Shown piece after piece: positions 1-64,000 of a stretch of 64,000 nucleotides of DNA; within the stretch, counting starts at the first letter, position 1; every line of letters starts with the position of its first letter. The stretch is from positions 250,523,438-250,587,437 of the forward strand of contig CM037879.1 of the NCBI GenBank assembly GCA_021292165.1, read 5' to 3'. The translations under genes and the position numbers were made by a program. This DNA is from Shinisaurus crocodilurus. Its lineage: Eukaryota; Chordata; Lepidosauria; Squamata; Shinisauridae. Below the pieces are notes generated by a model. That model did no database searches. It was not told where the DNA came from and saw only the letters and a program-made list of their open reading frames with translations.

Positions 1-450
1 CTGGGAGTGTCTCTGAACATGCACAGAGATGTGATGATTCTGTTGCCAGACAGACAGAGTTCCACAAGCCATCTGGAGGCCCAACTGTGCTCCCAAGACT
101 CCTGCGCCCCTTCGGGAAACTTCGCCAAGCTGCTGGGGATAATGGTCTCGTGCCAGGACTCAGTCCAGTGGGCCAGATTCCACTCTAGGCCCCTGCAGAC
201 GTTCCTTCTCGACTTCCAAGTAGAAATCTCGAGATGCCACAACATACCAGTGACTCTTCCAATTCCAGTATCTCATTCCCTGAAGTAGTGGTCGCACCCA
301 GCCAACCTGTCATAGGGCATTCCTATCCAGGCTCCGGCACCTGTCCTGCTAACGACAAATGCCTGCCTGTCAGGCTGGGGGGCGGTCTGCCAGGACAACC
401 ACGCTCAGGGACTTTGGTCCAGGGATGAGTCCCAGCTCTCCATCAACCTG

Positions 451-1164
451 TTGGAGCTGAGGGCTGGCCCTCCGACACTTTGTTCAGATGCTAGAAGGCC
501 AGGACATGCTAGTAAAGACAGACAGCATCATGGCAAAAGCATACCTGAACAAGCAAAGCAGGACAAGATCCATGGCTCAGAAGCCATGTTGCTGTTCAAC
601 TGGGCCCAACAACATCTTCAATCCCTAAAGGCTGAGCATCTAAGAGGAGTGATGAACACCCAAGCCGACTGGCTCAGCAGGAAGACTCTGGACCAAGGGG
701 AGTGGTCCCTACATCTGGATGTCTTCCAGAGTCTGACCCACAAATGGGGTCTTCCCTGCTTGGACCTCTTCGCAACAGGAGAGAGCACAAAGCTACCACG
801 GTTTGCGTCACACTTCGTAACAAGGGACGCGGAGCTTATCGACGCCCTATCCTGTCAGTGGCCGGAAGGACTCCTCTACGCCTTCCCACCCCTTCCCTTA
901 ATCCCAAGGGTGATTCAAAGGATCAAAGATCTATGGGCCCAGGTTATCCTAATTGCTCCACACTGGTCACGACGTCCATGGTTCCCAGACTTAGTCAACC
1001 TCACGGTTGGCAAACCTCTCAGTCTCCCAGGCAGACACAACCTTCTCAGCCAGGGGCCCATCTTGCATCAGAATCCCAGGATTCCTGAAGCTGACCGCAT
1101 GGAGACTGAGCGGAGACTCCTAGCCAGGCGAGGTTATTCAGATAAGGTAATTTCTAGCCTGTAG
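451..1164 (+). pseudogene. DIRS RNase H and downstream polyprotein fragment
   Basis: This 237-residue open stretch corresponds to the C-terminal part of a DIRS polyprotein. The RNase H end is visible as HLRGVMNTQADWLSR. It is followed by the block DLFATGESTKLPRF, the segment SCQWPEGLLYAFPPLPLIPR and then PHWSRRPWFPDLVNL, all in the order usual for DIRS. The first about 45 residues are out of frame relative to the upstream RNase H start (GWGAVCQDNHAQGLWSRDES), so a frameshift lies near 465-480. The start codon shown is just the first ATG in the open frame and is not a true start. Confidence 0.8.
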
Positions 1165-1333
1165 GAGGGCCTCCACACACAAAACATACAACCGCACCTG
1201 GAGGGCCTTTCTCTGCTGGTCCAAGACCAGGGGGAGGGACCCCCTAGGCACAGAAATCCCAGACATCTTCGACTTCCTCCAAGAGGGTCTTTGGTCAGGA
1301 CTTAGTCCCAACACTCTCAGATGTCAGGTTGCA

Positions 1334-2134
1334 GTGTTGGGATCAGTGTTGGGGGACTTAAAAGGGGCCCCCTTGGGGGCCCACCCTCACATCAAGAGAT
1401 TCCTTAGAGCGGCCTCACTGATCAGCCCCCCTCCCATTTGCAAGTTTCCTACTTGGAGCCTCAATGTGGTCCTCAGGGCGCTTACAAAGCAACCCTTCGA
1501 GCCCTTGGGAGCATCATCCCTCAAGGTGCTAACCCTGAAAACTATTTTCCTGGTGGCCATCACGTCCACCAGGAGAGTCTCGGAATTAGGAGCTCTGTCA
1601 TACAACAAAGATCTCTGCATTTTCCACAAGAACAAGTTGGTCCTACGTATGGACCCGTCCTTCCTACCCAAGGTCAGTTCTACCTTCCACAGGTCCCAGG
1701 ACCTGGTCATTCCATTGTTCTGTCCTCACCCAGCTTCTCCACTAAAGAGGGAATGTCACACTCTTGACGCAATGCGGGCCGTCAAATTTCACCTGGACAG
1801 AACCAAGCCTCACAGGCAACACAGCTCGTTGTTCGTCTCCTTTAGGCTTTCCTCAATGGGAAAGAAAGCCTCAGTGGCTTCCCTATCACGATGGCTTCGA
1901 GAGTGCATCTCCTTAGCCTACTCCTCTGGTGGCCTATCGGTCCTGGAAGGCATCTTGGCCCACTCAGTCAGGGGAATGGCTACCTCGGCAGCCTTCAGTG
2001 GGAAGGCTCCCCTAGATGGGCAACCACCTGGTCTTCATTGCACACATTCACTAGACTACAAAATTAACATGATGGCTTCTGCAGAGGGTGCCTTTGGCAG
2101 GCACATCCTCCAGAATGTCATTCCATCCCAGTAG
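1334..2134 (+). pseudogene. DIRS tyrosine recombinase (copy 1), damaged C-terminus
   Basis: The 266-residue frame contains the core of a tyrosine recombinase, the integrase of DIRS elements. It has TSTRRVSELGAL, carrying the first catalytic arginine, and the downstream HSVRGMATSAAFSG, carrying the His-x-x-Arg box. After that box the frame departs from the family pattern. The expected segment with the tyrosine nucleophile is only partly readable in another frame near 2020-2060, so at least one indel separates the catalytic residues. The intact counterpart in this window is at 32283-32954. Confidence 0.8.
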
Positions 2135-2605
2135 GAGGCCGGCTATGTGTCTGAGGGCCCACCCAAGGGGATGCACTGCTTTTTTACTTCCCCAACATTA
2201 GCTGGCCTCCTACACTCTAAGGAGAAACAGAAATTCTGTACTCACTGGTGAATTTCTGTTCTCCACGAGTGAAGGAGGCCAGCTAGGCCCGCCCTGGGCT
2301 GGCCTCTTTCCAGAATCGCTCCAGGGACACGTGGGAGGGTTTCTTGTTTTCTTGTGCCCATAGGCCCACGCCAGCGGACCAGCCAGATCTCTCATCCTAG
2401 AGGGTCAAAGACGACGTGTCGTCACCAGTTCATTGGAAGTCTCAACTGGAGTTTCTGAGGGGAGGCCCCTCCTCCTCCGGGAAGTTCAGTCAAAGGTCTG
2501 CCTTCCAAGCCCCGGATGCGGGGCTCTCCCCAACACTAGCTGGCCTCCTTCACTCGTGGAGAACAGGAATTCATCAGTGAGTAAAGAATTTCCGTTTCCC
2601 TAACA

Positions 2606-3339
2606 GGAGTGCTTCTGTTCAGGACTTAGCCAGCCTGACACAGGAGCCTTGTAGTCTGTTCAGGCCTGGAGTGGAGTGAGGGGTGAGGACAAAAGGAAAC
2701 ATCTTTCTCTCCCCTCACCCCAACTTCACTGACTGTGCTGTGCAGCACTAGAGGGCTCAGATTTAGGATTGACTGCCAGCCCAAAATCTCAGTATTTTAT
2801 ACCTATATAGCAGGTGGAATGGAGTCCTTAAGAGTGGGAAAGGTGTTCTTCCTTTCCTTCCTCCTGAAACATCCCTCTATAGTGCAGGGAGGTGAGTTTT
2901 TCAACCTCATGTTGTGAATCTCCTCCCCAACATAAAATATATAAGCTGCTAAGTAATTTGAGTAGGCTGATTCTCTTTTCTCCCTCTCACCTCCAGTTTT
3001 CATCTCTCTCCCCCTCTCCAACTGATACCTCAATATTCCATGTGTCCTGAAAGCTCACAAATCATTTTTAGGTTGTTTTAGTTCCTATTAACTTACAAAT
3101 GTATATCTGTGTTCCTAGGGAATCCTCTGAGTATGTAGAAACCACTACCTTATGTTTGGGTGGCCCTGTTTTGCTTCCCAGCTGATCCACCTGAGTTTGT
3201 TATGAGGGAATTATGTGTACTAACACTTGTCTGAAAATTATGGTGGTCTTACAAAATAATGCAAAGGTACTTTGCCAGTTCCCAGCACCTTCTCAGTGCA
3301 TATCAGAGAAGAAATGGTTAGTTCTCCTTGTATGTTCGT
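2606..3339. other. Unassigned intronic sequence
   Basis: I see no exon of ATF7IP, no recognisable repeat and no long open frame that I can support here. The stretch is AT-rich and the short frames it contains look random. Confidence 0.5.
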
Positions 3340-3600
3340 CCCAGTAGAATAAATTTTATTTATTCATTTCAAAATATTTATATTCTGCCTACTAACTGAA
3401 GTTCTGCAGGTGGCTTACAATATATTTAGAATACAATAAAATAGACAATTAGGATTTAAAAGGCACTCACAGGGCAGGGCTTCCTTAGCTAGCCTCCTGC
3501 TGATGTGGCTCCTGATGGCAGATGCAAGAACCTCTGGGAGAGCAAAGGTGTTTACAAGTCTCCCTCTAGTTCTCAGATGTCTCAATTGCCACTTTGAGGA
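3340..3600 (-). repeat. Old LINE/SINE 3' fragment with L2-type tail
   Basis: Read on the minus strand, the sequence ends in a region resembling the L2/MIR 3' tail (cagaatataaat...aataaataaa near 3355-3395). It is degraded and its 5' limit is uncertain. Confidence 0.45.
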
Positions 3601-3620
3601 AGACATTACTATACTAGGCG

Positions 3621-4476
3621 GGTTCACACGGCACAATAAGCCACACTGTGTAGCAAGCTACGCAATATGGCTTATAAGCCTCCCTACCTTCAATGCACCC
3701 AACAGATGATCGGACACATCGTGGGTAGCAGACCCCCTCGGTCCTCCTGTGGGTATCCCAGGGGACACCACAGAAGCACCGAGTTGCCCCCCCCGCCACA
3801 ACTGTGAGCGGTTTTCTGTTCACCACTACTTTTTTTTCCCTTTTAATTTTTTTCCCCAGAGATCGCAAAAGGCAGCTGTCAAGTTTTGGCAACTGCGAGC
3901 AGTCCCTCCAAGGTAACTCAGTGGAACCTAGGAAGGGATGCCCATAGTTGCTCACCCTTTTAAAAATTATTTTTTGCCCCTCATAATGTGCGCTAGTTTT
4001 TTTCGCTTGCCCAATGCACAAATCCGGGACTCCAGAGTAGCACTGTTTGTGTACATCAGGAGCCTGGGGTGGGTACTGTGGGGGTATGTGTGCCTACTGG
4101 CCAAGTCCAGCAGGTACCCACCTTGTGCAGTGCCCACCGGACCCTGCAGATAAGTTGACAGCTGCCTTATATGATCTCCAAAGCGAAAAAGGGAAAAAAA
4201 GCTGTAGTGAACCCGAAATGGCTTGCGGGCCGGGAGGGGGGAACCTCGGCCAGCCACCCACTAGTGCTGCTTGGGCAGTTCTGTGGCAGCGGGCAGTGGC
4301 ACTCGCCTGGTAGCTGCTTGGCAGGGTTTTTTTTGCTGCTCTTGCCAAGCAACTTGCTTGCCAATAGGGTTGACCCGTGATCGGTCAACCCATCATGGGT
4401 TAAATTACCCCCTACAGCAAGCCATGGGTGCTTATAACCCAAACTTAAGCCACCCTGACAAACCTATTCCAGGTTT
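3621..4476. repeat. Non-autonomous DNA element, ggttYgcacgacacaac-type ends
   Basis: The left end (ggttcacacggcacaataag) and the inverted right end (ggtttgcatgacacactaac) resemble each other. Related ends flank 48213-48480 and appear inside 16120-17010. The interior from about 3990 to 4440 shares several blocks with 16380-16990: tgctgctcttgycaagc, the bases around gttgacccatgatggg, and a segment on ggcacccacc. I see no transposase. The family is inferred from these shared blocks, and no target duplication was confirmed. Confidence 0.5.
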
Positions 4477-4496
4477 GCATGACACACTAACCTACC

Positions 4497-5041
4497 GTGC
4501 TAGCCCAGTCACTATGTCTGATTAAGTAGTAGGTGCCTTGAGTGCCATTTTTTTTTTTTGTAGAAACCGGGGGGGGGGGGGAGATCAAATAAATGAATAA
4601 AACGGTGTCTTCCTAGTAAACCTAAGAGCTCACATTTCACTTCCAACTCGCCAAGCATGCTGGGGATAACTATTGCCGTCTCCATTATGTTTCCAGTTTA
4701 ACTTTATGTATATATATATGAGCATATATGTTAAAAAGTCTTCTCATAAGGCATCCTCCCTGTTTCAACCCTAATATCTATCGGATTATTAGTTATTTGT
4801 CATGAACAAAGAATATCCTTCTGGTCAATAAGGTTTCTTACCAACTGTATTTTGGTGAGAATGCCATGTCCTTCTATTTTTTCCCCTAATTTCCTAATTT
4901 GTTTGTGATCTTGAATTATTTGTTTTTATATTATAAAAACAAGTAAGATTTGTTACTTGTTTCCAATAAATTATATTGGAAAGACCATTATCATGAAAGG
5001 GTGGCCAAGAAATATATTAAATAAAAATAAATAATTTCTAG
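4497..5041. other. AT-rich intron with homopolymers
   Basis: The stretch contains a T run at 4551-4560, a G run at 4569-4581 and a short TA-rich run near 4703-4720. No other feature is supported before the ATF7IP acceptor at 5040-5041. Confidence 0.5.
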
Positions 5042-5187
5042 ATGAGGCCTCAAGAAGAAAGCGTTCCAAGTCAGAAGATATGGACAATGTCCATTCTAAA
5101 CGGCGTCGACATATGGGAGAAGAATATGAAGCAGAATTTGAAGTAAAAATTACAGCCAGAGGGGATGTTCATCAGAAGCTAGAAAAG
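5042..5187 (+). CDS. ATF7IP: ATF7IP exon: basic/NLS segment entering the SETDB1-binding region
   Basis: The exon follows acceptor tttctag and ends at donor gtagag. It begins two bases into a codon (G from the previous exon gives Asp) and ends in phase 0. The frame reads EASRRKRSKSEDMDN, then SKRRRHMGEEYEAEFEVK and ends DVHQKLEK, close to vertebrate ATF7IP. Two clusters of Arg/Lys (RRKRSK and SKRRR) form a bipartite-type nuclear localisation signal. In the known protein, sequences from here onward bind the H3K9 methyltransferase SETDB1 and help keep it stable and nuclear. The next exon is 1.9 kb downstream; upstream exons are outside the window. Confidence 0.95.
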
Positions 5188-7109
5188 GTAGAGTTGATTT
5201 TCCTCTTCGGCTGTAGATATTTTGCCTTTCTCTTTTTCTTTTCCAGCCACATCAGACTCTCAGAATACTTTGTTTTGAAGATCAAAATATGTGACTGGAT
5301 TGTGCTGAATGAGTAAAAGAGAACTATTGAATGGATATGTTACTGAATTCTACTGAAGTAGAATAATAATATTGGGCTACTCCAGTATTTAATACTTATC
5401 ATTATTTAGTTTAGTGACAGACCAGTAAATTCATTCTTCTCCATTTTTTGTCCTTTATATCAGGGATGGGCAAAGGGTAGACAGTAGTTCACTGGGCAGT
5501 TGCTGGTGGGCCACCCAGTGGCTGCTTGTTTCTGGGATTCTTGCAAATAATGTTGGATTAAAGCTGCAATCCTAAATACACATTCTAAGGAGTATGTCTC
5601 ATTGAACTCAATGGGATTTACCTAGTCCATACACTTAGTATTGTATTGCATGTGGAGCTTGAGCTGTTACAGCATGACACTAGTTATGACTTGTTAAGAG
5701 ATCCAGAGTGTACACTCTTGATTTGTACATTTAAAACTTATCAGTAGACCATGGAGATTCTAATTTTCAGAAAAGAGTAGACCATGCAAGACTGAAGTTG
5801 GATCAGTGCTGTTTTACCTTAGCTACTACTTGCTAATGTATAGTGCTGTCTATTGGTGATTCAGGGACTACTGTAGTTAAACCAGTATGCTTCAAACACT
5901 GACAACAGAACAGGAATTGGTTGACCCACTCTCATGCTGGCACAACACTCACAGTGGCTTACCTATATTTAACTCCGGAACATTAAGAATACATCTTAGC
6001 ACACATGGGAACACTACTAATGTGAAGCAGCTGCATCCCTTTCCTATTTAATCCATGGTGTACCAATTTATCTAAGTGTTGTAGTAAACAGATTAAAGGT
6101 TGCATATGTTTAATGCAGAGCTTCTGAATTCCTAAGATACGAATCGGCAGTATTCTTAAAGAAGAAGGTTTATTCAGGGAAAACAGAAGGGAATCTAACA
6201 TCAGGCATACAAATAAATGAAATAATTTTTAAAAATGTAAGAGTTTATAAGTCTGAAGCTAATGAACAGATTATAATTATACGATAGCTGTCAACCCAAG
6301 ATGATAGTCATTTCCGGTATTGGTAGTTGCATTCCACCAGAGGCCATTAGCATGCCAGAATCCAAACAGCTGGTCTCCCAAGTAGTTGCCCATTATAGGG
6401 GAAGCACCGTTCATTTATAGGAGATGTGTTTCAGTTCAGATGGCAACAGATCAGAGCAATCCAGTGTTAAGATGTGAATGTTAGGTGAGCATAACAAATG
6501 CTATAATTGTGTACATTATTAACTTTATCTGTTTTAGCACTGCAAAAGTTATAATTGCAGGGGCAAATGTAGCAGAACTCTGTGTATGTTTGCTCAGGCC
6601 CACGTTCTACTGAGTTCAATGATACGTACTTCCATATACGTGTGCATAGGACTGCAGGTCTACTATCTCATAGCCAAGGTAAAACATAAGCATGATGTAA
6701 CCCACACTGGTTTATTATACAAATAGCTATCCTTCAGTAAGAAGATTTTGTACTCTAAATAGCATGTATGTGCCAGATGTTTCTCTAGATTGCTGACCTT
6801 TGCCTGTATACATCACAACAAGCAAGGGCCAATCTGCCTCCCAAACCATTGACATGGATTAAAAATTGAATGCAATAAATGCCTTCATTCGATTACAAAC
6901 ATTAAGGACCAAGAGATTTGTCATAGATTCCTTGAAGTACATAATCAAGTAGCAAAAATCTAAATCATGGCTAGTTTTATTTAAATATTAAAATAAAGTT
7001 TCATTGGAGGATGATAATTATATTTCAGCAAAGAGTTGAGTAACTATATATTGACTGTACTGTATGTAAAATAGCAAAATTAGCAATGAATCTTCATATA
7101 TTTTTGCAG
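5188..7109. other. ATF7IP intron, mostly unassigned
   Basis: I see no coding exon. Short blocks near 5560-5640 and 6590-6660 resemble a dispersed reptile repeat built around gttcaatgggacttac; related blocks are at 39985-40045 and 8480-8505. The rest is AT-rich sequence I cannot assign. Confidence 0.5.
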
Positions 7110-7247
7110 GTCATCCATCGGTTTTTAGAGGAGAAGTTCAGTGCCCTGCAGTGTGCAATGTTTGATAAATCTCTAGCCGATCTGAAAACCAGAGTAGATA
7201 AGATTGAATGTAGCAAAAGACACAAAACAGTCCTTACCGAATTACAG
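7110..7247 (+). CDS. ATF7IP: ATF7IP exon: coiled-coil part of the SETDB1-binding region
   Basis: Forty-six codons lie between acceptor tttttgcag and donor gtatgt, phase 0 at both ends. The product reads VIHRFLEEKFSALQCAMFD, then KSLADLKTRVDKIECSKR and ends HKTVLTELQ. Heptad-like spacing of Leu, Val and Ile with charged residues fits the coiled coil known in this part of ATF7IP, which contacts SETDB1. It joins in frame to the exon at 15724, where the helix continues (AKIARLTKRF). The 8.5-kb intron that follows is filled with repeats. Confidence 0.96.
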
Positions 7248-7450
7248 GTATGTATGCGTATCTTTATGTCTTTGAGACTTTTGTTTTTCAAAGTATTTTT
7301 TCAGCATTGAAAGGTAAGATTCCTGTTAACTGATGTATTTTTTTCCTCGGAGTAACACAGTGCTCACTGCCAGCAAAAGGAAATAAAGGGTTGTATCCGA
7401 TGGAAGATGTCCACCAGTGATATGGGGAGGGAGGTGACTTTCAGGGATTT

Positions 7451-7630
7451 TTCATAGATTTCATAGATCATAGAGTTGGAAGGAGCCTACAAGTCTATCA
7501 AGTCCAACCCCCTGCTCAATGCAGGAAACTAGAGGAGGGGTCTCCAATCCAAGTAATAATCAGGCTTGACCCTGCTTAACTTTCCACACTCAGACAAGCT
7601 GAGCCAGCGTAAGCCACAGTAGCCTACTAT
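7451..7630 (-). mobile_element. Chimeric SINE: 5S rRNA-derived head with CR1-type 3' tail (copy 1)
   Basis: Read on the minus strand, the element starts with about 75 bases resembling the middle of 5S rRNA. It keeps the internal promoter blocks near aagttaagcagggtc and cttggattggagacc. After a short linker it passes into the CR1 3' end (cctgcattgagcagg... through ccaactctatga) and ends in a tail of atctatga-like octamers at 7451-7470. The 5S-to-CR1 junction is the same as in the copy at 50649-50805. Full-length CR1 at 52960-56301 has the same tail sequence but no 5S part. The likely transcription is by RNA polymerase III with CR1 reverse transcriptase used in trans, which is inference. Confidence 0.8.
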
Positions 7631-8028
7631 GCCTTCCCCAGACCGGAGAGTCCTCCAACCCTTGGAGCAGGTTTGGGGGAGTGCGGGGGCTTCAGGGAGG
7701 AAGAGGCATTGCTGAAAATTGTCCCCGTCCCCATTCTGCTGATGGATATTTTCCGTCAGTGGAGTAGTCAGCATTCGATACAACCCAAAGTTATTTGAGA
7801 AATCCAACGTAAAGCTATAGGAACTATAGGTTTTTGACTATGCTTTCAGAAGCAAAGCATCTGGCGCCTGGGCAGTGAATATATAGGGCTTTAGGTGGAG
7901 GAGAGGGGTAAATCTTAATGAAAAGAGCAGACAAATCTTCTGCAATGCCATTGCATGTGCTCAAAAACGTTCAGCGGAACTGTTTTGGGCTCTGTTAAAT
8001 ACGAACCTCCCAAACTACTATCTTCTGC
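7631..8028. other. Unassigned intron
   Basis: No coding exon or clear repeat is visible. The minus-strand open frame near 7529-7807 overlaps the SINE and looks incidental. Confidence 0.4.
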
Positions 8029-8465
8029 AAACATATGCCAAAGTTTTGTGCTGTTTTGTGCCACAAATCCCAAGTTGTGTGCCGCCACCCACAATTGTAT
8101 TCTGATACATCAAATGCAGGTTTGTAGGTAACACACAAAAAACCCAGTATTGTTATATCACCTCCAAACCTGCACCAAAGTTGTGCTAATTTTGTGCTGT
8201 TTTGTGCCACCACCAAAAGCGTGAAAATGACATATCCTTAGGTGGGGCTTGGCAGGTGCTGAAAAACCCATATTCTCATGTCACTTCTGCAGCTATGCCA
8301 AAGTTTTGTGCTAGTTTTGTGCCACAAATACCAAGTTTTGTGCCGGCCACCCACATTTGTGATGCATCAAATGCAGGACTTAACACAGACAAACCCCCCA
8401 CAATCTCATATCACCTCCAAATGTTTGTCAAGGTTTTGTGCTGCAAATCCCAAGTTTTGTGTTGC
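8029..8465. repeat. Minisatellite-like array, about 125-130 bp period
   Basis: Three to four imperfect units repeat the order gccaaagttttgtgct, ttttgtgccacaaatcccaa, a ccacccaca block, catcaaatgcagg and atatcacctccaaa. Clear unit starts are near 8036, 8170, 8295 and 8420. The short frames in this stretch (KFCASFVPQIPSF and the like) come from the repeat and are not genes. Confidence 0.7.
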
Positions 8466-8542
8466 TAGTATTGACTACTAGCTGAGTTCAATGGGGCTTT
8501 CTTCCTCATGAATAGAGCGAGAGTTTCACCTTTTAAAATAAC

Positions 8543-9180
8543 TGTTTTATTCAGATATTTTAATAAATTAGCATGAGCTTTTGTGGGTTACAACTAGTGG
8601 TGGGCCCGAGCCTTGAGTCGGCTCGTGGCTCGCTCCTGGCTCAGCCCTCCACAGCGGCGGCCTGATCTCGCTCTTCAGAGCGGCACGGAGCGTTCTCCGC
8701 GCTGCTCAAGCCGCCGCCAGAGAATGCCCCCCGCCACCGGACACTTCCCCCCCGCAGCCTACCGGAGCTGCCACCGGACACCCCCCCCGCCACCCCCTTC
8801 GCAGCCTACCTTGTCTGCACTGCCTCCGGAGCCACTGCCGGAGCCACTGCTCTGGCGTGCTGGACCCCCGCCTGCGCTCTGTTTTGGCGGAAGGAACCAG
8901 GGCAACAGGGCTTAAACAGCCCTGTTGCCCTGGTTTCCCACGCCAAAAACAGAGCGCGGGGATCCAGCGCGACTGAGCAGGGTCCCGTCACGTCACTTCC
9001 TCCGCGCTGTAAGTGACGCGACGGGACCAGCGGACGGGGAGGCAGGCTCTCCGGAGAGCCTGCAGGTAAGCCCGTGCGGGTGGCCGAGTAGCCCGGCGGA
9101 CACGAGCAGGCCCAGTTCGGGCCGTGCTCCTGTCTGCCGGGCTACTCGGGTACATCCCTAGTTACAACCCACTTCATCAG
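8543..9180. repeat. Older repeat split by a hAT MITE
   Basis: The flanks 8543-8594 (aataaattagcatgagcttttgtgggttac) and 9169-9180 (ccacttcatcagatgc) form one continuous copy of a repeat also seen at 48690-48760 (aaatttattacggcataagt...acttcattagatgc). The hAT MITE at 8595-9160 sits inside it. Confidence 0.55.
8595..9160. mobile_element. GC-rich non-autonomous hAT element (copy A)
   Basis: The element is flanked by a perfect 8-bp duplication, gttacaac, at 8587-8594 and 9161-9168, which is diagnostic for the hAT superfamily. Its ends are inverted: tagtggtgggcccgag on the left and ctcgggtacatcccta on the right. The interior is very rich in CpG and in CCG/CCGG motifs, with a self-complementary segment near 8890-8960. 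No transposase is encoded, and the open frames across it are composition artefacts. Related copies lie at 36356-36800 and 39430-39690. Confidence 0.88.
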
Positions 9181-9848
9181 ATGCTATAAATTGAACTAGA
9201 GGCTTTGATTCTGAAAAGACAGTGAAATAGGTATATCTGTAGCAAGCATTCCATTCTCTTGTCTTTCACGCTTTTGGTGGCAGTGCAAAATTCCTGGTGT
9301 TTTTTGGTTTTGAGAAATTTATAATTTATCTGGGGAGCTCCAATATCCTGTCTCAGAAATTGACAAAGCCCTTTGACTGCGAAGGCCTTTATTGTGACAA
9401 TTTAATACTGGTTACAAATAAGACACCTAGAAGATAATAGGTTACCAAAAATATGGCAGAAATATGTAATTCCAGGTTTTTGCAATGGCTTTAATATTGT
9501 AAATCCACAGTAGGAAGAGGGAGAATTTCATGGTTAAATTTAATGCAACTCAAACTGTGGTTAAAGAAGTGGAGGACAAGACTTGATAGTGAAAGAGAAT
9601 TAACCAATTTTGAAAAGTTTTGACTAGAGAAGCTATAGAAGGTAATGTTTCAACAAGGGGTACAACAAAGGTTTTATATATGATGTTACAAAAAGAAGAA
9701 GAACATAAAGATTCTCTTAAATTGTTATGGGATAAAGAATTTGATGAGGAAATATCGAAACAAAGTTGGAAAAATATTTGGGATAGACGTATTGTAACAG
9801 TTATGTCAACTAGGATAAAAGAGAATTTTTATAAAGTGGTATGGAGAT

Positions 9849-12800
9849 TTATTTATTTATTTATTTATTATATTTATGAATCGCCCATCTGGCCAGACAT
9901 CTGGCCACTCTGAGCGATGTACAATCCAATAAAATACAAGAGGGGGACGACGACACACACACACACAGTATAATACACAATTAAAAACAGTACAAAACTT
10001 AAAAATCCTAACCCACCCCATATTCCCGCCTGAAAAGCCACGTTTTTAATGCCCGGCGGAAGCTAATCAAGGAAGGGGCATGGCGGAGGTCACTGGGGAG
10101 AGAGTTCCATAAATTGGGGGCTGTCACAGAAAAGGCCCTCCTCCTAATCCCCACCAGCCTGGTTTCTCTGGCTGACGGGACAGGGAGAAGGCCGTCCGTG
10201 GCAGATCTTGTTGAGCGGCCTACTTGATGTTGCCGGAGGCGCTCCTTGAGATAAACTGTCCCGGAGACGTACAGGGTTTTAAAGGTCAACGCCAACACCT
10301 TGAATTCGGCTCGGCAAACAACAGGTAGCCAGTGCAACTCTTTGAGCACTGGAGTGATGTGATCATGCCAGCGGCAGCCTTTAACCAGATAAGCTGCTGC
10401 ATTCTGTACCAGCTGCAACTTCCGAACCATCTCCCAGGGTAACCCCACATAGAGCGCATTACAGTAGTCTAGGCGAGAGGAGACCAAGGCATGAACCACT
10501 GATGGGAGCAGATGATTAGGACTGTAGGGGCGCAACTGCCGTATCAGATGGAGCTGATACAGCGCCGCCCAGCTCACAGCTGACACCTGAGCCTCCATGA
10601 CAGCTGGGAGTCTAGAATGACTCCCAAGCTGCGGACCTGATCTTTCAGGGGTAGATGTACCCCATTCAGCACCAGGTCAACATCCTCTAACCTTCCCTTG
10701 TCTCCCACCAGAAGTACCTCGGTCTTGTCGGGGTTCAGTCTCAGCATGTTCCTTCCCATTCAGCCACCCAGTGCCTCCAGGCACTTGGACAGGGTTTCAA
10801 CAGCCAACCTTGGTGAGGATTTGAAGGAGAGGTAGAGCTGCGTGTCATCCGCATATTGATGACAGCGCACTCCAAACCTCCTGATGATAGCTCCCAGCGG
10901 CTTCAGGTAGATGTTAAATAACATCGGGGAGAGGATGAAGCCCTGCAGCACCCCACTAGTGAGCGGCCGAGTGTCCGAAGCCTCCTCCCCAAGAACTACC
11001 CTCTGGTACCTTCCAGAGAGGAAAGACCGGAACCACTGCAATACAGTGCCTCCCATGCCCAACCCCTCCAGGCGGTCCAGGAGGATAACCGTGGTCAATG
11101 GTATCAAAAGCCGCTGAGAGATCGAGGAGGACTAGAAAAGAGCATTCGCCCCTACCCAAAGCCCTCCTCATATCATCTACCAAGGCGACCAAGGCCGTTT
11201 CTGTCGCATGTCCAGGCCTGAAGCCCAACTGGCATGGATCTAAATAATGGGCTTCATCCAAATGTGCCTTCAACTGAGCCCCCACCACTTGCTCAATCAG
11301 CTTGCCCAGAAATGGCAAATTGGAGACTGGGCGAAAGTTGTTCAAATCCTGGGGAACTAAGGAGGGCTTCTTTAGAAGCAGTCTTATTGCTGCCTCCTTA
11401 AGGGCTGATGGCATCACTCCCTCCTCGAGGGAGGCATTCACTACCGCCCTGATCTCCCCAACTAGTTTTTCCCTGCAGCTCATAACAAGCCAGGACGGGC
11501 AAGGATCAAGCAAGCAGGTGGTCAGCTTAACAGAAGAAAGCACCTTGTCCACTTCACCAGAAGGAAGAAGCTGGAACCAATTCCACAAAACCGGACTGCC
11601 ACTGGCCTCCTCCCGTTCACCCACTGTGTCCACGACGCACGGAATCCCACTCCTAATCCGATCAATTTTATCTGCAAAGTGCTTTGCTAAAGCTTCACAA
11701 GAGGCTTTAGACTGTTCCAACGGATCCGGAGCAACTGGACCGACCAGGCTCCGGACCACTTGGAACAGCCTCCTGGGGCAGCACTCCGCAGACGCGATGG
11801 AGGCAGCATAGAAATTCTTCTTTGCTGCCTTCACCGCCACCTGGTAGGCTGAAGATGCAGCTCTGACCTGTGTCCGATCGTCTTCCGAGTGGGATTTACG
11901 CCATCGGCGCTCTAGCCTTCTCACCTCCCGCTTCAGAGCTCGCAGCAATGGAGTAAACCATGGTGCCGTGCGAGCTCTGTTCAGGTGAAGAGGGCGCTTC
12001 GGGGCCACTCGGTCTAATGCCCTGGTGATAGCAGCATTCCAGTCATCCACCAGGGTCTCAACCGAGCTACCGTTTGCGTGCTCCAGTTCCCCAAGCGTGT
12101 TCAGGAATCCATCCGGATCCAAAAGACGCCTGGGGTGGACCATCCTAATAGGTCCTTCACCCCTGCAGAGGGGTTGTGGCACCAAGAAGTCCAGCCCTAC
12201 CAGATAGTGATCTGACCATGACAAGGGGGTTGTGTATATACCCCCGATTTCCAGATCATTTCCTCCCTCTCCAGAAACGAAAACTAAGTGTAGCGCATGA
12301 CCGGCTACATGGGTAGGTCCAGTTGATACAGGATACAGCTCCCAGGAAGCTATAGTCTCCATGAAGTCCCGAGGTGCCCCCATGATGGCAACCTCTGAGT
12401 GTATGTTGAAGTCCCCCAGCACCAGTAACCTGGGGGACAACACGCACATCGGAGACCACCTCTAGCACCTCGGCCAGGGAGTCTGACGTGCAGCGGGGTG
12501 GACGGTACACAAGCAGAATCCCCAGACTGCCCTTTGGACCCAACCTCCAGAACATGCACTCGATAAACTTGGTCTCCCGGAGAGGGAGTCTGGTAAGGAC
12601 CAAGGACTCCCGGTAGATAACAGCCACTCCCCCTCCCCATCCTCCAGTCCTCGGTTGCTGGGCATACGTAAACCCAGGCAGACACAAGGCCCCAAGAGTT
12701 GGAGCAGCGGCCCTGTCCAGCCAGGTTTCCGTAATACATGCCAGGTCTGCACCCTCATCCAGGATTAAGTCATGGATTAAATATGTTTTTTGGGTAACAG

Positions 12801-13613
12801 ACCTGGCATTATACAGCAGCAAATGCAAGGCAGAGGAAGGAGACATGCATCCCCCAGTTATCCCTTGGCTCTGGGCAGGCCTGGAACAAGGGATAGATAT
12901 TAAGCATCGGTCCCTTGTTCCCCTTACTCGGCGTGGCCTGCCCCTTGCGCTCTGCCAGCGCCTGCCGCTCAACGTTGGTACACTTTGACCCCCAGAACTC
13001 CCCCCACTATCTCCATTAGATAGACACATGCCCCTTTGCTTCCGCCGATCAGGCGGGAACCCACCCCCACCCCTCCTTTGCCCTAACAATCAGGGGGAAG
13101 GGCCCCCGCCTTTGTGCCACCCCCGAAGTGGCTCCCCCAAAGGGGCGACCCCCGGGCCGGCAGATGAAGGCCTGCGGAGTGTCAGGCAAGCCAGGTGGCA
13201 GGTGCTACCAATCAGGTAGGATGGGGGGGGGGTGTTGCCCTCCTGACGGCAGCAGAGCTTCCAAGGCAGGCAGGTAGACCACCAGATGGTAAGGATGGTG
13301 GGATGGTAGAGAGGCTGTCTGGAAGGTAGAGTGGCTGGCAGGATGGTACAGCCAGCTCAGGTCTCCTCAACCATCAGGCGTCAGTTGGAACTCAGTTACT
13401 GCTGCTTGTCGTATACAAAGCCCCAGGAAGGAAGGTGGGTAGGCGTGCGTCCTTCTCTGTGACTCCCAAGTGTGACGCTACTTAGCGTCGCACTTTGCGC
13501 GACGCCGAGATGCGCACAGAGGCGCTGCCTCTGGCAGCCCCGCCCTTTAGTACCTGGGGAGGAAGGAGTGGCTGTTGGTCATGCTGATGTCAGACAGGTG
13601 GGGGAGGAGCCCC
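9849..13613 (-). mobile_element. Nearly full-length L2-type LINE inserted in L1
   Basis: On the minus strand the order is a GC-rich 5' region (13090-13613), an endonuclease domain, a reverse transcriptase and a C-terminal domain, ending in an L2-type 3' tail (atttataaataaataaataa near 9850-9880). The visible frames are 12256-13089 (endonuclease start, TETWLDRA and VIYRESLV), 10956-12449 (LGDFNIHSE through RT), 10760-11107 (QYADDTQLYLSF) and 10008-10598 (YCNALYVGLPW, HITPVLKELHWLPV). Only about three or four frameshifts interrupt about 3.7 kb, so it is fairly young. No long target duplication was found. Confidence 0.87.
10956..12449 (-). pseudogene. L2 ORF2 fragment: endonuclease end and reverse transcriptase start
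   Basis: The 497-residue frame begins within the apurinic endonuclease domain (LVLGDFNIHSE, and SWSDHYLVGLDF near residue 75). It continues through the linker (FAASIASAECCPRRLFQVVR type) and enters the reverse transcriptase with FRPVSNLPFLGKLIEQVV, LGFRPGHATETALVALVDD and LLDLSAAFDTIDHG. A frameshift then breaks the catalytic domain; the YADD box lies in the next frame at 10760-11107. Compared with normal L2 ORF2 this is about half of the protein. It is not a host gene. Confidence 0.85.
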
Positions 13614-13665
13614 ATGGTATCTAACTCCAGTAAGATTAAATTGGATAGATAACAATTGTTCCACA

Positions 13666-14124
13666 TTGTGCTGGAGAGGGTGTAATGAAAAAGGTACATA
13701 TGCCCACATGTGGTGGAGCTGTAAAAATGTTCTGGAATTTTGGCAGAAAGTTTTTGCAGAAATATCAGAAATAATTGGAATGGAATTAGAAGTCTGCCCA
13801 AAATTAGCATTGTTAACAATAACAGAAAAATTAGTTTGTTTAAAAAATACTAAAGAATTGATTGTGAATTTGTTAACAGCAGCTAAATTAATGATAGCTA
13901 GGAAATGGAAAGTTCAACATGTCTTTTCAATTACCGAGTGGTATAAAGAGGTATGGGATATCGCGCTAAATGATAAATTAACTTGTAATATCAAATGCCA
14001 AAAAGGTCAATTAGAGAAAAACACTTTTGTCAACATTTGGGGTAAATTTTTGGATTATGTGTTAGTGAAGGGGAAGGGGAATGAACCTTGTCAAGAATTG
14101 TTACATTTTTGGAACATAGAATAA
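13666..14124 (+). pseudogene. L1 ORF2 C-terminal fragment
   Basis: A 152-residue open frame reads CWRGCNEKGTYAHMWWSCK and continues with LEFWQKVFAEISEIIG. It keeps the Cys-rich motif (C-x3-C ... H-x5-C) of vertebrate L1 ORF2 C-termini and stops at a natural position before the A-rich tail. It continues the frame of the left arm, interrupted by the L2 element. Confidence 0.8.
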
Positions 14125-14589
14125 TATTTGATTTTTTATTTTCCTTTTGTTTTTTGGGGAAATATAACTTGGTCCCAAGAGTTGGGAGGTGCACGATGTT
14201 TATGTTGTATTTCTTTTTTGTTGTTGTTGTATGATAGGGGGAAAAATTAATAAAAATTAAAAAATATATACTGTAAATCCTATTATGGATAAGATACACT
14301 GCAAATTAAAAATCACTTTCCCTACTTTGCACTTCCACAAAGTGTGGAAGGTCAATTATAGGCAAGTACCATATGGGAAGAGATGCTGTCTGCAGTGAAA
14401 AGTTTATGAAGACTTTAAATTGCTACTTACTAAGCTGCTTACTTTATCAGGCCATTAGGAATAATTGCTATTCTATTCTTTTTAGGAAGCCTCAGTACTG
14501 GCCTATAATAAGGAAAACTTGAGTTCCTTATCAGTGATAAATGATTTTCCATAATTATTATAAATGAGAAAATGTATTTATCTTTATTG

Positions 14590-15600
14590 TAGGTGTTCGG
14601 TTTTTGTTCATTCTCACTCAGAATTTTATTGTTTATAGCCAATGGCCATCATAATACATACATATATACATGAAGTATAAAATAAAATAAAAACAGGTTG
14701 AACATTAAATATAATGAAACAAAATGCTATAAAATAATCAAGGTTTAGAAACATTCTTTCTGTATGGCCCCCTTATGGTTTGGCAGTAGTTTGGTTTATA
14801 AAGGCTGCTGCTGCCCTTATTTTCCTTGCAGCTAATGCAAATAAAGCTATCCTGTAGCTAATAAATTTGTCCACATCAGCCAACAACCATCTAATTTTAA
14901 AATCGTCTGATTGACCTTCTAAAGTAGTCTGAAAAGGAAGAATAAATCTGGCCCTGGGTGAATTATATAGTGGACAATATAGAATATAATGTACCAGATC
15001 TTCAGTGTGCCCTGTGTCACATATGCAAAAAAGCTCTTGTGCAGGTCTGTTAGAAAATCTTCCAGCCAAATACTCAGTGGGCATTGTTTCAAATCTGAGC
15101 TGGGTAAAAGCATGCCTAACAGGGAAGAAGGTTAGCTCTTGCAGATAGCTTGCCCTTTTGTGATCTGTTTTAATCTTGGCGTACCAAGTGGCAGATTTGC
15201 AGTTTTTTGTATATTCTAGATCTCTTTTGGCATCGCCAAACACAATATCTCGGATCTTATAATCAGACACATCCTGCATTGTCGTTGCTAAGGGAATCGA
15301 GTAACTCAGCATCAAGCATCTGCAAGAGTTTGCCCAGCCTTCTCTATTCTGCAACTCCAAAAAGCATAGTTTTGCTAAATGGTTTTCTGACAATGATGTT
15401 AATTTTTTCCAATATAATATTATGGATTTGTGTATACGTGCATTCAGGGAAGGGAGACCTAGTTCAGTCCTTAATAGTGCACCAGGTGTACTGTGTGGCA
15501 CTGCCAAGAGCATGCGCAGGAACTTGTTTTTTATTATCTCAAGTTCATCTCTACAGTAACTGCCCCAGATTGGTGCACCATATAAGAGATGGGAGGTTTT
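14590..15600 (-). mobile_element. LINE 3' fragment of uncertain clade
   Basis: Read on the minus strand, a C-terminal ORF2 segment is followed by a 3' region ending near aacaataaaattctgagtg (about 14615-14635). The clade is not resolved: it is neither the L1, L2 nor CR1 seen elsewhere in the window. The C-terminal architecture could fit an R4/Dong-like or RTE-like element, but that is a guess. Confidence 0.65.
14773..15513 (-). pseudogene. LINE ORF2 C-terminal domain with Cys/His motif
   Basis: The 246-residue frame starts inside the protein. The preceding bases, read further upstream to about 15600, continue it with YGAPIWGSYCRDELE and KNKFLRMLLAVPHSTPG. It contains GLPSLNARIHKSIILYWKKL and a zinc-knuckle-like segment, CICDTGHTEDLVHYILYCPLY-type spacing (Cys-x2-Cys, His, Cys). 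The last residues (IALFALAARKIRAAAAF) resemble typical LINE C-termini. The frame is open for about 740 bp, so this copy is not very old. No function in the host is implied. Confidence 0.65.
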
Positions 15601-15723
15601 TGTTCATGTTGTTTAAGCTCTTGTTGCTTTGGCAGTTAGGCATATTGACACAATAACCTGAACTAAACTGAAAACTTACTGCAATCATATCTGATTTTCC
15701 TGCCTTCTTTCCCTTATTTTGAG

Positions 15724-15789
15724 GCTAAAATTGCAAGATTGACAAAACGTTTTGGAGCTGCCAGAGAAGACTCGAAGAAAAGACCGGAA
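15724..15789 (+). CDS. ATF7IP: ATF7IP exon: end of the coiled coil
   Basis: Twenty-two codons lie between acceptor ttattttgag and donor gtaagg, phase 0 at both ends. The product AKIARLTKRFGAAREDSKK then RPE continues the helix of the exon at 7110-7247 (…VLTELQ). It is close to known vertebrate ATF7IP. Basic and hydrophobic residues alternate as expected for the end of the SETDB1-binding coiled coil. The acceptor has a pyrimidine-rich tract (ctgccttctttccctt) just upstream. Confidence 0.93.
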
Positions 15790-15949
15790 GTAAGGATAAA
15801 GCTTTTAATTATTTTGCTGATTTCCTATTTAGAACAAAATAATTACTGTGGTGATCATCTTGGACTTTGTTGAAATGCTATCTTTTCTCATTAAAAACAC
15901 TCCTTGACAAAATACTAGGAGTGCATTCTTTGGGTGGGAAGCAGGGTTT

Positions 15950-16040
15950 CCACTTTCTGGAAAGTCAGGGAAATGGAAATTGGTCAGGGAAAGTCAGGGA
16001 AATTGCTCAAAAGTCAGGGAAAGTCAGGGAAATTGTGATT
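15950..16040. repeat. Short tandem array of gtcagggaaa units
   Basis: About six copies of (a)agtcagggaaa, some followed by ttg, occur with variable spacing. The short peptide frame across it is a product of the repeat. Confidence 0.7.
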
Positions 16041-16119
16041 AAGATATACTCATGTAATGGATTTTTTGAGATGCCGCTGCCAGGGGTACGCAAGTTTGAT
16101 ATTACTTAGACGCATGTCA

Positions 16120-17010
16120 AACTGAGCCCTCCATCCTGTCAGTGGGAATCCCCTCCAGTTTTGAAGGTTCCCCTGATGCTAGCAGCGGAGGGACACTTGC
16201 AAAACTGGGGGACCAATAGGCTCACTTGATCTCCCTTAAAGAAACTGTGAAAAGTGTGTGTGTGGGGGGGGAAGAGCCCCTTTCTGCAAACCACGATCTC
16301 CTGGGGCTTTGCAAAGAGCTGACAGGTCCAGACCTGTCAAAGCTCTCAGCTCCTTGCAAAGGGGGGAAATACTTACCTGCAGCCTGGGGTACGCACTGTC
16401 CAGGGTGAGTTCCTGCTGGATTTGGCCAGCAGGCACCCACCCTGGCCAGTACCTAGTCCAGGGGCCCCCTTGCACTAACCTGCCCTGCCCGATTTGCACA
16501 AATCAGGCAGGTCAGGTTAAAAAAAATAATAACGAGGGCAATTATTTGTGCACATTATTGGTACATTATTTTAAAAGGGGGGCGACCACGGGCAACCCCT
16601 CCAAGGTACCATGGAGCACCTTGGAGGGGCACCTCGTGGATGCCCCCATGGGGATCACGAAAGCTGGTTTGGAAGCCAGCTTTTGTGATCCCCCCCCCAA
16701 GTTTTTATTAAAAGTCAAGCTGTGGTGAGCCCATAACAGTTCGTGGCAGTGGCGGGGAGCAGGGGAAACCTTTGCCAGCTGCCCCAAAGTGTCACTCAGG
16801 CACTTTTGGGGTGGCTGGCAATGGCGGTTGCCCACTAGCTGCTTGGCAAGAGTGGCAAGGGTTTTTGCTGCTCTTGTCAAGCGGTTTGCTTGTAGTCAGG
16901 GTTGACCCATGATGGGTCGTGTTGTCTGGGTTCGGACGATAAGACAACCCATCATGGGTCAAACAGACCCTACTACAAGCTATGGCTTGTTAGGATGGCC
17001 TATCTTGCAA
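16120..17010. repeat. Dispersed non-autonomous repeat, relative of 3621-4476
   Basis: Shared blocks with 3990-4440 include the ggcacccaccctgg region, the agctgtggtgagccc region, tgctgctcttgtcaagc and a palindromic acccatcatgggt segment repeated near 16903-16960. A third partial relative lies at about 46690-46990 (cattttggggcagctg). A terminal-like block, gggttcggacgataagacaa, is at 16928. The borders are uncertain. Confidence 0.5.
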
Positions 17011-17113
17011 AAAAAAAAAAAAAAGAGGTAAATATGCCAGTGCCTATATGTAGGATTGGGATATCGGGTCAACAAGGAGGAGAGAAAATTATATTGCATT
17101 GTGAGTGTACTTA

Positions 17114-17378
17114 CCGCATTTTTCGCTCCATAAGACGCACCGGACCATAAGACGCACTTACTGTATGGTACAAAAAAAAATTAAAAAAAAAAAATCAGCT
17201 GAGAGGCGGGGGCTTCCCCCGCCCCACCCAGGAGTCCTCCGCTCTTCCGGACCAGCAGAGGAAAGTAAAAAAAAATTAAAAAAATTTTTTTTTACTATAT
17301 TCACTCCATAGGACGCACAGACATTTCCCCCTCCTTTTTTGGGGGGGAAAACTGCGTCTTATGGTCCGAAAAATACGG
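17114..17378. mobile_element. TA-flanked MITE, ccgtatttttcgctcc ends (copy 1)
   Basis: The element has inverted ends ccgcatttttcgctccataa and the complement of atggtccgaaaaatacgg, with TA on both sides. That fits a Tc1/mariner-type target duplication. The interior has one unit (about 17195-17270) of the block aatcagctgagaggcggg ... ggaccagcagaggaaagt, which is amplified in the copy at 43678-45071. No transposase is encoded. Confidence 0.8.
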
Positions 17379-17504
17379 TACAAAGCAACAGAATACATTT
17401 TGGAGCTTCTAAAAGCAGAAGAGAATGCCTAGTAGATAGAATGATCATGTATGAAATATGTCTTTTAGAACATAGGACTCACATTCACTTGTGTCACTTT
17501 GTAG

Positions 17505-17578
17505 AATCTACAAAACACACCCCATTCCCCAGGAAAAGCGATTGGTGACACAGGCAGTATCAACAGTGTGGCATATCG
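17505..17578 (+). CDS. ATF7IP: ATF7IP exon: short, weakly conserved linker exon
   Basis: Seventy-four bases lie between acceptor cactttgtag and donor gtaagc. The exon enters in phase 0 from the exon ending RPE and leaves with two bases (CG) that form Arg with the first base of the exon at 18002. The product reads NLQNTPHSPGKAIGDTGS then INSVAYR. Only the SPGK core, an Asp and the final Tyr-Arg resemble the linker expected here in ATF7IP. The assignment therefore rests on splice sites, phase and position as well as sequence. The joined frame is open across all three exons. Confidence 0.8.
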
Positions 17579-18001
17579 GTAAGCTTTGAGATTATAGCTG
17601 TGACACTTCCTGCTGTGGAAACCTGTCCTTAGTTGTGCCTGGAATGAGAAATGTTGCATTAAAAATACAATATAGATTGGGGACTACCTTATTTTTCATA
17701 CCTTAAATATTGTGCCCTGTTTTTACCAGTTCTCATGTTGTCAGGAAAAGTAATCCCTCCTGTAGAATATGAGTTCTTGGAGCCACAAATAGATTTGTTC
17801 TGTATTTTTTAGGAATTCAGCTTAAGACCACTTATGATATATAATATGGGAAACCCAGTGCTATTGTGAATGGGACACCCTAGAATGTGGATAGTGATAA
17901 ATTATCTAGATTTGAAAAATAGTTTTTTCTCTGGACTCCTGTACTGCTCATTGCTACACTTCAATTGATTGGTACAGCTAACATGAATCTTTATTCCATA
18001 G

Positions 18002-18078
18002 AAATGCCGGCACAGTGAGACAGATGCTGGAGTCCAAGAGAAACGTAGGAGACACTTTTCAATCCCCTGTCACCACAG
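18002..18078 (+). CDS. ATF7IP: ATF7IP exon: linker with NAGTVRQMLESKRNV
   Basis: The exon follows acceptor attccatag and precedes donor gtaaaa. It completes an Arg codon from the previous exon, then reads NAGTVRQMLESKRNV and GDTFQSPVTT, and leaves one base that joins TG of the next exon to form Val. The NAGTVRQMLESKRNV core is strongly conserved in ATF7IP. The exon marks the start of the Ser/Thr/Pro-rich region that links the SETDB1-binding part to the SUMO-interacting motif. Confidence 0.94.
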
Positions 18079-18268
18079 GTAAAACTCTTTTCCCATCTCA
18101 GATATATATTTAACTTTTTCTTGTATAGTTAGTTTTATAAAACAGAAAATGTAAAAAAAGTCTTAGTATAATTCTGTCAGATTGCAACCATATATATCAA
18201 AAGTAGTAGCAGATACCGCTCTCCTATTTAAGTCCAATGATTGTACCAAATAATGTCAGGTTTTACAC

Positions 18269-18403
18269 CAGGGTGGGCAACTTGTGGCCCTCCAGATGCT
18301 TTTGCCTACAGCTCCCATCATCCCTAGTTAGCATAGCCAGTGGTGAGGGATCATGGGAACTGTAGGCCAAAACATCTGGAGAGCTAGAAGTTACTCACCC
18401 CTG
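18269..18403. mobile_element. Palindromic hAT MITE
   Basis: The ends cagggtgggcaacttgtggc and the inverted caggggtgagtaacttc pair over most of a 135-bp fold-back. Flanks ttttacac (18261-18268) and ttttatac (18404-18411) match at 7 of 8 positions, as expected for a hAT target duplication. Other copies are at 59794-59932 and 60898-61034, with half-copies possible at 26420-26475. Confidence 0.8.
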
Positions 18404-18413
18404 TTTTATACTG

Positions 18414-18862
18414 AACTATGTGGTTTAAAAATGTAGAGATACAACTTTAATCTTTTGAAGATGTCTTTCCATAGAAGCACCTGTAGAGAACCAGAGCACT
18501 ACCGGCCCTGGAGTGCAATGCTTCACTCCAACTTACTGTTGCTGCCACCACCACTCTCTTCAACCTTAGAAGTGGGGCGAGGGGGACTCCACAATCAGTG
18601 GGTTTTATCTGGGAGGAGAGCACTCTTGGCAAACTCATTCTGATATTAGTGGGCAGAGTCCAATCTGTTGACTCCTTGCCCCCCTCTAACCAAAGCATGT
18701 AGCAGTCTGGCATGTGACGGGAATGATCCTTGTGATGTTAGAATACACAGTCAAACCCAAGTTCCTTGAAGACATTTTATTAAAATTAAGGGTAAGGAAA
18801 AAGGAAGAATTGGGTAGTATTAAGAAAAGAAAGCAAGTACAATCCAGAAAGCTGTATACTAA
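18414..18862. other. Unassigned intron
   Basis: I find no exon and no repeat that I can name. Confidence 0.4.
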
Positions 18863-19092
18863 ATTTATTTATTTATTTATTTATTATATTTATACCCTGC
18901 CTTTTTTCCTGCAAGGAACCCAAGGCGGCTTACATAATCCTCCTCTCCATTTTATCCTCACAACAACCCTGTGAGGTAGGTTAGGCTGAGAGGCAGTGAA
19001 GTCACACAGCGAGTTTCATGGCCGAGCGGGGACTAGAACCCGGATCTCCTGAGTCCCAGTCCAACACTCTAACCACTACGCCACACTGGCTG
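18863..19092 (-). mobile_element. MIR-like tRNA-derived SINE
   Basis: On the minus strand the 5' end is a tRNA-like head (ccagtgtggcgtagtggtta, then gggttctagtccccgct, a B-box). A conserved core follows (ctcacagggttgttgtgagg), then a tail like that of L2 LINEs (gcagggtataaatataataa). The copy at 26010-26247 is nearly identical, so this family was active recently. Confidence 0.85.
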
Positions 19093-19097
19093 TGTAA

Positions 19098-20149
19098 ATG
19101 GTTTTACAAAAAAGTTCTAAAACAGGTATGGGCAGAAGTCAGGCCTACAGGATCTATTTTGTTTAGTACCAGAACTTCAAGATACACCAACTGGAGCTTA
19201 GTGCAAAAGACACACTTAGAATTAAAAGAACTCGGAGCCCAGGAATTTGTTTTGAATACCAGAACTGAACGGAGCTCCCAGTCCTTCCACACACAAATCC
19301 ACTCCTGGTTACTCCAAGCTTTCTTAATTTCAGCTGTATAATTTAGGGGGTGGGGTGGGGTGGAGTCATTATGTTGCTATGGTTAAAGAGTTGGGAGTCA
19401 GAAATCCTTGCAAATCTACTGAAAATCACCCAGAGATCTACCAGTAGATTCAGATCCTCCTTCTACCCACCCCTATTTTAAAACTTACCTGCATTTTATG
19501 CGGATCACCTGTGAATTCTGAGATGGCAGACTTGCCGGAGGAAGTGACAGTTTCAAAACGGCATCAGCCTCATCTTTATCCCTGGAGATTTCAGGGGAGG
19601 GGCTGACAGGAATGAGGATCAACCAGTCAGGTGTGACCCATATTTTACTGATAGACTTTCATAGTACCTTAACAGCATGGCCAGTCAGCATCTTCATAGG
19701 GAAGGATAAGCCATGAACACTTCCAATCCAGAAAAGTAGAAGTAAGAGGTGAGAATAGGGGGGATAATTTATCTTGGTTCCTGGCAGATGGAAACTATTA
19801 AGGGAATTCATAGCTTGTGTAGTGACAGAGAATCTGCTCTGAACTGGAGGGTAGGCTATTTGCTAGATATGCAGTATTTTTAAAGGGACAAGCATTTTAT
19901 TCTCCACAACACCTTCTAACTATTCCTGATCAAATCTTATTATTAGGAGCTGTAATGAGCATAGGAGTAAATAGGGTTTTGTTCTCAGTCCTGTTTACTG
20001 CGGAACACTTTTTTCCTTTCCTATATTCTCCCCTCCCCCCTTTTCATAAATTGAGCCTATCTACTCATGAATGGAGGGCTCAGAAGCGGGGAGTAGACAT
20101 ACAACACTGTTAGCTCATTTTTAATTTTATCTTATTCTTTAAACCAGCA
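19098..20149. other. Unassigned intron
   Basis: I see no supported exon. Low-complexity stretches and possible old repeats are present but cannot be assigned. Confidence 0.4.
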
Positions 20150-20716
20150 GGTCCCCAATGCAGCACCAATGGGCACCATGACACCCTTGGGCACCTCTGA
20201 TGGCACCTGCAAAGCTTTCCACTCCCTGCCCCCTTCAAAAAAAAAGTTTTAATGAAAAATTGAAAAACATTAGGGCACCAGGTTCTCCTTCCTATTCCTG
20301 AAGCTGCCGCTGATCAGCTGTTCAGTGGGCCGGAAGAGAAAGAAAGACAAAGGGTAGAGAGGAGAGAAAGAGAGGGAGGTTAGAGACTAGGAGCAGGGAG
20401 AAAGCAAGGTAAACAGGTGGGGAGGAGAGAAATAGTGAGGCTAGAGGCTAGAAGAGAGAGAGCAAAGGGGAAAGGTCTGTGTGGATGGAAGAAGATTGGG
20501 CAGGCCAGGAAGGAACTATTTCCATTTCCCCCTCCCTCCCAGTCGCTAGCCTTGCTGTTTCTCCCCCACCCCCACCTCTTGACTAGCCAACCCCCCACAG
20601 CAGCCATTATGTGACTAGCCACATCCTCCATGGGAGCCATTTTGTGGTGGTGCCCACAGCGGTTCTCAAATTCCCAAATGTGCCCACAAGTCCAAAACAT
20701 TTGGGGTCCCCAGACA
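20150..20716. repeat. hAT-like non-autonomous element
   Basis: The left end caggtccccaatgcagcacc and the right end tttggggtccccag are inverted. The segment near 20625-20690 (gccattttgtggtggtgccc ... aaatgtgcccaca) recurs at 48570-48640. The middle holds an AG-rich stretch (20330-20460). No transposase was seen. Confidence 0.55.
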
Positions 20717-21034
20717 GTTGTACTTTAAACAAACTTCAAAACCGTATGACAAGATTAAAATATAAACAATGTCAAAACTAACATAATTTCATGTATCTAT
20801 TAACTGAGCAAAGAAGTAGCAAACAAAAGCATCAACAATTCAATTGAAAGCTTTCTGAAAAAGAGAGGACAATTTGCTTTCAATAGAACAGCAAGAACTG
20901 GAAGATTTTATTCTCATGTGTGGCATTCCAGAGCATCAGGGTTCTCTTCTCATGGAGATCAACCTAGTGTTCATATAGGGTGGAATATTTAGCTGGGTAT
21001 TATTGGTAATTCTTAGATGTTGAGAAGCTTTACA

Positions 21035-22215
21035 CAAGAGATGACTGTCCCTGACATAATTTAGGCTCAAGCCATTTAGGACAAAACCAGCACTTTGAAT
21101 TAGGCCTGGAAATCAATTGGTGGGCAGTGCAGATGCCTTAAAACAGATGAAATGTGATAGTGCCACCTTGAGCGCATTAACAGGTGAGCAGTAGCATTCT
21201 GCCCTAGCTGAAGTTTTTGAACCATCTTCAAAGGTAGCCCCACCAAGAGTTAATTACAGCAGTCTAACCGAATAAGAAAGTCATCCGAATAAGAATGAGA
21301 GCAGCTACATCTCTTACTTTCCAGCTGTGGGTATAGCTGGTAAATCAGTCAAGCTGATAAAAAGCACTCTGAGCCACAATCACAACGCAATGCCAGCTCC
21401 AATAGTATCCTCCAAGCTAATTGGAGGATACTTACTGGTGAGTGTGATCCTTACTGGTGAGTGTGATCCCTTCTCCAGCTGTCCATTGAGACTCGCACAA
21501 GCAACTATGTCTTATCTTGATTGAGTTTACATTCATTCATCCTCTCTTGAGTCCATCTGGATTTGATGAAAGAGCTGGATGTAATAAGCATTCTGATGAC
21601 ACAGAACTGCATACCTCAGATGACTTCTTGGAGTGGTTTCATGTAGATGTTTAAATGCAAGGAACAAAAAAATGGAACCCTGAGAAATAATAATCTCCCA
21701 GCACCACTTCATGGAACCTGACCTAAAGAAAAGGAGTAGAACCACACAGCACAGTGCCTCCAATCCCCAACCCCATAAGGCAGTCCAACAGGATACCATG
21801 AGGGATTGTATCAAAAGCCACTGGAAGGTCCAGAAGATTAAACAATGTCACACTCCCCTCCCCCCCCTCCCCCCGGTCTCTCTCTTGGCATAGATTGTCC
21901 ACAGGGCGACTCAGATGGTCTGGATCCAGACTATCAGTTTCATTCAAGAGCTATCTAATCTTTCAAACATCTTGCCCCAAAAAAGTAAATTAGTGACTTG
22001 TACCTATTCAAATCACCAGGACCCAATGCTTTTTGTAAAGGAAGAAATACCCCCATTCAAATTGGCCAGAAAGCAGCCCTCCAACAAGGATGCATTAACT
22101 TGACTGGCCAGTATCTCCCAGCTAGCTGTTACAAGCCAAGAAGGGCAAGGGTCCTCAACTACATCAGACAAGGTGACCTTGTCATGGATGTTAAAATCCC
22201 TCAAGATAAAAAGCC
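21035..22215 (-). mobile_element. Degenerate L2-type LINE
   Basis: Several broken frames on the minus strand match the complete L2 at 9849-13613. DPCPSWLVTASWEILASQV is near 22060-22150, PVAFDTIPHGILLDCLMG near 21780-21850, and a decayed YADD region near 21600. The 3' LINE part near 21100-21270 reads like the L2 C-terminal domain. Many stops mark it as old. Confidence 0.7.
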
Positions 22216-22935
22216 AAAAGTCAAGACCAAAAGCCTAAAGTCAACTCAGTGAGCTCAGGGAGGCAGACATGTTGGGCATTACAGTAATGGTGTTTCTAAT
22301 TCTTTCCCAAAAGCCCAGCACCAGGTACAGCACTCAGTAAATGTGGTCTGTTGAACAGGGCTCCTGAGATACACTGTTAATTCACCTTTCCACCCATCAT
22401 CTTTGGGAAGAGACTCTACTTGTATTGTAGCCACTCATAGTAATGAAAGCCATGACTTACCTAGCTCCTGATCTCCTTTTATTCCTTCCTTTCACTCCTT
22501 CCTATTCTTGCTCAGTGTAGGCGCTCTGCTTGGACACAGGAATATACCACTAGGAGCTCTAGATGTATGTTCCCATACATCTTGGGAGGGGTTGATACTT
22601 TGTTTAAAAAACAATAACTCACAAGCCTTTATCTGTACAAAAAAAGCTATTTATTTGATTATACCCTGTCTTCCTATCAAAAATGGCACTCAAGGCAGAT
22701 TAAAAAGCCCTGGCATATCTGTAAAGTTGATTCATCTGTTTTTTAAACGCCCAACATTAAGATAACTTCTGTTTCTTTTGCCACGCTTTCACAATAATAC
22801 TTGTTACACAATAACAAGCACAAGTGAGTGTTTTCAAGAGTGAATTCCAAAGAGGACTTCCTTTTCATTTTAATCACGATTTCTGCTTTATATTCTATAC
22901 ACTTGAAATAGAATGAAAGCCATAGCCTGATTCAC
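22216..22935. other. Intron with an old L2/MIR-type tail
   Basis: A short minus-strand tail-like block (tttatttgattataccctgt) lies near 22650-22670. The rest is unassigned. Confidence 0.4.
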
Positions 22936-23184
22936 AAGGCTGGCCCTACCATTAGGCAGAGTGAGGCAGATTTGGGGACCAGGAAAAGGCAACAAATTGT
23001 AATTTAATTTATATTACTGTATTTTTATTACCAGGGACAGATAGAGGTGCTTGTGGAGTTTTCTGCATCAGGTGCTAAAATAACTTGGCTGGCCTTGGGT
23101 GCTGTGCACATTGATTGGGTGGTGGGGGAGAATGCTGTGGCTGCTGCCATTTGTTGGCAGCAAAATGTCTTGGGCCAGCCCTGT
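22936..23184. mobile_element. Small hAT-type MITE
   Basis: The inverted ends are aaggctggccctacc and, on the other side, ttgggccagccctgt. Near-perfect flanking 8-mers tgattcac (22928-22935) and tgattcag (23185-23192) support a hAT duplication. The interior is AT-rich and non-coding. Confidence 0.65.
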
Positions 23185-23360
23185 TGATTCAGGCCGGACA
23201 TAGCATATTCTTTGAATAAAAAATCAGTGTCATATAGGTGTTGGTTACCATGACAAATTAATAATTTAATACTGGATATCTCATTTTCTTGCCACTGTGT
23301 TAACTGAAATGACTCATTTGGTACAGAATTTTAAAACATTTATCTTTTGCATTTTTGTAG

Positions 23361-24014
23361 TGTCTGCTACTACTCTTACTACTCCTCAGGCACCAGTCAG
23401 TGGACATCCCAAACCGCAAACACCAGTCACCTCTGCACCGTTGACTTCTGGCTCCTTGACAACATCTGTTCTTCCTGCAACTAATACAGCAACAGTAGTC
23501 GGCACTAGCCAAGTGGCTGGTGGCAACACACAGCCAATGTCTGTTTCACTGCAATCCCTGCCAGTAATATTACACGTACCTGTTGCAATGTCCTCCCAGC
23601 CTCAGCTCCTACAAGGCCATACTGGTACCTTGGTTACTAACCAGCAATCGGGAAGTGTTGAATTTATACCTGTACAAAGCCAGTCTAATGTTGGTAACCT
23701 AACCAAAACACCATTGTCTCTGTCGTCGGCTAATTCAGCAAAACCAAACAACAGCCCTTCTGTACCCAGTGCTAGCATTCAGAGGAACTCTCCAGCCAGT
23801 GTTGGCTGCTCAATAGGGACAACTCTAGCTGTGCAGGCTGTCTCAACAGCACATCCTGTTGCACAAGCCACAAGGACTACTTTGGCTACTGTAAATACTT
23901 CAGGGGTGTATACTCCTCCTACCAATAGGAGTTCTATACAAATGAAGATCCCTTTGTCAGCCTTCAGCAGTACGGCTCCTTCTGAAACAAACTCCACAGC
24001 TGTACCTAGAGTTG
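23361..24014 (+). CDS. ATF7IP: ATF7IP large exon: Ser/Thr/Pro/Gln-rich region
   Basis: The exon follows acceptor atttttgtag and precedes donor gtaagt. It starts with the last two bases of a Val codon and ends one base into the next. The 217-codon product is low in charge and rich in Ser, Thr, Pro, Gln and Val. Conserved blocks include QTPVTSAPLTSGSLTTSVLP, SLQSLPVILHVPVAMSSQPQ, TLAVQAVSTAHPVAQATRT and SIQMKIPLSAFSSTAPSE. It is predicted to be disordered and matches the known middle of ATF7IP. If intron is read past the donor, the frame ends about 40 bases later, so that longer frame is not a separate product. Confidence 0.96.
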
Positions 24015-24116
24015 GTAAGTTATATATGCCCGGTGCACTTGAATTGTACATGTAGAGAATTGTTCTCTACTACAAGAGGAATGAGTTCCAATCATGTTCC
24101 AATCAACATGTTGATT

Positions 24117-24850
24117 TTAAAGTGGCCTCAGTGGCACAGAGTGCCTTCTACCAGCTCTGGCTGGTGGCCCAGCTACGCCCCTATCTGAACAGGGATAGCC
24201 TGGTTTCAGTAATCTATGCTCTGGTAATCTCAAAGCTAGACTACTGCAATGCACTTTATGTGGGGCTGCCCAGACTATTCAGAAGGTGCAGCTTGTGCAT
24301 TACTGGGTCCAGAAGGTCCGAACACATAACACCAGTTCTGGCCCGCTTGCACTGGCTGCCTGTATGCTTCCGAGCCCGATTCAAGGTGCTGGTCTTAACC
24401 TTTAAAGCCCTACACGGCTTGGGACCGCAATACTTGATGGAACGCCTCTCCCAACCCCAATCTACCCGGATACTACACTCAACATCTGGGGCCTTCCTCC
24501 GACTGCCACCTCTGAGGGAGACTCGTAGGGCGGCAACAAGGGGGAGGGCCTTTTCTGTGGTAGCCCCCCAACTCTGGAACAAGCTCCCCACTGAGGCGCC
24601 AGGTTAACACTACCCTCTGTGTCAAGGCTTTTAACAATTCTAAATAGTGCATGGTGGGAGGTGGGTTATTTTTTACTTTTCTACTGGTCACGTTTTATTA
24701 ACTGTGTTTTAGCTATAGTATTTGTGTTATTTTAAATTTTGTTTTTAAATTTTTAATAATGTTTTGTTGTGTATTTTATATTGTATTTTTTAATTTTTGT
24801 AAACCGGCCAGAGAGCTTTGGCTATTGGGCGGTATAGAAATAAAGTTGTT

Positions 24851-24897
<47 letters not shown>
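24117..24897 (+). mobile_element. L2-type LINE 3' fragment ending in (ATC)n
   Basis: A 161-residue frame (24122-24607) encodes the L2 C-terminal domain: SAFYQLWLVAQLRPYL, YCNALYVGLPR, HITPVLARLHWLPV and GRAFSVVAPQLWN. The 3' end reads gggcggtatagaaataaagt (24829-24846) and passes into a run of atc triplets (24852-24895). It is truncated at the 5' end. Confidence 0.85.
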
Positions 24898-24898
<1 letters not shown>

Positions 24899-25126
24899 GA
24901 GCGTGACTGTTTAATACTAGAATTATCTTCACCATAAGTAATTGACACTGATCTGCTGCTGTTAGTTGAAATATTCTAGTGAAAATATTGGCATTAAGCT
25001 AGAAAGTACCTCCAATTTGCAGCTTTCAAAGAGTTGGCACTCATTGCTCTTAAATTAAATATATGTGTTTATAAAGCATATTGTTTAATTAGACAGTACA
25101 ATGAAGTTATTTCTTGCCCCCCTCAG

Positions 25127-25212
25127 AGAGTCAGACATCCAGGTTGCTACCACCTCCACTGCCACCAACAGATATTTCAGCAAACAAGAAAGCATCTGAG
25201 GTTGCCTCACAG
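25127..25212 (+). CDS. ATF7IP: ATF7IP exon: linker before the SUMO-interacting motif
   Basis: The exon lies between acceptor cccccctcag and donor gtaggt. One base from the previous exon plus its first two make Glu; the frame then reads SQTSRLLPPPLPPTDISANK and KASEVASQ, ending in phase 0. Similarity to known ATF7IP is moderate. A Pro-rich stretch, LLPPPLPP, sits in the middle. The next intron is 22.5 kb long and carries the densest nest of transposons in the window. Confidence 0.88.
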
Positions 25213-25338
25213 GTAGGTTGGCTTTTATTAACCTGTGGACAGATACAAAGTGCTATCTACAGAAATATAAATCTGACCTAGTATTTCACTTTCCCCCAAT
25301 TCAGCAAATCAATTTGAATGTTATTGTTTATTACATGT

Positions 25339-25997
25339 TCTGTTAGCCCCTGGTCATGGGCCTGTCAGAACTTTTAGAACGGATCCCAAGACAGCGATAA
25401 GTCAGCTCCAGGCTTGCTTACAAGGAGAGAAGCTTATTGAGTAGCTTACAACAAACACATGCACCCAATAAGTGCTGGATCGGACAACAGCGTGGCTTGC
25501 AGGCGTCGCTCAAAGTCCGAACCGCGAACAAAGGAAGAAGCACAGGTTTTATATATTCGTGTTGCTTACATCGAAAACTAGCAGTTATGCTATACGTCAT
25601 GATTAAGCTGACAGCTTAGCAAAATAACATTCCTAATGAGCAAAATGAGTAATGTTGGCACAGGAATTCGGGATGGGGGGCCTGGTACTCGCACCTGGTA
25701 CTGGTTTCCATCATAGCAGGCTTAGGACCAGTGATCAGCGTGCCTGGTACTGGTTCTCAGCACAGTATGCCTAAAAACTAAGTGTGAACATCTCCTCTCG
25801 CCCCGCATGCCAAGAATTTATTAGCTTGTCCGTTCTTTGACCCATCTCTCATGCTGGGAACCAAAGCATCCTCCCAGGAGATAGGCATACAGGCAGAGAG
25901 AGAGAGGGAGATGCTGAGATGCTTTTTAGGCCTCTCTAAGGCCCAGGGAAAATGGAGGATGCCTCCAGAGACAAAATGGATTCTCACAGGCCCAACA
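25339..25997 (-). mobile_element. Probable solo LTR of an endogenous retrovirus
   Basis: On the minus strand the element begins tgttgggcctgtgagaat and ends ...ggggctaacaga. It is flanked by catgt at 25334-25338 and 25998-26002, a 5-bp duplication. A polyadenylation-like signal (caataagc) lies near 25434-25441, with downstream sequence that could be R-U5. I see no internal coding region, so it is called a solo LTR. The family is unknown and the exact ends are inferred from the flanking repeat. Confidence 0.55.
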
Positions 25998-26009
25998 CAT
26001 GTGTAGTGT

Positions 26010-26247
26010 ATTTTATTTATTTATTACATTTATACCCCGCCTTTTTTCCTGCAAGGAACTCAAGGCGGCTTACATAATCCTCCTTCTCCTCTCCATTTTA
26101 TCCTCACAACAACCCTGTGAGGTAGGTTAGGCTGAGAGGCAGTGACTGGCCCAAAGTCACCCAGTGAGTTTCATGGCCGAGCGGGGACTAGAACCCGGAT
26201 CTCCTGAGTCCCAGTCCAACACTCTCACCACTACGCCACACTGGCTC
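26010..26247 (-). mobile_element. MIR-like tRNA-derived SINE (second copy)
   Basis: This copy has the same order as 18863-19092: tRNA-like head (ccagtgtggcgtagtggtga), core and L2-type tail. It keeps a segment (gggtgactttgggccagtca) that is partly missing in the other copy. The two are otherwise almost identical. Confidence 0.85.
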
Positions 26248-27077
26248 TCCTAATTCCTAATCTAATATTTCTTTTAAATGGAAAATGAGTCTTTCTAAAT
26301 AACTATGTAAGCAACTATGTGACATAGTCTTTAGGAGACTGCTAAAACAGCGGCAGCCAGTAGCAGCGCAAAACCAACCACTCTCTTCATCAGGCCTTCC
26401 TGAGGGGTGGACAGAAGATCATCCTGGGAATGCACAGGGCTGGATCTGGCCCTCAGGAGGTTTTCCACCCCTGGTATACAAGATCATTTGTAAAGGCACA
26501 CAGGTCTTTTATCTAGAGTTTGGGAAGTACTAACCCCTCCCTGTTCTTCTAAGAACTCTCCCTGTTCTTCTAAATGCCAAGTTGCATTTTACATGGCATA
26601 TGATTAGCCATATGATTTCCAGTTACCATAGTGTTTGGAGAGGGAGATTTTTGTAAACAATGGTGGCCATGCATTGAAAAGCTATGGCCAGTTATGACTT
26701 CCATGTTTCTCCATTTGCTTCTTCCATATGTCTTATAACTACAAGCATTTGGATACATGAGTCTTCTTAACCCACTTAGTGTTCAAAGCAAAAACCATGG
26801 TGTATCCACACAGCTGTACACTTACTACATAAAATGTGAATCAGTCTTTTGTTAAGAGCTTTCAGTTAGAGTACGGTCAGTCCTAAGTTATATTTCAGTC
26901 TTCTATGTTTCTACCCTCATACCTGGGAAACAATACAATAGGAAAGTTTAGTCTGCTGTTGGGCACATTCTTCCTTTCCTGCCTCTTGAGATGAAGGGTG
27001 TTTTTAAGACAATCACTGGCAGAATGAGTTTGAAGCAGCCATATGGTCAAGAAAACAAACAAATACTACATGCTACT
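26248..27077. other. Unassigned intron
   Basis: Apart from a possible half MITE at 26440-26475 (gatctggccctcaggaggtt), I see nothing definable. Confidence 0.4.
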
Positions 27078-28135
27078 GGCGGGTTCCCACCCACTTCTTC
27101 AGTTCCTCTTCAACCGCCTTTGTGGTTGCCTCAGGGAGCATTCTCTGCGTCCTTTGACCACAGCGCTGAAGTTTACTCAACATTGCTTTTATTCTTCTTC
27201 GTGGACTCTGTGCATCACACATATGGGCTCTGCGCCTGTGCAGAGGTCCTTTCGGTAAACTTCTATAGCTAAGGTATTTTGGGTGGGAACCCCTCCCCCA
27301 TCGTTCTTATGGGCATGCTCCGTGGGGTTCCCGCCCACCCCCTTCAGTTCCTCTTCGACCACCGTTGTGGCAAGTCACCTTCGGAACTTCTCAGTAACTG
27401 AGACTAGAAAAGGTGTTTTATTCTCTTTTTCTCTTTCTGTCGTTCTTCACTCTATTTAACGTTTGGACTTTGTTTTATTATTTCTGCTGACCTCTTCTGG
27501 CCGCAGAGGCCCTGGCAGACATGTTCCTCAAAGGGGCGTTCTGCAAATGCATGCGCTGTGTGGCTAAATTCCCCTCCACTAAAGGACACTCGCTATGTGT
27601 CTTCTGCCTGGGTGAGGGGCACAAGGTGGACGCGTGCCCCCGTTGTCAGGCATTCACTAAACAGACCCACCATCAGCAGGCAGATTAGCTCAAGGCTAAG
27701 ATGTGGACGCCCCCAGCCCTCCGCCGGCTGCTGGGGTTCGTTTGGCTGATCTTCCGACCCCACCGTAACCTTCCACAGTTGTGGTCGATCCACCCACTCC
27801 GGGACGCAGCCTGGCCATCACCAAAACCAAAAAGTTGGCAAAAAAAGGGCGAAGGAGAATTTGGAGCAGAGAAAGGAGAGAAAGAATACACATTGGTGGC
27901 TGAGGGAGAAAGACCTCTCAATGGTGAATACTCAGTCCCCGTCTCATCCCTCAACACCGACTCCACTTGGGCCCACCTCAACGCCAACACTTCCTCCCCC
28001 ATTGGCCTCGACATTGATGCCACCCACCACAACATCAATCTCCGAAGGGGAGATAAGGGAGGTATCTCTCAGCCAAGACCATCCAATTCAGGAGGAATTG
28101 GCGATTCAACCTCCAGAGATGAAACAGCTTTCTCC

Positions 28136-29040
28136 TTCCAAGGTAATACATCAACAAGAGGTATAACAAGGGATGTATATAGATTGATTCAAAAAGCAGA
28201 AGAACAAGAAGACCAGCTAAAGGCAGTATGGGATAATGAATTTGAAGAGGTGACCTCGAAGGTGGGGTAGAACATATATGGGATATGGGATATATATGGG
28301 ATAGACGGATTGTGAAGGTGATGTCAACTAGGATAAAGGAGAATTTTTATAAACTAATTTGGAGATGGTATTTAACTCCAGTAAGATTAAATAGGATAGA
28401 TAATAATTGTTCTGCATTTTGTTGGAGAGGATGTTGGGAAAAAGGGACATATGCTCATATGTGGTGGAGTTGTAAAAATGTACTGGTTTTTTGACGAGAG
28501 GTTTTTACAGAAATATCGAAAATTATTGGTATTAATTTAGAGGTCTGTCCAAAATTAGCATTGTTATCAATAACAGAGAAACTTATTTGCGACCAAAATA
28601 CGAAGGAATTAATTGTAAACTTGTTAACTGCGGCTAGGTTAATGATAGCGAGGAAATAGAAAGTACAACATGTTTTCCTATTAACTTGATTGGTATAAGG
28701 AAGTTTGGGATATAGCCCTAAACGATAAACTAACTTATAGTATCAAATGCAAAAAAGGACTGTTAAAGAAGAATAATTTTAAGGATATATGGAATCAATT
28801 ATTAGACTATGTATTAATAAAGGGGAAGGGGAGCATACCTTGTCAGGATATGTTATATTTTTGGAATTTGGAATTCATTTGATCAAGGGGATGGAAGTAT
28901 ATAAATTGGTCCCTTGGAGGGTGGGGGGGGTGCACTTTATGATTTATTGTATGTTGTTTATGTTATATTTTTGTGTTATTCTTGTATTTTGTTATGTTTT
29001 GTCTTGAAAAAGTAAATAAAATTTAAAAAAAGAAAAAAAA
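28136..29040 (+). mobile_element. 5'-truncated L1 with perfect target duplication
   Basis: The L1 lies between two copies of gaaacagctttctcc (28121-28135 and 29041-29055), a 15-bp target duplication. It contains the ORF2 C-terminus (KGTYAHMWWSCKNVLVF) with several stops and ends in an A-rich tail (aaatttaaaaaaagaaaaa). It is inserted in the gag-like region of the DIRS element. Confidence 0.92.
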
Positions 29041-30741
29041 GAAACAGCTTTCTCCACCACCTCTTCGGCGTGTCTCCAGTCCTGGCCCTAGAGAATGATC
29101 TGAATCACAGCAGAGGTCTCTCCACCACAGGCACAGTTCAAGATCCCCCCTCTCTTACTGGGAGCGGGGGTCCAAATGGTCCAGTAGACCCAGGCCTTCT
29201 TACTGGGATGAATATGCTTACTAGTATCGGGACCAACACGATGGGCATTGACGCCCCTTTCCTGTGTATCGACCTGCCTTTCCCTATGACCGGGATCCCC
29301 CGCTGTGGTCACAGGGAGACGATCCTCGATACTAAAGGGGAGACTACAGACCACCATCAGCATCTTTGGGGAGAGCTCCGACATCAGCGACCCCAAACCG
29401 CTCAGCTGCTTCTTCCCGACATCCTGTCGCGCCACCGCCTCCACCCCTGCCTTGATCTGCGCCCCATGACATGATTATGAGACAGACTCTGATTCCTCCA
29501 TCTCCAGAAATGCCTCAGAGCCGTCGCCAGACCCACTTATGTCCTCTCGTGATGTGGCCTCCCCTTTGGAAGGTCTTGGCCATTTCACCGAGAGGGTGCA
29601 GCGTATGGCACAGGCACTGGGTCTCCCGACCCAGCGACTGGAGGAGAGTGTCCGGGACCCTGTCTTTGACGCCATGTTTATAGGAGGCATCGATACTTAC
29701 AGCGATCCCCTTCTTGCCCACTCTTCTGCAGACAGCGCAGCAAACATGGAAGGCACCTGCGATGCTGGCCACGATGGCAAGGAGACCAGACAGCATGTAT
29801 AGGGTGAGGGAAGAGGACACAAAGTTCCTCTTCTCTCACCCCTTACCAAATTCCATTATCGTGGAGTCAGCACAAGGCAGATTGACAAGGCAGCATAAGA
29901 TCCTGGCAGATAAAGAAGGCTGTCGATTGGACCTCCTAGGGTGCAAAGTCTACTCATCCTCTTCCCTGGCTCTTCAGGTGGCCAACTACCAGGCCATCTT
30001 GGGACGCTATCGGCTGTTCCTGTTGGAGAAAATGGGCTCCCTTAACGATCATCTCCCCGAAGATCATGGGAATTGGCACGAGTCTTCCAAGATGAGGCGG
30101 TGCGGCTCTCCCATCAACAAATCAATACTGCCCGTCATCAGGCGGATTGCGACAGCAGGGCACTTGTCGGGGCGGTTGCCCTACGGAGACATGCTTGGCT
30201 TAGGTCGAGCACCCTGACCCTAGAAGCACGGTCAAGAATTGAAGACTTATCCTTTGACGGCAATGGCCTCCTCAATGCCACAACAGACGAGGTGATGGAC
30301 GCCATCCAGAAAGCTAGGACAATGGCAAAAAAGATGGGACTCACCTCCCAGCCCACGTCTCGTCCATACCGTCAAGGGAGATGGCATCGTTCTTAGCCTG
30401 CTTTTGCCTCTTCCCAACAGCAACAGTGTCAGGCACGTCTGCAGCAGCCCTCAGTACCGAAGTGCTCATACCAACAGCCTCGGTACCAGGGCTACCACAA
30501 AAGTAGAGACCATGGCAAGCGTCAACTTTGACTCTCTCCTGAGCATGGACAGCACTACTCCTCTCTTTGGTACCCGGTTGACCTCCTTCCTACCATCATG
30601 GAGGAGGATTACGGTAGACCACTGGGTCCTTACCATCACCCAGCATTGGTACAAGATCGGTTTTGACACCCTTCTTCAGCATTGGGTCCACGCCACCCTC
30701 TCCGCCCCTTCTGGATGAGGTAGACTCTCTTCTACAAAAAG

Positions 30742-30948
30742 GTGCCATCGATGTCTCTCCAAGAAGGTCTCTACTCTCATTACTTTACCATGCTGAAAAA
30801 GGACAGAGGACTTCGACCGATCTTGGACCTTCAGGGTATCAACCAGTTCATCACCTTGAAAAAATTCCGGATGACGATTCTTAAGTTGATACTACCCCTG
30901 CTCCACCATGGGGTCTGGTTCACCTCCATCGATCTGAAACTGCAATTC
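30742..30948 (+). pseudogene. DIRS reverse transcriptase N-terminal fragment
   Basis: The frame reads SHYFTMLKKDRGLRPILDLQ, then GINQFITLKKFRM and HHGVWFTSIDLK. The pattern (K-x-G-x-R-P-I-L-D-L ... SIDL) is the start of a DIRS reverse transcriptase fingers domain. The expected catalytic Asp box is absent because the frame then runs into copia-type RNase H. It is therefore a fusion formed by the insertion and not a normal gene. Confidence 0.78.
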
Positions 30949-32013
30949 TCAACACACACAGAGGGAGGTTTTTGTGTGTACACAGATGCGGATTGGGGTT
31001 CTGCAACAGACAGAAAATTCACGTCTGGAACTGTATTCTTGTATAATCAAGCTCTGATTGATTGGTATACAAGAAAACAAAGTTGTGTTGCAGTGTCAAG
31101 CACAGAAGCTGAGTTAATCAGTTTATCTCATGCTTGCAATGAGTTTGAATGGTTCAAACAATTGTTTACTGATTTGCAGTTACCAGTACACAAGACTGTC
31201 ACGGTTTTTGAAGACAACCAAGCGTGTATTAGTATGGCTGAATCTGAAAAGTGCAAGCCAAGAACTAAACACATTGATGTCCGTTACTCTCATGTAAAGG
31301 ACTGCATTCAAAAAGCTCACATACTGTGCAACAGGGGAAATGGTGGCAGATTTGTTCACTAAACCATTACCTGTAACAAAGCACAGGATGCTATTGTTAG
31401 CACTAGGCCTCATTAGGTAAACATGAAACAAAAGAACCCCAGTTTGAGGAGGGATGTTGTGGTATCAACTGCAAGCTGGGCGCTTTAGTTTTGTTTTGTT
31501 ATGATATGTTTTGGTACAATGGCTGTCTCAAGCAGTTATGTTTATGTCTCAGCCAGGAGTGTGCTATTGTTAAACTATTCCTGGACCAGCCTGGGAAAGG
31601 ATCTCTGGGAACCAACTGTCACGTGTTTGTTTTCTCTGACGTAGTGAACTGCTCCAGACAGAAGCCATTTTTAAGGGGAAGAACTTTAACTTTGCTCTTG
31701 TGTTGTTCTTGTTCTTGCAACTGCTACAATGTAACGCTTTGTATTGGTGGGGTGAAGTTCTCCTTCTCTCCACTGGACTAATGCTTGCTATGCATTTATA
31801 CATGGACTGTATCTAGGGAATGTATACTCTGTAGTGCTTACTTGGAATAAGTAGATAAACGGGTAGAATAGACCTGTTACTGTTACAGAGTGATTCCTGT
31901 GTCCTGGATTAATCTGCAATTGGAGTGGCTGTGCTGCTGGGTCACTGCTGGGTCTGCTACTGTGTGGGAGATACTCTGCTGCTGTGTGTGGAACGCCTGG
32001 CAAGGCTAGCACA
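30949..32013 (+). mobile_element. Ty1/copia-like 3' part: RNase H plus LTR
   Basis: About 500 bp of coding sequence is followed by a probable polypurine tract (ttgaggaggga, 31444-31454) and then a likely 3' LTR (tgttgtggtatcaactgc at 31455 to about 32013). The LTR has TG at the start and CA near the end. No 5' LTR, gag or integrase is present, so it is a 5'-deleted copy. It replaces the DIRS reverse transcriptase core. Confidence 0.75.
30961..31362 (+). pseudogene. Ty1/copia RNase H, nearly intact
   Basis: The frame reads VYTDADWGSATDRKFTSGTV, then AVSSTEAELISLSHACNE and FEDNQACISMAESEK, ending with TKHIDVRYSHVKD. These are the recognised RNase H motifs of the Ty1/copia order of genes (YTDADWG, SSTEAE, DNQ, RTKHIDVRYH-like). 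A single base change of frame near 31337 replaces the usual ending. In the next frame the expected VADLFTKPLP is readable, so the protein is damaged by one indel. Confidence 0.82.
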
Positions 32014-32282
32014 CGGATTACAAATCTCTTTCAACACCAACATTGATGTCAACCCTTCCACCTGCTCAATGTCAACGATCCTTCAGTATCTACACTCGCT
32101 TTCTCGTAAGGGCTTTAAACTTTCTTCACTGAAAGTTTATCTTGCCGCAATATCAGCCAACCTCCACCCAGTCAAGGGCAGGACTGTGTTTTCTTACCCT
32201 CTGACCCGTCAATTCTTCAAAGGACTGCGTAACTTGTTTCCACCAGCTAGGACTCTACTCCCGTCATGGATCCCTGTCAGTT

Positions 32283-32954
32283 GTGCTATCTGTGCTCACT
32301 TCACCTGTGTTCAAGCTCCTTGCTACAGTCAACCTATGTCTCCTTACTTTGAAAGTAGCATTCCTCATATCGATCATGTCAGCACGCCAGTCTGGTGAGT
32401 CATGTGCCTTCTGTGTGGACGCCCCAAATCTCACCTTCCACCAGGACAAGGTGGTTCTCCACCCAGACCTTGCATTTCTGCCTAAAGTGGTCACGGACTT
32501 TCACTTAACCCAGCCCATTACATTCCCAGCATTCTTTCCATTCCTGTCGAGATTGCTGGAACGTTTTCTCCACAGTTTGGATGTGCAAAGAGCTCTTGCC
32601 TTCTACAAGGCACAGACTGAGGCTTTTCGGCAATCTCAGCACTTATTCCTTTGTTATGGCACGAAACGGTTGGGTCTGCCAGTTTCTTCACAGCGTTTTG
32701 TGAACTGCATTTTGGCAACTGTTCAACTTGCCTATGAGCTGGCTGGTCTCCCCCTCCAGGACTCTATTAGAGCGCATTCTACCAGGGGAGTTGCAACTTC
32801 CACGGTGTTCGGCAGAGGTGTTTCCCTGACTGACCTCTGCCGGGCTGTGACCTGGTCATCCCCGTCTACCTTCGTTTGTCACTATCAATTGGACACTCGT
32901 GCGAGGTCAGACTGTGCCTTTGGCAGGGCTGTCTTGTCTTCTCTTTCCAGCTAA
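32283..32954 (+). CDS. DIRS tyrosine recombinase (copy 2), catalytic end intact
   Basis: The open frame keeps the family's catalytic pattern: Arg in SARQSGE, then RAHSTRGVATSTVFG with His-x-x-Arg, then TWSSPSTFVCHYQLD carrying the tyrosine nucleophile, and a natural stop at 32952-32954. The recombinase integrates the circular DNA product of DIRS elements. The N-terminal part upstream (32020-32280) is broken by stops, so the full protein is not made. The frame ends close to the internal complementary region at 33010. Confidence 0.82.
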   Translation: MLSVLTSPVFKLLATVNLCLLTLKVAFLISIMSARQSGESCAFCVDAPNLTFHQDKVVLHPDLAFLPKVVTDFHLTQPITFPAFFPFLSRLLERFLHSLDVQRALAFYKAQTEAFRQSQHLFLCYGTKRLGLPVSSQRFVNCILATVQLAYELAGLPLQDSIRAHSTRGVATSTVFGRGVSLTDLCRAVTWSSPSTFVCHYQLDTRARSDCAFGRAVLSSLSS

Positions 32955-33489
32955 TTACACCTACCCTCCTCCGGTAAGTTAGCTTGGTACATCACCCATA
33001 TGTGTGCTGCACAGAGACCACGAAGAACAGGTTGCTTACCTGTAACTGTGGTTCTTCGAGTGGTCATCTGTGCATTCACACAACCCAGCCACCAACCCCA
33101 CTTCGGTGTCGCTGTCAAGTTCGATGGGTCTACCGGTAGGGCTGGCCTTCCGGATCCTAAGCTCATTTTGATTCGTTGAGTCTTAATTTGGGGTATCAAA
33201 GTTGCTCCTGTCAAGGTCAATGCCGGTATCGATATTATACTAATTTCTAACTTTGTCCTCTCGATCCTGGGGCCACGATGGTCGGTCCCAGAGGAACTGA
33301 GGGGATGGGCGGGAACCCCACGGAGCATGCCCAGTAGGGTGATGGGGGGGTTCCCACCCAAAGCGCCTTAGCTATAGAAGAAGGGATCTCTGTGCAGGGT
33401 CAGAACCCATATGTGTAATGCACAGATGACCACTCAAAGAAACACAGTTACAGGTAAGCAAGCAACCTGTTCTTCTTTCTTCTCAAGTA

Positions 33490-34050
33490 TTTCCTCCTGT
33501 CGCCATGTATTCGCATGCAAATGCTGCCCAAGCACTCTAGTCATAATCAAGGAGCCACCCCTCCCCTGCCTAGCCCAGATGAAGTTCATCCTGATTGGCC
33601 AAGGACAGCCAAGCTACCGAAAGGAGGGGTGGGGTGGGGAATTGATACTGCAAGCCGTGGCTTTTGGGTTTTGTTGTTTGGACGCGAAGGAGTGCGAAGT
33701 AGGGCTTTTGCTGAGGCAGCCCTAAGAAGACCAACCCTCCAGGCAAAGAGTAAGTGCCTGGGTGTTTATGTAGTAAAGGAACTAGTTTTGTTGTTTTGTA
33801 GCTCTACTTGTGCATACCAAAGTGTCTCCCCACCTTTTCCCCTTCTAATCTGTTTACCTTAAATAAACTTTCCTGGTTTTACCCCACACGGTGTGTGTGG
33901 TTTCTCTGTGGTTCAGTGCTAAATCCATTGTCTAGGCTAAGAGCAAGGCCCCGAGAAAAGCAGTCTCAAGACGGCAGAGCCAAGGCTGGCAGTTTGGTAC
34001 CTTTGATCTCTCATCTTGAGGAAAGGTCCTTCACAGTTTTACTGCAGATT
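33490..34050 (+). repeat. Possible solo LTR, weak
   Basis: The stretch has an atgcaaat octamer (33517), a CCAAT-like attggcca (33594), a poly(A)-type signal ttaaataaac (33859) and a GT-rich segment after it (ggtgtgtgtggtttctctgt). It lies exactly between the DIRS end and the DNA transposon at 34072. No flanking duplication was found, so the LTR call is tentative. Confidence 0.35.
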
Positions 34051-34235
34051 ATTATAAAATGTTATGCAGCAGGGTCATTCCATGTCAAGTGGTCTAGGGC
34101 TCCCCGCGCGACCATTATGGATTTTGATTAAATTTTGTATGTAGAGTCCCACATGTCTCAAATGAACTTTTGTAAAGTTTTAGGGTCGCCGGTGGAATTC
34201 CTGTGGAAATACAGCCATTTGTTTGACCACATACC

Positions 34236-34805
34236 GTGACCATGTACAGTATGACACTGAGATTTTGGCAACTTTGCGACATAATATCTCCCTTAGCTGT
34301 TTTTTCAAAACAAATGAAACTTAGCTACCTTACATTCCAAAAGAAGAAGTCAAAGAGAGCAAAATGTTTCAAGAAGAAAGATGGCAAGAAAGCAGCACAA
34401 TACTGGAGAGCATCACCAATTTGTGCCAGTCGACTCAAACTTTGTGTCAGCAAAGTTTCAAATTACACAATAAATTTTGTCGCCAAAATTTCTGATACCG
34501 TCATTCTGTATTTGAAATTATCTGAACTGTTCCCCATTTGTTATGTTGCCTGTGTTTACGATAACGAATGGTGAATCGGCAACGTTGAAGTTACGGTTGA
34601 ACAAGATGATGCATTGATAAAATTTATGCATCCTCGAAGTCCTGCTCATTCGTTTTATTGGCTGGAAAGGCAAGACATTTGTTGGGTTCCGGAGCAACAC
34701 CTCATTTGCGTGCTCCCTGCTCCTTCAGTTACATCGTCTGGCCGACAATTTCAATTTCCAGAAACTGCATTGAAGAATGCGGTTTGTAAATGTAACAGAA
34801 CGTAA
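34236..34805 (+). pseudogene. Remnant transposon protein with FMHPRSPAHSFYW domain
   Basis: Two adjoining frames, separated by a single TGA at 34573, form one coding remnant. The first has a Lys-rich start (KKKSKRAKCFKKKDGKK) and reads toward YVACVYDNEW. The second continues with IGNVEVTVEQDDALIKFMHP, then SFYWLERQDICWVPEQHLIC and SSGRQFQFPETALKNAV. The D-N-E-W, F-M-H-P and I-C-W-V-P pattern looks like a small beta-rich module found in some transposon-encoded proteins. I do not recognise it with certainty. Two stops follow at 34803. No DDE catalytic core is visible. Confidence 0.6.
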
Positions 34806-34844
34806 TAAAAAGATTGTTGGCAGTAAAAATCGAACTGTAGACTT

Positions 34845-34999
34845 CGGCTTGGGAACCATATAAGATACCCAATTTAGGCTTGGGAACCTAGGATAAGCTG
34901 CCCAACCATTGGCTTGGGAACCAGAAAGATACCCACACAAGGCTTTGGAACCTCGACGAAGAAACTGAATTACAGGCTTCGGAACCTCGACGAAGAAAC
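34845..34999. repeat. Minisatellite of ggcttgggaacc units
   Basis: Five imperfect units of about 27-40 bp start at ggcttgggaacc or its variant ggcttcggaacctcgac, near 34847, 34884, 34911, 34951 and 34976. It lies inside the 34072-36312 transposon. Confidence 0.7.
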
Positions 35000-36355
35000 C
35001 TGCCTGTGGCTGGTATTGCACAGCTATCGGGCATGACCCCTACGGTGATGGGGTTGCCGGTTCAAGTTCTTGAACTGGTAGTGACAGTGTCACCATGGAC
35101 CAACGCAATAGAAAGTAATAATGATGTCAATATAAAACTTTTAAAAATAAGCACAACCTGAAAAATGACAGAATTGCATGTTGGAATATAGGGTGTTGCC
35201 ATGGCAACATCTCCCAACTTGTCCCTCTTTTTCGGGCACTGTTTGCCCATGTTGGAAAATAAAACCCACTTTTCTGTGGGGTTTGAAACATGCTCTTTCT
35301 AATGAGATTGGTCTGGAAGTGTTTCTAGAGGGTACTTTTTTGTAAAAGCGGATTGAAAGTACCCTATTATTGGCCGTTTTACAAAAATTTGTCAACTAAT
35401 GGAAAGATCTAGTAGGTTGAAATTATAAATTCAGAAACAAAGTTATATTGAGATATTATGCGCTAAATTTCACATCTATTACTTAATTATTGCGGGAGCT
35501 ATACAACGTTGAACTTTGTAGGCTTTTTCGGCCGACTTTGCTGCAATTTACCCACTCCGGATGCGCCCAGCAAAAATTACTAGTTCCACTAAATAGAGCG
35601 CAAAAAGTTGTATAAGGTAAACAACATAAGCAATGTTTCCAAATTTCTGCCACCTGCCTTTTACACGTTTCTTTCTATAGACCAAAATGTGCCTGGGACA
35701 TAATACACCCCAAAGTTTAATGATTTTTGCCATTGGGGTTCTTTTGGAACCCCACACAATGTAACATATTGGGGCACAAAATGTCCAATGCCCTTTTGAT
35801 GAAACTACAGGTGATCTTACAACTGTTTTGAGTGCCGGGAAGAGGAGCAAATCTCATCCAAAAATGGAGATGCTGAAACCTAAAATAAATTGTTATGCTG
35901 ATTGTAATCTGCTGGGGGAAAGATTCAGTCTCCAGTGGAGAGATTCAGTGGCTTCTTCTAGCAACAGAGAACGGAAACAGTGAGAATTATCCTGGGAAGA
36001 ACAAGGAGTTTCTTTTCAGTCTTGAAATGATAACTGAGTGGGGGAGATGTTTCCTGTATTTTTTAAGGTAGCTAAGTTTCATTTGTTTTGAAAAAAAAGC
36101 TAAGGAAGATGATATGTCTCAAAGTCACCAAAATCTCACAGTCATCCTGTACATGGTTGCGGTATGTGTTCAAACAAACGGCTATATCTCCACAGGTATT
36201 CCACCGGCGAACCTAAAACTTTACCAAAGTTCATTTGAGACATGTGGGACTCTGCACACAAAATTTCATCAAAATCCCTGATGACCGTATGGGGCTTGAC
36301 ATGGAATGACCCAGCATCCTAAATTGTGGGAAGAGGCAATGGTGGTGCTTAATTT

Positions 36356-36800
36356 TAGGGATGTACCTACTTCGGGCCCTACGTGGGCCCGAAGTTCTCT
36401 GCGGCTCGGACCTCCGCGGTGGCGGCGGCCCAATCTCACTCTTCAGAGCGGCGCGGAGCATTCTCCGTGCCGCTCGAGCCGCTGCTGCCGCCAGAGGACC
36501 CACCCCTCCCCGCTGCTGCTGCCGCCGGAGAACCCCCCTCCCCGCTGTTGCTGCCGCCGCCGGAGGCCCCCCACCGCCGTCGTCCTACCTGTTCCTGCGC
36601 TCCGCCGCCCCGCCTGCACTCTGGAGCCCCGCCAAAACAGAGCACAGGGTCCCATCGCGTCACTTCCTCCACGCCGGAAGTGACGCGACGGGACCCGAGC
36701 TTCTGGTAAGTCCGCGCGGGTGGCTAAGAATCTTGGCGGACACGAGCAGGCCCAGTTCGGGCCTCACTCGTGTCCGCCGAGATTCTCGGCCACATCCCTA
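36356..36800. mobile_element. GC-rich non-autonomous hAT-like element (copy B)
   Basis: The ends are tagggatgtacctacttcgg and the complement of ctcggccacatcccta, matching copy A at 8595-9160. The interior again has cttcagagcggcgcggagca and the gccgccgg-rich stretch. The apparent open frames (up to 166 residues) are CG-composition artefacts. No exact 8-bp duplication was found, so the border is approximate. Confidence 0.75.
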
Positions 36801-37518
36801 CGAGTTAATTTATAAAGAGAAACAAGAGCCTATTCAAATTAAAACTGAACTGTCTTCATGATATTGATTGGCAAAATTCCCACCAATATTTTTACTGAGA
36901 AATTAAGTTGAATGCTCCTAAGTTACATATAATCTTGTCAAGCCAGGTATGTTAAAAACAGAAAATTGACTGCTAACATTAGGACATTACTAAAATGAAC
37001 AAATATTACACATTTTCTAGATGCAGAGAATGCATTTAAGTAGATGGAGTGGCCCTTCCTTTTGATCATAAAGGCTTAGTTTAACCAAAAAAAAATGTTA
37101 AAGTGTTGCATTTAAAATATAATTTTGGTAAGAATATTCATTAATGGTAAATTTACAGGAAAAAAATTGATCTCCTTTAAGGAATTAGACAACTTGTCCC
37201 TGTTTACATTAGTAATAGAGCTGTAAGCCTGCAATTAGATTATTTACAGATGAATAGTGTCTTTCGATATCTATTAAATACAGACCAATTGGAATTATTG
37301 AGTATTAAAATGAGAGAGACGATGAAACAGAAAGTTACAGTAAGATTTAGCTTTAAATGGCATGAAAGGTGTGAAATATAGTTCACAATACAATACTATA
37401 TTGTCAATACTATGACAATTCCTGTGTCATGGGGGACTTTCCTTCCCCAGGCTCACATTGTGTTGTTTAATTTACACATAAGTAGACCTACAATCTCGTC
37501 CTCCTAGAACATTGTCAC
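36801..37518. other. Unassigned AT-rich intron
   Basis: I see no exon or named repeat. An old L1-like or other ORF remnant could be hidden near 37140-37350, but I cannot support it. Confidence 0.4.
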
Positions 37519-37968
37519 CTGCATGGTAGTAAACAATGTTCCCAAATTTCTGCCACCTGCCTTTTACACGTTTCTTTCTATAGACCAAAATGTGCCTGGG
37601 ACATAATACACCCCAAAGTTTAATGATTTTTGCCATTGGGGTTCTTTTGGAACCCCACACAATGTAACATATTGGGGCACAAAATGTCCAATGCCCTTTT
37701 GATGAAACTACAGGTGATCTTACAACTGTTTTGAGTGCCGGGAAGAGGAGCAAATCTCATCCAAAAATGGTGATGCTGAAACCTAAAATAAATTGTTATG
37801 CTGATTGTAATCTGCTGGGGGAAAGATTCAGTCTCCAGTGGAGAGATTCAGTGACTTCTTCTAGCAACAGAGAACGGAAACAGTGAGAATTATCCTGGGA
37901 AGAACAAGGAGTTTCTTTTCAGTCTTGAAATGATATCTAAGTGGGGGAGATGTTTCCTGTATTTTTTA
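37519..37968 (+). repeat. Duplicate of 35618-36065 from the neighbouring DNA transposon
   Basis: About 450 bp match 35618-36065 with only a few substitutions, for example gtgatgctg against gagatgctg and gatatctaagtggg against gataactgagtggg. The copy has neither inverted-repeat arm and sits 1.2 kb beyond the transposon's right end in the same orientation. Confidence 0.88.
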
Positions 37969-38238
37969 AGATTTTGCAGACTGAAGGCTGTTCCAAAGAG
38001 AAACATAGAATCATACCTGGGGATGTTCATTTCAAAATGAGTCTGTAGTGGGGGGGCAGGGTGTGTGACTGATACGATGGGCCAGCTAGAAGGAAAGATG
38101 TTCTCCCTCAAGTGTAGGAGTCCAGCTAGCCTCCGGGGCTGGGAAGGCAGATCTCATTCTGAGCTTCCCGGAGGAGGCGGGACCTCCCCCAGGAGCTCCA
38201 GTTTTACTTCCTGCCTCATGGTGGAAGGCAGATCTTGA

Positions 38239-38748
38239 GTGCTCAGAAGAATGCGAGCTTTAAACAAACAAAGAGAGAACAAGGATTCTTCAGATTCTTT
38301 GGCCGAGTCTCATCGGAGGCAAAGAGAAACCCAACAAGAGACATCTTCAGGTAGACCCGACCACGCTCCTTCTCTCCCCCCCCCCCCCGTGGAGTCACAG
38401 AGCCCACACCGCCGCTGGGAACAGCAAGCGGGCAAATGGCCAGACTCCGGGTCGCCCTTCCTGGTGGGAGGTTCCCCAATTCCTCCTGTCGATCCCTCTT
38501 TAGGAAGAGGGAGGGAGAGAAGCCACCACGGCCATCGGGCTGGAGAGGCGCCAAGCCTTTGCAGGAGCGCAGCTCATGCCTGTAGAAGGGGGGTGGCCAC
38601 AAAGCCCCATCCGACCTCACGGATGCAAGCAGCGTGGGGAGATGGATCCCTTGGGGCCCGAACAGAGCTGCGCCGAGCCCACGTGCTGCAGTTGCCCTGT
38701 ATGCGGTCTTGTGGGGGGGATCGGGGGGCAGACTTCCCGGTTCTCTGA
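38239..38748 (+). pseudogene. Gag-like frame of DIRS copy 3
   Basis: A 169-residue open frame starts MLRRMRALNKQRENKDSSDS near the expected gag start. It is rich in Pro, Arg, Ser and Gly, with no domain I recognise. Position after the DIRS terminal block is the main support. The overlapping minus-strand frame of 224 residues is treated as a shadow. Confidence 0.45.
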
Positions 38749-39095
38749 TCAACTCCTTCCCCCGGAGGGGCCATTTACAAGCAGGAGGACCATTGCCAGG
38801 CCTCGCCACCCTGTAATTCCTCCCCCCTCCCCCTTTGTGTTGCAGCCACGCAGTAATGTGCGGCCATGGCATCCATTCTGGATCAGCCAATAAACGAGAG
38901 TGCCAAAATGCCCACAACTACAAAAAGTTAAATATTGATGTATATACAAAAGAACGAAGTCTCAGAATGTTAAAACACAATAAACCTGGTAAGTAATTTA
39001 TAATGACAATAACATGTAATGAGTCAAAATATTGACTTCATTATAAACAAGTAGATACAAAAAAACAGTTTGAAAAAAACAAGAATAATTACATA

Positions 39096-40180
39096 TCATA
39101 TTTTTCGCTCCATAGAACGCACACACACCCCCAATAGGGGGAAATGTCTGTGCGTCTTATGGAGCGAATATTGTAAAATAAATGTTGATTTTTATGGTAC
39201 TTTATCATCGCGGTGCGTGGCTGGGCAGGCGGCAGCGGAGCAGCTCGTGGGCTCCGATCCCGCTGGGCATCTTTGGCAGGCTGGAGACCCCCGGATCCCA
39301 TCCAGCGTGGTGGCAGCTGCCAGAGCCGCCCCCCCTCCCGTCCCCACAACGATGGAGCTTTATTTTATGCAAGTTTATGCAAATAAAATAAAATGAATGA
39401 AGAAATGGCAGCAGGAATAATCCTATGCATGTATTACGAGCCCTACCTGGGTCTGAAGCTCTCCGCGGCGGTGGCCCGATCCCGCTCTTGGGAGCGGTGC
39501 GGAGCGTTCTCCGCGCCGCCGCCGCATCACCACCACCGCATCACATCCGGCGTGCGGGGGTCCAGCGCGCTGGAGCATTGTCCCATCGCATCATTTCCGC
39601 CGCGCCGGGACCAGCGTGGCCTGCGCAGCCAGCTCTCCGCGGAGAGCCCAAGGTAGGCCCACGCTAGCAGCGGAGAGCTCTCGTACATCAGTTCTTCAGG
39701 TCAGCTGCATTAACTGCTACTTACGTAAGGCTACCTACGAAGTGTTGAGCCGATTCTCCAGCGGTCCAGCTGCATCATACATGGTCAGTCGGTCCCCGCA
39801 TTCGGAGATAATCCATTCCAGGCGTAGCTTGATCATGTGGCTTTTGGGGCTGCTGCGCACCTTGCCCGGCCTGCCGCGCTCTCATTGGAGGCGCCGCGGC
39901 GGAGGGGGGCCGGCCGGCTGTCCGGCCGGACAATGCTGCCGCCGCCGCCGAACCCAGAGGCTATCCTATACATACTTACCTGAGGGTAAGTCCACTGAAC
40001 TCAATGCGGCTTACTTCTGAGTAGGCACGGGTAGGATTGCACTGTTCACTGATCAATTTGGGGGAGCTTTAATTGATTAAATCTGCATAAATTTTCAGAA
40101 TATTTTTTTTTCTTGTTTTCTTCCTCTAAAACCTATGTGTGTCTTATGGTCAGGTGCGTCTTTTGGAGCGAAAAATACGG
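39096..40180. mobile_element. TA-flanked MITE (copy 2), composite
   Basis: The left end tcatatttttcgctccatag and the right complement of ttttggagcgaaaaatacgg match copies 1 and 3, with TA at 39094-39095 and 40181-40182. A short hairpin version (about 39096-39174) sits at the left. The middle holds hAT-like GC-rich sequence (39430-39690) and a reptile repeat block (39985-40045). It could be one enlarged element or two MITE ends flanking other insertions. Confidence 0.6.
39430..39690. repeat. GC-rich hAT-like fragment (copy C)
   Basis: The block cgggtc/tggtc...ctctccgcggcggtggccc, with ggagcggtgcggagcgttct, matches copies A and B. The ends are degraded. Between 39690 and 39960 the sequence stays GC-rich (ggccggccggctgtccggcc) without a match I can name. 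Confidence 0.6.
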
Positions 40181-41793
40181 TAAATTGTGACCCTCTAAAT
40201 AAGATGTTATACACATTGGTAACTAACCAAGGATAATAATTAGCAGTAACAAGTTGATTGTAAACAAGTGCAAAAGTCCTGTAACAAACCAAGTGCAGGA
40301 TGGTAAGTTACAAATTGCAGAAAGTAATTATGTATAAGAGGTGCGAAACAATTGAAGATAACAACAATAAACAGAATATAATATGATATAGTGAACAGGT
40401 ATCAATAAATAATCACAGTAACAAACTGAGTACAATAGGGTACAGGACATGGAGTGACCACATTTTAACAGACAGAGTATAGTGTAGGATACAGGAATCC
40501 GGTAGTCTACAGGAATCCAGTAGTCAATCCTGTTTCGTCATTCATTAATGACTTCATCAGAATACTCTTCTTTGAGTCACTGCTTACGATCAGTTCCCGT
40601 GAGAGTGAAGACAATATTAGTTCCACTTAAATTTCTTATCATTTGAACTGGACCCGTAACAGGAATTTCTTTAAGCAGTGCAAGGGTTTGCTTCCAAGTA
40701 ACTCATTACATGTTATTCTCATTATAAATTACTTACCAGGTTTACTGTGTTTAACATTTTGAGACTTCGTTCTTTTGTATATACATCAATATTTAACTTT
40801 TTGTAGTTATGTGCATTTTGGCTTTCCTTATCAACTACAGCCTGTTGGTTTGGGGTTTATCCATTCTGGATCAGGCTAGCCCCCCTGCACCTTCATCCGG
40901 GGAGGTGGGGGGGAGATCAACACGACCCCCCCCAATGCAAGAGCCCCAGTCTCTCCCCCCGACTGCGGATCAGAGCAGAGTCCCACAAGGCTTTCAGACT
41001 GGGACCCTGATCCAATAGCTGGATGAGGTCTTTCAGAGGATTAGGCCAGAAACCAGCGAAAGTCGCCCGAGGCCCAGCTCCCAGGGCATACAGGACAATG
41101 ACTCCTCATCCCAGCAGACTGACCTGCCCCACCATGGGCAGCGAACCACTTCGAGGCCTGCTCACACTCCAGCGGCCCAGTATCCCTCTCCAGACAGGGA
41201 ATCCGGGAGGGGGGGAGGCCCCCTGCGAACAGCTGCAATGAATCCTCTCTGGGGAACAGACGAAGTCGCAGCCGCTCCTGCAACCCACGTGGAGAAGCAT
41301 TCTTGATTAATCAGTGGGCAGGCGAAGGTCCCTTTCACCCACATATTCCTTCGAATCCTGGGACCAGCGCTCCTCCTTGCCCAGGGATTCCGCATCTGCT
41401 TCAGAGTGCGAAGAAGGGGAGCTTCCAGAAGAGTCTAATCAAGCCACTGGCGCCTCTTTCCATTTGAGTCTTTCCTGAACCTAATCACAGACGCCCTCAT
41501 CACAGTTGATCTGATGAGAAAAGAGGAGGCCTCCTCCACAGATCTCAAGGACCTGGGAGATCCACGGCTTTTCCCCCTAGCACACCCTGCAGTACCCATT
41601 CCTTGGAACCTCCGGGAGATCCGTTAGCAAGAATGGGACAATCCAGCCAATCGTAAGCCTCCCCACCGCTTCTATGACAAGCTCTACTGCCTGTGAGATG
41701 ACCTCATGTAGGAGATGGTAGTTTCCAGAGTAGGCGTACACCAACTGTTGTATAGAGATGGGAGAACAGATTTCTTGGAGAAGCAGATTATGA

Positions 41794-41908
41794 AGGGTTG
41801 TTGTGAGGACAAAATGGATGATGATGATTATGTAAGCCACCTTGGGTTCCTTGCAGGAAAAAAGGTGGGGTATAAATATAATAAATAAAATAAAAATAAA
41901 TAAAAAGA
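41794..41908 (+). mobile_element. MIR-like SINE, 3' half
   Basis: The block gggttgttgtgaggacaaaa and the tail aggtggggtataaatataat match the two complete MIR-like copies on the opposite strand. The tRNA-like head is missing. Confidence 0.8.
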
Positions 41909-43677
41909 CTCAGTTTTACTGTGGAATGCAGTTTCTTTGCTACTCAGAAGCCTGGATGGATTTCTAGTACCTACTAGTCAGCTTGGAAGCAAGTGTTATG
42001 GAAATCTAGTTTTCTGTTTGATATGAAAGACTAATCACTATAGATTAGTTTAAAGCTCCTTGGCACTGAAGGAAACTCCATTTTCAGTGGAGTTGTCAAG
42101 AAATGATGAGGGCCACCACAGTCATAGTCATGGTCCTGGCTGAACAATTATATACAGAATATACAGTTCTACTGGTGTCTGTCTCTTGCTGTGAGGCAAG
42201 AAGTCAAACTGGGGTCTGAAGGGAGTTCCTGCCTACTTCAGAAGAACACAAAGAGACTTCCAGGTGACCCCAGAGGATGAGACCTTTCCCAAGTTGAGTG
42301 GCCTCCTGCACTTAACACGTTGCTACAGCAACATGTTTCTTAGTTATTATGAAGTGACTCATATGCTACAGGTAAAACTGAGTCTTCATTACTGAAATCT
42401 GAAAATAAGGACTGGTTTCTTATGGATGCCTTTTGCTCCTTAATAGCTTGCTATGCAGAACAGCTGCTCACTGTAGAGCCTATGATCTGCATTTGGGTAT
42501 AGAGGCATTGGGTCCTCAACTGTATCATCTGAAGAATAATGGTACTACTATTGACTGATCCTCCAAATAAACAAAAATAGATTCTTTCCCAAACTAAAAC
42601 ATAGTTATACCTAGGCAAGTTTGATCACATCATAATCAAACCTAGTCAGATTCTATTCCCACCCCCTACATATTTTTAATCAATTTCTTTGTAGCCCAAA
42701 AAGCTACATTTTATACAATTTTTAAAATGTTGATATTTGGGACACAAAAAGTTAACCCATTTAACAAGGAAAATAATCTTTGGTAGTACACTCATCCTAT
42801 TAGTCAATATTTTCATTAGCCAAGATAAGCCCAACTTACTCTATTTAGCTTGACTGTCCTTAAAACTGTCTTCCTGTATCTAACAAATGTCCTATTTGGG
42901 GTCTTTTTGGACCCCAACCTGACTCCCAAGACAGATGGGGGTATAAAATGTCCAACCATACCACTTTTTTTTTTTTGTTATTCATCGTTATGAAGCGTGT
43001 TTAACAATAGCAAAACACCGAGATCCATAAAACACAAAATCACATAAGGTGGAACGTTTGTTTTGAATACACATTAACATACGTATATGTGTGTTTTTGT
43101 ATAGAGAATAACCAACATTTCTGAATCTTCAAACATCAAATATTTTTATTTTCAATTAGAAACAATAAAAACAATGTTTTTGAACAAAAGATGGCAGAAC
43201 ACCATCACAAACTGGCATGAACTGGGAACAAACACACATATGATTTTTGAACACTAGTGTTGCTCATCTTTGTGGTCATTTTTCTACTCCATACACAAAA
43301 CTGTCTCGGGTGAGGCAAATGTCCCCTATGAAAGGCCATTATTTGTGCCAACCTACTGGCACAAAGAGCACTTCACTTCAGCAATGAAGTGCTCCTTACA
43401 AACAAACCTCCCACTGCTGGTGCACTCTCTTGCAGTTTATTTACTGCTCTTACACAGAAGTGACAGCGTCCTTTTGATCCAAAGGGTTGTACAGGTGGAG
43501 GCAGAGGTTGGTGTACACAACTAGTGGGGTAGACTGAAGTAGCTATGTAGACAGTATGTCTAAATGATGGCACAATCCAATCTGTCCCTGACAATGGTCT
43601 ACAACTCTGGGAGGAATGGTGAAAATGGATCTCCACATTGGTCACATCTTAGTAGTGAGCTGGGTTTGTGCCATATA
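41909..43677. other. Unassigned AT-rich intron
   Basis: There is no ATF7IP exon here. A small imperfect palindrome, gagcacttcacttcagcaat, lies near 43368. Open frames on both strands around 43270-43645 look random. Confidence 0.4.
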
Positions 43678-43844
43678 CCGAATTTTTCGCTCCATAAGAC
43701 GCACCGGACCATAAGACACACTTATGGTACCAAAAAAAATAATTTTTTTTTAAAATCAACTTCTGTGAGGAATCAGCTGAGAGGCGCCCTACCCAGTAGG
43801 CCTCCGCTCTTCCGGACCAGCAGAGGAAAGTAAAATAAAAATAA

Positions 43845-43883
<39 letters not shown>

Positions 43884-45071
43884 TTTTAAAAATATATATA
43901 TCAGCTGTTCCGTGGGGAATCAGCTGAGAGGCGGGGGCTTCCCCCACTCTGCCCAGGAGTCTTCCACTCTTCCAGACCAGAAGAGGAAAGTAAAAAAATA
44001 AAATAATAATATATTATTATTATTTTATTTTTTAAAAAACCAGCTGTTCCACGGGGAATCAGCTGAGAGGCCGGGGCTTCCCCCGCCATGCCCAGGAGTC
44101 CTCCGCTCTTCCGGACCACCAGAGGAAAGTTAAAAAAAAATAATAATAATAATTATAATTATTATTATTATTTTATTTTTTAAAAATCAGCTGTTCCACG
44201 GGGAATCAGCTGAGAGGCAGGGGCTTCCCCTGCCCTGCCCAGGAGTCCTCCGCTCTTCCGGACCAGCAGAGGAAAGTTAAAAAATAAAAATAAAATAAAA
44301 TAATAATAATTTTATTTTTTTTTAAATCAGCTGTTCCACGGAGAATCAGCTGAGAGTTAGGGGCTTCCCCCGCCCTGCCCAGGAGTCCTCCGCTCTTCCG
44401 GACCAGCAGAGGAAAGTTAAAAAATAAAAATAAAATAAAATAATAATAATTATTATTATTTTATTTTTTTAAAAATCAGCTGTTCCGCGGGGAATCAGCT
44501 GAGAGGCGGGGGCTTCCCCCGCCCTGCCCAGGAGTCCTCCGCTCTTCCGGACCACCAGAGAATAGTAAAAAAAATATTTAAAATAAAATAATAATAATAA
44601 TAATAATAATTTTATTTTTAAAAAAAATCAGCTGTTCCGCGGGGAATCAGCTGAGAGGCAGGGGCTTCCCCCGCCCTGCCCAGGAGTCCTCCGCTCTTCC
44701 GGACCAGCAGAGGAAAGATTTAAAAAAAAATTTTTTTTTAAAAAAAATCAGCTGTTTGGCGGGAATCAGCTGTTCCGCGGGAATCAGCTGTTTGGCGGGG
44801 GCTTCCCCCGCCCTGCCCAGGAGTCCTCCGCTCCGGACCAGCAGAGGAAAGTTAAAAAAAAAAAAAAAAAAATTTAAATCAGCTGTTTGGCAGGGGCTTC
44901 CCCCGCCCTGCCCAGGAGTCCTCCGCTCTGGACCAGCAGAGGAAAGTTAAAAAAAATATATATTTTTTTACTGTATTCACTCCATAGTGTATTACTGTAT
45001 TCACGCACAGACATTTCCACCTAGTTTTTTTTTGGGGGGGGGGAGTGCGTCTTATGGAGCGAAAAATACGG
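43678..45071. mobile_element. TA-flanked MITE (copy 3) with internal satellite
   Basis: The ends ccgaatttttcgctccataa and the complement of cttatggagcgaaaaatacg are flanked by TA at 43676-43677 and 45072-45073. The interior (43757-44945) is a tandem array of about 8-9 units of 120-150 bp. Each has tcagctgttccgcggggaat, a ggcgggggcttcccccgccc hairpin and gaccagcagaggaaagt, followed by A/T-rich spacers. Copy 1 (17114-17378) has only one such unit. Confidence 0.82.
43849..43883. repeat. (AAT)n microsatellite
   Basis: A run of AAT/ATA triplets lies within the spacer between satellite units of the MITE. Similar short runs occur in the other spacers. Confidence 0.85.
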
Positions 45072-45604
45072 TAGCTGGTCAAACACTAGTGTGAAGACAT
45101 GTGAGAAACCTCTGCCAGAACATTCCTGTGCAAATAACTATAGAATTTGCTTCAAGTAGTGAAATGTGGAACCCTCTTTCACTCAAATTCTATTTATGAG
45201 CTTCCTCCATGAGCAACAAGCTATTTCTCCCTGAGATTTTTTAATTGTATTAAGATGCTTTGATGCATGGATGTATTCTTAATACTGCTTGGGAATTGTC
45301 AAGCATGAGTGAATAGGCAGCAACTGCGCAATACTCCTGGTCATCATGTGTCACTGTCAGTGGCTGCCCCAGGACTGGCATCTGTTACCACATTGCACAT
45401 CTTCTATTCTTCCCACCCATCCCCCATTATTCTCCCCATATCAAAATGGAGTCTAATAAATGGGAGTCATGGAGGCAGACAGAATTCAGATAGGGATTAG
45501 GAAATCCCCATCCCAGCAATGGGGGTACTGAGACTAAAGTTAAATATTGCTATCGGGAAGGGAGGATAGATTCTCGTTGCAGTTGAGTAAGGGGTTAATA
45601 TAAT

Positions 45605-46246
45605 CAACCCTCTCACCGGATCGTCACCTTGAAATGGTGAGTGGGCTTGCGTGTTCCGATGAAACCTGTGAGCAATGGGAAGATAGGCGAACAAATGTCA
45701 GTGTACCGGAAGAAGCAAAGACTACTAGCGTTGAAAAAATGATCCTTCAACGCCAACTTCAGTGGACCGGTTATGTTGTTCGAATGCCTGACTGCCGTCT
45801 CCCAAAGCAGTTACTTTATTCCCAACTCAAGGATGGAAAGTGGAATATCGGTGGTCAATATAAGAGGTTTAAAGATGTTCATAAGGCTAATCTCAAAAAA
45901 TGCAATATAAACATCGAGAATTGGGAAGCTCTGGCCCATGAACGATCTAACTGGAGGTTGGCCTTTCACAAAGGTTCTATGGACTTTGAAGAAGCCCGAG
46001 TGCAAGGTGAAAGGGAGAAACATGCTAAGCAAAAAGCACATCAAATGAATCCTTTACAGGACCACCTTCCATCTGGTAACCTGTGTCCTCACTGTGGGAA
46101 GCTGTGTGGATCTAGAATTGGCCTCCACAGTCACTTACAGACCCATCGCTAGAGTCTACACAACTTTCTTTAGAATTTCCTCCTTTTAAAATCTTTTTGT
46201 AAATTTTTATCCTGGAAGACAATCTTACTCGGTCACGAGTGATTGC

Positions 46247-46290
<44 letters not shown>
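45605..46290 (+). mobile_element. Non-LTR retrotransposon of an I-like group, internally deleted
   Basis: A 172-residue frame (45634-46152) joins a short N-terminal piece to a C-terminal end. The C-terminal end contains LQRQLQWTGYVVRMPDCRLP, LLYSQLKDGKW and RFKDVHKANLKKCNINIENW, then a C2H2-type finger, CPHCGKLCGSRIGLHSHLQT. The 3' end reads cgagtgattgcatgatgatg and passes into (ATG)n (46248-46288). Endonuclease and reverse transcriptase are missing. The tail style and finger fit LINEs of the I/Nimb/RTE-like kind, but the clade is unsure. Confidence 0.65.
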
Positions 46291-46516
46291 TGTAATCAAG
46301 TTCTGAGCATGCACTAACAGCAGCTACCAGTCTCATAGGACTGGTCAGAGGAATGCTGACTGCACTGGTACAAAAGTGGGAAATGAGCTTGAAATCATCT
46401 TATTTATTATGAAAGCAGTAAACATTTGGGGTAAAGTTGTCTGACTCAAAATAAAAACAAGTATTATGAGCAGTGAAAATTTATAGTAGAAGTCCATTAT
46501 TTACAACCTCATCAGT

Positions 46517-46690
46517 ATCATAGAATAGTAGAGTTGGAAGGGGCCTATAAGGCCATTGAGTCCAACCCCCTGCTCAGTGCAGGAATCCAGGTCAAAGCAT
46601 CCCCGACAGATGGCTGTCCAGCTGCACTTTGAATGCCTCTAGTGTGGGAGTGCCCACCACCTCCCTAGGTGCTTGTAGCACCTACAGGCG
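46517..46690 (-). mobile_element. CR1 3' end fragment
   Basis: Read on the minus strand this is the CR1 3' end: ccacactagaggcattcaaa, then ggacagccatctgtcgggga, and ending in ccaactctactattctatga. It matches the end of the long CR1 at 56150-56301. No 5S part is present, unlike 7451-7630 and 50649-50805. Confidence 0.85.
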
Positions 46691-47695
46691 CTGCAATGAG
46701 TAAGTGCAGGAGGGCGAGCTGGGGTGGGGGAAGCAACCTTTCTTAGCGTGGGCACTGCTCAGCTGAGCGCTCTGCCATGCCGAGAAAGGGCCAGGGATGG
46801 GGCCAATGGCGCTGTGTTTCCTCTTGAGGAAACGCATCACCATGGGGTTCATTGCTTTTGCTTGGCGGGGCCACAACTCAGCTGAGTAGCAGCCCCACCG
46901 AGTAAGGGCAACAAGCCACTGACAGCTGCCGAAAAGTGCCACTAGGGCATTTTGGGGCAGCTGTCCTCCCCACTCCTTGCCCCTTAGTGAGGACTGAAGG
47001 AAGAAGAGAGGAGGAGCGGAGGTCCTTCCGGATCCCCGGTCAGGCACAACCGGGACCTGGGGCAACTTTAAGCTCACAGAGGCGTCAGAGTCTCTATGGC
47101 TTTAAAGTGACGTGTGAACCTGACCTGTGTCTCTTGAACTCTCAGTTGAGAGATTAGATTAGCTGCTCTTTTCTACAGTTTCTACCAACAGAAAAATACT
47201 TTGCTATTTGTCAAGGATTTGCTGGGATTTGTTGAACCTGCTGGTTTTATGTTTGCTGGTGTTCACTGTATATTAGTCACATTTTTCTTTTGAAAGTTTT
47301 AGATGTTTTTGAGTTAGATCCACATTAAGGGTGGAATCCAGTTGAATCCTTCTGCTGACATAATTGCTTGTCAGGAGAATGTGCAGGGACCCAAACCCTT
47401 CCCTATACACCCTCAAAATCTGTTCTGGAGGGCTGGGGGCCCTCTGGACCAGATTTTGGGGGTGGGGGCAAGAGAGGAGGAGACAGTCCTGTCGCTCATG
47501 CAGTGTTGGAATTTACCCTGGGTATGGGCCCATTGAAACTTATGGGGCAAGTAAGTCATACTGGTTTCAATGGGACTAAAGCATGACTAACCTGGTCTGT
47601 ATCCAAACCACTGTATGCCACTTTTAGTACACTGTGAGGAAGGGGGCAGAGAAATGTGATAAATATAAAATAAGGGGGGTTTTTTTGTCTTCCAG

Positions 47696-47771
47696 AGTGG
47701 AAAAGCCACAGGCAGTGGAGGAGCAGTAATTGATCTTACACTGGATGATGAAGATGATGGCTCTTCTCAAG
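47696..47771 (+). CDS. ATF7IP: ATF7IP exon: SUMO-interacting motif
   Basis: The exon lies between acceptor tgtcttccag and donor gtaagt and enters in phase 0. It reads SGKATGSGGAVIDLTLDD and EDDGSSQ, then leaves one base. VIDLTLDDEDD is a classic SUMO-interacting motif: a hydrophobic core (V-I-D-L-T) followed by acidic residues. In the known protein this motif binds SUMO and SUMO-modified partners such as MBD1. Sequence and position agree closely with vertebrate ATF7IP. Confidence 0.96.
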
Positions 47772-48212
47772 GTAAGTGAGAATATATGCTTGAGCCATGA
47801 TGGGACTTGGCTTGCTGGAGCTAATGAATGGGCTGTACTGGAACCTATTAGCTGCCAAAGATGAGAAATGCTTGCTAAGTAAAATGATTCCATCAGAAAT
47901 TACTATTAAAGTAAGTTAGTTTTAAACTTCCAAATTAAATGTCTTCCAGTGTTCTAGGGAGCAATTCTCCTGTAGGTATTAGCAATAAGATGTATGCAAT
48001 GTGCCTGTTCTTAAATTAATAGGATACCTCTAACAGGGTAGGCCACACTAAAGGTGCCCTACCCCTTCCACTTAAAAAAAAAATCAACATGTTTTCTTAC
48101 TGGCAGCTGGGAATGTTGTGAAATAGGTTTCTGTTGGTGCTGAAAACTTTGGGTACAAAGGAGTTGTTTCGTCTGTTGTGGCTCAGCCCCCACCTCTGCC
48201 TTGTACTTAGTG

Positions 48213-48480
48213 GGGCTGTTTGCACGACATGACAACTCACTGTGGGTTATAACCCACAGTGAGGCTGTGGTGCATGTGGGGAGCACGCAACCTCCTTTTT
48301 GAATATGGGTTATGCAAGGGTTAAACAACCCTTGCATAACCCTTGGTCTTGGTTATGCCAGGGTTAAACAACCCTTGCATAACCCTTGGTCTGTTTTAGG
48401 GTTATGGAAGGTTTGTTTAATCCTCACATGACTCACGCTCACCAGGTTCACATGACACAACAACCCCCGAGCCGGGGTTG
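48213..48480. repeat. Palindrome-rich element with ggttYgcacgacacaac ends
   Basis: The left end gctgtttgcacgacatgaca resembles the inverted right end ggttgttgtgtcatgtgaac. Inside, 48307-48342 is a perfect hairpin (arms gggttatgcaagggtt, loop aaac), almost repeated at 48350-48386. Confidence 0.55.
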
Positions 48481-48539
48481 CATATTCAACCTGACACCCA
48501 CAACGAGCTGCAGTGTGTCAACTGAAGCCGGTCAGTCTT

Positions 48540-48665
48540 GGGCATATTACTTGTCCTTTGCCATGCTTTCCATGGCAGCCATTTTGTGGTGGTGCGCAGG
48601 ACAGTTTCTCAAATTGCCAAATGTACCCACAGCCCAAAAAAGGTTGCCTGCCCCTCAGCTATAAC
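48540..48665. repeat. hAT-like fragment related to 20150-20716
   Basis: The segment gcagccattttgtggtggtg and the following aaattgccaaatgtacccac match the element at 20600-20690. It ends in a cctgcccctcag-like terminus. Confidence 0.55.
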
Positions 48666-48689
48666 AACAAATAATCCTGTTGCACTTTA

Positions 48690-48765
48690 AAGGCTAACAA
48701 ATTTATTACGGCATAAGTTTTGATGGACCAGAGTCCACTTCATTAGATGCATGAAGTCAGGACTT
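48690..48765. repeat. Dispersed repeat ending acttcattagatgc
   Basis: This is the intact version of the block that is split by the hAT MITE at 8595-9160. Confidence 0.5.
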
Positions 48766-49165
48766 CTTCTTTTATATATATAGATTAGATACAGAACTGT
48801 AACCAAAGTATCTTGCTAGATTTTGTATTATTATTCTAAGTTAGCACTCCATTTCTTAAGGACTTCAGATATTTTAAATAGATTTTAGACTAGATTCTTG
48901 GACTGTGCTCACAACTTTCAGTCCACTATAGATCCTGTGTAAAATGAAACAGGTGAGTACATGGATGTTTTTCCTCTTAAGCATAGCCCCCCCCCCCCCA
49001 AATGAAAATGAGAAACTGTGTTGGAGTATACTGCTACTTCAGCAAGCATTGTCGAGGAAGTCATTTGGAGTGGAATGGCAGAAGGATGTCATGAAATTAC
49101 TTGTTTTTCCTCCTTCTTGTTTCTGTTTTCTATAATTGCATATTGATTTTTGTTGTTGTAAGCAG

Positions 49166-49321
49166 AAGGCAAGAAACAGAACCAGTCTAACATGTCTGGA
49201 ATGGGCCTGTCAACTCAGTCTATAGCTCGTCCCCTGCAACCAGTACAGACAAACCCTCTCCAACAAGCAGGTGCACCGACAAGTGGCCTTTCGCAGACCA
49301 CCATACATGTTCTCCCCACAG
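49166..49321 (+). CDS. ATF7IP: ATF7IP exon: linker after the SUMO-interacting motif
   Basis: The first two bases complete a Glu codon. The frame reads GKKQNQSNMSGMGLSTQSIA, RPLQPVQTNPLQQAGAPTSG and LSQTTIHVLPT, ending one base into Ala. The RPLQP and SQTTIHVLPT blocks are conserved in ATF7IP. The acceptor is a tandem aag-cag at 49160-49165. Use of the first AG (exon start 49163) would add one Ala codon in frame, so both products are possible. The donor is gtaatg. Confidence 0.93.
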
Positions 49322-50132
49322 GTAATGTCACACTTTTTTGAGCTGGTAAATGCTTTTTGAAGTTTTCTGTTGAGCACCATTGCTGTAGAAGAGAGGGTTG
49401 TTCAAGGGATCATTCTGACCATATTTTGAGGCAACAATTATTTTTCTTACATTCAGGCCAGGTAGGCCTTCTTGTATATAGCTGTGGAAATAGACACACA
49501 AGTTAGGAAAATGTGTTAGTTCAGTATACAAGAAGAGACATTCTAGGACAGTGAACTGCGCCCTGGATGCAGTTTTTGCAGGTAGTCATATAAATGTAGA
49601 AATACAGGATTTTTCATTGCAGTATAATGCAAGATTATATCTTGCACTTGAATGCTGTCTAGAGGGGATAATGGGAGAAAATTTATTTGGTGACCCTCTC
49701 GAGGAATGTAAACCTATATTTGAAGAGTTTCCATCCGTTCATTATGAAAGTGATAAACTAGTTACAATTAAAGGTTCAGAAAGCTATGAGTATGTGTTTG
49801 CCTGTGTGTGAGGAATTATAGCTAGAACCCAGTTAGTCCTGATGAGAGCTGGTAGATCACTTGGCATTCTCTAGCCAGAATAATTCTATATCAAATTGAC
49901 CTATGTGGTGTGAAGTCCAATAGTGGTTTTCCTGTAAATGCTAAATAATTTGAATGCCAGCTCTTACTGTGTTGCTTTTTATTTTCCTCTGTAAATTCTT
50001 TTTCTAAAAGACAAATCTAATTGAGTATTATGAGAAATCGCTTGAATTACATGCTTCCATTTTCTGCAATGTATGCTTTCTGGACTGAGAACACCATTGA
50101 TCCTGTTTATTCCAACTTCACATTTCTTCTAG
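49322..50132. other. Unassigned intron
   Basis: The open frame at 49551-49811 has no recognisable domain and no splice context that I trust. Confidence 0.5.
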
Positions 50133-50318
50133 CTCAGACAACTGTGAATGTAACCCATCGTCCAGTGACTCAGGCAGCTGCCAGGCTCCCAGTACCGAGA
50201 GCCTCTGCTAACCATCAAGTGGTCTATACTACCCTTCCTGCACCATCAGGGCAGAATCCTGTGCGGACCACTGTCATGCAGAGCCCTAGTTTAAGGCAGG
50301 TCAACCCACAAAGTTCAG
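50133..50318 (+). CDS. ATF7IP: ATF7IP exon: conserved VNVTHRPVTQ region
   Basis: The exon lies between acceptor tttcttctag and donor gtaagc. After the shared Ala codon it reads QTTVNVTHRPVTQAAARLPV, PRASANHQVVYTTLPAPSGQ and NPVRTTVMQSPSLRQVNPQS. It is strongly conserved in ATF7IP and belongs to the C-terminal half that in the known protein contributes to binding of MBD1. The open frame that continues past the donor to 50473 is intron. Confidence 0.96.
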
Positions 50319-50648
50319 GTAAGCAGCCTTGCTCATTGATAGTTTTGTACTCTGGGCAGAATCTGATAGGATTTTTATTTGATATATTCAAAATATCACA
50401 GGAATGTGGGGACAAATCTCAGGTTTTTGTTAAGGTATTAGATTTTTTGAAACCATTGCTAATGGTGAGATAGTTGCTGGTTTTCCAAGTGGTATGTGTT
50501 TTTGGATGAGCTCTGGTGACACAAAATACCAGAACATGGGTGAAATTTGACATGCATAAGATAAATTTGACATGCAAATTTGACTCTAGTAAAAAATACT
50601 CTACCTAGAAAGTGGTTATAATGCAGATATGACTGTTACTGTATATAG

Positions 50649-50805
50649 GATCATAGAGTTGGAAGGGGCCTACAAGGCCATTGAGTCCAACCCCCTGCTC
50701 AATGCAGGAAACTAGAGGAGGGGTCTCCCATCCAAGTAATAACCAGGCCTGATCCTGCTTAGCTTTCCACGCTCAGACAAGCTGAGCCAGCGTGAGCCGC
50801 AGGCC
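50649..50805 (-). mobile_element. Chimeric SINE: 5S rRNA-derived head with CR1-type tail (copy 2)
   Basis: Minus strand: the 5S-like head (about 50723-50795) keeps ggaaagctaagcaggatcag, cctggttattacttggatgg and gagacc, covering the A-box, intermediate element and C-box of the 5S internal promoter. After cctcctctagtttcctgcat the CR1 3' end begins and ends in ccaactctatgatc. It is better preserved than copy 1. The breakpoint between the two parts is identical in both copies. Confidence 0.83.
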
Positions 50806-51664
50806 TGTTTGCTTTGTGTGTATTTACATAACTTAATTATCACTTTGCAACTTCATTCTAGTGAAACATTTTAGTTGTGAGCAATTGTTTCTGATGTCAC
50901 TCTTGTCTGTCTCCTTGAAAGATGATTTCAACTGGAATTCACTGTGTTGGCCTCTTTGGCGTTACATGCCACTTAAACTCTGTGCTAAGGGTTTCTGACC
51001 CTCTATTCTTCTTTTTGCAAGGTGTAGATCTTATTTAAATATGAATTCTGTAAGGCTTTTGACATATGTCAAAGCTTACAATCTTAATTCATTTTCTTTG
51101 TTTATACAGCTGTTCTATATCCCCATCATTATCAACTTATGACACCAGAAATCACTCCATGTAGATAGTCCCAAGCATCCGCAGGAGTGCAACTGCCTAT
51201 AGGAAGTAATAAGTGACCTTGCACATCCTCAGATATGGCTGATACTTCTGGGCAGCAATTCACATGCACAGCAGCACAGTTTTGCTATCCCCACCTGGAG
51301 CATCAGTTGGATTTGTTGATATGCTGGGTCAGATGTTTCCTCCACATGACAGTGTCCTCAGTGATACTTTGCATGGAGCAATTTATGAAGGTCTGAGCAA
51401 GCCCAAATACTTAATAACAAATACAAATTAGGTTTTTTAATTGTTTTTATTGAAAAGCTTTTGCAATACAAAAAAATACAATCAATTCATTATAAACATA
51501 CAACAAACACAAATTAGTGCAGTGATCTGCATGCTTCCATCTGATCTGTGAAATGAAATCATTTATAACATAGATTCACAAGATCATTGGTGACATGGTT
51601 CACCCTTAATAACCATATCAGGAAAGCATCATGCAGCTGAGGATCCACTACTGTTTGATTATAT
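50806..51664. other. Unassigned intron
   Basis: I see no coding or repeat feature beyond short AT-rich runs. Confidence 0.45.
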
Positions 51665-52600
51665 TGTGGATATTTATTTATTTATTGCATTTCTATACCA
51701 CCCAATAGCCGAAGCTCTCTGGGCTGTTTACAACAGTGCCTAAAACAAGGCCAAGATACAATTAAATAGCCATAAAATTATTCCATAATTAAGAAATTAA
51801 AAACAGTTTAAATTTTTTAAAAACAATTTAGCCACAATAACAATATTTAATACCAAATAGACTTGTTACGAACACCAGAACATGTATGCCCCATCAAGCT
51901 ATTAAAAATAACTCCAGATGTTCTTAACTGCCTCAGCACAGAAGTCTGTCTTAACCTGTCACTGAAAGGATGGTGCGAGGCAGGCCTCAGTGGGGAGATA
52001 ATTCCAGAGTGGGGGGGATGCCACTGAGAAGGCCCTCCCCCTTGTTGCTGCCTCCCTCGGAGGAGGCACTCGGAGGAAGGCCTAAGATGTTGACTGTAGT
52101 GTCCAGGTAGATTGCCGTTGGGAGAGGCGTTCCATCAAGTACTGCAGTCCCAAACCGTGTAAGGCTTTATAGGTTAAAAGCAGTACCTTGAATTGGGCTT
52201 GGAAGCATATATGCAACTAATGCAAGTGGGCCAGGATTGGTGTTATATGTTCAGACCTTCTGGTCCTTGTTACTAATCTGGCTGCCGCATTTTGCACAAG
52301 CTGCAGCTTCTGAACAGTCTTCAAGGGCAGCCACGTAGAGTGCATTGCAGTAATCTAATTTAGAGATCACCAGAGCATAGATTACTGAAAACAGGCTATT
52401 CCTGTCCAGATAGGGGTGTAGCTGGGCCACCAGCCGAAGCTGGTAGAAGGCACTCCATGCCACTGAGTCCTACTAAGCCTCAAGTGATAAAGATGGCTCA
52501 AACTGGACCCCCAAGCTACAAACCTGCTCCTTCAAGGGGAGTGCAACCCCATCCAGAACAGGTTTAACACCCTCCATCCATGAGGAGGACTTCCATTATG
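51665..52600 (-). mobile_element. L2-type LINE 3' fragment
   Basis: On the minus strand it has SAFYQLRLVAQLHPYLDRNS and ISKLDYCNALYVAALED, and a 3' end reading gggtggtatagaaatgcaat near 51680-51700. The coding part is broken by several indels. It is close to the fragment at 24117-24897. Confidence 0.8.
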
Positions 52601-52959
52601 ACTTCTATTATTATGGGTTTTTGGGAACCCACACCTTGTAGAAGTATTGAACTATATAACACTAGAAACATCTAAAACTGAAAGCTTGGGACTTTTTAAT
52701 TCTACTTCATGTGTTAGATCTCCAACTGTAGTCATACGCAAGGAGGAGTTGTGCATGACTCGCAGTGAGAGCGTTTGTGGGGATGCATGCTTCCATCCAC
52801 ATTGAATTGGAGATAGAAATGTAACCCAGCCAATGATACCAGTGTGCATCCAAACCTAATTCAAATCTGAATGCACATTGCAATGCAGGTAGAAGTGTGA
52901 TACATGTGTGCAGTGTTGTGTGCATGTTGTTGTGTGCACATTGTTGTGTGCAGTGTCAA

Positions 52960-55900
52960 CATTCTGGTTCTCTACAGCACTTTACCCTCTCATGACAAAG
53001 TGTTGATTGTCACAGCTGCCGAGGCTGCAGGTTCCCCTGTGGACAAATGTTGCCAGCGGATGACAAAGAAATCACGGCAGACTGTTGGAGCTGCTCAATT
53101 CGGGGCCCGATCATCATCCTCATCGGAAAGCATAGAAAGGGAAAGAAAAATCTCAGTAATGATGGCTACGAGTGGAGCACTTTTGGATCTGGGACCACGG
53201 CTACACTCTGGAAGATGGACTGCTGCAAAGGATGGGTGCACCTCACAAGGACTGGGAAGAATGTGTTTGGCCACAGCATGAGGAACTTAATCAGGAGGGC
53301 TTTAAACTGAATCCAACAGGGGAGGGAGACATAAACTCGGGGGTACCAATGGAAGAAGGCCTCTATGCCACAATGGAGAGAACAGCTCCAGCGGTGCCCA
53401 TTGATAGTCTACCACAAAATGTAGGGGGAAAGTCGGACTATAAAGCACATAGTCTTCGATGTCTTTATACTAATGCCAGAGTATGGGCAACAAACAAGAC
53501 GAACTTGAACTCTTGATACATGAGGGCAGTACGACTTGATAGGGATAACTGAACCTGGTGGGATGACTCCCATGACTGGAATACAGCAATTGAAGGGTAT
53601 AACTTGTTCAAAAGGAACAGAAGCAACAGAAAGGGAGGTGGAGTTGCACTGTATGTTAAAAATACGTATCTCTGCACAGAGATACAGGAAGAGGAGCTTG
53701 GCAGCCCCATTGAGAGCATCTGGGTTAAAATAAAGGGGCAAAGAATAAAACGAACATGGCGGTTGGAGTCTACTACCGACCACCCAATCAAGGAGAAGAC
53801 GAGGATGGAACTTTTGAAAAACAAATTGCCAGTGTTTCAAGGAGGCACAATGTGGTAGTAATGGGAGACTTCAATTTCCCTGATATCTGTTGGGAGACTT
53901 TTTCAGCCAAACATGGCCCCTCCAAGAAATTCCTGAGCTGTGCTGCTGATAACTTCCTCTACAGAAAGTGGAGGAAGGAACTAGAGGATCGGCTATCCTT
54001 GACCTGATTCTAACCAACAGAGACGAGTTAGTGGATAAAGTGGCAGTTTCGGGAACTCTGGGGGAAAGTGACCATGTTATACTTGAGTTCTTGATTCTAA
54101 CGGAAGCAAAAGCTGAGTGTAGCCAAACACGTACCCTGGATTTTAGGAAAGCCAATTTTAACAAACTCAGAACAATGATTAGTAAGATCCCATGGCAAGT
54201 GACTCTCACGAGAAAGGGAGCCCAGGAGGGGTGGGAGTTTTTAAAAAAAGAAATTTTAAAGGCACAATTGCAAACAATTCCCAAAAGGAAAAAAGGCAGA
54301 GGGCAACAGAAGAAGCCAATGTGGCTTCACAATAAACTCAAGACGACCTGAAAACAAAAAGGACACGTATAGGAAGTGGAAGGAAGGACAGGCTACAAGT
54401 GAAGAGTACAGGCAGGTAGCACAGAACTGCAGGAATAGTGTCAGGAAGGCTAAAGCTGAGAATGAGCTAAGGTTAGCGAGGAATGCTAAAAGCAACAAAA
54501 AAGCTTTCTTCAGATACATGCACAGTAAAAGACAGAAGAAAGAACTGGTGGTTCAACTACGCAATGAGGATGGCAAATTGATAACAGAAGACAAAGAAAA
54601 GGCAGAAGTGTTCAATTCCTACTTCGGCTCGGTCTTCTCCCAAAAGAGGGTCTATGACCCCCCTGGCAAACCTGAAGTGCAGACTGAAGGGGCAGGATTG
54701 CAGCTTGAGATTAATAGGCAAATGGTCAAGGAGCACCTGATTACTCTGAACGAGTTTAAATCTCCAGGGCCTGATGAGCTGCATCCTAGAGTAATAAAGG
54801 AACTGGCAGAAGAACTCTCAGAACCACTGTCTATTATCTTTGAGAAATCATGGAGGACAGGTGAAGTGCCAGACGACTGGAGGAGGGCAAATGTTGTTCC
54901 CATCTTCAAAAAGGGCAAGAAGGAGGAACCTGGGAACTATAGGCCAGTCAGTCTGACATCAATCCCCGGGAAGATTTTTGAGCAGATTATAAAGAAGTCA
55001 GTCTGCAAGCACCTTGAAAACAATGCAGTGATTACTAGAAGCCAGCATGGATTTGTCAAGAACAAATCCTGTCAGACTAATCTGATCTCATTTTTTGATC
55101 GGGTAACCTCCCTTGTGGACTGTGGGAATGCTGTGGACATTATATATCTGGACTTCAGCAAAGCTTTCGACAAAGTGCCTCATGATATCCTGATTAGTAA
55201 GCTAGCTAAGAGTGGGCTAGATGGAACAACTATCAGGTGGATCCACAACTGGCTACAGAATCGGACTCAAAGAGTGCTTATCAATGGTTCCTTCTCAAAC
55301 TGGGGAGAGGTAACGAGCGGGGTACCACAGGGCTCGGTCCTGGGCCCGGTGCTCTTCAACATTTTTATTAATGACTTGGATCAGGAGGTACGGGGAATGC
55401 TTATCAAATTTGCAGATGACACAAAGTTGGGTGGAACAGCTAATACTCTGGAAGACAGAAACAAAATTCAAAGTGACCTCGATAGGCTGGAGCGCTGGGC
55501 CGAAAACAACAGAATGAAATTTAATAGGGATAAATGCCAAGTGCTGCACCTAGGGAGAGGAAACCAAATGCAGAGTTACAGAATGGGGGACACTTGGCTC
55601 AACAATACTACAAGTGAGAAGGATCTTGGAATTGTGGTAGATCACAAACTGAATATGAGCCAGCAATGCGATGTGGCTGCAAAGAAGGCAAATGCAATTT
55701 TGGGCTGTATTAATAGAAGTATAGCTTCCAAATCGCGGGAAGTGATAATTCCCCTTTACTCGGCACTGGTTAGGCCTCATCTTGAGTACTGCGTCCAGTT
55801 CTGGGCACCACACTTTCAGAAGGATGTAGACAAACTGGAGAGGGTTCAGAGGAGGGCAACAAAGATGATAAAGGGACTGGAAACAAGGCCCTATAAGGAG

Positions 55901-56301
55901 AGACTGAAAGAACTGGGCATGTTTAGCCTTCAGAAGAGGAGACTGAGGGGAGATATGATCGCACTCTTCCAGTATTTGAAGGGATGTCACACAGAGGAGG
56001 GCAAAGATCTCTTCTCGATCATCCCAGTTTGCAGGACACGGAATAATGGGCTCAAGTTACAGGAACCTAGATTCCACCTAAACATCAGGAAAAATTTCCT
56101 GACTGTCAGAGCAATAAGACAATGGAATCAACTACCTAGGGAGGTTGTGGGCTCTCCCACTCTGGAGGCATTCAAGGTGCAGCTGGACAGCCATCTGTCA
56201 GGGATGCTTTGACCTAGATTCCTGCATTGAGCAGGGGGTTGGACTCGATGGCCTTGTAGGCCCCTTCCAACTCTACTTTTCTATGATTCTATGATTCTAT
56301 G
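52960..56301 (+). mobile_element. Long CR1 LINE
   Basis: 5' to 3': a conserved 5' coding part (NDGYEWSTFGSGTTATLWKM near 53155-53215), an endonuclease domain ([15 protein letters not shown] near 53855-53895) and a reverse transcriptase frame (54518-56212). The 3' untranslated part ends in the CR1 octamer repeats gattctatgattctatg (56284-56301). The endonuclease region has several frameshifts and stops. The element is nearly complete but not active as read. Confidence 0.9.
54518..56212 (+). CDS. CR1 ORF2 reverse transcriptase region, 564 residues
   Basis: The frame begins inside ORF2 and holds a full reverse transcriptase. Motifs seen are PGPDELHPRVIKELAEEL, NVVPIFKKGKKEEPGNYRPV, SKAFDKVPHDIL, GVPQGSVLGPVLFNIFINDL and the catalytic FADDTKLGG. 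The C-terminal part includes SALVRPHLEYCVQFWAPHF and GDMIALFQYLKG, with a stop 90 bp before the 3' repeats. Motif spacing and order match CR1. The upstream endonuclease frame is broken, so the full protein is not made from this copy. Confidence 0.92.
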   Translation: MHSKRQKKELVVQLRNEDGKLITEDKEKAEVFNSYFGSVFSQKRVYDPPGKPEVQTEGAGLQLEINRQMVKEHLITLNEFKSPGPDELHPRVIKELAEELSEPLSIIFEKSWRTGEVPDDWRRANVVPIFKKGKKEEPGNYRPVSLTSIPGKIFEQIIKKSVCKHLENNAVITRSQHGFVKNKSCQTNLISFFDRVTSLVDCGNAVDIIYLDFSKAFDKVPHDILISKLAKSGLDGTTIRWIHNWLQNRTQRVLINGSFSNWGEVTSGVPQGSVLGPVLFNIFINDLDQEVRGMLIKFADDTKLGGTANTLEDRNKIQSDLDRLERWAENNRMKFNRDKCQVLHLGRGNQMQSYRMGDTWLNNTTSEKDLGIVVDHKLNMSQQCDVAAKKANAILGCINRSIASKSREVIIPLYSALVRPHLEYCVQFWAPHFQKDVDKLERVQRRATKMIKGLETRPYKERLKELGMFSLQKRRLRGDMIALFQYLKGCHTEEGKDLFSIIPVCRTRNNGLKLQEPRFHLNIRKNFLTVRAIRQWNQLPREVVGSPTLEAFKVQLDSHLSGML

Positions 56302-56666
56302 TTCCTTCTCATTCAGCCAGCATGAGAGCTGGCAACAAAGGGTTAACTCCTCCTTGGAGAGAAGGTGGGTCCAGCAAAACTTGACATGCTATCCAGAGGG
56401 GGCCATGGGGAGACTGTCTCAGTTTCAGTTAGACTCAACCTTCTCATGGAGAGGAAGATCAGTAGATCTGTCTTCTTAATTTCTCCCTCTCCCACACACA
56501 CACACACACACTGAATTGGAGAACTTTTAAAAGATGCACTATTATATTTTGGTTAGAGGGGAGATGACCATTCTTTTCAGCATCAGACAAGTATGTTGCT
56601 TATGTGACAACAGCTGCCCAGAAAATAAGGCACAAACATAATGTCTTTCCCTTCATATCTATATAG

Positions 56667-56779
56667 GTGTGACAGTGCGAATGCCTCAAACGACAGCATA
56701 TGTTGTGAACAATGGGCTAACCTTGGGATCTGGAGGGCCTCAGCTTACAGTGCATCATCGGCCACCTCAAGTGCATTCA
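56667..56779 (+). CDS. ATF7IP: ATF7IP exon: VTVRMPQTTAYVVNN region
   Basis: The exon lies between acceptor atctatatag and donor gtaagt. It completes a Gly codon, then reads VTVRMPQTTAYVVNNGLTLG and SGGPQLTVHHRPPQVHS, ending in phase 0. It is almost the same as in other vertebrate ATF7IP proteins. The CR1 element ends only 366 bp upstream. Confidence 0.96.
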
Positions 56780-57199
56780 GTAAGTACCTTTGTCCAGTTG
56801 CTGGGGTGAACATTCAGAGGAGGTTATCTCTGTCCTTCCTCTGTCATATATGCTATCACTTGCAGGCAATATCCTTTAGCAGTTTAGGACTGGACAGTCT
56901 CTACTTAAATAGACACACATTTTTATTTTTTATTTTTTTCCCCTTGAAGTTCAAGGTGGCCAACAGTCATAAAACAGTAATATCAAAAAGACCAAAAGAA
57001 ATAATAAAACACAGCAGTACATCACCGTCTCTTTGGGCCTGCTAGGTTCCAACTTAATCCAATACTTGTTGAGATCTGGGAATTGTTTTTGGCCTTGAGA
57101 ATGCACCAGTTTTTTGGTTGATAGAGTACATATTTTGAAAACATGGTGATGAGACAACCTCTTTTGGCACCCTCATTGTACCTCTTCTCTGTTCTGCAG

Positions 57200-57616
57200 G
57201 AGCCATTGCGGCCTGTGCATCCAGCTCCACTGCCAGAGGCCCCACAGCCATCACGCTTGCCTCCTGAAGCTGCCAACACCTCTCTGCCTCAGAAGCCACA
57301 CCTGAAGTTAGCACGTGTACAAAGTCAAAATGGCATAGTGCTATCCTGGAGTGTTTTGGAAGTGGACCGGAGCTGTGCCAGTGTGGATAGCTATCATCTG
57401 TATGCATACCATGAGGACCCCAGTGCCACTGTGCCCTCTCAGTGGAAAAAGATTGGGGAAGTAAAGGCCCTCCCCCTGCCTATGGCATGCACACTTACTC
57501 AGTTTGTGTCTGGCAGCAAATACTATTTTGCAGTTCGTGCTAAAGACATCTATGGACGGTTTGGACTCTTTTGTGACCCACAGTCAACAGATGTGATTGC
57601 TTCCCAAAGCAGTTAA
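57200..57616 (+). CDS. ATF7IP: ATF7IP last coding exon: fibronectin type III domain
   Basis: The exon follows acceptor gttctgcag in phase 0 and runs to TAA at 57614-57616. A Pro-rich start ([20 protein letters not shown]) leads to a fibronectin type III domain over about 100 residues: [20 protein letters not shown], then [12 protein letters not shown] and [20 protein letters not shown]. The Trp in the B-strand and the Tyr-Tyr-Phe-Ala-Val-Arg F-strand are typical. The protein ends DVIASQSS. In the known protein the C-terminal region binds MBD1 and other zinc-finger cofactors. Conservation is very high. Confidence 0.97.
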
Positions 57617-59793
57617 ACTTGAGACTTTGAAGGCTTCCATTCTTGCCCCACAGTTGTGGCTTACTCTGGTTTTGGGTTTATTCTCATGCATGAAATTCAC
57701 TGTAAAATCCCCTCTGCAGGATTATTTTGGACAGCTTTGTCATACACTACAGAACTTATAACCAAAACCAAAATAAATTCCTAGCCTGCAGTGAGAGAGA
57801 CTGCATTTCTGATGAAGTCTTGAAGTACGAAGTTCTCTCTCCTCCCCTCTCAAGCTGCTCTACCTGTTAAGTAGTGAGACCCTAAGTCTTGGGAATTTGG
57901 CATCATGCTGATGTTTCTCAGTGGGCTGAACAGGAATATCAATCACTGACACAAGGGCAGAAGAGGAGAGTTCAGTGGTTAGGTTAGGAGGGAAGCCAGG
58001 ATTCAGGGTCTTGCTTTCTTTTATTTTGGAACAGTGACCAGTCTTACCTTACAAGCTATCACCTGCTTTCTAGAGGCAAAGGACCTTTTGCGTGTCCAGT
58101 TCTTGAGGAATGTATGTGAGTCTACTTACTCAAGTGGGAAAGAGGGGAGTGAGCAGTCCTCTGACTAGTTTACAGAGTGCTTTCCACCAGAACCAGGGAG
58201 CATTCTGAAGCCAGACAGAACAGGTTTGTAGAAAACTTCATTTGCATTTCCAATAGCTTCCTGATCCTCCTCTTATGATCCTTCTCTTTTTAAAGAAATT
58301 TAATTTGTGCCTTAAACAATAATTTCACAAATAAATGCAATCACACTTTGTATGTTCCTCCTTCTTTTGCCCCCTTTCATTTTTCTGCTTTTCTTCCTAG
58401 TCCCAAGAAGTGTAGTACCCAGCCTTCCTGAATTAATTCCTAAATAATTCAAATCAATGTTTAAATTACTTCTTCTAATTAATCTGTGAAGATGGGTCAC
58501 ACTGACAGTATTTGGCTGCATCATGTTGTTCTTGGGAAGTTGGTGTGCACTATAGACTCTCCAGAAGTGATTTTGGTGGCATAAGACACTTCATTCTCCT
58601 CACACAGATAAACACTTGGGGTGCCATGTAAGGCCAACCTGACAAGGTTCCTTGATGAAAGCAATCAATTAAATATTCTAATATAATCTTTCATTCTTTC
58701 AATGACTGAGTCATGGCAATAGAATAGTACCTCCTCCTACCATCCCACCGAGAGCTAGCACCCACAACAAACAGCTAAACCACACCTGACGTGGACATAG
58801 AAGAAAGCTGCACCATGCCGTCTTCCAGAGGAAAGCAGCACATCTGTTGTCATCCTGGTTCATCATCTCCAGTGGGGAGTGGGTGGCAGCTCTTCCCACT
58901 TCATTGTTGGACCAGGGTCCAGCACTTTCTAAAACTTCTTATTTTGAAGCTGATAGAGTTGAAACTGAAATGTAAGGTTCGGAAGAAGGACAGGCTGGAG
59001 CTTGTTGATACTGTGTATTTTGGGAATACAGGGTCTTAATTCTGTTTCTGTGAGAACATACATGGAGTAAAATTCCTTTAATTTTTATATATGGTACACC
59101 TTGTGTCCTCATCTACATTGCATTCCTTTTGAGCGACATGGAATCCTTCCTGTGGATTTTTGGCTTCTCTCTAATGGCTCTTACCAAGAATTATCTTTGA
59201 GCCAGGTGAATTTTGTTCTTGCTCTTCCTTCAGAATTTCTCGGTCTCAAGTAGCAGACAGCTAATATGTAATCAGTTTGCATCACTTGCTTAGCAGTGGT
59301 GCTATCACCTTCAGAAACAAAACTGTTTAGTTTGCCTCTCTGCTAGCAGCTTGATATTAAAGCAACCAACAAGCTCTCCAGAGGAGCCACTGCTAAGATA
59401 TATATTTTTTTCTCAGTTTAGAATATATTTGGGGCACCTCTAATTGGGTTGATTGTAATACTAAAAAGCTAAATACTAAAGCTGCCATTGGAAGAATACT
59501 AAAAATCTATGGATGGAGCATTTTGTAACAAAAATGTCTTTAAGGTTGGGTGTGTGTGTGAAAAACTAGGGGCTTACCACTCTGCTCTTAACCTCCATAA
59601 TCCTAGTTTATGTAGCCAAAGATATAGTTTGCTATCTGCATTGGGTCTTGCTGGAAAAAAATGGGTCCTCCCTCTACCATTTTATTGTATTTGGGTAATA
59701 AAGTCAAACCTGAGCGCAGCTAGAAAGGGCGTGTGTGTTTTATAGGGCATGTTAACTCTTTTGGATGGGGTACATAGGTCACACATTTTAAAC

Positions 59794-59932
59794 CAGGGGT
59801 AGAGGAGCCATAGCCCTCCAGATGATGTTGGACTACAGCTCCCATCAGCCCCAGCCAGCATGGCCAATAGTTAGGGCTTATGGGAGTTGTAGTCTAACAG
59901 CATTTGGAGAGCCACAGGTTCCCCATTCCTGT
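59794..59932. mobile_element. Palindromic hAT MITE in the 3' UTR
   Basis: The ends caggggtagaggagccatag and the inverted caggaatggggaacctgtgg fold back over the element. Flanks ttttaaac (59786-59793 and 59933-59940) are a perfect 8-bp repeat. Confidence 0.78.
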
Positions 59933-60897
59933 TTTTAAACAAGTCAGTAAGAGATAATTCAAGAACTTGCCACATCGTGGAATTAGATAAACATTCCCTA
60001 AATAAACCCCCCAAAAGAATGTGAATCCCGTTCTGGAAAAACTCCGCCTACATGTTTTGTACATCTTGCCCCTTGTTAGAGAGAGGGAAAATATTAGCAA
60101 CTAAATTTTTACTCTTGCTTACTGTTCTGCCTCCAGGGTCAGACATCATTCCATTTTCAATCAAACAAACTTGTGACAGGTGCTAACTACAGTTTTTGTT
60201 CAGTTAGATCAAAACCGGTGTACTTCACGGCATAGTTTTGTCGTAGTTTCTAAACTTAATACTTTCGATTTGTGAACTGAAACTGGTAGTGGGGATAGAA
60301 GGGAACTACACTTTATGAGGCAGAACGGATATGCCTGGCAAATTATGTAAGGCAACAGAAAGGGGAAAGCAGAAATCAGGGCTTGAACTGAGCTGTTAGC
60401 AAGAGCTCACATTTTGGGACCTTATGGCCTTGTATTTGGTGCCGTATTCTTTCACTTTTGCTCCAAAGAAAAGATCTTGGTTTACAGATCTGAGCATCTG
60501 CTTACAACAGATAGTGGAAAATAATATTTCCTTCTTATCAAAGTATTATAAGCTAAACTAGATTGCACAACACCAAACTGCAGAGAAGTTGGGTTTTTGC
60601 TACTCTGTGCTCATTGAGAAATTGTGCATCCCACTCAGCACATTATAGATTGGGCAGAGAATACATTTTCTAAAGACTTTAAGACAGAGTGGACAAGATG
60701 GGTTTTCATTGTCCACATTGTATTGTGTCAGTATTTTTTTTTCTCCTCACTTTCCTTATTACAGTATATGGCTGGCCCATGCTTGAAAATTCTGGTTTTT
60801 ACTGCTATTAAATGTGAAACTGAAGTATGTTTTTTCATCTGTATTTCATCAATGTTCTGCTCTTTGTCTTTAATACTTGAGAATCCATCTTCTAGTT

Positions 60898-61034
60898 TAG
60901 GGGTAGGCAAGCTGGTGCCCTCCAGATGTTTTGGACTACAGCTCCCATAATCCTTTGACCATTGGCCATGCTGGCTAGGACTTATGGGAATTGTAGTCAA
61001 ATCCATTTGGAGGGCACCAGGTTACCAACCCCTG
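60898..61034. mobile_element. Palindromic hAT MITE in the 3' UTR (second)
   Basis: It belongs to the same family as 18269-18403, with taggggtaggcaagctggtg on the left and the inverted caggggttggtaacctggtg on the right. The flanking repeat is degraded (tatttagt on the right). Confidence 0.72.
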
Positions 61035-62429
61035 TATTTAGTTAGCAATAAGTTCCATTTCAGAGGAAAGGATAAGTGAAAGATTTTCACTGTTCAAAAA
61101 GGAAAAAGTGGTGGGACAATTGCTGCTAAATTCCTGAGAACCCCTTGGGTTAACTTGCTTGTATCTTCCATTTTGTTTCTCTGATTACAGCTAGAAGGCC
61201 TTTTCAGGTAAAACCTCAACAGCTGGTGGGTTGGAGACTTGGAAGGGACAGGGGGCACAATACATGTTTTCTTTACTGGAAATTTAATGGCAGATGATGG
61301 GATCCTCAAGCATGTTGGCAAATATTCTAAGAACTTTGAATATATCAAGAATTATGCAGTGTGTCTCAAGGATTGAGACGGCTGAATTTCAGCATATTTG
61401 CATCAGTTACTGTGCTTCTGAAGGAACACATTGCGCACACAGGACTCAAGGGAAATGGTGACAACGCTATAGATGTCTGTGGGAGCAAAGAGGGAAGCTG
61501 CTGTGATTAAAACACATGTTGTATTGCAATAAATCACATTGGTTCACCCTTTCATTTAAGGCTCTTTAAGTGGTCTGTGACCATGTAATCCTCATTACAT
61601 TTAGGGTCAGTCTGTCAGTAGCCTTGTTCCCTGAATAACCATATCACAGTATTAGCTAGGAGAGCTGAAACCACAATACAAAACAAAGTTGGGATGATGC
61701 CACCTTAGAATTCCCTTAGTATTCTCATCCAGTCAATGGTAAAAAAAAATACCCAGATTTTGAAAATGAAAGCTTGATATATTGAAGATACTTCTTTCTT
61801 TTTTTGTGTTTGGGTTGTGTGAAAACTGGGTACCAATGTTTTGGCAATGCAGAGGATGCCCTGGTATTGCCACAAACAGGTTATCCCATCCTTCCTGTAA
61901 CCAATTTTATGTTGAGAGTAACATGTACAAGTAGATAAGAGTACAAATTAAAATGTGTTCTTTTATCATTGAATCTAATCAATATTTTGAAGCACATGGA
62001 TTGGTTTCTTACCTTATTGTGCTGGGTTTTCCTGTTTGAAAATATATTTTAAGTGCTGTCTAAGTTGGAAGTTTTATCTGTAAATAAAATAACTGGACAG
62101 CCAAACCTTGGGGTACTTGTTGGACTTCAATAACTTATCAGCCACTGGCAAATAAACTGCTACAAAAACCCTTTATATAAACTTGCACTCTGATGTTTTT
62201 CTTCTGCAGATAAACATGTAAATAAAGATAATGTAGGACGTACCAAAAAGTCCAGTTTAAGCAGGGCAATGGCAAGTTCTCCTAACTTTTGTATGCATTG
62301 TAGATTAGTGTCTGTATACGTGTTAATTGTAGTGGGGTTTTGTCTGACAAGCCTGAGATTTATACTTTGAAATAAACTACTGGGTTTTTAACCTTCGGAG
62401 TCTTGTGTGGTTGGTTCTGATTATCAAGA

Positions 62430-64000
62430 GAGTCTTGGGTTTAGGGCTTTAAAGGTCATCAACACATTGAATTGTAGCCAGAAACAAATTGGAAGCAAGT
62501 ACAACCATCTCAACAAGGGAACCAAGCTGCATGCTCCCTATAAACAACCCGTCAGCAATTGGGCTGCTACATTCTGAACCTATTGTAGTTTCCAAATGCT
62601 CTTTGAAAGCAGTGCTATGTAGAGTGCATTGCAATAATCCAGACATGGTGTAGTGAAGGCATGTGTCACCATGGCTAGATCTGCATTCTCCAGGAAGGGG
62701 TGTAGTTAGCACACCAGTCTCAGCAAGGAGCAGGCACTCCTTGCTACTGCCAAGACCTGAGCATCAAAGGTCAAGGCCAATTGTTCCAGAAGAACCCTCA
62801 AACTTAAAGCCTGTGTTCTCAAGGGGAGTGCTACCCCATCCAACACAGATTGAACCCCAATTCCCAGGACAGCTTTTCTGATCAAGATCACCTCTGTTTT
62901 GTCTGGATTCAATTTGTTAGCCCATATCTAGTCCATTACCATCCCCGGGCAATGGTTCAGGATCTTGACAGCTTCCCCGGAACAAGGTGAATGAGAGAGA
63001 CAGAGAGCTGGTGTCATTCACATATTAGTGACACCAAAACCCTCAATGACATCCCACAATGGTTTCATGAAGATCTTCAACAGCATGAGGAACAAAATAG
63101 AACTCTGAGGGACACCATAGGCCAAGGCATCACCAGCACCACTTCTAAGTTGGAATGGATATGAGCGACTTTATCCACAAAATGCCTTTCAAATTGATCA
63201 CATCAGGCTACCAAGCAGTCCTCCCATTTTGTGAACCAAGATGTGGCGAATCTGTCAATTTTGGTTTCTCATTTTTCCAATTATAAATTAAGTTCATCCT
63301 GAACTTTGAGAATTTTTGTTGTAAAGTTTGCATGAACATTTGTGTGTGTCTCCTAAAATACACATTTTTTGCAAGCAATTTTCCTAATTTTTGAATGTTA
63401 TTTTCACTAATATATGCATTTTTTTGTACACATTCTTTGGAGAACTCCATTTCAAAATGTGGATAAGTGCATATTTCAAATGATAACTGAGTTTTGGTTA
63501 ATGTATTGATTTGAAAGTCCAAAATTAAGTAAGTTCACATTAAAATGCAAACCAGATGAATTACTTCCCCATCCATACCTCTGACTACTTGGAACAGCTC
63601 CACTGGCTGACTTTGAGCAGATTCAATGGTGATGGGAAAGTGCAATTTCTTTGCCACCATCATCACTACAGAGTAGGCTCTAACCTGTGTTTTGTCATAT
63701 TCATTGATCATCTTCCACCACTGTTGCTCTAGCCATCTTCCTTGCTGTTTCATTGCTGTCAGCTCCTTGGACCACCAAGGAGCTAACTTAGCTCCATACT
63801 AAGGGAGAGGTCATTCATGAGCAATCATGTCAACCACCCAGGCCACTCTCCAGTTCCAAAGATCAACCAAGGCTGCAACAGGAAAGTTTTCCTGTGTGAA
63901 AGGAAAATTCTGAAGATCCATCAGAAAACCACTTGAATCCATCAGCCTCCTGGGCAGGGCCATCCTAATAGTTCCCCACCCCCACCCCTGTGAAAGTCTT
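62430..64000 (-). mobile_element. Old L2-type LINE running to the window edge
   Basis: Fragments on the minus strand match the L2 at 9849-13613. The 3' domain is near 62450-62720, a decayed YADD region near 62990-63060, and RRLERRW-like to LFQVVRGMDGE near 63560-63750. A block at 63228-63540 of unrelated AT-rich sequence appears inserted. Many stops show it is old. Confidence 0.68.

What the first reader, a model, noticed from the sequence alone, without database searches (positions are those of the whole stretch)
7451..7630. A 5S rRNA head joined to a CR1 tail: candidate new SINE family
Two copies (here and at 50649-50805) carry the same junction between a 5S-derived region and the CR1 3' end. 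The 5S part keeps all three blocks of its internal RNA polymerase III promoter. Two independent copies with one breakpoint argue for a mobilised family and not a chance fusion. 5S-derived SINEs are known in fish, some mammals and as 5S-Sauria in lizards, but those I know of use other tails. I am not aware of a 5S head with a CR1 tail.
Basis: partly seen in the sequence, partly recalled or inferred. Interest (0 to 1): 0.87.

Follow-up and report, generated by a model that had tools for sequence, protein, structure and literature searches.

The report
Abundant reptile SINE: 5S head, CR1 tail
This is a real jumping-gene family in a reptile-like genome, made of part of the 5S ribosomal RNA gene fused to the tail of a CR1 retrotransposon and present tens of thousands of times; a striking new variant of an already known kind of element rather than a new kind.

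Summary
Two copies (7450-7625 and 50645-50808, minus strand) join a 5S rRNA-derived head to a CR1 3' end. They are 92% identical over 154 bp, with unrelated flanks. In the host genome (2.19 Gb) the exact junction occurs 60,492 times, control 0. Of 76 head places in the first 3.54 Mb of C1, 58 have the exact junction and the other 18, all read, have the CR1 tail with a mutated junction. The family consensus keeps 15/15 A-box, 6/6 intermediate-element and 16/18 C-box bases of the host 5S gene. No convincing target-site duplications were found. Best reading: a SINE transcribed by pol III from a type-1 promoter and inserted by CR1 reverse transcriptase; neither step was shown by experiment. The novelty claim is too strong: vertebrate 5S-headed SINEs (SINE3) are reported to be moved by CR1-clade LINEs (PMC7245038, PMC3747384; passages read). 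What I did not find in print is this bare form, without a central body and with an amniote CR1 tail. Repbase and Dfam could not be checked.

The parts
7450..7625 (-). SINE copy A (probably the older copy), 5S head plus CR1 tail ending in ATCTATGAA-type repeats; ends read by eye
   Evidence: carries the derived base at 9 of 11 polarised differences, copy B at 2 (two-sided binomial P 0.065)
7539..7598 (-). 5S rRNA-derived part of copy A (5S positions 34-92)
   Evidence: 83% over 60 bp, E 3e-12 against the host 5S gene
7471..7527 (-). CR1-derived tail of copy A
   Evidence: 93% over 57 bp to the CR1 3' end
50645..50808 (-). SINE copy B (close to the family consensus); ends read by eye and from the upstream base counts
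   Evidence: 1.3% from the consensus of the 28 best copies
50722..50781 (-). 5S rRNA-derived part of copy B
   Evidence: 88% over 60 bp, E 5e-16 against the host 5S gene
50654..50710 (-). CR1-derived tail of copy B with hairpin
   Evidence: 98% over 57 bp to the CR1 3' end; fold
53968..56301 (+). CR1 LINE (likely partner family): reverse transcriptase ORF 54518-56212 and 3' end with TTCTATGA octamers; the 5' limit is by eye and the element may reach further left
   Evidence: (RVT_1 E 1e-35)
46515..46675 (-). CR1 3' piece, second genuine CR1 3' end in the window

Best explanation
A large SINE family of about 165 bp. Its head is a host 5S rRNA segment (clear from 5S position ~34 to ~96) whose internal type-1 pol III promoter (A box, intermediate element, C box) drives transcription. 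The head is fused, with no central body, to the last ~60 bp of a CR1 LINE that lives in the same genome. The CR1 reverse transcriptase recognises the shared 3' hairpin of the SINE RNA and copies it into new sites by target-primed reverse transcription. This gives copies that mostly reach the same 5' end, vary in the number of 3' repeats, and usually lack a clear target-site duplication. Shown: anatomy, copy number, shared junction, retained promoter bases, tail and hairpin identity with CR1, unrelated flanks. Inferred: pol III transcription, use of the CR1 enzyme, and birth by template switching between 5S and CR1 RNA.
For: Junction pattern (22 bases, 21 specified): 30,245 + 30,247 matches, reversed control 0 + 0. 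Copy B as query: 40 matches covering at least 154 of 161 bases at 97% or more as rounded, copy B itself among them, on 15 contigs; only 40 of 1,497 first-look candidates were scored. Head places on C1 up to 3.54 Mb: 58 of 76 with the exact junction, and the remaining 18 of 18, all fetched, show the CR1 tail with a mutated junction; all 30 of the junction loci fetched (L039-L068) read into the CR1 tail. Consensus against the host 5S: A box 15/15, IE 6/6, C box 16/18 (box limits recalled). Tail against the CR1 3' end: 58 of 60 bases from CTAG to CTC, seen beside 17 CR1 3' ends, 15 of them non-redundant. Copy B's tail, the consensus tail and CR1 fold the same hairpin. Of 78 non-redundant copies with head and tail 51 start at consensus base 1-3 and 0 have TTTT, a pol III stop, in the first 110 matched bases.
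Against: No transcript or pol III occupancy data. Rfam's 5S model is silent on both copies. The 5' ~25 nt are not significantly 5S. The whole RNA folds no better than shuffles (z -0.6), and copy A's tail has lost the inner stem (-16.8 against -25.0 kcal/mol). The SINE's terminal repeat (ATCTATGAA) differs from that of the CR1 copies seen (TTCTATGA), so the exact partner subfamily was not found; the CR1 search did not complete.
Confidence: 0.93

Rival explanations
1. A chance fusion (5S retropseudogene joined to CR1) copied once by segmental duplication, not a family.
For: Two copies 43 kb apart in one gene; segments present twice do occur in this assembly (2 of 30 loci, 5 of 30, 6 of 18).
Against: 60,492 exact junctions; unrelated flanks of the two window copies; unequal divergence, 9 against 2 derived sites, suggestive only (P 0.065).
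Confidence: 0.01
2. It is a family already catalogued (Repbase SINE3 or a Dfam 5S class) in this species or a close relative, simply unknown to the reader.
For: Vertebrate SINE3 with CR1-clade tails are described. A family of this size should be found by a de novo repeat run (inference). Tuatara has CR1-mobilized SINEs, tuaCR1-SINE1a/b, whose head is not stated in the passages seen.
Against: In the listings of my ten paper searches and the passages of eleven papers I opened, I saw no body-less 5S plus CR1-tail SINE in a reptile. This is weak: open-access PMC only, and even the recalled name 5S-Sauria gave 0 papers.
Confidence: 0.45
3. The copies spread mainly as SINE-derived tandem satellites rather than by retrotransposition.
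For: Three short arrays of 2.5-2.6 units among the first 100 listed junction places; SINE-derived satellites are described in squamates (PMC10702118, passages).
Against: Those arrays hold 9 of the 100 listed places; the other 91 lie at least 504 bp from the next, and the fetched loci other than the listed duplicate pairs have unlike flanks. Only the first 3.5 Mb of C1 was seen this way.
Confidence: 0.03

Closest known systems
5S-headed SINE3 / DeuSINEs: zebrafish SINE3, AmnSINE1 (PMC3747384 table and PMC7245038; passages read)
   Same: 5S rRNA head and a 3' end shared with a CR1-group LINE (CR1-4_DR).
   Different: They are DeuSINEs, with a central Deu body; here the 5S part joins the tail directly. 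That CR1-4_DR is nearer to L2 than to amniote CR1 is recalled; PMC3747384 itself notes that the CR1 and L2 names are confused.
TguSINE1 and PittSINE of passerine birds (PMC5729268, passages read)
   Same: Two-part SINEs: RNA-derived head plus CR1 tail with hairpin and terminal 8-bp microsatellite; for PittSINE template switching is proposed.
   Different: Heads are tRNA-Ile and tRNA-Asp, not 5S.
Tuatara tuaCR1-SINE1a/b (PMC7116210, passages read)
   Same: CR1-mobilised SINEs in a lepidosaur.
   Different: Head not stated in the passages seen; the host here has 2.19 Gb, too small for tuatara as I recall its size.
5S-Sauria SINE of lizards (recalled; one search found no paper)
   Same: 5S head in a lizard.
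   Different: The recalled tail is Bov-B/RTE, not CR1.
Squam1, Squam2, Squam3 (PMC10702118, PMC7983390; passages read)
   Same: Abundant squamate SINEs.
   Different: All three are tRNA-related (PMC10702118).

Membership tests
SINE (general) | Short element, many dispersed copies with one consensus structure | tested here: met
   60,492 exact junctions, control 0; 78 non-redundant head-plus-tail copies examined, median identity 96.0% to consensus, range 86.1-100
SINE (general) | Head with an internal pol III promoter | tested here: met
   Sequence only: consensus against host 5S gene A 15/15, IE 6/6, C 16/18 (box limits recalled)
SINE (general) | Transcription by pol III | not testable with these tools
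   No RNA data; 0 of 78 copies with TTTT in the first 110 matched bases is only compatible
SINE (general) | Target-site duplications | tested here: inconclusive
   Window copies: none of 5 or more for A, 5-mers for B expected by chance in 81%. 28 best copies: mean 4.64 against 4.27, reached by 24 of 1000 shuffles, with 7-base repeats in L010 and L021. 25 other copies: 3.28 against 3.53, reached by 1691 of 2000. That CR1 insertions often lack duplications is recalled
SINE3 (5S-headed SINEs) | Head derived from 5S rRNA | tested here: met
   88% over 60 bp, E 5e-16 to the host's own 5S gene; the Rfam model itself does not hit
DeuSINE (AmnSINE1-like) | Deu central body between head and tail | tested here: not met
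   5S-like sequence ends at GACC-CCT and CR1-like sequence starts at CTAG a few bases on; no room for a body
CR1-mobilised SINE | 3' end shared with CR1, with hairpin and terminal microsatellite | tested here: met
   58 of 60 bases and the same fold; the repeat unit differs, ATCTATGAA against TTCTATGA
CR1-mobilised SINE | Moved by the CR1 enzyme | not testable with these tools
   Needs a retrotransposition assay
5S-Sauria | Bov-B/RTE tail (recalled) | tested here: not met
   The tail is CR1

The most novel reading that the evidence does not exclude
An undescribed, very abundant reptile SINE family born by direct fusion of 5S rRNA to a true amniote CR1 3' end. It has no central body, grew to tens of thousands of copies, and is partly inserted as head-to-tail trimers made during reverse transcription, perhaps by CR1 template jumping. 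It would be an origin of 5S SINEs independent of the Deu lineage.
Probability: 0.45. Interest if true: 0.6.

Novelty: new variant of a known kind. Interest (0 to 1): 0.5.

Why it matters
It shows that CR1 can capture a 5S promoter as it captured tRNA promoters in birds, giving a simple two-part SINE. With promoter source, partner LINE and tens of thousands of copies in one genome, it makes the rules of CR1 template recognition (hairpin, terminal repeat, target-site outcome) directly testable. Young copies could also serve as presence/absence markers in the host's lineage.

Tried and rejected
Junction patterns in viral contigs and genome contigs, a CR1-tail pattern in viral contigs and a 5S pattern in both gave 0 hits, so no outside relatives were found. 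Rfam on both copies gave no 5S hit. Target-site duplications were sought three times without a convincing signal. Whole-element folding was no better than shuffles. The 5' ~25 nt as 5S is not supported alone. A search for forms with the 5S-state base (GGTTAGTACTT...) and a CR1 search did not complete, so other tails of older 5S heads and the closest CR1 subfamily remain open. In none of ten paper searches (open-access PMC, listings) nor in the passages of eleven papers opened did I see a body-less 5S plus CR1-tail reptile SINE.

Full report
What is there. The window lies in the ATF7IP gene (Pfam ATF7IP_BD and fn3_4 in translated reading frames) of a 2.19 Gb genome, at C4:250523438-250587437. 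Two elements of about 165-175 bp lie on the minus strand at 7450-7625 and 50645-50808. They match over 154 bp without a gap at 91.6%, while 300 bp on either side are no more alike than shuffled sequence.

Head. I first compared with a vertebrate 5S gene recalled from memory. The host's own 5S genes were then found (47 scored matches out of 179,777 first-look candidates, all 47 over Rfam's cut-off, most spaced as tandem arrays) and agree with it (8 loci compared). Against the array type the two copies match at 88% and 83% over 60 bp (5S positions 34-92; E 5e-16 and 3e-12), the only hits in the window. The family consensus keeps 15/15 A-box, 6/6 intermediate-element and 16/18 C-box bases (box limits recalled). 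The first ~25 nt of the head are not demonstrably 5S, and Rfam's 5S model finds neither copy.

Tail. The last ~60 bp equal the 3' end of CR1. Two genuine CR1 3' ends of this kind lie in the window, one behind a reverse transcriptase ORF (RVT_1 E 1e-35). Seventeen CR1-type 3' ends were seen in the window and loci (15 non-redundant); 16 of the 17 run upstream into CR1 sequence (not L051), and all 17 go on from CTCTACT into TTCTATGA-type repeats, with small variants. The SINE tail matches at 58 of 60 bases from CTAG to CTC. Copy B's tail and the consensus tail fold the same hairpin as CR1; copy A has lost the inner stem. The SINE's terminal unit is mostly ATCTATGAA (55 of 76 units counted).

Family. 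Copy B as query gave 40 matches covering at least 154 of 161 bases at 97% or more (rounded; copy B itself included) on 15 contigs, where only 40 of 1,497 first-look candidates were scored. The junction pattern (22 bases, 21 specified) occurs 30,245 + 30,247 times; the reversed control 0 + 0. The head pattern occurs 50,734 times, control 0. On C1 up to 3.54 Mb, 58 of 76 head places have the exact junction (recount). The other 18 were all fetched, and all 18 have the CR1 tail with a mutated junction. The junction pattern itself reaches only the first four CR1-side bases; of the 100 listed junction places, the 30 fetched as L039-L068 all read on into the tail. Caveat: segments present twice inflate counts (2 of 30 loci, 5 of 30, 6 of 18). 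Even with a third removed, about 40,000 insertions would remain. Copies with mutated junctions are missed, which works the other way.

Age. The 28 best non-redundant copies lie on average 1.7% from their consensus (biased to young). Twenty-five non-redundant copies chosen by junction alone lie 3.5% away, 3.0% outside CpG (biased to intact junctions). Three unsolicited copies in flanks are 90-92% identical to the consensus. Copy A carries the derived base at 9 of 11 polarised differences, copy B at 2 (P 0.065), which suggests but does not prove that A is the older insertion.

Insertion marks. Of 78 non-redundant copies with head and tail, 51 start at consensus base 1-3, 11 at 4-12, 9 at 13-40 and 7 later (14 loci dropped as duplicates or as the window copy; tandem units of L069-L071 counted singly, and L071, which looks like L069, was not dropped). 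Target-site duplications are weak or absent, though two copies, L010 and L021, show 7-base repeats. L038 sits in a MIR-like SINE; other copies of that SINE show the uninterrupted sequence, from which 9-11 bp are missing in L038, with two unmatched bases at its 5' side. L028 in another repeat shows a 2-bp overlap and six unmatched bases at the 5' side. Both use other copies of the host repeat as a stand-in for the true empty site.

Mechanism. Most likely: type-1 pol III transcription from the 5S part, recognition of the CR1 hairpin tail by CR1 reverse transcriptase, target-primed reverse transcription. The first step rests on retained promoter bases, the second on tail identity; neither was shown by experiment. 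PMC4316615 (passages) reports that the CR1 3' UTR has been suggested as the recognition site for the CR1 reverse transcriptase, with conserved hairpin and octamer.

Known or new. [quoted passage not shown] PMC3747384 (passages) lists the 5S-headed DeuSINEs AmnSINE1/SINE3 with CR1-4_DR. CR1-tailed SINEs with tRNA heads are known in passerines (PMC5729268, passages), and CR1-mobilised SINEs in tuatara (PMC7116210, passages). So the class is known. What I did not see in the listings of ten searches of open-access PMC, nor in the passages of eleven papers, is a body-less 5S head on an amniote CR1 tail in a reptile. Repbase and Dfam were not available, so the family may be catalogued there.

Noticed in passing
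L069, L070, L071 (C1:2588200-2589000, 2895350-2896250, 3358200-3358950): Head-to-tail arrays of 2.5-2.6 units of this SINE (periods 178, 244, 171 bp; 96-98% matches), the outermost 5' unit truncated; may reflect template jumping during insertion or growth of a SINE-derived satellite.
   Followed up: partly
L002-L008: Spacers of the host's tandem 5S rRNA genes carry a fragment of a MIR/Squam3-like SINE (82-86% over 138-182 bp to the window copy at 26 kb), evidently amplified with the array.
   Followed up: partly
window 18294-18377, 59821-59904, 60924-61008: Palindromic repeats match Rfam mir-5408 below its gathering score, two of the three on both strands; probably a repeat related to that miRNA family.
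   Followed up: no
window 30742-31362: ORF that looks by eye like a Ty1/Copia RNase H, without a Pfam hit at 1e-3; near frames at 32.3-33.0 kb and 0.5-2.1 kb that look DIRS-like by eye, also without a Pfam hit.
   Followed up: no
G000 C1, about 0.6-1.2 Mb and 2.0-3.5 Mb: Several loci appear twice with the same flanks (for example L047/L053, L049/L055, L079/L084), pointing to segmental duplication or redundant assembly near the start of C1.
   Followed up: no
window 18869-19091 and 26010-26246: MIR/Squam3-like SINE copies with a tRNA-like end and TAAA-type tail (named from memory with PMC7983390 passages in mind).
   Followed up: partly
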